NCBI GenBank assembly: GCA_020442665.1
Contig: JAGRJP010000034.1
Location: 1-32,194 of the forward strand
Source: Lysobacterales bacterium
Lineage (GTDB): Bacteria > Pseudomonadota > Gammaproteobacteria > Xanthomonadales > Marinicellaceae
Direction: 5' to 3'
DNA length: 32,194 nucleotides
Both the position numbers and the translations under genes were made by a program. Below are positions 1 to 32,194 of the stretch, in pieces. Numbering within the stretch: position 1 is the first letter of the stretch; each line of letters begins with the position of its first letter. The notes under the pieces were generated by a model, which made no database searches, was not told where the DNA came from, and was given only the letters and a program-made list of their open reading frames with translations.

Positions 1-798
1 GCATCCAATCTTCCCCAAGTATCTTCTCCGTTAACAATGTTGGATGACAAATCCATTCGGGCTATTGCCGGTTGTGATGCCGGTTCCATTGGAGTTAAAG
101 GTTTAAACTGCCAAATCATTGTTGATCGAGCAGTAGCTGTGATGAGTGATTTTGTGACCGGAGCAAATGAGGATGGCAAACACCTCACTGGTGTAAACTG
201 GGATAGAGATGCGAAATTCAATCAAGTTGAAGATTTACGTAATATTCAGGTTGGTGATCCAAGTCCGGATGGAAAAGGCACTATCGAAATTGCGAGAGGA
301 ATTGAAGTCGGGCATATTTTTCAATTGGGAGAAGTATATACACAAGCCATGAATGCAGTCATTCTTAACGAAGATGGCCACTCTCAAGCAATGACTATGG
401 GTTGTTATGGAATTGGCGTATCGCGTGTGGTTGCAGCAGCTATTGAACAAAATCATGATGAAAAAGGTATTGTCTGGCCTCAGCAAATTGCTCCATTTGC
501 TGTTGCAATTCTGCCAATGAACATGAAAAAGTCCGAAAGAGTCAAAGAATACGCTGAAAAATTGTATAACGAACTGGTCGCAAACGGAATCGAAGTCTTC
601 TTTGATGACAGACCAATTCGTCCGGGAGTGATGTTTGCCGATGCTGAGCTTTTAGGAATTCCGCACCAAATTACCATTGGTGACCGCTCATTAGATGATG
701 GTGAAGTGGAATACAAGTCCAGAAAAGACATGCAAAACACACGAGTTAAAATTGATGAAATCGTCAATTCCATCAAATCGTTAGTTGCTGGCTCATGA
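1..798 (+). CDS. proS: Prolyl-tRNA synthetase, C-terminal part (cut by left edge)
   Basis: This is the 3' part of a class II prolyl-tRNA synthetase, which charges tRNA-Pro in the cytoplasm. The frame is open from base 1, so the true start lies outside the window. The visible 265 residues begin near the end of the bacterial insertion (editing) domain. They continue through the stretch containing [10 protein letters not shown] and GVNWDRD, and then through the class II motif 3 region with [10 protein letters not shown]. The last ~120 residues (from [10 protein letters not shown]) are the anticodon-binding domain. All of these segments match the bacterial-type ProS with its insertion domain. The stop TGA overlaps the ATG of the next gene (ATGA), so translation is probably coupled. 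No damage is visible in the part that can be read. Confidence 0.96.
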
Positions 799-1391
799 AA
801 ACCAAACAAAAAATTAAAGGCAATAGTCTGAAAGAATCCGCAGTTTTTTTAAAAAATGCGATATTTAAACCAAAAGAAATCGCTTATGTCTTTCCGAGTT
901 CCCGCGCTCTGATTCGATCCATTGCGATTCGGTCTGGTTTAAGTGAGGCGAAAAAAATCATTGAATTAGGACCCGGAACAGGTGGCACAACTAAAGGCAT
1001 TCTTTCAGAAATGCGTGAAGATGCCAAACTTTGTGCCGTTGAGATTAATAAAAATTTTGTTGAATTCATTAAAAAAAACATACCTGATGAGCGTTTAAGC
1101 GTTTGTCATGATGGAGCTCAGAATCTTGCTGAGATCATTAAACAACAAGGTTGGCAGCATGCTGATGTGATTATTTCCGGCATTCCCTTTTCTACATTGC
1201 CTAAAGGAATGGGCGAAGAAATCATGCAAAGCATTTATGAAAACATAAGACCCAGCGGTTTGTTTGTCGCTTATCAATTCAGAGATCGTGTCGGAAAATT
1301 AGCAACCCCGGTTTTTGGGGAACCCAGCAGCTATTTGGAGATTAAAAATCTTCCGCCAATGCGAATTTATGTCTGGCAAAAAAGTGAATAA
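795..1391 (+). CDS. Class I SAM-dependent methyltransferase, PmtA/KsgA-like
   Basis: A 198-residue Rossmann-fold methyltransferase. Motif I is [10 protein letters not shown] at about residues 57-66, an acidic residue that can bind the ribose follows in AVEIN, and the motif IV region reads SGIPFSTLP. The overall pattern resembles bacterial phospholipid N-methyltransferases (PmtA type) and the rRNA adenine dimethylase superfamily. The basic N-terminal stretch and lack of membrane segments are compatible with a peripheral membrane enzyme. The substrate cannot be read from the sequence, so phospholipid methylation is only the best guess. The start overlaps the proS stop by four bases and the stop overlaps the thiL start by one base (TAATG), so it sits in the middle of a coupled three-gene unit. 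It has no obvious functional link to either neighbour. Confidence 0.8.
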
Positions 1392-2293
1392 TGGAATTTG
1401 ACTTAATCGCCTTTATCAAATCCAAAACAAAATATGATAAAAGTGTCATCCTAGGAATAAATGATGATGCGGCGGTATTATCATTGAGACCAATCAAACA
1501 ACTTGTTGTTTCAACGGATACATTGGTCGATGGAGTTCACTTTGACAACAAGATTTCTCCACAACAACTCGGTCATAAATCTTTGGCTGTAAACCTTAGT
1601 GATTTGGCTGCCATGGGAGCAACGCCAAAATGGTTCACCTTGAATTTAACACTTCCTAAAATAGAAATGTCATGGATTGAGGGATTTATCAACGGTCTCT
1701 TAAGATTAGCTCACAATCACAAAGTCAATTTGGTGGGCGGCGATACCACTCAAGGCCCGCTTTCAATTACAATCACTGCATTTGGAGAAGTTGAAACCGA
1801 TCAGCTATTGACACGCTACTCAGCCCAAACAAAGGATCTAATTGCAGTCACCGGGCAGCTAGGAAGCGCTGCATTTGCTTTAGATCACACTGAGACTGAA
1901 TTAACAAAAGCATTATTCACCCCCGAACCACAGTTAGAAATTTCTCAACAAATCAGAAAATTCGCTACTTCTTGTATTGATATTTCCGACGGTTTACTAG
2001 CAGATTTAGGGCATATTTGTCATCAAAGCCAAAAAGGTGCCAAAATTTCTCTGGAACAGATTCCTGTAAATTCATTGGTCAAAGAATCACCACGATGGTC
2101 GAATTATGTTTTATCAGGAGGAGATGATTATCAACTTTGTTTCACTTTTAAGCCCTCAGATTTATCCAAGTTACCAGATAATTGCACGATCATTGGACAA
2201 ATTTGTTGTAGTGGAGGAGTTCGCGTTTACTCTGAAAACGAAGAAATAAAAATTTCACAAAAGGGATATGTTCATTTCTCAAACAACGGATGA
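1391..2293 (+). CDS. thiL: Thiamine-monophosphate kinase
   Basis: ThiL phosphorylates thiamine monophosphate to the cofactor thiamine diphosphate with ATP. The 300-residue product has the family order: an N-terminal metal-binding GINDDAAV (usually GIGDDAAV), then STDTLVDGVHF, the NLSDLAAMGA helix, VGGDTTQG, and the C-terminal CIDISDGLLADLGH and SGGDDYQLCF motifs. The length is slightly below the ~325 of the enterobacterial enzyme but no domain is missing. In enterobacteria thiL follows nusB and precedes pgpA; here it follows a methyltransferase with a TAATG overlap and is the last gene of the plus-strand run. It converges on the gene at 2352 with a 58-base gap in which I see no convincing terminator hairpin. 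Confidence 0.95.
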   Translation: MEFDLIAFIKSKTKYDKSVILGINDDAAVLSLRPIKQLVVSTDTLVDGVHFDNKISPQQLGHKSLAVNLSDLAAMGATPKWFTLNLTLPKIEMSWIEGFINGLLRLAHNHKVNLVGGDTTQGPLSITITAFGEVETDQLLTRYSAQTKDLIAVTGQLGSAAFALDHTETELTKALFTPEPQLEISQQIRKFATSCIDISDGLLADLGHICHQSQKGAKISLEQIPVNSLVKESPRWSNYVLSGGDDYQLCFTFKPSDLSKLPDNCTIIGQICCSGGVRVYSENEEIKISQKGYVHFSNNG

Positions 2294-2351
2294 CTATAAA
2301 ATCATAGAGTAATTCTAACCAGCCTTTGCCCATTCAAATTCTCGTTTGATC

Positions 2352-2777
2352 TTATTTCAAAAAGCGATTTAACTGCTCAGCACTTGGTAATTCACATTTA
2401 GCTTTTTTACCAAACAATTTGTAACGATTCGAAGCAATCCTATCATATAACCAGTCACGAATCGGGCGCGGAATTACTGAAAAAATCATTAAAAACCGGA
2501 ATCTATACGGCAACCTTTTTATCACTCGAAAGAATGCATCGCTTTTATAAAAGACGGAAGTCTCTTCGACGACAAGCATAGTTTCAAATGTCTCTGTTGG
2601 TAAATTATAAAACTCAAGAATAGCTTTTCCTTGTTTTGATTGAACAGATGCCAGTTTAAAAACAGCCATGTTATCCTGTTTGATTATAAATTTTGCCCAG
2701 CCATTGCAGAGATTACAAACTCCATCGAATAGAATAACTTTATCGCCTGAAATCAGGTAAGGAGCTAACATTTTCAT
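2352..2777 (-). CDS. DCC family (DUF393) thiol-disulfide oxidoreductase-like protein
   Basis: The product has 141 residues. The diagnostic DCC motif is seen near the N-terminus as FDGVCNLCN, with a CxxC pair, and the family's C-terminal part follows (SDAFFRVIKRLP, then the IPRPIRDWLYDRIASNRY helix). DCC proteins are small, thioredoxin-like and assigned to putative redox roles; no precise substrate is known. There is no signal peptide, so it is probably cytoplasmic. It lies 97 bases downstream of the probable holD gene on the same strand and may be read from its own promoter, though I could not pick one with confidence. Confidence 0.85.
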   Translation of the reverse strand: MKMLAPYLISGDKVILFDGVCNLCNGWAKFIIKQDNMAVFKLASVQSKQGKAILEFYNLPTETFETMLVVEETSVFYKSDAFFRVIKRLPYRFRFLMIFSVIPRPIRDWLYDRIASNRYKLFGKKAKCELPSAEQLNRFLK

Positions 2778-2874
2778 AATGAATCCAATTACAATTTTAC
2801 TTGCAGTTTATAAAATCAATACATTTAAAACCTCCACTATGATAATTGTGGAAATTAAGTCGTTGGTCTTTAGT

Positions 2875-3210
2875 TCAGATTTGTTTTAATTTATACCAAG
2901 TGAGTTTTTTTTCGTGTTGAGATTCAAGCATGGCAGAGAGTTTTGATAAGTAGATGATATTTCCTTGATTTGGTTTATCGGCGTTATCAAATATTAATGT
3001 ATATTCTAAGAGTTTAACTTCTACGATACCTTTATCTTGGACCGTAAATATTTCATCAGTAAGCGTAATTCCTTTGGCCAGAAGAATCTTTCCCAGTAGT
3101 TCTTTTTCCTGATAATTGAGTTGATAGGCTTCACCTTTGACATCGTCATCAGATTTCAGTTGCCAGTATGTTAAGCCCAGCTCTTCACAAAGTTGTTGCG
3201 TTAAATTCAT
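2875..3210 (-). CDS. holD: Probable DNA polymerase III psi subunit (HolD-like)
   Basis: The product has 111 residues from the ATG at 3210. A GTG three bases upstream is an alternative start, but the ATG gives the common TGATG junction with the preceding lipoprotein gene. The N-terminus reads LCEELGLTYWQLK, like the conserved N-terminal segment of HolD (LGITQWxLR) that contacts the chi subunit. The C-terminus, IYLSKLSAMLESQHEKKLTWYKL, fits the HolD ending with a leucine-rich helix and a conserved tryptophan. HolD links the clamp-loader complex to chi and SSB. The family is short and poorly conserved, so this is a pattern-based call. E. coli holD is followed by rimI; here it is the last gene of a lipid-transport operon and no rimI follows. 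Confidence 0.6.
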   Translation of the reverse strand: MNLTQQLCEELGLTYWQLKSDDDVKGEAYQLNYQEKELLGKILLAKGITLTDEIFTVQDKGIVEVKLLEYTLIFDNADKPNQGNIIYLSKLSAMLESQHEKKLTWYKLKQI

Positions 3211-3725
3211 CACTGAATTTCATCAACTAATTGAGCTACTATTTCATTAATGAGTCGTTGAGCTGTATGAGCAAAATCAGAAATAGACTCTCCATTGATT
3301 TGGGCTTGTTGCTTATAAGTTTTATTGAGTATTGTGTTTCCACTTTTATCAGCCAGTAAAAACTTAATCGCTACAACAGCTGAGTTATTATCCTTTTCAA
3401 GATTGAGGATGGTTGAAGATAAAACATAGTTGGTTTCATCCTCTTTGCCCAACGTGTCTTCAAGATAATTTTGCAGTAATACTTTTGGCGAGTCTAACCA
3501 GAAGTGGTGTTGCATTTGCATTAAGCCGCCTTCTTTAGTTTGAACCACCATCGGACGATTACCGATGATGCCCATCGCTTGAGGTCGCTTGATTTCAATT
3601 TTTTTATCAATTGAATTTTTTGTTGCTTCAGGAAAACGAAAGTATAGTTTATCGATGCTCTTTTTGCCTGAAGATGAGCAACCAGAAAGGAGAAAAATCA
3701 GGGTGATGATGCTCAGTTTTTTCAT
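3210..3725 (-). CDS. ABC-transporter auxiliary lipoprotein (PqiC/ABC_trans_aux type)
   Basis: A 171-residue lipoprotein. The N-terminal signal peptide ends in the lipobox LSGC (Cys at residue 16), followed by SSSGKK, with no Asp at +2, so outer-membrane sorting is expected. The body resembles the periplasmic ABC_trans_aux (DUF330) domain seen in PqiC and similar proteins that accompany MCE transporters: YFRFPEAT near the start, then a NRPMVVQ-type strand, a central NYVLSSTILNLEK stretch and a C-terminal helix. The expected role is an outer-membrane partner of the MCE protein encoded just upstream. It overlaps the MCE gene's stop by ATGA and the next gene by one base. Confidence 0.85.
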   Translation of the reverse strand: MKKLSIITLIFLLSGCSSSGKKSIDKLYFRFPEATKNSIDKKIEIKRPQAMGIIGNRPMVVQTKEGGLMQMQHHFWLDSPKVLLQNYLEDTLGKEDETNYVLSSTILNLEKDNNSAVVAIKFLLADKSGNTILNKTYKQQAQINGESISDFAHTAQRLINEIVAQLVDEIQ

Positions 3726-4666
3726 AAGTCTTCATCCGCTATTTTAGATTTCTTTTCAAATATTAACTGAGAAGGATTGCGTCTTATAATTTCCGTAGCT
3801 TCATTCAGGTTCATACTAGCACTTTCAATTTCGTTTGAAATGGTATCGGCTTTAACCGCAAATGACTGAACCATTTTATGCGCCACATCCAGAATTTGTG
3901 CCACTTTATTGTCACTATTATTAACCATTTTATCACCGGATTCGAGTAACCGATTCACTTTGTCAACACTGGTTTCCAGCCAACTTCCTAACGATTTGAC
4001 TTCTTCGGAGAGTTGGTTGAGATTGGCAATCATATTATCTATTTTTTCGACATTATCTTTGTCAAGAACACTTTCAGCAGTTTTTACCAATTTGTTGATG
4101 TCTTTGACCAGATTATCAATAGAACCCAGAACTTCGGGGATTTGGGTTTCCAATGATTTGGTTAGTTTATCTGTTCTTTCATAGACCAGGTCGAGTAAAG
4201 GAGTGATTTTTTCGTCATTTAATCTTTCAAAATCACTAGCCAGATTTGAAACCGTTGCCATAATATCTTCGGCAGCTTCTCCTTTGATTTCACTTTCCGG
4301 TGCAAAATATTGATTGGATTTTCCGGCATATATAGCCAGAGACATATCCGACAACAAACCGCTGGACTCAATTTTTGTCACGCTGTCTTGTGGAATTTTC
4401 CAGCCCTGAATCACAGAGTATCGAGTTTTGAATTTTAAATTACCATATTGAAACTCAGGGGTAATTGATTCAACCTGGCCAACACGATAGCCTTCATAGT
4501 AAACAGGGTTTCCATAACTCAATCCGGTAACATTTTTGAAATAACTGTAATAACTTTCAGTTGCTTCATTTCTGCCACTCATTTTCAACAATAATAAAAT
4601 GGCAGTCCCGCCAATGAGTATGGTGAAAATTCCTACAAGTAAATAGTTGTTGTAAACTCTTTTCAT
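3722..4666 (-). CDS. MlaD-family MCE-domain protein
   Basis: A 314-residue inner-membrane-anchored MCE protein. One transmembrane helix lies at about residues 8-28. A single MCE domain follows (about 38-115, with VTGLSYGNPVYYEGYRVGQV, and SSGLLSDMSLAIY at its end). A long, helical, coiled-coil-prone periplasmic tail runs to the end and contains RRNPSQLIF, a motif common in the C-terminus of single-MCE proteins of this type. MCE proteins form hexameric rings that carry phospholipids across the periplasm. E. coli MlaD is only ~183 residues; the extra tail here could build a needle-like channel, which would fit the absence of an mlaC carrier gene. It overlaps both neighbours by ATGA. Confidence 0.9.
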   Translation of the reverse strand: MKRVYNNYLLVGIFTILIGGTAILLLLKMSGRNEATESYYSYFKNVTGLSYGNPVYYEGYRVGQVESITPEFQYGNLKFKTRYSVIQGWKIPQDSVTKIESSGLLSDMSLAIYAGKSNQYFAPESEIKGEAAEDIMATVSNLASDFERLNDEKITPLLDLVYERTDKLTKSLETQIPEVLGSIDNLVKDINKLVKTAESVLDKDNVEKIDNMIANLNQLSEEVKSLGSWLETSVDKVNRLLESGDKMVNNSDNKVAQILDVAHKMVQSFAVKADTISNEIESASMNLNEATEIIRRNPSQLIFEKKSKIADEDL

Positions 4667-5466
4667 GAGATTGTGTAATTTTCCTGTGTTAGTCGTTTTA
4701 AATATTCTTCCGGGTCAACCGTTTCGTGTCTGGCTCGTCGTTCCAATAAATCCTGTACGCGTTTGATTTTGGAATTTTTAACTTCCTCAACTGTTCCTGT
4801 AAGCAGATTTTTACCTTTATCAAGAACGGTTATCTTGTCCGCTATTTTGAAAGCAGAGTCCAGTTCATGGGTGACAACAACCATTGTCATACCCATTGCA
4901 TCACGAAGTTTCAAAATTAAGTCATCAATTTCAGATGCTACAACCGGATCGAGACCTGCTGATGGCTCGTCAAAGAATAATAATTTCGGATCCATAACGA
5001 TGGCTCTTGCCAAAGCGGCTCTTTTAATCATTCCCCCGGAAAGTTGAGAAGGCATTAGTTTTTGGAAACCACCAAGGTTTACCACTTCCAACTTCATCCG
5101 AGATATGATTCTAATGGTGTTTTCATCCAAGTCAGTAAATTCTGTGAGCGGAAATGCCACATTTTCACCAACAGTCATGGACGAGTATAAAGCTCCTGAC
5201 TGAAAAGAAACTCCAATATTCCGTAACAAATCATGTTTTTCATGAAATTTCAATTTATCCAAATCATGTCCAAGAACGTTTATTTTTCCGGATGTCGCCT
5301 GATATAAGCCCAGAATATGCCAAAGCAATGTGCTTTTCCCGGAACCAGAACCACCCATGATAACACGAATTTCACCTTCCTCAACTTTGAGGTTGACACC
5401 GTCTAATATTTTCCTCTGACCGTAGTGAGTGACTAATTCTTCAACTTTTATGACATAATCTTTCAT
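4663..5466 (-). CDS. MlaF-like ABC transporter ATPase
   Basis: A 267-residue ATPase of the MCE transporter class. Visible motifs are Walker A GGSGSGKST (about residues 38-46), the Q-loop region SFQSGALYSSMTVGENVAFPL typical of MlaF, the signature LSGGM, Walker B LLFFDEPSAGLDP and the switch histidine in VVTHEL. It energises lipid movement through the permease encoded two bases upstream. The ~30-residue C-terminal tail ending in EEYLKRLTQ could interact with the STAS protein, as MlaF does with MlaB in E. coli; that contact is inference. The stop overlaps the MCE gene's start by ATGA. Confidence 0.93.
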   Translation of the reverse strand: MKDYVIKVEELVTHYGQRKILDGVNLKVEEGEIRVIMGGSGSGKSTLLWHILGLYQATSGKINVLGHDLDKLKFHEKHDLLRNIGVSFQSGALYSSMTVGENVAFPLTEFTDLDENTIRIISRMKLEVVNLGGFQKLMPSQLSGGMIKRAALARAIVMDPKLLFFDEPSAGLDPVVASEIDDLILKLRDAMGMTMVVVTHELDSAFKIADKITVLDKGKNLLTGTVEEVKNSKIKRVQDLLERRARHETVDPEEYLKRLTQENYTIS

Positions 5467-5468
5467 AC

Positions 5469-6260
5469 TTATGCCCTTGTCAGGAAGTAACTGAAAATCA
5501 TATCTGCAACAACGATGGCAGCAATTGATGCAACAACCGCTGTTGTTGTTGCACGCCCCACACCTTCGGCTCCTCCGGTGACGTTAAAACCTGTTGTTGC
5601 TCCAACCAGACCGATAATAATTCCAAAAACCACACTTTTAACCAATCCTTGTGTCACATCTCCGACAATCAAAACATCAAACGACTCTTTTAAATACGCC
5701 ATCAAACTCATATCCAGAGAATCCACACTAAACACCGCCCCACCTAAAATTGCCATAAAATCCGCAACTAATATTAACAGTGGCATGGAAATAATCAACC
5801 CTAGTAGTGGTGGCAAAACCAAATACCGAACCGGAACTACGCCCATCACTCGTAGTGCATCAACTTCCTGTGAGACCACTTGTGAACCAATTTTGGCTGC
5901 CAAAGCCGCACCAGAACGTCCGGCGACAATTATGCCGATAATCAAAGGGGAAAATTCTCTGGTGACTGATTTTGCAATTGCTAAAAGAACCTGAGATTCT
6001 GCTCCAAAATCTGAAAACGCATATAACAGTTGAATTGAAAGCATGACTCCGACTACAAATGACAAAGCCATAACAATAGGTAATGCATCAAATCCAATCA
6101 CACGAACCTGCTCCGCAACTTGTGCCAATCTCAGTTTCTGTTTATATTTGCGACCAACAATTAACCAGTAAATACTATCCAGAAAAAGCCGGCATGCGAA
6201 ACCAATTCGCTCCATTGCAAGAATCATTGATGCGCCGATGCTTTCGATTATTCCTTTCAT
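5469..6260 (-). CDS. MlaE-like permease of lipid ABC transporter
   Basis: A 263-residue integral membrane protein of the MlaE/permease family. It has an N-terminal amphipathic interface segment, then about five hydrophobic helices. The family core appears as ARSGAALAAKIGSQVVSQEVDAL-like residues at about 114-137, containing the EVDAL coupling helix, and a glycine-rich TTGFNVTGGAEGVGRATTTAVV-like segment near the end. Two copies would form the inner-membrane channel with two ATPase subunits. The ATG overlaps the stop of the STAS gene (TAATG), and the ATPase gene begins two bases after the stop. The gene is intact and of normal length. Confidence 0.93.
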   Translation of the reverse strand: MKGIIESIGASMILAMERIGFACRLFLDSIYWLIVGRKYKQKLRLAQVAEQVRVIGFDALPIVMALSFVVGVMLSIQLLYAFSDFGAESQVLLAIAKSVTREFSPLIIGIIVAGRSGAALAAKIGSQVVSQEVDALRVMGVVPVRYLVLPPLLGLIISMPLLILVADFMAILGGAVFSVDSLDMSLMAYLKESFDVLIVGDVTQGLVKSVVFGIIIGLVGATTGFNVTGGAEGVGRATTTAVVASIAAIVVADMIFSYFLTRA

Positions 6261-6562
6261 TATTCAATCGTGAAAACTTTGTCTAATCTTGCTAATTCCA
6301 TTATGGCTTTTACTTGTTCGCTGGGCTGAATAAGCACAAAAGATTTCTTTTGGCTTTTTGCCATTTGTAATCCCTCGACTAAAGAGGCTATTCCGGACGA
6401 ATCAATATAATTCACATCCGATAAATTCACTCGAACCTTTTGATCGGTTTTTAAAGCCCCAAGAATGGTTTTTCTCAGCTCATTTGAATTTGAAAGGTCA
6501 ATTTCACCTTTGGCGAAGATGGTGCAGGTATCACCGGATCTGTTAAACTCTATTTCTTCCAC
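6260..6562 (-). CDS. STAS-domain protein, MlaB-like
   Basis: A 100-residue single STAS domain. The core strand-helix reads VNYIDSSGIASLVEGL, with the serine that is phosphorylated in anti-anti-sigma relatives retained (DSSG). In the E. coli Mla system the STAS protein MlaB binds and stabilises the ATPase MlaF; its position at the head of this operon, coupled to the permease gene, supports the same role here. The start is GTG at 6562 with an AAGAG-like ribosome site immediately upstream. A stand-alone anti-sigma-factor antagonist is the alternative, but no partner kinase is nearby. Confidence 0.85.
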   Translation of the reverse strand: MEEIEFNRSGDTCTIFAKGEIDLSNSNELRKTILGALKTDQKVRVNLSDVNYIDSSGIASLVEGLQMAKSQKKSFVLIQPSEQVKAIMELARLDKVFTIE

Positions 6563-6586
6563 AACTCTTTTCTGCTTTTTTGTTCG

Positions 6587-6595
6587 ATTTTAGCA
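6587..6595 (-). promoter_or_regulatory. Candidate extended -10 promoter of the MCE operon
   Basis: Read on the minus strand, the sequence is TGCTAAAAT, a TGn extended -10 with hexamer TAAAAT. No strong -35 hexamer is found 15-18 bases upstream, which is tolerated with an extended -10. Transcription would begin near 6580, about 18 bases before the GTG of the STAS gene. Confidence 0.4.
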
Positions 6596-6596
6596 C

Positions 6597-6622
6597 GAAA
6601 AACTGAAATGAAAAACTGAAAT
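6597..6622. repeat. 13-bp tandem duplication upstream of the MCE operon
   Basis: The 13-mer GAAAAACTGAAAT occurs twice back to back (6597-6609 and 6610-6622). It covers the region where a -35 element for the MCE operon promoter would fall. It may be a chance slippage product. Confidence 0.7.
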
Positions 6623-6639
6623 AAAAAACCAGTCTCAGA

Positions 6640-7227
6640 TTATTTCACTTCAATACTTTGAATAATTATTGGTACCAAAGGCACACTTGCAGAGTTCAAC
6701 CGTTCGCTAAAACCGGTTTTGACGTTTGAAATCGCATCCAGAACTTCCATTCCCTCTATGACTTCTCCAAAAACTGTATATCCCCAGTTTTTACGATTGG
6801 GATCTAACGATGGAGAATCAACAAGGTTGAAATAAAACTGTGAACTTGCGGAATGAGGGTCATCATACCGAGCCATAGCAATTGTTCCGCGAGTGTTTTT
6901 TAAACCATTCCCGGATTCATTAAATATTTTCTTACAGGTCTTAATTTCCTCAATTTCTTTATTGTAACCTCCTCCTTGTATCACAAAATTATTTTCCACT
7001 CTGTGAAAAATAGTGTTTATGTAAGAACCATTTTTTACATACTGCAAAAAATTATTGACCGTCATTGGAGCTCGTGTTCGATTCAATTCAATTAAAACAT
7101 CGCCTTGAGTGGTTTTGATTAGTACTTCGGGAAACATTTTGTTTGGATAAACTTCAGAATCTTCACAAGAATGGGTGGTGTTGTTTATTAACAATATAAG
7201 AAAAGCTGAAAGTAAAATTTGTTTCAT
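6640..7227 (-). CDS. Exported cyclophilin-type peptidyl-prolyl isomerase
   Basis: A 195-residue cyclophilin preceded by a signal peptide (MKQILLSAFLILLINN...). Family motifs present are FHRVENNFVIQGGGY (active-site FHR and QGG), GTIAMARYDDPHSASSQFYFNL and YTVFGEVIEGMEVLDAI. It is expected to catalyse proline isomerisation of folding proteins in the periplasm. The frame is open eight codons further upstream, but the ATG at 7227 is preferred because it starts a clean signal peptide and overlaps the preceding stop as ATGA. It is last in an operon with the lipoprotein and the tyrosine phosphatase. A Cys after the signal region (THSC) does not make a good lipobox, so it is probably soluble. Confidence 0.92.
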   Translation of the reverse strand: MKQILLSAFLILLINNTTHSCEDSEVYPNKMFPEVLIKTTQGDVLIELNRTRAPMTVNNFLQYVKNGSYINTIFHRVENNFVIQGGGYNKEIEEIKTCKKIFNESGNGLKNTRGTIAMARYDDPHSASSQFYFNLVDSPSLDPNRKNWGYTVFGEVIEGMEVLDAISNVKTGFSERLNSASVPLVPIIIQSIEVK

Positions 7228-7907
7228 TGTTGTTTTAAGGCCTGTAGCCATTCCCCCATCGTAAATTCCGGTTTTTTCAATAATTTCACAACCAACTGAC
7301 CTTGTGTTCTTTTAAGGCAGCGATCGGCTTTAAACTCATCTTCGAGAGTATTTCCCATGTTAACACATGGATCGGATTTCGCCATTTTCTTCAGTTGTTC
7401 GGTGATTTCTTCATTGGTCAGAATTTCTTTGAGTTGTGTGCGAGCTGATTCCGAGCACTTTGCAGAATCCGCCAGACAAACCTCAAAATCAATATGACTT
7501 GGCGCTAAATACATTTTCTCGCGTTGAAAAATTCGTACCGGCGGAGCAATTTCGTCTCTGTAAATAATGTTTAGTAAAACCCACTTGAGCATTTCATTAA
7601 ACATGGACTGATGAATAAATTTCATTTGTGGGTAAAACTGATGCAAATAATCAGTCTGACGGTGAAGCTGTAAAATACTGTCGGTTTCGAGTTTTGTGTA
7701 AAGTGAAATGAGATTTTGAGAGTTTTCCGTTAGACGAACCTTATCAATATAAAGTTGAATCGTTTCAGTATCTTCTTTTGCTAAAGCTTGAGAGAGAAGA
7801 GTTAAATTGTCAGGCGGTTGTTTTTTGCTTTGCGGTTTCCCGCAGGAAAAAAGTGCTAAAATTCCGCACAAACATAACAACTGAACATTCAGTTTTGAAT
7901 GATTCAT
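7224..7907 (-). CDS. Hypothetical lipoprotein
   Basis: I do not recognise this 227-residue protein. It has a signal peptide ending in the lipobox LFSC (Cys at about residue 22), followed by GKPQSKKQPP, so it should be a lipid-anchored envelope protein. The rest is mostly predicted helix. Four cysteines are spaced as two close pairs (CLADSAKC and DPC...DRC), which suggests disulfides. It is encoded between a tyrosine phosphatase (three-base gap) and a periplasmic cyclophilin (ATGA overlap), so the three are probably made together. Confidence 0.75.
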   Translation of the reverse strand: MNHSKLNVQLLCLCGILALFSCGKPQSKKQPPDNLTLLSQALAKEDTETIQLYIDKVRLTENSQNLISLYTKLETDSILQLHRQTDYLHQFYPQMKFIHQSMFNEMLKWVLLNIIYRDEIAPPVRIFQREKMYLAPSHIDFEVCLADSAKCSESARTQLKEILTNEEITEQLKKMAKSDPCVNMGNTLEDEFKADRCLKRTQGQLVVKLLKKPEFTMGEWLQALKQQ

Positions 7908-7910
7908 TTC

Positions 7911-8468
7911 TTACAATCCTTGTGATTGATTTTGTAATTCCTCTGCATAACGATGCAACCAACTGATTTGTTCAATGGTTTCAGGCATTTTTAACCCACG
8001 AGCTTGACTGAGCTCAATCAAAGCCATATCTACCTGATAACCCATCTTTATCAACATGGAAGCAGCAACAATACCGGTTCGGCCAATACCAGCGAAACAA
8101 TGAATCGCAATATTTTTACCGGATTTGAAATCATAAACCAGATTCTCAATCAATTGATTAAACGGAACAAAAAATTGAGGTGTGCTGTGATCTTTGATTG
8201 AAAAATTAACAAACTCAATACCATGACGCTCACATTCGCTTCCTTCCTCAACCAGAGAAAAGGAGTTCATCTCCTCAAAACTCAAAAGCGAAACCACAAC
8301 ATCAACTTTTTTCTTTGACAGATATTCTGCAAAAAATGGAAACTGACTGCCACTTGGAGGTTTGGGCATCATATACAACGAACTATTATTTATCTGATAT
8401 TCAAACAGTTGCTGGTCCCACTGTTTATGTAAAAAAACCATATCCGTGTTGGTTGTAGAATTCGTCAT
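7911..8468 (-). CDS. Dual-specificity/tyrosine protein phosphatase
   Basis: A 185-residue cytoplasmic protein with the cysteine-based phosphatase signature HCFAGIGRTG (HCxxGxxR[ST]), about residues 123-132. The fold order fits the DSP/PTP family: an N-terminal strand region with SLLSFEEM, a substrate loop with a possible general-acid Asp in FSIKDHSTP, then the P-loop and a C-terminal helix ending ISWLHRYAEEL. It should remove phosphate from Tyr or Ser/Thr residues; the target is unknown. No kinase is nearby. It is first in an operon with an envelope lipoprotein and a cyclophilin, and is divergent from the ECF sigma gene. Confidence 0.88.
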   Translation of the reverse strand: MTNSTTNTDMVFLHKQWDQQLFEYQINNSSLYMMPKPPSGSQFPFFAEYLSKKKVDVVVSLLSFEEMNSFSLVEEGSECERHGIEFVNFSIKDHSTPQFFVPFNQLIENLVYDFKSGKNIAIHCFAGIGRTGIVAASMLIKMGYQVDMALIELSQARGLKMPETIEQISWLHRYAEELQNQSQGL

Positions 8469-8486
8469 AGAATTTGTTAATTTATT

Positions 8487-8514
8487 TGTAACAAAGCGTT
8501 ATATTATACGTTAT
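8487..8514 (+). promoter_or_regulatory. Candidate ECF-type promoter of the sigma factor operon
   Basis: TGTAAC at 8487-8492 and CGTTAT at 8509-8514 are separated by 16 bases. Several ECF sigma factors recognise an AAC-containing -35 and a CGT-containing -10 at this spacing. Initiation would fall near 8521, 25 bases before the sigma ATG. The match suggests autoregulation but rests on a single site. Confidence 0.4.
8503..8508 (-). promoter_or_regulatory. Candidate -10 element of the phosphatase operon
   Basis: On the minus strand this is a perfect TATAAT, placed about 35 bases before the phosphatase ATG at 8468. The -35 region is poor. It lies inside the spacer of the candidate ECF promoter on the opposite strand, so the two promoters would overlap. 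Confidence 0.4.
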
Positions 8515-8545
8515 TAGTGAAAAACAATAGGAAAATAGCTGATAG

Positions 8546-9037
8546 ATGAGCATTTGGTTCAGGCTGCAGGTTAATAAAAATCAAAATAAACTTTATGCGA
8601 TATGCTACCAGATGCTACAAGACAGCCTGGAGGCAGAAGAAGTCGTGCAAGATTGTTTTATCAAACTGTGGCAGGCAAAAGAGAATGGTACCAAACAACC
8701 AAAAGCCTGGTTGTTTCAGGTTGCCAGAAATCAATGTCTGGATATTTTGAGAAAGCGAAAACACGAACTCAATTATCAGCAAAATAACTTTTTAAGTGAT
8801 AATGTGGCGAAATCAGCTTGTGAAGAACTGCTTAATATTGAATTATCTGAGCATATTTCAGGGGCGATTGATGAACTAAATGAGCCTTATAAGTCACTTT
8901 TAGTTTTAAGAGAAGTTGGTGATTTAAGTTATCAACAATTAGCCGATGTAATGGATTTGAATGTATCACAAATAAAAGTATACTTGCATAGAGCCAGAAA
9001 TACTTTAAAACAAAAGTTGGCTCAAATAGCCGCTTAA
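8546..9037 (+). CDS. ECF-family RNA polymerase sigma factor
   Basis: A 163-residue sigma factor with only regions 2 and 4. Region 2 runs from LYAICYQMLQDSLEAEEVVQDCFIKLW through the -10-binding segment KAWLFQVARNQCLDILRKRK. Region 4 is LNEPYKSLLVLREVGDLSYQQLADVMDLNVSQIKVYLHRARNTLKQ-like, with the helix-turn-helix at the end. An in-frame TAG directly precedes the ATG at 8546, so this is the earliest possible start; AGGA lies 13 bases upstream. It is followed after 16 bases by a small membrane protein and then a DUF4252 protein, an arrangement known for ECF operons. It probably controls its own operon through the candidate promoter at 8487. Confidence 0.93.
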   Translation: MSIWFRLQVNKNQNKLYAICYQMLQDSLEAEEVVQDCFIKLWQAKENGTKQPKAWLFQVARNQCLDILRKRKHELNYQQNNFLSDNVAKSACEELLNIELSEHISGAIDELNEPYKSLLVLREVGDLSYQQLADVMDLNVSQIKVYLHRARNTLKQKLAQIAA

Positions 9038-9053
9038 ATTGAGAGCAATAGTA

Positions 9054-9419
9054 ATGAGAGACAATTGTAAGGATAAAGAATTAGAGAAATATTTTAAAAA
9101 GGCCGGCGAGCTAAAATGTCCGCCTAGCATGAAAAATAGTCTTTATAAGAAACTGGAACTATCCAAATCCGGATTTTGGTCATTACCAAGATTTGCAATC
9201 GCGGGAATATCATTGGCATTTGTTGCATCATTCACAATGTTAATAAGCCAACACAACATTCATCAGCGTGAGTTGCAAATTGAACAAGCTCATGAAGATT
9301 TACAAATTGCAATGCATTACATCAACAGAGTTTCTCTAAAATCATTATCTGCCGTGAATAATAATGGAATAAAGCCGGCAATAATCAAACCCATTTCAAA
9401 GGCTGGAGTATTACTGTAG
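9054..9419 (+). CDS. Small membrane protein, probable anti-sigma factor
   Basis: A 121-residue protein with one transmembrane helix (about residues 45-62, FAIAGISLAFVASFTMLI). The N-terminal cytoplasmic part is short and charged (CKDKELEKYFKKAGELKCPPSMKNSLYKKLEL), and the C-terminal part faces the periplasm. No known anti-sigma motif is clear; the call rests on its position just after an ECF sigma gene and on its topology. A TTG at 9039 would extend the frame by five codons, but the ATG at 9054 is preceded by GAGAG at a good distance (9041-9045). Two cysteines in the N-terminal part could sense metal or redox state, which is speculation. Confidence 0.6.
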   Translation: MRDNCKDKELEKYFKKAGELKCPPSMKNSLYKKLELSKSGFWSLPRFAIAGISLAFVASFTMLISQHNIHQRELQIEQAHEDLQIAMHYINRVSLKSLSAVNNNGIKPAIIKPISKAGVLL

Positions 9420-9432
9420 GAGAAAAAAGGCT

Positions 9433-9984
9433 ATGAAAATTATGAATAAAACATATAGATACATTTTGAGCTTTGTGTTGATGGCTTCACTCACGAGTGT
9501 TAACGCAGAATCAACCAGTGAAAAATTCTCACAATTAGTTGGTGCTCAACCGAGTGTACAAATTAATCTGAGTTCAACAATGTTGAGACTGTTGTCTTCC
9601 GCAACTCAGGAAGAAGAAGATATCTCATCATTGTTATCTGCATTGAAATCAATCAAAGTCACTGTTTTTGAAATTAAAGAGAAAGGAAATATTGAATCAA
9701 TTCGCAGTGAAATTAATAGCTTATCTGAGCAAAAGTCAGCCATTGGTTATCAAAAATTGGCGACAGTTGCTGAAGATGATTCTTTAGTTCAAATTCTTGC
9801 TCAAGTCGATGATGAAGGACTTAACAGCTTATCAATTTTTGCACTGGACGATGATGATGAGTTGGTGTTGATTGATATTGAAGGAAGTATTAAAATCTCT
9901 GAAATCGGCAATCTAATGAACCATTTCAATGTTGATTTAGATTTAAATGGCCAGAAAATTATAAAACAATCTGAAAAAGACTAA
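9433..9984 (+). CDS. Exported DUF4252-domain protein
   Basis: A 183-residue protein with a signal peptide (MKIMNKTYRYILSFVLMASL..., cleavage probably after VNA). The body fits the DUF4252 pattern: a helical SSLLSALKSIKVTVFEIKEKG region, a GYQKLATVAEDDSLVQILAQ strand segment, and a C-terminal DDDDELVLIDIEGSIKISEIGNL block. The function of DUF4252 proteins is unknown; they often accompany ECF sigma operons in Bacteroidetes and some Gammaproteobacteria. The ATG at 9433 has AGGAG (9418-9422) ten bases upstream, overlapping the stop of the preceding gene. A second ATG three codons on is a less likely start. Confidence 0.8.
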   Translation: MKIMNKTYRYILSFVLMASLTSVNAESTSEKFSQLVGAQPSVQINLSSTMLRLLSSATQEEEDISSLLSALKSIKVTVFEIKEKGNIESIRSEINSLSEQKSAIGYQKLATVAEDDSLVQILAQVDDEGLNSLSIFALDDDDELVLIDIEGSIKISEIGNLMNHFNVDLDLNGQKIIKQSEKD

Positions 9985-9990
9985 GAAAAG

Positions 9991-10019
9991 TTTACAAGAT
10001 ACTTACATGAGACTAGAAT
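9991..10019 (+). promoter_or_regulatory. Sigma-70 promoter of rpmE2
   Basis: TTTACA (9991-9996) and TAGAAT (10014-10019) are separated by 17 bases, each matching consensus at five of six positions. Transcription would begin near 10026, giving a leader of about 54 bases. The -35 lies just after the stop of the DUF4252 gene, so rpmE2 is likely expressed apart from the ECF operon. Confidence 0.6.
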
Positions 10020-10079
10020 ACGCCGTTCAGATTTTTCAGTTGCATAATGTGTGCAGCGATACATTGTAGGAATAGAATT

Positions 10080-10325
10080 ATGAAACAAGGCATTCATCCA
10101 GAATATAGAGAAGTAGTTTTTCAAGATTTGTCCTCGGACTTTCAATTCTTGACTCGCTCAACTATTCAAACAAAAGAAACCATCAAATGGGAAGATGGTA
10201 ATGAGTATCCTTTGGTAAAAGTTGAGATTTCTTCTAAATCTCATCCTTTCTACACTGGTAAGCATAAATTGGCAGATACCGGTGGACGTGTTGATAAATT
10301 CCGTCAAAGATACGGTAAAAGATAG
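10080..10325 (+). CDS. rpmE2: Ribosomal protein L31 type B
   Basis: The product has 81 residues starting [16 protein letters not shown], the hallmark of the type B (zinc-free) L31. The CxxC zinc ligands of type A L31 are absent; the C-terminal [29 protein letters not shown] is typical. In bacteria with two L31 genes, the type B copy often replaces the zinc form under zinc limitation. I see no clear Zur operator upstream, so it may be the only or the constitutive L31 here. The frame is open to an ATG at 10047, but the start at 10080 has AGGAA at 10068-10072 and matches the family N-terminus. It is followed by a strong terminator. Confidence 0.96.
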
Positions 10326-10350
10326 TTTAAAATTATCTTGTTGAAATTAC

Positions 10351-10388
10351 AAACCCGATAAATCTTGATTGATTTATCGGGTTTTTTT
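10351..10388 (+). terminator. Rho-independent terminator after rpmE2
   Basis: A perfect 14-bp inverted repeat (10351-10364 with 10371-10384) encloses a six-base loop and runs into a T-tract ending at 10388. It ends the rpmE2 transcript and insulates gltA. Confidence 0.93.
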
Positions 10389-10406
10389 GTTACTACGGAT
10401 TTAATT

Positions 10407-10434
10407 TTGAGTTAAAATAAGCACAGACTATATT
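10407..10434 (+). promoter_or_regulatory. Candidate sigma-70 promoter of gltA
   Basis: TTGAGT (10407-10412) and TATATT (10429-10434) are separated by 16 bases, downstream of the rpmE2 terminator. The transcript would start near 10441, about 60 bases before the gltA ATG. Confidence 0.5.
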
Positions 10435-10502
10435 TGTGATTGTCAATTTACGTCTTTCGCAACAATCAAACGTATGTTTTAAATAATAAACTGGGGAAAT
10501 CC

Positions 10503-11795
10503 ATGAGCAAAGAACATGTAAAATTAAATTTTCCGGGTAATGACAAAACAGTCGAATTACCAGTTATCAAAGGATCGATGGGACCTCCTACCTTTGATCT
10601 TAATACACTCTACAAAAATTCAGGATATTTTACCTATGATTCCGGATACGCTGCTACTGCATCATGCACGAGCGCGATAACTTACATTGACGGAGCGAAA
10701 GGAATTCTTTTATATCGCGGATATCCAATAGAACAATTGGCGGAAAAGTCCAATTTTGTCGAAACTTCATATTTGCTTTTACATGGTGAGCTTCCAACCA
10801 AACAGCAGTATCGTGATTTTGATAACGAAGTCAGATACCACACAATGGTTCATGAGAAGATGAAGAACCTGATGCAAGGTTTCCAATACGATGCTCACCC
10901 AATGGCAATGATGGTTGGTGTTGTCGGTTCGTTTGCAGCGTTCTATCATGACTGGATGAATATGTCTGATCCGGCAGACAGAAGACTGGCAGCCATTCGT
11001 TTGATTGCAAAAATTCCGACAATTGCAGCATCTGTTTATAAAAACTCTGTAGGACAACCTTTTATTTATCCTCGCAATGACTTAGGTTTTACCGAAAGGT
11101 TATTACACATGATGTACTCAGTACCTTCCGAACCTTATGAGCCAAACCCCGTAGCAGCTAAAGCTCTGGATTTACTTTTTATTCTGCATGCGGATCACGA
11201 ACAAAATGCCAGCACCTCAACCGTTCGATTGGTTGGTTCAACAGGAGCAAATCCTTTTGCTTGCGTTTCAGCAGGCATAGCTTCTCTTTGGGGACCGGCA
11301 CATGGCGGAGCCAATGAAGCAGTACTTAACATGCTGGATCAAATCGGCAGCGTTGCAAATATTGACAAATATGTTGCTAAAGCCAAAGACAAAGACGATT
11401 CTTTCCGTTTGATGGGTTTTGGACATCGTGTTTATAAAAATTTCGATCCAAGAGCAACAATTATTCGCAAAGCCTGTCACGAAGTTCTTAATGAGTTAGG
11501 AATTAAAGATCCGCAATTAGAACTGGCAATGAAACTGGAAGAAATTGCTTTGAAAGATGAATATTTTGTTGAGAAAAAACTTTATCCAAATGTCGATTTT
11601 TATTCAGGAATAATCTACAAAGCATTAGGTATTCCAAAACAAATGTTCACTGTGATGTTTGCAATTGCAAGAACAGTTGGTTGGGTTTCTCAATGGTTGG
11701 AGCAATATGAAACACCGGATACTCGCATTGGCAGGCCTCGACAGGTTTATACCGGTCCTGCAACCCGTGATTATAAGGACTTTTCAAACCGCTGA
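10503..11795 (+). CDS. gltA: Citrate synthase (type II)
   Basis: This enzyme condenses acetyl-CoA and oxaloacetate to citrate, the entry step of the TCA cycle. The product has 430 residues, matching the length of the hexameric Gram-negative type. Key segments are [14 protein letters not shown], the active-site block [35 protein letters not shown], and [14 protein letters not shown] with the catalytic His and downstream Asp-containing segment NVDFYSGI. The start at 10503 has GGGGA (10493-10497) at a five-base spacing; a TTG-initiated extension of 21 codons upstream lacks family similarity. It has its own promoter and is followed nine bases after its stop by rsmJ in the same frame. Confidence 0.97.
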
Positions 11796-11804
11796 TTCAA
11801 TGGT

Positions 11805-12515
11805 TTGGTTGCTGAAGATATAAAAGCACGACTTTTACAATTGGGTCTGAATCCTAAAGATTTAGACCCAATTTTACATCAGCACCCACAATATCAATTG
11901 CAACTGCACGAAAACAAACTATCTGTTTTTTTTAATGAAAGTAAAAAGAAACTTCAATACTATGTTTTTGTCGATTTCAATTCCGCCAAAATGCAATACC
12001 GTTCCCAAGCTCATATTAATGCAGAAAAATTAGTAAAGGCAGTTATCGGTAAAAATAAAACCTCTCTCAAAGTATTGGATGCAACCGCAGGATTTGGCAA
12101 AGATTGCTATTTGTTAGCATTAGCAGGATGCGAGGTTAATGCTTGTGAATCCAATCTGCTTATGTTTGCGTTACTCAAAGATGGCTTCTTACGTGCCAAT
12201 ATTAAAGCAATCAATTTAACTCATGATGACTCACAAACTGTTATAGATGAGGGCGAGTATGATGTGATTTATCTGGATCCAATGTATCCGCAATCGGGAA
12301 AATCAGCAAAAAATAATAAAGACATGACATTTCTGCAAGATATCGTTGGACACCAACCGGAGATGGCAGAAATTTTGCTGGAAAAGTCTCTTAAATCGAA
12401 AATTAGAAAAATCGTTGTTAAACGACCAGTTAAGTCTGAATTTGTTCTCGGCAAGAAACCCACTTCACAAATTATCAGCAAAGCGGTTCGTTTTGATATT
12501 TATGCCAAAAGCTAA
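11805..12515 (+). CDS. rsmJ: 16S rRNA (guanine1516-N2)-methyltransferase
   Basis: The product has 236 residues. RsmJ landmarks are the FVDF strand, motif I LDATAGFGKDCYLLALAGC, the catalytic-region IYLDPMYPQSGKSA, VGHQPEMAEILLEKSL, and the ending KRPVKS...RFDIYAKS. It methylates G1516 of 16S rRNA. The only start after the in-frame gltA stop that precedes the family region is TTG at 11805, without a visible ribosome site; an ATG at 11800 is out of frame and ends after seven codons. A hairpin (11839-11873) lies within codons 12-23. The last four bases overlap the stop of the gene on the other strand. A later TTG at 11841 is an alternative start. Confidence 0.88.
   Translation: MVAEDIKARLLQLGLNPKDLDPILHQHPQYQLQLHENKLSVFFNESKKKLQYYVFVDFNSAKMQYRSQAHINAEKLVKAVIGKNKTSLKVLDATAGFGKDCYLLALAGCEVNACESNLLMFALLKDGFLRANIKAINLTHDDSQTVIDEGEYDVIYLDPMYPQSGKSAKNNKDMTFLQDIVGHQPEMAEILLEKSLKSKIRKIVVKRPVKSEFVLGKKPTSQIISKAVRFDIYAKS
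11839..11873 (+). repeat. Palindrome inside the start of rsmJ, terminator-like
   Basis: Two 15-base arms (11839-11853 and 11859-11873) pair with one G-U and a five-base loop, and the right arm runs into TTTTA. It lies 43 bases after the gltA stop, so it could act as the gltA terminator, yet it is inside the rsmJ reading frame. It shares the 13-mer CAATTGGGTCTGA with the palindrome at 13623-13663. Confidence 0.8.
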
Positions 12516-13549
12516 GAGTTGCTCTCGCTGACTTCTTCTATAACTCGATTATGAGCCAATTGACTCGGTGTGAAATAGCCACTTTTATTGCTATTCAATG
12601 TGTATTCCACCATTTTCAAACTACCATTAACAGTCAGTTTGTAGCCGTTGTCTGTCACCATTCTTAATTGTTTAATTTCACCTTTGGCATTCTGAACCTC
12701 TCCCCAAAGATAAGTTTTCAACAGTTCTCTTTGCTCATTGGAAGGACCTTTCACTTTGCCGGCTTTTTTCTTCAAAATATTTTGCACAAATTTTGTTTTT
12801 AACAAAAATCGAATCCAATTGAGGCGTCTCAAGGTTTTGACCAATTTCGGAGACGAAGGGATATAAACCTCAATATTTGGAATTCCGGTGGATGTATAAG
12901 CTGTGGAAATATCTCCCCAAGGAATCGTCATAGCCAGTTTTTCGCCATTTCCGAAATCAATTTTTCGGGTTTTAAACGCCAAAGGAACTTTTTGCAGTTT
13001 ACCGTCTTTACGAACCTTCCCACCATTCCCCAAACCTTCAACAGAAGTCTTTGCAGTTCCCGCACTCAAACCTGAACGCGAATCAAATCCTAATGTCAAA
13101 TGCGTGGCATCCGGCATTAACTCTTTTAACTGTGATGCAAGACAATCTGTAGGAATCACATCAAAACCGACACCCGGGCACACCACAATACCGTTTTTAT
13201 TTGCTTTGTTATCAAGTGATTTTGCATGCTCAAAAACTGAAACTTCACCAGTAATATCGAGATAATGAGTTTTAGACTTTAGACAAGCCTGAATCATAGG
13301 TGCTGAAGTTTGCGAAAAAGGCCCTGCACAATGCAAAACCAAATCCATGTCCGATAGATTCTCTGATATTTTATCGACATCATCTAAATCGAAAACTTTA
13401 AAAGACAAGTTCAATTGTTTGGCAAGAGCCATAATAGCTTGTTCATTTCTTCCTGCAATAGTCGGCTGCAAACCATTTTCTATAGCTTTTCTGGCTATCA
13501 ACTCGCCCGAATAACCATTTGCACCGTAAATCATCCAGTTATTGTTCAT
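12512..13549 (-). CDS. Saccharopine dehydrogenase-like NAD(P)-binding oxidoreductase
   Basis: A 345-residue protein with an N-terminal Rossmann fold (IYGANGYSGELIARKAIENGL, residues 8-28; then AGRNEQAI) and the substrate-region motifs HCAGPFSQTSAPMIQACLKSKTHYLDITGE that mark the saccharopine dehydrogenase-like and trans-acting enoyl reductase group. VVCPGVGFDVIPTDCLA follows. The exact reaction is unknown: family members reduce very different substrates, and this length is shorter than a fungal lysine-pathway saccharopine reductase. It stands alone on the minus strand, its stop overlapping the rsmJ stop (CTAA), and 119 bases separate it from the peptidase gene behind it. Confidence 0.82.
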   Translation of the reverse strand: MNNNWMIYGANGYSGELIARKAIENGLQPTIAGRNEQAIMALAKQLNLSFKVFDLDDVDKISENLSDMDLVLHCAGPFSQTSAPMIQACLKSKTHYLDITGEVSVFEHAKSLDNKANKNGIVVCPGVGFDVIPTDCLASQLKELMPDATHLTLGFDSRSGLSAGTAKTSVEGLGNGGKVRKDGKLQKVPLAFKTRKIDFGNGEKLAMTIPWGDISTAYTSTGIPNIEVYIPSSPKLVKTLRRLNWIRFLLKTKFVQNILKKKAGKVKGPSNEQRELLKTYLWGEVQNAKGEIKQLRMVTDNGYKLTVNGSLKMVEYTLNSNKSGYFTPSQLAHNRVIEEVSESNS

Positions 13550-13622
13550 TATTTTCTTTTATATGTTTTGAATGATTATATAACATACCACGAAGATTTA
13601 TTACTCAGGATTAAAAAATTTG

Positions 13623-13663
13623 AATCAATTGGGTCTGACATCAAATGTCTGACCCAATTGATT
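13623..13663 (-). terminator. Long palindrome acting as terminator of the M3 peptidase gene
   Basis: Arms 13623-13641 and 13645-13663 (19 bases, one mismatch) enclose a three-base loop. On the minus strand the hairpin begins five bases after the peptidase stop and is followed within a few bases by ATTTTTT, so it fits an intrinsic terminator. Its arm shares CAATTGGGTCTGA with the palindrome in rsmJ. Confidence 0.8.
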
Positions 13664-13668
13664 ATGCT

Positions 13669-15804
13669 TTACTCCGGAATCGGAAAGCCTCTGTCACGCA
13701 TTAGTGCATCAATTTTTGCATCTCTGCCACGGAATTTTCTGAAGGCTTCTGCAGGGTCAAGAGTGTTTCTTGGAGCAAACAGGTATTTAACCAGTTTCGC
13801 AGCTAAATCCTTGTCATAGAAACCGCCCGGTGCTTGTGCAAACGCTTCTGCGGCATCGGATGTCAACACATCTGCCCACATATAGCCGTAATATGCAGTT
13901 GCATAACCTTCACCTGAGAATACATGTCCAAAGTGTGGTGTGCGATGGCGCATCACCAGTTCATTGGGCATATTCAGTTCAGCCAATGTTTCGCGTTCAA
14001 ATTTATCGGGGTCATTCGTTGGTTCTGACATGTGTAATCTCATGTCCATCAAGGCCGATGCCAGATATTCAGTGGTCGCAAAACCTTGGTTGAATGTTGA
14101 AGTCTTCTTGATTTTGGCAATTAGCTCTTTGGGAATCACTTCGCCGGTTTCATTATGTTTGAGGAAACGGTTAATTACTTCATCGGTTGATAACCAGCGT
14201 TCCAAAAGTTGTGATTGAAATTCAGTATAATCTCTGACGCCGCCATTCAAACTGGGATATTTCACATTGGAAGACAACGCATGCAAAGCATGTCCGAATT
14301 CATGGAAGAAAGTTTGTGCATCATCCCATGAAATTAGTGTTGGTTTGCCTTCAGCTGCCTTGACATAGTTGGAGTTGTTGGAAGATAAAACAGTTTCTTT
14401 ACCGTTATATGTAGAGTGAGAGCGATACGAACTCGCCCAAGCACCAGAGCGTTTGCCTTTACGAGCAAACGGATCAAGATACCATAAGCCAATATGTTCG
14501 CCACTATCAATATCTGTGACTTCCCAAACTTTGACGTCAGGATGATAAACAGGCACTTCTCCTTCGGCTAAAGGTGTGAATTTGTAATTAAACAATTGTG
14601 CGGCGACATAATGCAAAGCATCTGTCAGGTTGCCTAATTCCAGATATTGTTTGATTTCATTAGAGTCTAAATCATACTTTTGTTTACGAACTTTTTCGGC
14701 ATAATAACGATAGTCCCAAGGCTCAATTTTTACACCGTCCTTATCAGCAATTTTTTGCATATCGGCTACTTCTTCGTGAACTCGGGCAACGGCTGCCGGC
14801 CATACGGCTTCCATTAAATTTAATGCATTTTCAGGTGTTTTCGCCATACGGTTCTGCAATCGCCACTGTGCATAGTTGTCATAACCAAGCAGGTTGACCC
14901 TATCACGACGGAGCTTCAGTATTTTTGAAATGACTTGGTTATTATCAAACTCATCAGCATTATCGCCACGTGAGTAGTAATTGGTCCATACGGCTTTACG
15001 CAACTCTCTTACATCAGAGAAAGTTAAAAACGGATCCATGGATGAGCGTGTATTCACGACAACATACATTCCCGGTTTCCCACGGGCTTCAGCGGCTGCT
15101 CCAGCAGCATCAATAAATGATTGTGGAAGTCCGCCTAATTGATCTTTAGACAGAAAAGTATCGTAATTTTCTTCATCGTGTAAAATATTATTAGCAAATT
15201 GGGTATAAAGTTCAGATAGTTCTTTATTAATTTCTGCGTATTTTTTCTTTTTCTCATCATCAAGTTCAGCCCCACTCATAGCAAAACCTTCATAAGTGAG
15301 TTGAACAACACGTTGTTGATCTTCATCCAAAGGGTTTTTCAAACTATTTTCATAAACGGTTTTTACTCTTTGGAACAATTTCTTGTTTTGATTAATTTTA
15401 GAACTCAATTCCGAGTATTTTGGAGCCAACTCGCGCTGTATGGATCTGAATTCATCACTGGAAATATTACTGCTCCAGCGACCAATATATGTTCCCAATC
15501 GATTAAGCAGTTCACCTGACTTTTCCAATTCTACAATCGTATTTTCAAATGTTGCCGGTTGAGGATTATTTGCTATCGCTTCAATTTCAGCGAGATTTTG
15601 TTGCATACCATATTCAAAAGCCGGTTTGATATCAGCAATTTGCATCTTATCAAATGCCGGAACGCCACCATAAGGTCCGGTCCATTTTTGCAGTAAAGGG
15701 TTTGTCATATCAGGAGTTTGAGTTGCTTGTTTTGTCATTTCGGTTTTAGCACAACCACTCAGCAATATTGTCGCTGAAAGTCCAAGTATTGTTAATGTTT
15801 TCAT
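13669..15804 (-). CDS. M3 family zinc metallopeptidase, lipoprotein form (dipeptidyl carboxypeptidase-like)
   Basis: A 711-residue M3 peptidase of the Dcp/oligopeptidase group. The zinc site HEFGHALHAL is near residue 500, followed by the second ligand region FQSQLLERW (E) and the C-terminal substrate-binding block RHRTPHFGHVFSGEGYATAYYGYMWADVLTSDAAEAF. It opens with a signal peptide and lipobox LLSGC (Cys at about residue 18), so unlike cytoplasmic E. coli Dcp it is an envelope lipoprotein, probably trimming peptides in the periplasm. The body from LLQKWTGPYGGVPAFDKM is typical Dcp. It is followed by a strong hairpin terminator and is divergent from soxB. Confidence 0.94.
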   Translation of the reverse strand: MKTLTILGLSATILLSGCAKTEMTKQATQTPDMTNPLLQKWTGPYGGVPAFDKMQIADIKPAFEYGMQQNLAEIEAIANNPQPATFENTIVELEKSGELLNRLGTYIGRWSSNISSDEFRSIQRELAPKYSELSSKINQNKKLFQRVKTVYENSLKNPLDEDQQRVVQLTYEGFAMSGAELDDEKKKKYAEINKELSELYTQFANNILHDEENYDTFLSKDQLGGLPQSFIDAAGAAAEARGKPGMYVVVNTRSSMDPFLTFSDVRELRKAVWTNYYSRGDNADEFDNNQVISKILKLRRDRVNLLGYDNYAQWRLQNRMAKTPENALNLMEAVWPAAVARVHEEVADMQKIADKDGVKIEPWDYRYYAEKVRKQKYDLDSNEIKQYLELGNLTDALHYVAAQLFNYKFTPLAEGEVPVYHPDVKVWEVTDIDSGEHIGLWYLDPFARKGKRSGAWASSYRSHSTYNGKETVLSSNNSNYVKAAEGKPTLISWDDAQTFFHEFGHALHALSSNVKYPSLNGGVRDYTEFQSQLLERWLSTDEVINRFLKHNETGEVIPKELIAKIKKTSTFNQGFATTEYLASALMDMRLHMSEPTNDPDKFERETLAELNMPNELVMRHRTPHFGHVFSGEGYATAYYGYMWADVLTSDAAEAFAQAPGGFYDKDLAAKLVKYLFAPRNTLDPAEAFRKFRGRDAKIDALMRDRGFPIPE

Positions 15805-15923
15805 ATCATTTCCACTCTTCTAATTCATCAGGGATGCTACCATTGCATAATTTTTTTAACAGTCCCAAAAGTCATGTTTTATGCTGGTACATAAATCAAG
15901 CATGTCTTTATCGAATATTCAAT

Positions 15924-15943
15924 TATTCTAATGAGTTAGAATA
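15924..15943. promoter_or_regulatory. Operator-like inverted repeat between peptidase and soxB genes
   Basis: TATTCTAA and TTAGAATA form perfect 8-bp arms around TGAG. It lies 45 bases upstream of the soxB -35. It could bind a dimeric regulator, but short AT-rich palindromes arise by chance in such DNA. Confidence 0.3.
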
Positions 15944-15987
15944 TATTGTTTTACCATCAGGCTTTTCATGATATTTCCCTTTTAAAC

Positions 15988-16015
15988 TTGCATTCGTATC
16001 TATTTTCATTATATT
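15988..16015 (+). promoter_or_regulatory. Candidate sigma-70 promoter of soxB
   Basis: TTGCAT (15988-15993) and TATATT (16010-16015) are separated by 16 bases. Transcription would begin near 16022, giving a leader of about 30 bases before the ATG at 16051. Confidence 0.5.
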
Positions 16016-16050
16016 AGTGACTTCTAATTTTATCTTTTTCCAGAGTAACA

Positions 16051-17961
16051 ATGTCAGAAATAAACAGACGTAATATGCTTAAACTACTAGGTCTTGGAGC
16101 TGTCACTGCGACAATTCCGGGGCTCATTTCCTGCCAATCGAACAGCAAAGCTGTTTTGCCAAAAGACTTTTACAAACTTCCAATGAAAGGTAAGGCAAGA
16201 ATTCTGCATATCACTGATGTTCACGGGCAGTTAAAGCCGGTTTATTTTCGTGAGCCAAATGTCAACCTTGGAGTTGGGGCTGCTTATGGAAGACCTCCAC
16301 ATGTTGTTGGAAATAAACTGTTGCAAGCTATGGGCTTAAAATCTTCCAACGCTGAATCTTATGCTTATACCTATTTGGATTTTCAGAATCAGGCAAAAAA
16401 ACTTGGGAAAACCGGTGGATATGCACACTTAAAAACTTTACTTGATGAATTAAGAAATCAAGCCGGTGGCAAGCAAAACACCTTAACCATTGATGGCGGA
16501 GATTTATGGCAAGGCTCTGGAACATCGCTTTGGACTCGTGGCGTGGATATGGTTGAAGCATCCAATATTCTGGGCTTGGACGTAATGGTTGGGCACTGGG
16601 AATTTACCTACAAAGAAAATGAAGTCTTGAGCAATGTCGCGTTGTTTAAGGGCGATTTCATCGGACAAAATGTCAAAGTGAAAGAAGAAGCCTTGTTTGA
16701 TGAGAACTATGAAAGAATGGTTGAAAAATATGATGGCAACGGACTTTTCGACGAGGACAGTGGTCATGCTTTCCAACCTTATGTGATTAAAACTGTCAAC
16801 GGTTTAAGAATCTGTATAGTTGGACAAGCATTTCCGAGAACATCCAACGCCAACCCTCAGGAGTTTTTCCCTGACTGGTCATTTGGTTTGCGCGAAGAAG
16901 AGATGATAGAGCTTGTGCAAACAATCAAAGAAGATGAAAACCCGGATGCTATTGTTCTGCTTTCCCATAATGGTATGGATGTTGATATTAAAATGGCAGA
17001 ACGCGTTCCCGGACTTAACGCTGTATTCGGTGGACACACACATGATGGCATGCCAAAACCCATTAAAGTTAAAAATATCGATGGCGGAACATGTTTGGTC
17101 ACAAACGCAGGATCAAATGGTAAATATGTTGGTGTGATGGACTTTGATATACAAGATGGAAAAGTGGTCGATATGGACTACACCATGTTACCTGTGATTA
17201 CCAATTGGTTGCCCGCTGATAAAGAAATGGAAGCGTATATCAATCAAATGCGTCAAACAACTTACGATGAAAATATTGTTGAATCCCGTGCCAAAGACCG
17301 ATTCTACAACCCACAGAGATTAGGCAAAACTTATGAAGATATTTTGTCTGAAAAATTAGCCATTGCTGACAGGCTGTTGTATCGTCGCGGAAATTTTATG
17401 GGAACGTGGGATCAGATTCTTTGTAATGCACTTCGTGAAGAATATGATGCCGATGTCTCAATGTCAGCTGGTGTTCGTTGGGGTGTAACGACTCTCAAAG
17501 GCGACTGGATCACTATGGAAGATGTGATGAGTCAATGTTCAATGACTTATGGAGAAACCTACTCAACAGAGATGACTGGTGAAATGCTCCTTAACACACT
17601 TGAAAGTGTCGCTGATAACTTGTTTGATGAAGATCCTTATTTACAGTCCGGTGGAGATATGGTTCGAATTGGTGGCATGGATTACACCATTGAACCAGGT
17701 AAACCACTGGGACAGAGAATTACAGAAGCTCGTCTAGACAACGGTGAAGCTATTGACCCGGATAAAACTTACAAAGTTGCCGGTTGGGCCAGTGTTGGTA
17801 AAGCACCGAATGGTCGATTAATGTGGGATGTTGTACGAGATTATATTTTGAATAACAAATCTAAGGACGATGTCCTGAGATTGCCTAAAATCAATCATCC
17901 AAAATTGATTGGTGTGAATGATAATCCGGGAATCGCAGATTATCCGGGAGAAACTGCATAA
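16051..17961 (+). CDS. soxB: Thiosulfohydrolase SoxB, predicted Tat-exported lipoprotein
   Basis: SoxB releases sulfate from sulfur intermediates carried on SoxYZ in periplasmic thiosulfate oxidation. The 636-residue product has the dimanganese metallophosphatase blocks ITDVHGQLKPVYFREP, DGGDLWQGSG, VGHWEFTY, LLSHNGMDVD and GGHTHDGMP, and the SoxB C-terminal domain with SAGVRWG, QSGGDMVRIGGM and VAGWASVG. The N-terminus has the twin-arginine motif NRRNMLKLLG (RR at 6-7). It is followed by a hydrophobic stretch ending LISC (Cys28), a good lipobox, so the protein may be lipid-anchored; most SoxB proteins are soluble. No other sox gene is in the window. An amine dehydrogenase gene follows after a terminator/promoter region. 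Confidence 0.93.
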   Translation: MSEINRRNMLKLLGLGAVTATIPGLISCQSNSKAVLPKDFYKLPMKGKARILHITDVHGQLKPVYFREPNVNLGVGAAYGRPPHVVGNKLLQAMGLKSSNAESYAYTYLDFQNQAKKLGKTGGYAHLKTLLDELRNQAGGKQNTLTIDGGDLWQGSGTSLWTRGVDMVEASNILGLDVMVGHWEFTYKENEVLSNVALFKGDFIGQNVKVKEEALFDENYERMVEKYDGNGLFDEDSGHAFQPYVIKTVNGLRICIVGQAFPRTSNANPQEFFPDWSFGLREEEMIELVQTIKEDENPDAIVLLSHNGMDVDIKMAERVPGLNAVFGGHTHDGMPKPIKVKNIDGGTCLVTNAGSNGKYVGVMDFDIQDGKVVDMDYTMLPVITNWLPADKEMEAYINQMRQTTYDENIVESRAKDRFYNPQRLGKTYEDILSEKLAIADRLLYRRGNFMGTWDQILCNALREEYDADVSMSAGVRWGVTTLKGDWITMEDVMSQCSMTYGETYSTEMTGEMLLNTLESVADNLFDEDPYLQSGGDMVRIGGMDYTIEPGKPLGQRITEARLDNGEAIDPDKTYKVAGWASVGKAPNGRLMWDVVRDYILNNKSKDDVLRLPKINHPKLIGVNDNPGIADYPGETA

Positions 17962-17973
17962 TCACCTAATTAG

Positions 17974-18002
17974 TTGCAGTCTTTTCAGTTCAATGTTATA
18001 AA
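17974..18002 (+). promoter_or_regulatory. Candidate promoter of the amine dehydrogenase gene
   Basis: TTGCAG (17974-17979) and TATAAA (17997-18002) are separated by 17 bases. Initiation near 18009 would give a leader of about 25 bases with no Shine-Dalgarno sequence. Confidence 0.5.
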
Positions 18003-18033
18003 AACAGCTGTCTAATTGCATAGCTGTTTTTTT
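18000..18033 (+). terminator. Rho-independent terminator after soxB
   Basis: Ten-base arms 18000-18009 and 18022-18031 enclose a 12-base loop and end in seven T residues (18027-18033). The T-tract abuts the ATG of the next gene at 18034. Confidence 0.65.
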
Positions 18034-20058
18034 ATGTCTTCACGCTACGACATTTTATTTGAGCCCGTCCGAATCGGCCCGGTAACTTCTCCGAATCGCT
18101 TTTATCAGGTTCCGCATTGCAATGGCATGGGGCATCGTTTTCCGAGGTCATTGGCTCGAATGCGTGGTATCAAGGCCGAGGGTGGCTGGGGTGTGGTTTG
18201 TACGGAAGAAGTTGAGATTCATCCGTCTTCTGATATTACTCCTTACAATCAAGGACGACTTTGGGATGATTCGGATATTGCTAATTTACAGATGATGACT
18301 GATGCTGTGCATGAGCATGGTTCTTTGGCTGGAATAGAGCTTGTATATCAAGGTTTATCAGGCAAAAATTATTATTCAAGACTGCCAACATTTGCTCCGA
18401 CGAACGCCAGTGTACTCGGTGGTTATCCGATGCAAGCTCGTGCCATGAGCAAGACTGATATCAAACAATTTCGGAAATGGCATAAAGACGCTGCAATTCG
18501 TTCTAAAAAAGCCGGATTCGACATTATTTACACCTATGCCGGGCATGGATTATCAGTCTTAATGCACTTTCTTTCCCGAAGATTCAATGACAGATCTGAT
18601 GAGTATGGCGGCTGTCTTGAAAACCGGGCTCGATTGCTCAAAGAGGTTTTAATCGATACCAAAGAGGCCGTTGGAGACACTTGTGCAGTCGCATTGCGGA
18701 TTGCTGTTGATGAGCTTTTAGGACAAAAAGGTATTGAAGCCAATGGAGAGGGTTCAGACATTATTGAAATGTTGGCGGATTTACCGGATTTATGGGATGT
18801 GAATGTTTCCGGTTGGGAGAATGATTCACAAACCTCACGCTTTTCTAAAGAGGGATTTCAGGAGCAATACACCAAACATGTCAAAAAATTGACCAACAAA
18901 CCGGTGGTCGGCGTTGGTCGTTTCACCTCTCCTGATGCCATGGTTTCACAAATTAAACGAGGTGTGCTGGATTTAATCGGTGCAGCAAGACCATCAATTG
19001 CTGATCCTTTCTTACCAAATAAAATCAAAAATAATCAAACTGATAACATCCGTGAGTGTATCGGTTGTAATATCTGTGTATCCAGCGATAATTACGCAGC
19101 TCCGATTCGTTGCACTCAAAACCCGACGATGGGTGAAGAGTGGCGAAGAGATTGGCATCCTGAGATAATTCAACCTAAACACGCAGAAGAGTCGGTCTTG
19201 ATTGTGGGTTCAGGACCTTCAGGTCTGGAATGCGGATTATCATTAGCGAAACGAGGATATAATGTTGTTATTGCTGAGAAACAATCGCTTGCCGGCGGAC
19301 GAGTTTTAAAAGAGTCCAAACTCCCCGGACTTTCCGAATGGAAGCGAGTGATGGATTATCGCCTTAATCAGTTGCAGCAAATGCCCAATGTAGAAATATA
19401 TTTTGAAAGTGAAGTCACGCTAGAAAATATTGAAGAATTTGGCTTTGACAATATTATTCTTGCAACCGGTTCTAAATGGAAAAACAACGGTCAGTCACGA
19501 TATACCAGAATCCATTTATCTCACGACAATTCAATTCGAATTTTAACTCCTGATGACATTATGGACGGCGTTATACCATCCGGGAATGTACTCATCTTTG
19601 ATGCAGAGAACAATTACATGGCAGGTGTCATTTCAGAATTATGCTCAGATCAAGGTTGTAGCGTGAGTTATTTGACACCGGAATCCAAAGCATCCGCATG
19701 GACTGAAAACACGCTTGAACAAGAACGAATACAGTCACGATTGATGCAAAAAAACGTGCCATTGTTTTTGAATCGACAATTGGTTAAAGCTCAAGATGGG
19801 CATGTACACCATCAATGTGTCTATAGTGGCGAGCAACAAGAAATCAAATGTGATACTTTAATACTCGTGACCGAAAGAGAGCCTGAGGATCAAATCTTTA
19901 CAACTCTGGAGAACAATAACAACTTTAAACATTTCTCCTTGATTGGTGATGCTTTTACTCCGGGATTAATTGCCCAAGCCATACACTCAGGGCATCTTGA
20001 AGCTCGAGTTTTTGGAGAAAAGAACCCGGATAAATTTTGGTTTAACCGTGATAAATAA
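18034..20058 (+). CDS. Flavin/4Fe-4S amine dehydrogenase, trimethylamine/histamine dehydrogenase family
   Basis: The 674-residue product aligns along its whole length with trimethylamine dehydrogenase: an FMN-binding TIM barrel (1-330), a 4Fe-4S site and two nucleotide-binding-like domains (VLIVGSGPSGLECG at about 390). Cys29 in QVPHC matches the cysteine that covalently holds FMN. Tyr168, His171 and Asp264 match the catalytic triad. Cys342, 345, 348 and 360 ligate the cluster. The aromatic bowl is changed: Glu59, Trp261 and Asp352 stand where the trimethylamine enzyme has Tyr60, Trp264 and Trp355. This argues against trimethylamine and towards a primary amine or diamine such as histamine. 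The start at 18034 gives the family N-terminus (YDILFEP) but has no ribosome site. No ETF genes are nearby. Confidence 0.9.
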   Translation: MSSRYDILFEPVRIGPVTSPNRFYQVPHCNGMGHRFPRSLARMRGIKAEGGWGVVCTEEVEIHPSSDITPYNQGRLWDDSDIANLQMMTDAVHEHGSLAGIELVYQGLSGKNYYSRLPTFAPTNASVLGGYPMQARAMSKTDIKQFRKWHKDAAIRSKKAGFDIIYTYAGHGLSVLMHFLSRRFNDRSDEYGGCLENRARLLKEVLIDTKEAVGDTCAVALRIAVDELLGQKGIEANGEGSDIIEMLADLPDLWDVNVSGWENDSQTSRFSKEGFQEQYTKHVKKLTNKPVVGVGRFTSPDAMVSQIKRGVLDLIGAARPSIADPFLPNKIKNNQTDNIRECIGCNICVSSDNYAAPIRCTQNPTMGEEWRRDWHPEIIQPKHAEESVLIVGSGPSGLECGLSLAKRGYNVVIAEKQSLAGGRVLKESKLPGLSEWKRVMDYRLNQLQQMPNVEIYFESEVTLENIEEFGFDNIILATGSKWKNNGQSRYTRIHLSHDNSIRILTPDDIMDGVIPSGNVLIFDAENNYMAGVISELCSDQGCSVSYLTPESKASAWTENTLEQERIQSRLMQKNVPLFLNRQLVKAQDGHVHHQCVYSGEQQEIKCDTLILVTEREPEDQIFTTLENNNNFKHFSLIGDAFTPGLIAQAIHSGHLEARVFGEKNPDKFWFNRDK

Positions 20059-20425
20059 AACTCTTAAACTCTTTCTTATATCAACTCTATTCAGCTCTGT
20101 TCACGCGGAATCTTGGAGTCGCTATGTGCAAACCAAAAACAGGGATGACGTTGAAGTCAGTTTTAGGCAAAAAAGAGAAAACTCCGGTTGGCAGGTGGAA
20201 TGGAAAGTCGAGAACAACAGTGCTGATACTATTGAACCTGTTCTAAAATTCAGAAAATATATATGTAAAAATGGTTCTTCTCAAGAAATCGGAGTACAAC
20301 AATCTTTAGGGGTGATGGAACCGGAATCGAGAAAACTGAACGCCATCAGAGACCAAAAAATCTGCCTAAACAGCACTATCGAATTGGTTGAAATAGAAAC
20401 TGAAATCAAAGAGTTCGGCTTGTAG
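20048..20425 (+). CDS. Small exported hypothetical protein
   Basis: I do not recognise this 125-residue protein. The GTG at 20048 overlaps the end of the amine dehydrogenase by 11 bases and opens a clean signal peptide (INKTLKLFLISTLFSSVHA, then ESW). The frame is open further upstream inside the dehydrogenase gene, but starting there would bury the signal peptide. The mature part of ~105 residues looks beta-rich (VEVSFRQKRENSGWQVEWKVENNS) and has two cysteines (YICKNG, KICLNS) that could form a disulfide. Overlap with the dehydrogenase suggests co-translation; a link to amine oxidation is inference. It converges on nhaA with a two-base gap. Confidence 0.7.
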   Translation: MINKTLKLFLISTLFSSVHAESWSRYVQTKNRDDVEVSFRQKRENSGWQVEWKVENNSADTIEPVLKFRKYICKNGSSQEIGVQQSLGVMEPESRKLNAIRDQKICLNSTIELVEIETEIKEFGL

Positions 20426-20427
20426 TT

Positions 20428-21609
20428 TTATTTGGTTTGTTTCAAGCTAAAACGCAGAATCAAATAACCCAAAACTCCGGAAAATAGAGATCCTAACAGA
20501 ATTCCCATTCTTTCATCGAATAATAAATTAACCGAGGTTTCTTCAAATGCCAGTGAGCCAATGAACAAACTCATGGTAAATCCAATTCCACATAGTGCGG
20601 CAACTCCATACATTGACATCCAGGAAAAAGAATCCGGCAATTTCGCCATTTTTAATATTACTGCCAACCAACAAAAAAACATAATTCCGATTTGTTTTCC
20701 GGCAAATAAACCTAATGCAATTCCTAGAGAAACACTATGAAATAATTGCTCCATACCAACTCCGGAAAAATTAATTCCCGCATTTGCAAAGGCAAAAATT
20801 GGTAAAATAGCAAAGGCGACAACCGAGTGCAAATCATGTTCCATGCTCTTTAGCGGGGAATAATCGGCTTTAGATTTTGACTTCAAGGGAATAAACATTG
20901 CCAAGATAATACCCGCCAAAGTTGCATGAACTCCACTCTTTAGCATGGCAACCCACATGATGACACCAATAAAAATTAACAGACTGGTTGATTCATTTTG
21001 ACGTTTTCTTAACCAAAATAATGCAACAATACAAGCAGCTACAACGACAAGCGATGTAACAGATATTTTTGATGTATAGAAAAGAGCGATAATTACGATT
21101 GCACCAATATCATCGAAAATTGCCAAAGATGTCAGAAAAATTTTAATTGTGACAGGAACCCTTGAGCCCAATAAAGATAATACACCCAAAGCAAAAGCAA
21201 TATCTGTTGCCGCCGGAATTGCCCAACCTTGCATAGCAACTGAATCATTACGGTTAAAATAATAATAAATCAATGCAGGCACCAACATTCCTCCAATAGC
21301 TCCTGCTGCCGGAAGAATAATTTTGCTGACACTTGATAATTCACCCTCAACCAGTTCTCTTTTTAGCTCTAAACCGACCAAAAAGAAGAAAACAGCCATC
21401 AAACCATCATTAATCCACAATAATAAAGGTTTAGCAATTTGCAATGCACCTATTCTGACCTCAACCGGCGTATCCAATAGTAAATTGTAATAGGGTTTCC
21501 ACGGTGAATTGGCAAAAAGAATTGCGGCAATGGCAGCCAGCATCAAGGTGATTCCGCCGGCTGACTCCATCCTGAAGAATTTTTGGATAAATGTTTCTTG
21601 TTTGATCAT
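20428..21609 (-). CDS. nhaA: Na+/H+ antiporter NhaA
   Basis: A 393-residue inner-membrane antiporter that expels Na+ in exchange for H+. The ion-site motifs are present: ATDIAFALG (Asp133 of E. coli) and AIFDDIGAI (the Asp163/Asp164 pair). The family N-terminus FFRMESAGGITLMLAAIAAILFANS, WINDGLMAVFFFLVGLELKRE and the C-terminal ALCGIGFTMSLFIGSLAF are all seen. Twelve hydrophobic segments are expected and length is normal. It lies 91 bases after the YceI-like gene, probably with its own promoter, and fits a saline or alkaline habitat. Confidence 0.97.
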   Translation of the reverse strand: MIKQETFIQKFFRMESAGGITLMLAAIAAILFANSPWKPYYNLLLDTPVEVRIGALQIAKPLLLWINDGLMAVFFFLVGLELKRELVEGELSSVSKIILPAAGAIGGMLVPALIYYYFNRNDSVAMQGWAIPAATDIAFALGVLSLLGSRVPVTIKIFLTSLAIFDDIGAIVIIALFYTSKISVTSLVVVAACIVALFWLRKRQNESTSLLIFIGVIMWVAMLKSGVHATLAGIILAMFIPLKSKSKADYSPLKSMEHDLHSVVAFAILPIFAFANAGINFSGVGMEQLFHSVSLGIALGLFAGKQIGIMFFCWLAVILKMAKLPDSFSWMSMYGVAALCGIGFTMSLFIGSLAFEETSVNLLFDERMGILLGSLFSGVLGYLILRFSLKQTK

Positions 21610-21700
21610 GTTTAAGCTATTCTATGTTTAATAGTAAAGGTTTATCGAAAACCAGATGTACCTTGGGTTAAAGTTTTTCTAAGAAAAGAATCTCTGAAAT

Positions 21701-22285
21701 TTATTCAAACCTTTTACTAAAAACCAAAATGAAATTAACAGGGACTGAAGTTGCAATTGATGGCAGTTTTGCAACTTCTTGTAATTTGGTAATGCCCTCA
21801 GACAAATTATAATCAACTGAATTGATTATGATTGGTCTTAAACTATGAACTGTAAATTTATTTTTACTCACTTTTGTAACAAGAACTTCCGTGGAAATTT
21901 TCTTATTTATTCCATGCAAGTTCAAATTGAACTCAACCTGCTTTTTAACAATAGTTGAATCAGGAGTATCATTGACAAATAAAACATCAGTTATTGATGT
22001 AATTTTTGCAACAGGAAATTCATTGGTTTCAAAAAGCATGCTTTGCATACGTTCATTTCTTATTGGAATATTCGTTTCAATACTGTTTAAATCAACATTA
22101 ATGGCAACATATCCTTTAGTATCAATACCTCCGGTTAGTTTTTTGAAATGATGCACCTCAGCCATAGATGATTTTTTTATAGAAACAAAGTTTAGTTCTG
22201 ATTCCAAAACATCCAGTTGCCATTGTGCTCGAGCAACAGATACAAAAATGTTTAACAATAAAAATGTAATAATAATTTTTTTCAT
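21701..22285 (-). CDS. YceI-family periplasmic protein
   Basis: A 194-residue protein with a signal peptide (MKKIIITFLLLNIFVSVARA, then QWQLD). The body follows the YceI pattern: an opening strand (LDVLESELNFVSIKK), FKKLTGGIDTKGYVAINVDLNSIETNIPIRNERMQSMLFET, and a later FNLNLHGINKKISTEVLV strand. YceI proteins are lipocalin-like beta barrels that bind isoprenoids or related lipids; the ligand here is unknown. The usual GxF/H variant region is rather divergent. It starts three bases after the purA stop, so it is probably cotranscribed with purA, although the roles are unrelated. Confidence 0.85.
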   Translation of the reverse strand: MKKIIITFLLLNIFVSVARAQWQLDVLESELNFVSIKKSSMAEVHHFKKLTGGIDTKGYVAINVDLNSIETNIPIRNERMQSMLFETNEFPVAKITSITDVLFVNDTPDSTIVKKQVEFNLNLHGINKKISTEVLVTKVSKNKFTVHSLRPIIINSVDYNLSEGITKLQEVAKLPSIATSVPVNFILVFSKRFE

Positions 22286-22288
22286 ACC

Positions 22289-23599
<1,311 letters not shown>

Positions 23600-23603
23600 T
23601 CAA

Positions 23604-24467
23604 TTATTTGTTATTAAAGTGTTTGAAAAACTCAGATTTTGCGTCCAAAAGCATCATACTACCAGATTCTGTGAAGCTGTTTTTATACGCCTCCAGACTT
23701 CTCAGGAATGAGTACAGCTCTTGATTTTTATTGTATGCGTCTGCATAAACCCGAGTTGCCTCAGCATCTCCTTCACCGCGGAGTTTTGCGGCCTTTTTAT
23801 TGGCATTTGCCACTAAAACCCGAACATTTTTGTCGGTTTCAGCTCGAATATTAACGGCTTCTTTTTGTCCGTTGGAACGATGTTCTGCCGCCTCAGCAGC
23901 CCTTTCGGAACGCATACGGTTGAAAACAGATTCACTGACGGCATCACTCAGATTGATTCTTTTTATGCGAACATCAACAACTTCTATTCCGAAATTTTCC
24001 GCTATTGGTTTGGCTTTTTTCGCAAGCGATTCCATGATTTCAACCCTCTGAGTCGCAATCACCTGTTGTAATGTACGGTGTGAAAACTCTTCCAGCAAAG
24101 CATTCTTAATCACATCACTCAGACGTCTTTCTGCCGCAGATCTCAAACCGGAAAATGTGGTGTAATAATCCACAACGTTTTTGATTTTCCACTTCACAAA
24201 GTAGTCCACTTTTAAATACTCATTGTCGGTATTTAAAATAGAGGTTGGTTTATTATCCAAAGTTTGAATTCGTGAGTCGAATTTTTTAATTTCATGTACT
24301 CCCGGAATTCTCCAATGCAATCCCGGTTTATAGTCGTACTTTTCAACCTTACCAATCTTCAACTTGATTGCCAGCTCCTTTTCATTCACTGTAAATGTAA
24401 AAGTCGCCAGAACAATGACTGAAAGCAAGATTAAAATTAATAATGCTGTTAATTTATTTCCCATCAT
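23604..24467 (-). CDS. hflC: FtsH modulator HflC (SPFH protein)
   Basis: A 287-residue inner-membrane protein with one N-terminal transmembrane helix (about 5-25) and a periplasmic SPFH/band 7 domain (NEKELAIKLKIGKVEKYDYKPGLHWRIP...; then AERRLSDVIKNALLEEFSHRTLQQV). The coiled-coil MRSERAAEAAEHRSNGQKEAVNIRAETDK is typical. With HflK it builds the cage around the FtsH protease and modulates its activity. It begins directly after the hflK stop; a second ATG one codon later is possible. Its SPFH pattern and gene order make the identity firm. Confidence 0.96.
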   Translation of the reverse strand: MMGNKLTALLILILLSVIVLATFTFTVNEKELAIKLKIGKVEKYDYKPGLHWRIPGVHEIKKFDSRIQTLDNKPTSILNTDNEYLKVDYFVKWKIKNVVDYYTTFSGLRSAAERRLSDVIKNALLEEFSHRTLQQVIATQRVEIMESLAKKAKPIAENFGIEVVDVRIKRINLSDAVSESVFNRMRSERAAEAAEHRSNGQKEAVNIRAETDKNVRVLVANANKKAAKLRGEGDAEATRVYADAYNKNQELYSFLRSLEAYKNSFTESGSMMLLDAKSEFFKHFNNK

Positions 24468-25637
24468 CTATCTCCCTGTTCTGCCGGTGCGAGTTGAAGT
24501 TGATTGGCCTCTTTCATAGTTGGACTCATTTTGAATGGTTGAGCCGGTAATTTGGGAGGGACTTAAATAAATCTTCTCTGATGAATTTGAGTTGTTGGTT
24601 TTCATCATTTGATCGAGTGGCAAATACATCATGTTATTGCTATTTTCAGAATCAATAATTACTTTTGACGTATTGCTCAGAACTTTTTCCATCGTATCCA
24701 AATACAACCTTTCCTTTGTGACTTCCGGTGCAAGTTCATACTGTGAACGCACCAAATCGAATTGCTCAGACTCACCTTCTGCTTTTGCGATAGTAGCCAG
24801 TTTATAGGCTTCAGCTTCCTGAACAATTTTTAATGCACTACCTTCTGCCAAGGGAATCTTTTGTCTGGCGTATTCGTTGGCTTCATTGATATAGGTTTTT
24901 GCATCTTCTCTGGCTTTTACCACATCGTCAAAAGCTTCTTTAACTTGTGCCGGTGGATGAACTTCTTTAAAGTTGAAATTTGTGACTTGAATACCTGAAT
25001 AATATTGATCCAGCATTAATTGCAATTCGTTGACAATATTGTTGATTGCCACTTCACGATTTTCATTCAAAAGATGGCTCATTGTATTCGTTCCAACAAC
25101 TTGTCTCACAGCACTTTCTGCAGCATGTTTGACTGATGCAGTGGGATTTTCTAGCAGGAATAGATAATCATAAACATTGCTTTCCCTAATGCGGTATTGA
25201 ATATCGAACTCCAAAAACACCAGATTTTTATCTTCTGTCAGCATTTCTCCACTTTCGCTCACAGAATATAATTGGTTAATGTCAACCTTGTAAACTTCAG
25301 ATATGGGTTTTGGCCAAGTGAAATTTAATCCGGGCTCCATTGTTTTTGCGTACTTTCCGAATGTAAGTACAACCCCACGTTCAGAAGGTCCGATTTTATA
25401 TGCTGAAGTCCAGCCAACATAGATTGCAACAAGCAGCAAAACAAAAAAGACTGGAAATGAGGAGGAACTATTTGGTGTTGATGAGGAGCTTCCACCACCA
25501 AAAATTGATTTTAATTTATTAAAAAAATTAGAAATACTTTGTTCTAAGTCAGGTGGTTTTTTCCCTCCTGAGCCCCAAGGGTCATTTCCCTTATTTTTAT
25601 CATCGTCTTTATTTCCGCCGGGTTCATTCCAGGCCAT
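24468..25637 (-). CDS. hflK: FtsH modulator HflK (SPFH protein)
   Basis: A 389-residue partner of HflC. It opens with the Gly/Pro/Asp-rich cytoplasmic tail typical of HflK (MAWNEPGGNKDDDKNKGNDPWG), then a transmembrane helix (about residues 62-80) and the SPFH domain (KIGPSERGVVLTFGKYAKTMEPGLNFTWPKP, later SAVRQVVGTNTMSHLL and the coiled-coil region). The start has GGAG a few bases upstream. It lies 29 bases after hflX and is directly followed by hflC. Confidence 0.96.
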   Translation of the reverse strand: MAWNEPGGNKDDDKNKGNDPWGSGGKKPPDLEQSISNFFNKLKSIFGGGSSSSTPNSSSSFPVFFVLLLVAIYVGWTSAYKIGPSERGVVLTFGKYAKTMEPGLNFTWPKPISEVYKVDINQLYSVSESGEMLTEDKNLVFLEFDIQYRIRESNVYDYLFLLENPTASVKHAAESAVRQVVGTNTMSHLLNENREVAINNIVNELQLMLDQYYSGIQVTNFNFKEVHPPAQVKEAFDDVVKAREDAKTYINEANEYARQKIPLAEGSALKIVQEAEAYKLATIAKAEGESEQFDLVRSQYELAPEVTKERLYLDTMEKVLSNTSKVIIDSENSNNMMYLPLDQMMKTNNSNSSEKIYLSPSQITGSTIQNESNYERGQSTSTRTGRTGR

Positions 25638-25666
25638 ATTGTACTCCGAATTTTGAACTTTTAAAT

Positions 25667-26956
25667 TTATAAAACTGTATGAAGAAATTTACCACATTCA
25701 TCATCTCTTGCTGCCAATTGTTGCCATTTTTCGGGAGAAAGTTCGACTTTTAATGACCAACTATTGTCTTCATTAAAAACTTCATTCCGAACGGCTCCCA
25801 ATTGATAAAACAAAGCACGCAGCTTCCCAAATTGACCAGGCAGCAAAATATCTTTCACTAAATGGGTACGATTAAAGCGTTCTTCAATAGCTTTTAGCAA
25901 CATTTCTACACCACTTCCCGTTTGAGCAGATAGCCAACATTGTTCCACCAGGCCATTTTCATCCTTTATTACTTTTGGATCGAGATGATTGAGGTCTATT
26001 TTGTTAAAAACTTCAACGACCGGAATTTCATCTGCACCTATTTGCTCTAGAACTGATTTGACTTCTAAAATATGTTCATCCATTTCAGGATTATTGCAAT
26101 CGATAACATGGATGAGCAAGTCTGCTTCTACAGCTTCCTGCAAGGTTGCCTGAAATGCCGCAACCAAATCATGTGGTAAATCACGCACAAAACCAACGGT
26201 ATCGCCTGCGACCACTTCCGTTCCCTGAATACCCGGAAGTTTTCTAACTGTCGGGTCTAGTGTTGCAAAGAGTTGGTCAGCCGCATAGACTTTGGACTCA
26301 GTCATACGGTTGAACAAGGTCGATTTCCCGGCATTGGTATAACCGACAAAAGCAATCATTTTTGTTCCGCTTTGTTTACGGCCGCTTCGTCCTTGATTTC
26401 TCTGTTTGATGACTTTATCGAGTTTGCTTTTTAATTTTTTCACCCTAACAGCCAAAAGTCTGCGGTCGGTTTCTAATTGTGTTTCACCCGGTCCACGCAT
26501 ACCGATTCCACCCTTTTGTCTTTCAAGGTGAGTCCAGCCTCGAACCAAACGCGTGGATAAATGACGAAGTTGTGCCAATTCAACCTGAAGCATCCCTTCA
26601 TAGGAACGGGCTCTTTGTGCAAAAATATCAAGAATGAGTGTGGTTCTGTCAAGCACTCTGCATTTACAGAGTGATTCCAGATTTCTTTCTTGGATTGGGC
26701 TGAGTGCGACATCAACCAACACCAAATCAGCTCCTTTGTCAGAGACTTCTTGAGCGACTTTCTCAGCATTTCCTGTACCAATGAAAAACTTCGGCTCAGG
26801 GATTTTTCTTGATGGGCTTAAAACATCGAGAATAACTGCACCGGCAGACAAGGCCAGTTCAGAAAATTCTGTCACTTTTTCCGCATGTCCGCTTCCCGAA
26901 TTTGGACAAATGAGAATTGCGAGTTGACCCTTTTTTTTGCGTTCCTGATCTAACAA
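25667..26956 (-). CDS. hflX: Ribosome-associated GTPase HflX
   Basis: HflX is a GTPase that splits stalled or stressed ribosomes. The 429-residue product has the N-terminal nucleotide-binding domain (KFFIGTGNAEKVAQ, ALSPIQERNLESLCKCRVLDRT), the linker WTHLERQKGGIGMRGPGETQLETDRR and the G domain with VGYTNAGKSTLFNR (G1), DTVGFVRDLPHDL (G3) and NKID (G4). The first in-frame start is TTG at 26956, which gives an N-terminus equal in length to the E. coli protein; no strong ribosome site is seen. It follows hfq after ~90 bases and precedes hflK. Confidence 0.96.
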   Translation of the reverse strand: MLDQERKKKGQLAILICPNSGSGHAEKVTEFSELALSAGAVILDVLSPSRKIPEPKFFIGTGNAEKVAQEVSDKGADLVLVDVALSPIQERNLESLCKCRVLDRTTLILDIFAQRARSYEGMLQVELAQLRHLSTRLVRGWTHLERQKGGIGMRGPGETQLETDRRLLAVRVKKLKSKLDKVIKQRNQGRSGRKQSGTKMIAFVGYTNAGKSTLFNRMTESKVYAADQLFATLDPTVRKLPGIQGTEVVAGDTVGFVRDLPHDLVAAFQATLQEAVEADLLIHVIDCNNPEMDEHILEVKSVLEQIGADEIPVVEVFNKIDLNHLDPKVIKDENGLVEQCWLSAQTGSGVEMLLKAIEERFNRTHLVKDILLPGQFGKLRALFYQLGAVRNEVFNEDNSWSLKVELSPEKWQQLAARDDECGKFLHTVL

Positions 26957-26980
26957 ATTAATTGGTATGATTAAACAAAG

Positions 26981-27000
26981 TCGTATTATAAACGATACGA
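26981..27000 (-). promoter_or_regulatory. Candidate hflX promoter element with inverted repeat
   Basis: On the minus strand a perfect TATAAT occupies 26990-26985, placing initiation about 22 bases before the hflX TTG. Six-base arms TCGTAT and ATACGA (26981-26986 and 26995-27000) flank it, so a repressor could in principle cover the -10. The -35 is weak. Confidence 0.35.
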
Positions 27001-27047
27001 AGTAAAGTGTGTTTTAATTTGAAGTACCGAAGGAAAATCTCAGAAAA

Positions 27048-27284
27048 TTAGCTGTTATTTTCGAATTTATGCGTATCAATTAACTTTGCTGGAACAATTG
27101 TCGAGATGGCATGCTTATAAACCATTTGATTGGTATTGTTGTTGTTGAGAACAATTACAAACTGATCAAATGATTCAACCACACCTTGCAGTTTAATACC
27201 ATTCAGTAAAAATATAGAAACCGAGACTCTTTCCTTTCTCAGTGCGTTCAGAAATGGATCTTGAAGTGATGTCCCTTTTGCCAT
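27048..27284 (-). CDS. hfq: RNA chaperone Hfq
   Basis: The product has 78 residues starting [20 protein letters not shown], followed by the Sm1 region [26 protein letters not shown] and Sm2 [12 protein letters not shown]. It forms hexamers that pair small RNAs with mRNAs. An ATG two codons upstream (27290) is also possible, neither has a clear ribosome site, and the MAKG start is the family convention. The C-terminal tail is short (about ten residues after the Sm core), unlike the ~100-residue E. coli Hfq. miaA is not next to it; a YjgR-type ATPase gene precedes it. Confidence 0.97.
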
Positions 27285-27314
27285 AGTCATATTTTTATAG
27301 TTATACTTAAGCGA

Positions 27315-27323
27315 ATTTTACCA
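27315..27323 (-). promoter_or_regulatory. Candidate extended -10 promoter of hfq
   Basis: On the minus strand the sequence is TGGTAAAAT, an extended -10 with hexamer TAAAAT, about 25-30 bases before the hfq starts. No good -35 is present. Confidence 0.35.
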
Positions 27324-27387
27324 TAGTTAACAACTTATTTTTGCAAAGCACCACTCATTTGTAACATTTGTTTACTATTGTAACACT

Positions 27388-28857
27388 CTACCTTTTCCCA
27401 AAAAAACTTTTCCACAAAGCATTAACGATTTTAGTGCCAAATCTTCTGACAACCGTTTTTCCGGCAGCTTCAATGAAAGTATCACCTCTGCGACCCCTGA
27501 CCCGCTTTTGATCTGCTTTTTCTCTTTCAAGTGCTTCTTCGGCTTCTTTCTTCTGCTTTTCGATTTGTTCCTGGCGTTTTTGCAATTTCTCAAATGCAGA
27601 ATCTTTATCCATATCATCGTCGTATTTATCTCCTATTGGAGATCGTGACATCACCGTTTTCCTTTCTTCATCATTTGCAGGTCCCATCCGACAACGAGGA
27701 GGAGAAATTTTAACCCAATCAACAACCGAAGGAGCTCCGTTTTCGTCCAAAGTTGAAACTAAAGCCTCACCAACTCCGAGCTGTGTAATTGCTTCTTCGG
27801 TATCAAAGTTGGGGTTCGGTCTGAAGCTTTCGGCTGCTGCCCGAATCACTTTTTGGTCTTTGGGAGTATAGGATCGAAGGGCGTGTTGTACTTTATTTGC
27901 CAATTGTCCGAGAATTGTTTCAGGAACATCACCTGGGGATTGCGTGCAAAAATAGATTCCCACACCTTTAGAGCGAACCAATCTTGCAACTTGCTCAATT
28001 TTTTGCAATAACGCTTTTGGGGCATCATTAAAAATTAAATGGGCTTCATCAAAGAACAATATCAACTTCGGCAATGGTTGATCGCCAACTTCAGGCAAAG
28101 ATTCAAACAATTCTGTCATCAGCCAAAGCATAAATGTGGCATACATTTGTGGATTCTGGATGAGATCTCTGGAGTCCATAATGCTGATGATGCCGTTTCC
28201 TGACAAATCTTGCTTCATCAAGTCGGATAATTCAATGGCAGGTTCGCCAAGGAGCATTTCCGCACCTTGTTGTTCCAACTTCAACAAGCGACGTTGAATC
28301 GCTCCAATGGATGAACTGGTAACACGTCCGTATTTGTTGGAAACGTCCTGATAATTATCGCCCATATAGGACAAAAGCTGTTGCAAATCCTTTAAATCGA
28401 GCAAAGCGAGCTTTTCATCTTGTGCCATTTTAAATCCGACATTAAGCACGCCTTCTTGAACATCCGATAATTCCAGAAAACGTCCCAATAACATCGGACC
28501 TAATTCCATAAGTGTAGTTCTGACAGGATGGCCATATTTTCGGTAAATATCCCAGAAAACGGTCGAAGAGCCTTCAAACTTATAATCTTTAACACCTAGT
28601 TTCTCGGCTCTGGCGATTAATTTCTCTTTTTCTTTTCCCGCTTGTGATAACCCCGAAACATCTCCTTTAACATCCGTAACAAACACTGGAACACCCAATC
28701 TTGAGAAGTTCTCGGCTAAAACCTGAACGGTTACCGTTTTCCCGGTACCGGTTGCTCCGGTAATAAGTCCGTGTCTGTTGGCAAAATGTCCTAAAATTTC
28801 TGCCGGGCGTTCACCTTTTCCAAAATGCAGTTTGACGGTTTCAAAATCACTTGCCAT
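27388..28857 (-). CDS. yjgR: YjgR/DUF853 family HerA-like ATPase
   Basis: A 489-residue ATPase of the DUF853 family related to HerA/FtsK-type translocases. Walker A is GLITGATGTGKTVTVQVLAE (about 30-49), then DVKGDVSGLSQAG, Walker B LILFFDEAHLIF, and the arginine-finger region VRSKGVGIYFCTQSPGDVP. The C-terminal ~100 residues are charged and coiled-coil-like (KRQEQIEKQKKEAEEALEREK). Its cellular role is not well established. The ATG overlaps the stop of the M17 peptidase (TAATG), so they are co-translated. In E. coli yjgR is close to pepA as well. Confidence 0.9.
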   Translation of the reverse strand: MASDFETVKLHFGKGERPAEILGHFANRHGLITGATGTGKTVTVQVLAENFSRLGVPVFVTDVKGDVSGLSQAGKEKEKLIARAEKLGVKDYKFEGSSTVFWDIYRKYGHPVRTTLMELGPMLLGRFLELSDVQEGVLNVGFKMAQDEKLALLDLKDLQQLLSYMGDNYQDVSNKYGRVTSSSIGAIQRRLLKLEQQGAEMLLGEPAIELSDLMKQDLSGNGIISIMDSRDLIQNPQMYATFMLWLMTELFESLPEVGDQPLPKLILFFDEAHLIFNDAPKALLQKIEQVARLVRSKGVGIYFCTQSPGDVPETILGQLANKVQHALRSYTPKDQKVIRAAAESFRPNPNFDTEEAITQLGVGEALVSTLDENGAPSVVDWVKISPPRCRMGPANDEERKTVMSRSPIGDKYDDDMDKDSAFEKLQKRQEQIEKQKKEAEEALEREKADQKRVRGRRGDTFIEAAGKTVVRRFGTKIVNALWKSFFGKR

Positions 28858-30239
28858 TACTCAACTCCATATCTTTTGCAAATCCAGTTAAACATTGCCA
28901 TCATGCCCAATGCTTCTCCACCTTTGGGATGCCCAACACGACCATTTGACCAGCCAAATGTGTCAATATGAACCCAAGGAATATTTTCACCAACAAATTC
29001 TTGCAGGAACAAGGCTGCAGTAATACAACCACCCATTGGAACAGAACCTGAGTTGGTTAAGTCTGCAATATCGGGAGTAATCTGGCTCTTATAAGGTTGA
29101 TAAAGTGGCATTGGCCATAGCGGATCAAAGACTTCGTTTGAGCAATTCATGATTTCTACATTGCAATCACTTTCATTACTAAAAACCGGCGGTAAATCCG
29201 CACCCAAAGCCACTCTGGCAGCTCCTGTCAATGTGGCAAAATCAACAATCAAGTTTGGGTTGAATTCACTGGCATAAGTCAAAGCATCCGATAAAATCAT
29301 TCGGCCTTCGGCATCAGTATGTCCAATTTCAACGGTTAAACCTTTGCGTGTTTTAACAATATCCCCTTGACGATGAGCGTTGCCTGCAATGGCGTTTTCA
29401 ACAGCCGAAATGACAACTTTAATTTTAAGCGGTAAATTTAAACGCATAATCAGTTGAGCCAAGCCCAAAACATGAGCCGCTCCACCCATGTCTTTTTTCA
29501 TATTCCGCATACTTGAAGCCGGTTTGACATTGTTACCACCGGTATCAAAACAAACACCTTTACCAACTAGACAAACAAATGGATCGCCATCTTTACCCCA
29601 ATCCATAGTCAAAACTCTGGGCTCTTTAAATGAAGCTCTGCCAATTAAATGCACCGCCGGAAAGTTTTGTTTGAGAAGGTCTTCTCCAACAATTTCAGAG
29701 AATTTTGCATTGTGTTGTTCGGCAATTTGTCTGGTGACCTCCGAAAGTTCTATTGGCCCCATGTCATCAGCAGGTGTATTTATTAAATCTCTGACCAGAT
29801 AGGTCGATTGAACCGTTTCCAGTGCCTTTTGATATTTAGTAGCAAGCCCTTTGACAACTAATTGAGATTTAGGCTGATCCGAAGATTTATATTTGTCAAA
29901 AAAATAACAACCAAAACCCCAGCCAACAACACATGAGTGAATCAATTTTTCATCTTCAGATTGCAGAAAATAATCACCGGCAGGTAAATCACCCGGTAAT
30001 TTGGCAAAGTCATGGAAGTCGTTATTTTCAGAAATTAAACAAACAACTTTTTTCAACTTTCCTTTTGAATCCAGTAAACACAGTGAACTGCCTACTACAT
30101 TACCAAAATCATATAAAGCAATTATGTTTTTAGTGGCTTCATCCTGTTCATTCACCCAGTTTTGAAATTGATTTTTTTCAACGGCTACTATTGCAATTGG
30201 AGTGGTATTTGATTTTTCTACAATATTTAGAATTGTCAT
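28857..30239 (-). CDS. M17 family leucyl aminopeptidase-like protein
   Basis: A 460-residue cytoplasmic dizinc aminopeptidase. The metal and catalytic residues are present: VGKGVCFDTGG (Lys, Asp), NVKPASSMRNMKKDMGGAAH (Lys and Asp) and the motif HTDAEGRMILSDAL (Asp, Glu, Arg), where most leucyl aminopeptidases have NTDAEGR. The N-terminal ~160 residues are divergent from PepA. The enzyme should release N-terminal residues from peptides. It starts ten bases after gmk and overlaps yjgR by one base. Confidence 0.92.
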   Translation of the reverse strand: MTILNIVEKSNTTPIAIVAVEKNQFQNWVNEQDEATKNIIALYDFGNVVGSSLCLLDSKGKLKKVVCLISENNDFHDFAKLPGDLPAGDYFLQSEDEKLIHSCVVGWGFGCYFFDKYKSSDQPKSQLVVKGLATKYQKALETVQSTYLVRDLINTPADDMGPIELSEVTRQIAEQHNAKFSEIVGEDLLKQNFPAVHLIGRASFKEPRVLTMDWGKDGDPFVCLVGKGVCFDTGGNNVKPASSMRNMKKDMGGAAHVLGLAQLIMRLNLPLKIKVVISAVENAIAGNAHRQGDIVKTRKGLTVEIGHTDAEGRMILSDALTYASEFNPNLIVDFATLTGAARVALGADLPPVFSNESDCNVEIMNCSNEVFDPLWPMPLYQPYKSQITPDIADLTNSGSVPMGGCITAALFLQEFVGENIPWVHIDTFGWSNGRVGHPKGGEALGMMAMFNWICKRYGVE

Positions 30240-30249
30240 AATTTTTCTG

Positions 30250-30873
30250 TTATTTCAGTAATTTTTTAATGATGTTTTTATTGATGACGGCTTGTTTCGC
30301 TGTTTCCAGTCGGTGGGCTCGCACAATCGTTTTTAAACACTTTAAAGCATCTTCAAAATCATCATTGATGACCAAATAATCGGCTTCATGATAATGTGAG
30401 ATTTCATTGATGGCTTTTTTCATTCTGGCATCAATCACTTCTTTGGAGTCTTGAGCTCTGTTCTCCAGACGTTCCTTTAATGCATCAATGCTTGGCGGCA
30501 AAATAAAAATGCTGATGGCATCAGGTCGGCGTTTTTTGATTTGCTCCGCACCTTGCCAGTCAATTTCCAAAACCACATCGTGACCTTCGTTCAGCATTTT
30601 GTCGACGGACTCTTGTGAAGTTCCGTAGAAATTCCCAAACACCTCGGCATATTCAAGAAAGTCTCCGGCTGTGATTTTTTGTTTGAATTTACTTTCGTCA
30701 ATAAAGTGATAATGATAACCATCAATTTCACGAGGTCTCGGAGCTCGGGTTGTTGAGGAAATTGATAACTTCAAATGATTTGTATCCCGAACCAAAGCAT
30801 TCACCAAACTGGTTTTTCCGGTTCCTGATGGTGCTGAGACGATAAATAATGTTCCTGTCAGATTTCCGCTCAT
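30250..30873 (-). CDS. gmk: Guanylate kinase
   Basis: Gmk phosphorylates GMP to GDP. The 207-residue product has the P-loop SAPSGTGKTSL (about 13-23), the GMP-binding STTRAPRPREIDGYHYHF, the segment YAEVFGNFYGTS, and VLEIDWQGAEQIKKRRP. Length and motifs are normal. It lies five bases after yicC, an order conserved in many bacteria. The usual next gene, rpoZ, is absent; an M17 aminopeptidase follows instead. Confidence 0.97.
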   Translation of the reverse strand: MSGNLTGTLFIVSAPSGTGKTSLVNALVRDTNHLKLSISSTTRAPRPREIDGYHYHFIDESKFKQKITAGDFLEYAEVFGNFYGTSQESVDKMLNEGHDVVLEIDWQGAEQIKKRRPDAISIFILPPSIDALKERLENRAQDSKEVIDARMKKAINEISHYHEADYLVINDDFEDALKCLKTIVRAHRLETAKQAVINKNIIKKLLK

Positions 30874-30878
30874 GATAT

Positions 30879-31751
30879 TTACTCGATATTTTGGATTTGT
30901 TCCCGCATTTGTTCTATAGCAACCTTCATGTCAATGCTGGATTGAGAAGTCAGAACAGTTGCCGACTTTGAACCAATAGTATTAGCCTCTCTGTGCAGTT
31001 CCTGAATGAGAAAATCCAAACGTCTGCCAACAGGTTCATCCAAATCGATCACTCTTTGGATTTCCTGAATGTGAGTGTTCAAACGATCTGTTTCTTCAAT
31101 AATGTCCGATTTTTGCAACAATAACGCCAATTCCTGCTCAAATCTCTCTTCATTGCAATCAATCTTCATTTCATCGAGTTTGGCCAATAAGCGTTCTTTC
31201 AGGCTTTGCTGAATTTCAGGAATGTGTTTTTCCACAATATTTCTGGTTTCGATAATAGTATCCAGCTTTTCAAGCAATACCGCTTTCAGTGATTCGCCTT
31301 CCCTGATTCTGGCTTCTACTAATGATTTAACAACATCCTCAATCAACTCAATCGCCGATTGTTCCATTTTTGCTGTGTTCTTTGGAGTTTGAATAATGAT
31401 TTGAGGCCATTTCAACAAATCCATGGTGTTGAAATCAGTATTGATATTGATGACTTTATTTTGAATTTCGCTACTGCATTCCAGTAATTGATTCAATAAT
31501 GGCATATTGACACTCAAATCTTCGATATCTGCATCCGGGTTGGGATAATATTTGATGAAAATCTCAACTTTTCCCCGGCTGATATATTTTCCAACCAGTT
31601 TTCTTATCTCACCTTCAGCCTTTCGCAAAAAATCAGGCTGCCTAAGAGTGATATCCAGAAATCTTTGATTGACAGAACGAATCTCACAGGTAAATCTGCC
31701 AAATTCGGTCTGAACATCTCCGCTGGCAAAAGCGGTCATTGATTTAAGCAT
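30879..31751 (-). CDS. yicC: YicC/YloC family endoribonuclease
   Basis: The product has 290 residues. Family landmarks are the N-terminal MLKSMTAFASGDVQTEFGRFTCEIRSVNQRFLDI-like block, a central LREGES-like segment (here RIREGESLKAVL), and the C-terminal DEPVGRRLDFLIQELHREANTIGSKS and SIDMKVAIEQMREQIQNIE. YicC-type proteins are endoribonucleases implicated in small-RNA turnover. It sits directly upstream of gmk with a five-base gap. It is about 38 bases downstream of the nucleosidase gene. Confidence 0.95.
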   Translation of the reverse strand: MLKSMTAFASGDVQTEFGRFTCEIRSVNQRFLDITLRQPDFLRKAEGEIRKLVGKYISRGKVEIFIKYYPNPDADIEDLSVNMPLLNQLLECSSEIQNKVININTDFNTMDLLKWPQIIIQTPKNTAKMEQSAIELIEDVVKSLVEARIREGESLKAVLLEKLDTIIETRNIVEKHIPEIQQSLKERLLAKLDEMKIDCNEERFEQELALLLQKSDIIEETDRLNTHIQEIQRVIDLDEPVGRRLDFLIQELHREANTIGSKSATVLTSQSSIDMKVAIEQMREQIQNIE

Positions 31752-31789
31752 GTCTTATCTGACGTTTTTTAAAGTCGCTTATTATAACC

Positions 31790-32194
31790 TTATTTCAATA
31801 AAGTTGATATTCCAAATTTTTCCTTGAGTAAATCGGCAAACAAATGAGCACCATTAGCTACAGACTCTGTCCAGTCTTCTCCGGCGGATTCATTGGCATT
31901 ATCGCTGATAAACTTATAAGCCTCAAACTTCACACCATGATGTTCACAAACTTTATTCAAAGCATAACCCTCCATATCCACTAAATCAATATCCACACCC
32001 AAGCCTTCTAATTGCTTCTCTGCATTGGTTATAAAACTGTCACCGGTTCCAAGGACAATGCCTGTCTTTTCGGGAAGTTTTTCATCGGATAAAGGCGTGA
32101 TTCCGCGAGGAAAGTCCAAACCACGAACATCCATATCCACCTGCACAAAATGCGCCACTTTGTGCAAACCAACCAAATCAGCAATTCCGCCGGC
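31790..32194 (-). CDS. 5'-methylthioadenosine/S-adenosylhomocysteine nucleosidase-like (N-terminus cut by right edge)
   Basis: The C-terminal ~134 residues of a nucleoside phosphorylase-superfamily protein. The frame is open to the right edge, so the start is missing. Visible motifs are AGGIADLVGLHKVAHFVQVDMDVRGLD and GTGDSFI, then VDMEGYALNKVCEHHGV with the ribose-binding Met-Glu and FISDNANES with the catalytic Asp. These match MTA/SAH nucleosidase, which cleaves adenine from by-products of polyamine and methyl-transfer reactions. Another purine nucleosidase or phosphorylase cannot be excluded without the N-terminus. Confidence 0.85.
   Translation of the reverse strand, partial: AGGIADLVGLHKVAHFVQVDMDVRGLDFPRGITPLSDEKLPEKTGIVLGTGDSFITNAEKQLEGLGVDIDLVDMEGYALNKVCEHHGVKFEAYKFISDNANESAGEDWTESVANGAHLFADLLKEKFGISTLLK

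Follow-up and report, generated by a model that had tools for sequence, protein, structure and literature searches.

Three genes read in the same direction, encoding an ECF sigma factor, a single-pass membrane protein and an exported DUF4252 protein, lie behind a two-part promoter element in the window, i.e. the whole stretch of 32,194 nucleotides that was analysed, which is contig C287 of a genome of 2.86 Mb in 360 contigs (Table 1). An operon with these products had been put forward in the original prediction, and domain matches for the sigma factor and for DUF4252 bear this out. The sigma factor contains region 2 at residues 9–72 and region 4 at residues 106–154 of 163, both scoring above cut-off, and consists of these two regions only, joined by a short linker, as is characteristic of ECF sigma factors. 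Its best NCBIfam model was NF058625 (GFO_1088 family) with 115.7 bits, below the cut-off of 130. The product of the third gene matched PF14060 with 61.7 bits against a gathering cut-off of 23.9. According to an alignment with relatives, the membrane protein most likely starts at ATG 9054 and not at TTG 9039. Downstream of the operon follow the gene for ribosomal protein L31 and a citrate synthase gene (the latter identified by eye), with matches in 22 and 18 of 22 family loci, respectively. A scan of the genome_contigs set returned ten loci, each with weak Bacteroidota sigma matches.

Table 1 Features of the operon and its upstream region. Positions refer to the window.
Feature	Position	Strand	Remarks
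-35 element TGTAAC	8487..8492	+	from the sequence; GTAAC at this place in 21/21 family loci, TGTAAC in 20
-10 element CGTTAT	8509..8514	+	spacer exactly 16
Probable ribosome-binding stretch TAGGAAAA	8528..8535	+	upstream regions compared by eye; alike across the genus
ECF sigma factor, 163 aa	8546..9037	+	Sigma70_r2 1.5e-17, Sigma70_r4_2 6.1e-12
Single-pass membrane protein, 121 aa	9054..9419	+	probable anti-sigma factor, sigma-binding part reduced
Exported DUF4252 protein, 183 aa	9433..9984	+	PF14060 1e-16; signal peptide by eye

The element TGTAAC-N16-CGTTAT (8487–8514, plus strand) ends, as had been claimed, 31 bases (8515–8545) before the ATG of the sigma gene at 8546. With spacers of 14–18 bases allowed, the window contains a single exact copy of the motif, and none of 100 shuffled versions contains one; with up to three mismatches there are 23 matches, which is the number expected by chance. 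The exact N16 pattern has two copies in the whole genome. The second, on contig C234, was rejected as a promoter as it is coding and lies inside a 616-codon open frame. An inner CGTTAT at 8497 was likewise rejected as an alternative -10 box, since relatives do not keep it. A gene for a dual-specificity-phosphatase-like protein (7911–8468, minus strand) diverges from the sigma operon. Its start and the -35 box are 18 bases apart, which would give the two genes a common control region.

Conservation of the promoter element in related genomes

Operons of relatives were collected by a DUF4252 search, and the DNA before the sigma start was then read, with GTAAC-N16-CGT within 150 bases upstream of the sigma start as the uniform count. 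All 21 family loci, the own locus among them, had this pattern, 20 of them with the full TGTAAC, and spacers of 12–15 or 17–20 bases were found in 0 of the 21. An AAC -35 box and a CGT -10 box ahead of the own operon, as expected for an ECF sigma factor, are thus a constant feature of the family loci.

The order-level set comprised 35 loci. Thirty were the best-scoring ones of one search, mostly from family f8, with three that hold the second DUF4252 gene of the own family; the other five came from the DUF4252 search. After removal of five loci without a sigma match and two that were cut at the sigma start, 28 were usable, of which 27 were distinct. The motif preceded the sigma gene in 25 of these 27, in one case (L024) at a distance of about 126 bases from the assigned sigma start. 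The two misses were an N17 version (L088) and a copy further upstream (L075). Control upstream regions analysed with the same script contained the motif in 0 of 82 cases (rpmE2 0/21, citrate synthase gene 0/18, the two downstream operon genes 0/21 and 0/22). Among 369 sampled genomes of the class, five including our own contained DUF4252, and in two of the five, which belong to one genus, an operon of this type is likewise preceded by the motif (L235, L236). Conservation upstream of the sigma gene rules out a chance match and supports the predicted self-recognition promoter; absence of the motif from orthologous operons, which had been named as a refuting outcome, was not what we observed.

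The distance from CGT to the sigma ATG in the order-level set has a median of 13 bases. In f8 loci such as L070, L072 and L083 the -10 box is so close to this ATG that the mRNA would be almost leaderless.

Boxes with AAC and CGT, an anti-sigma gene in the same transcript and positive autoregulation are described as early hallmarks of ECF sigma factors (PMC8103513). Similar -35 boxes are reported for Bacillus subtilis SigX (-35 TGTAAC, -10 CGWC; PMC12153292) and for group 16 ECF promoters (tGTAACc-N16-CGAA; PMC3420878). The element described here shares the TGTAAC -35 box with both, but differs in its -10 box, which is CGT(T/C).

Genes that share the element and their co-inheritance with the operon

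A search of genomes for the bipartite motif showed that it recurs before a few unlinked genes, whose products are exported proteins. Across whole genomes the pattern is not enriched in itself (12 genomes gave 91 sites, against 222 for reversed-pattern controls), so enrichment offers no evidence and single sites mean little. We therefore examined recurrence before orthologous genes, and groups were kept as candidate regulon members only where the site recurs there. Of the 91 sites, 19 belonged to the operon or to a second DUF4252 gene, 60 were fetched, two were read as loci and ten were left out. A regulon made up of every site was rejected, as 33 of the 60 fetched sites fall within coding frames that are 100 codons or longer.

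The second DUF4252 gene, which is not linked to the operon, had the motif ahead of it in all 22 usable loci (own genome C11:5756–5783, minus strand). This count covers 22 of 23 loci, and the remaining locus shows the site too. Directly behind the -10 box of this gene, loci of genus g3 (L025, L045, L049–L058) have a conserved 5' leader, AAATCCATGGCGGAT, which might form a small hairpin or act in control. In a search of 16 genomes, nine had a single exact copy, located before the second DUF4252 gene, and there were no exact copies elsewhere. In several relatives the gene for the membrane protein has a similar stretch, AAATCCATGGC, at its end, ahead of the first DUF4252 gene. In a comparison of L229:3741–7211 with L023 in 60-base steps, the promoter and the divergent gene were mostly 88–100% identical and the coding region of the second DUF4252 about 63–83%. 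This contrast is a mosaic, produced by recombination or by assembly.

The role of DUF4252 itself can be read in two ways. It may be an effector only, for instance a periplasmic carrier or chaperone, or a signalling partner similar to RseB or AabB, and we see an even chance for the effector-only role. The second gene looks like an output of the system, and the structure model (mean pLDDT 86.9) weakly resembles DcrB, PsbP-like proteins and Eag chaperones (best Foldseek E 7.3e-3, for DcrB; VIA Z 8.5, rmsd 3.8 over 93 residues). These matches are too weak for a function to be drawn from them, and a search of solved structures gave no credible match for DUF4252. A signalling role is favoured by the DUF4252 copy that directly follows the membrane-protein gene in the 22 family loci read. 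It is also favoured by the analogous SigAb-AabA-AabB operon of Acinetobacter baumannii, in which AabA and the exported product of the third gene, AabB, are each reported to lower SigAb activity (PMC12153292). Available portions of earlier work list DUF4252 proteins as co-regulated with sigma factors and give no function (PMC10101095, PMC11410844). Our DUF4252 alignment (A3) comprised 90 of the 99 proteins found. Most operons of family f8 have a pair of DUF4252 genes, and the N-terminus of the second product looks, by eye, like that of a lipoprotein. In four order-level loci (L024, L026, L027, L028) the DUF4252 genes are followed by a gene for a small exported protein that, by eye, looks like DUF192.

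Two groups of repeat proteins complete the candidate regulon. Group B, with DTVNGSI units, has the motif in 20 of 21 distinct loci (missing in L169; own genome C17:8184–8211, minus strand); of 23 loci one weak match (L181) was dropped, which left 22, 21 of them distinct. Group A, with DDGSGS repeats, has it in 16 of 24 loci, in one case (L187) 118 bases upstream; these 24 remained of 30 fetched loci after L206–L211 were dropped as weak matches or second pieces. A group A gene was not found in the own genome. For each group two proteins were tested, and they gave weak matches far below cut-off, group B to LiaX (NF038025; 4.2e-8 and 3.4e-6, 32.3 and 26.0 bits, cut-off 350) and group A to LiaG (NF049997, Toastrack/DUF4097; about 1e-10, 40.5 and 41.1 bits, cut-off 285). 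Further sites lie before genes for CPBP, DUF5694, DUF885, HlyD-type and (by eye) M16-like proteins, which may or may not belong to the regulon. The CPBP-type protease was considered as a fourth group and set aside, because a site in three of the four genomes with the gene is too few to claim.

Around group B, a T-run of a terminator-like hairpin runs into the -35 box in L159–L168, and the preceding gene in L223 and L224 looks like rpoH, both by eye. Another sigma gene, some 2.6 kb away from the group B gene of the own genome, was considered as its regulator and set aside, as by eye no sigma-like neighbour of this kind is present in L221 and L222, two of four other group B neighbourhoods compared (the other two being L223 and L224).

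The distribution of these genes follows that of the operon. DUF4252 is absent from 8 of 33 family genomes, and the same eight lack the membrane protein, which is present in 22 of the 33, and a close sigma factor (16 genomes tested, four with at least 60% identity). Group B is absent from seven of these eight, the other (G017) giving a weak match. The fit is not perfect. In three genomes that are incomplete or fragmentary (G002, G004, G026) the second DUF4252 gene is present, but the operon is absent from the assembly. No group B match was obtained in G026, G028 and G029, though the latter two have the membrane protein. Four operon-less genomes (G019, G022, G024, G031) keep the group A gene, and the motif is absent in 4/4; of the other 20 group A loci (G002 and G026 included) 16 have the motif and four keep TGTAAC, but not CGT. 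In the protein tree the four operon-less members form one clade, which points to one loss rather than four.

This pattern bears on the question whether the encoded sigma factor acts at the element at all. The conserved element could be the promoter of another ECF sigma factor or the operator of a transcription factor, with the encoded sigma acting elsewhere. The genome contains 18 sigma region-4 matches, 16 of them over cut-off, and at a further sigma locus (L214) the bare core AAC-N16-CGT, in the form GTCAAC, is present at 64 bases upstream. With eight of the 18 inspected, promoter sharing is thus possible, and AAC/CGT boxes are reported to be common to many ECF sigma factors (PMC8103513). 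However, only the operon described here, among the best 8 of the 18 sigma loci, has TAAC-N15–18-CGT within 200 bases upstream. The sites also track the operon, with group B missing or weak in the eight DUF4252-less genomes and group A without a site where the operon is gone, and the fixed N16 spacing would be more in keeping with a sigma factor than with a two-part operator. We thus regard control by another regulator as improbable and recognition of the element by the encoded sigma factor as the better reading.

A membrane protein related to anti-sigma-like proteins

Pfam and NCBIfam searches with the membrane protein of the window gave no match, a class I (zf-HC2-like) domain included. The earlier statement that it has no known anti-sigma domain therefore holds for library searches. 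As a reading of the protein it is misleading, since longer, anti-sigma-like proteins are its homologues. These occupy the same operon place in other families of the order (147–201 aa, alignment A2), and their N-terminal part resembles anti-sigma domains. Among four of them, zf-HC2 was matched once with 22.4 bits (cut-off 22.2), twice below threshold and once not at all, and one of two proteins compared with NCBI anti-sigma models matched them at 4.7e-5 and 1.6e-4, both short of the cut-off. Comparison of the family alignment (A1) with A2 by hhalign resulted in 96.2% and an E of 2.2e-9 over 105 columns, and placed CPPSMKNSLY on APASLRxRL. Proteins of intermediate length occur in L090, L093 and L096, where most of the same N-terminal region is lost. 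The proteins of L235 and L236 also look shorter, by eye, before the matching segment.

Residues that are invariant in 21 aligned sequences include Y13, F14, C22, P23, M26, L30 and W42 before the membrane helix and A86, M87, H88, Y89, K96, L98, N102, G105, P108, I111 and P113 after it. Of the two N-terminal cysteines that had been singled out, the second (KCPPSMK) is invariant and the first is not. Helices are predicted at residues 3–19, 24–38 and 54–104 in a low-confidence model (mean pLDDT 58.7). Solved structures provided no credible match to the protein or to its longer relatives.

Owing to its homology to longer anti-sigma-like proteins in the same operon place, the membrane protein is best read as a putative anti-sigma factor with a sigma-binding domain pared down to two helices, and the structure model, of low confidence as it is, agrees with this. 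It might instead be a positive co-factor or a bystander, with the sigma factor controlled otherwise, in line with the lack of a match to anti-sigma models and the low-confidence fold; the profile homology, the zf-HC2 and anti-sigma matches of longer relatives and the intermediate forms all speak against this, and we judge it to be unlikely.

Proposed control circuit and known systems

Taken from sequence comparison, the three genes probably form a positively autoregulated ECF sigma/anti-sigma operon that runs a small envelope-stress response. In unstressed cells, the membrane protein would bind the sigma factor and hold it at the membrane via two short cytoplasmic helices, the second of which carries CPPSMKxxLY (C, P, M and L invariant). 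Both helices would be the remnant of a longer anti-sigma domain that is still present in sister families. A stimulus at the envelope would alter the periplasmic tail, with its invariant AMHY and further K, L, N, G and P residues, and the sigma factor would be freed. It would then bind TGTAAC-N16-CGTTAT and raise expression of its own operon as well as of the second DUF4252 gene, the LiaX-like protein and, in many relatives, the LiaG-like protein. With anti-sigma factor and DUF4252 raised together, the brake would be restored, and DUF4252 may feed back on the anti-sigma tail or protect the envelope.

An autoregulated ECF operon is ordinary in kind, and this operon type is already known from Bacteroidota. 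In Porphyromonas gingivalis, PG_0214–PG_0218 and PG_0985–PG_0987 encode an ECF sigma factor, a hypothetical protein and DUF4252; they are reported to be raised together in a transcriptome, and PG_0215 is called a putative anti-sigma factor (PMC10101095). For Prevotella bivia a comparable set of genes is given (PMC11410844). The gene order sigma / hypothetical / DUF4252 is the same as in the P. gingivalis operons and in GFO_1088/GFO_1090/GFO_1091, whereas P. gingivalis belongs to the Bacteroidota and the proteins of the window score below the NCBIfam cut-offs, with 28.4 bits against a curated 150 for the GFO_1090 family (NF058626).

The closest experimental parallel, as an analogue in design, is SigAb-AabA-AabB of A. 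baumannii. It likewise combines a cytoplasmic ECF sigma factor with AabA, a small single-pass anti-sigma factor of 107 aa for which a CnrY-like model was given, and with a third protein that is exported, and is described as autoregulated with a small direct regulon (PMC12153292). It differs in its promoter boxes and in AabB, which was modelled as alpha-helical, and the term 'DUF' is absent from the available text of that paper. CnrY, a class II anti-sigma factor, has a short domain with two cytoplasmic helices that wrap the sigma factor (PMC7406223). No sequence link to CnrY was found, and the short form described here is tied to longer zf-HC2-like proteins, so that the likeness may be convergent. 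Bacillus Lia is reported to be under the control of a two-component system (PMC11237479), whereas the sites found here suggest an ECF sigma factor instead.

New here are the conserved promoter, the small candidate Lia-like regulon and the putative reduced anti-sigma factor. Together they allow the tentative idea of a Lia-like envelope defence in a Gram-negative lineage that is run by an ECF sigma factor instead of a two-component system, which would turn on DUF4252 and the LiaG- and LiaX-like proteins, with a brake that is losing its sigma-binding domain and with DUF4252 as the periplasmic setter of this brake. With so sharply defined a promoter, asking what the sigma factor does comes down to testing a small number of genes, and the anti-sigma-like proteins, shortened to different degrees, give an indication of how a domain for sigma binding can be trimmed.
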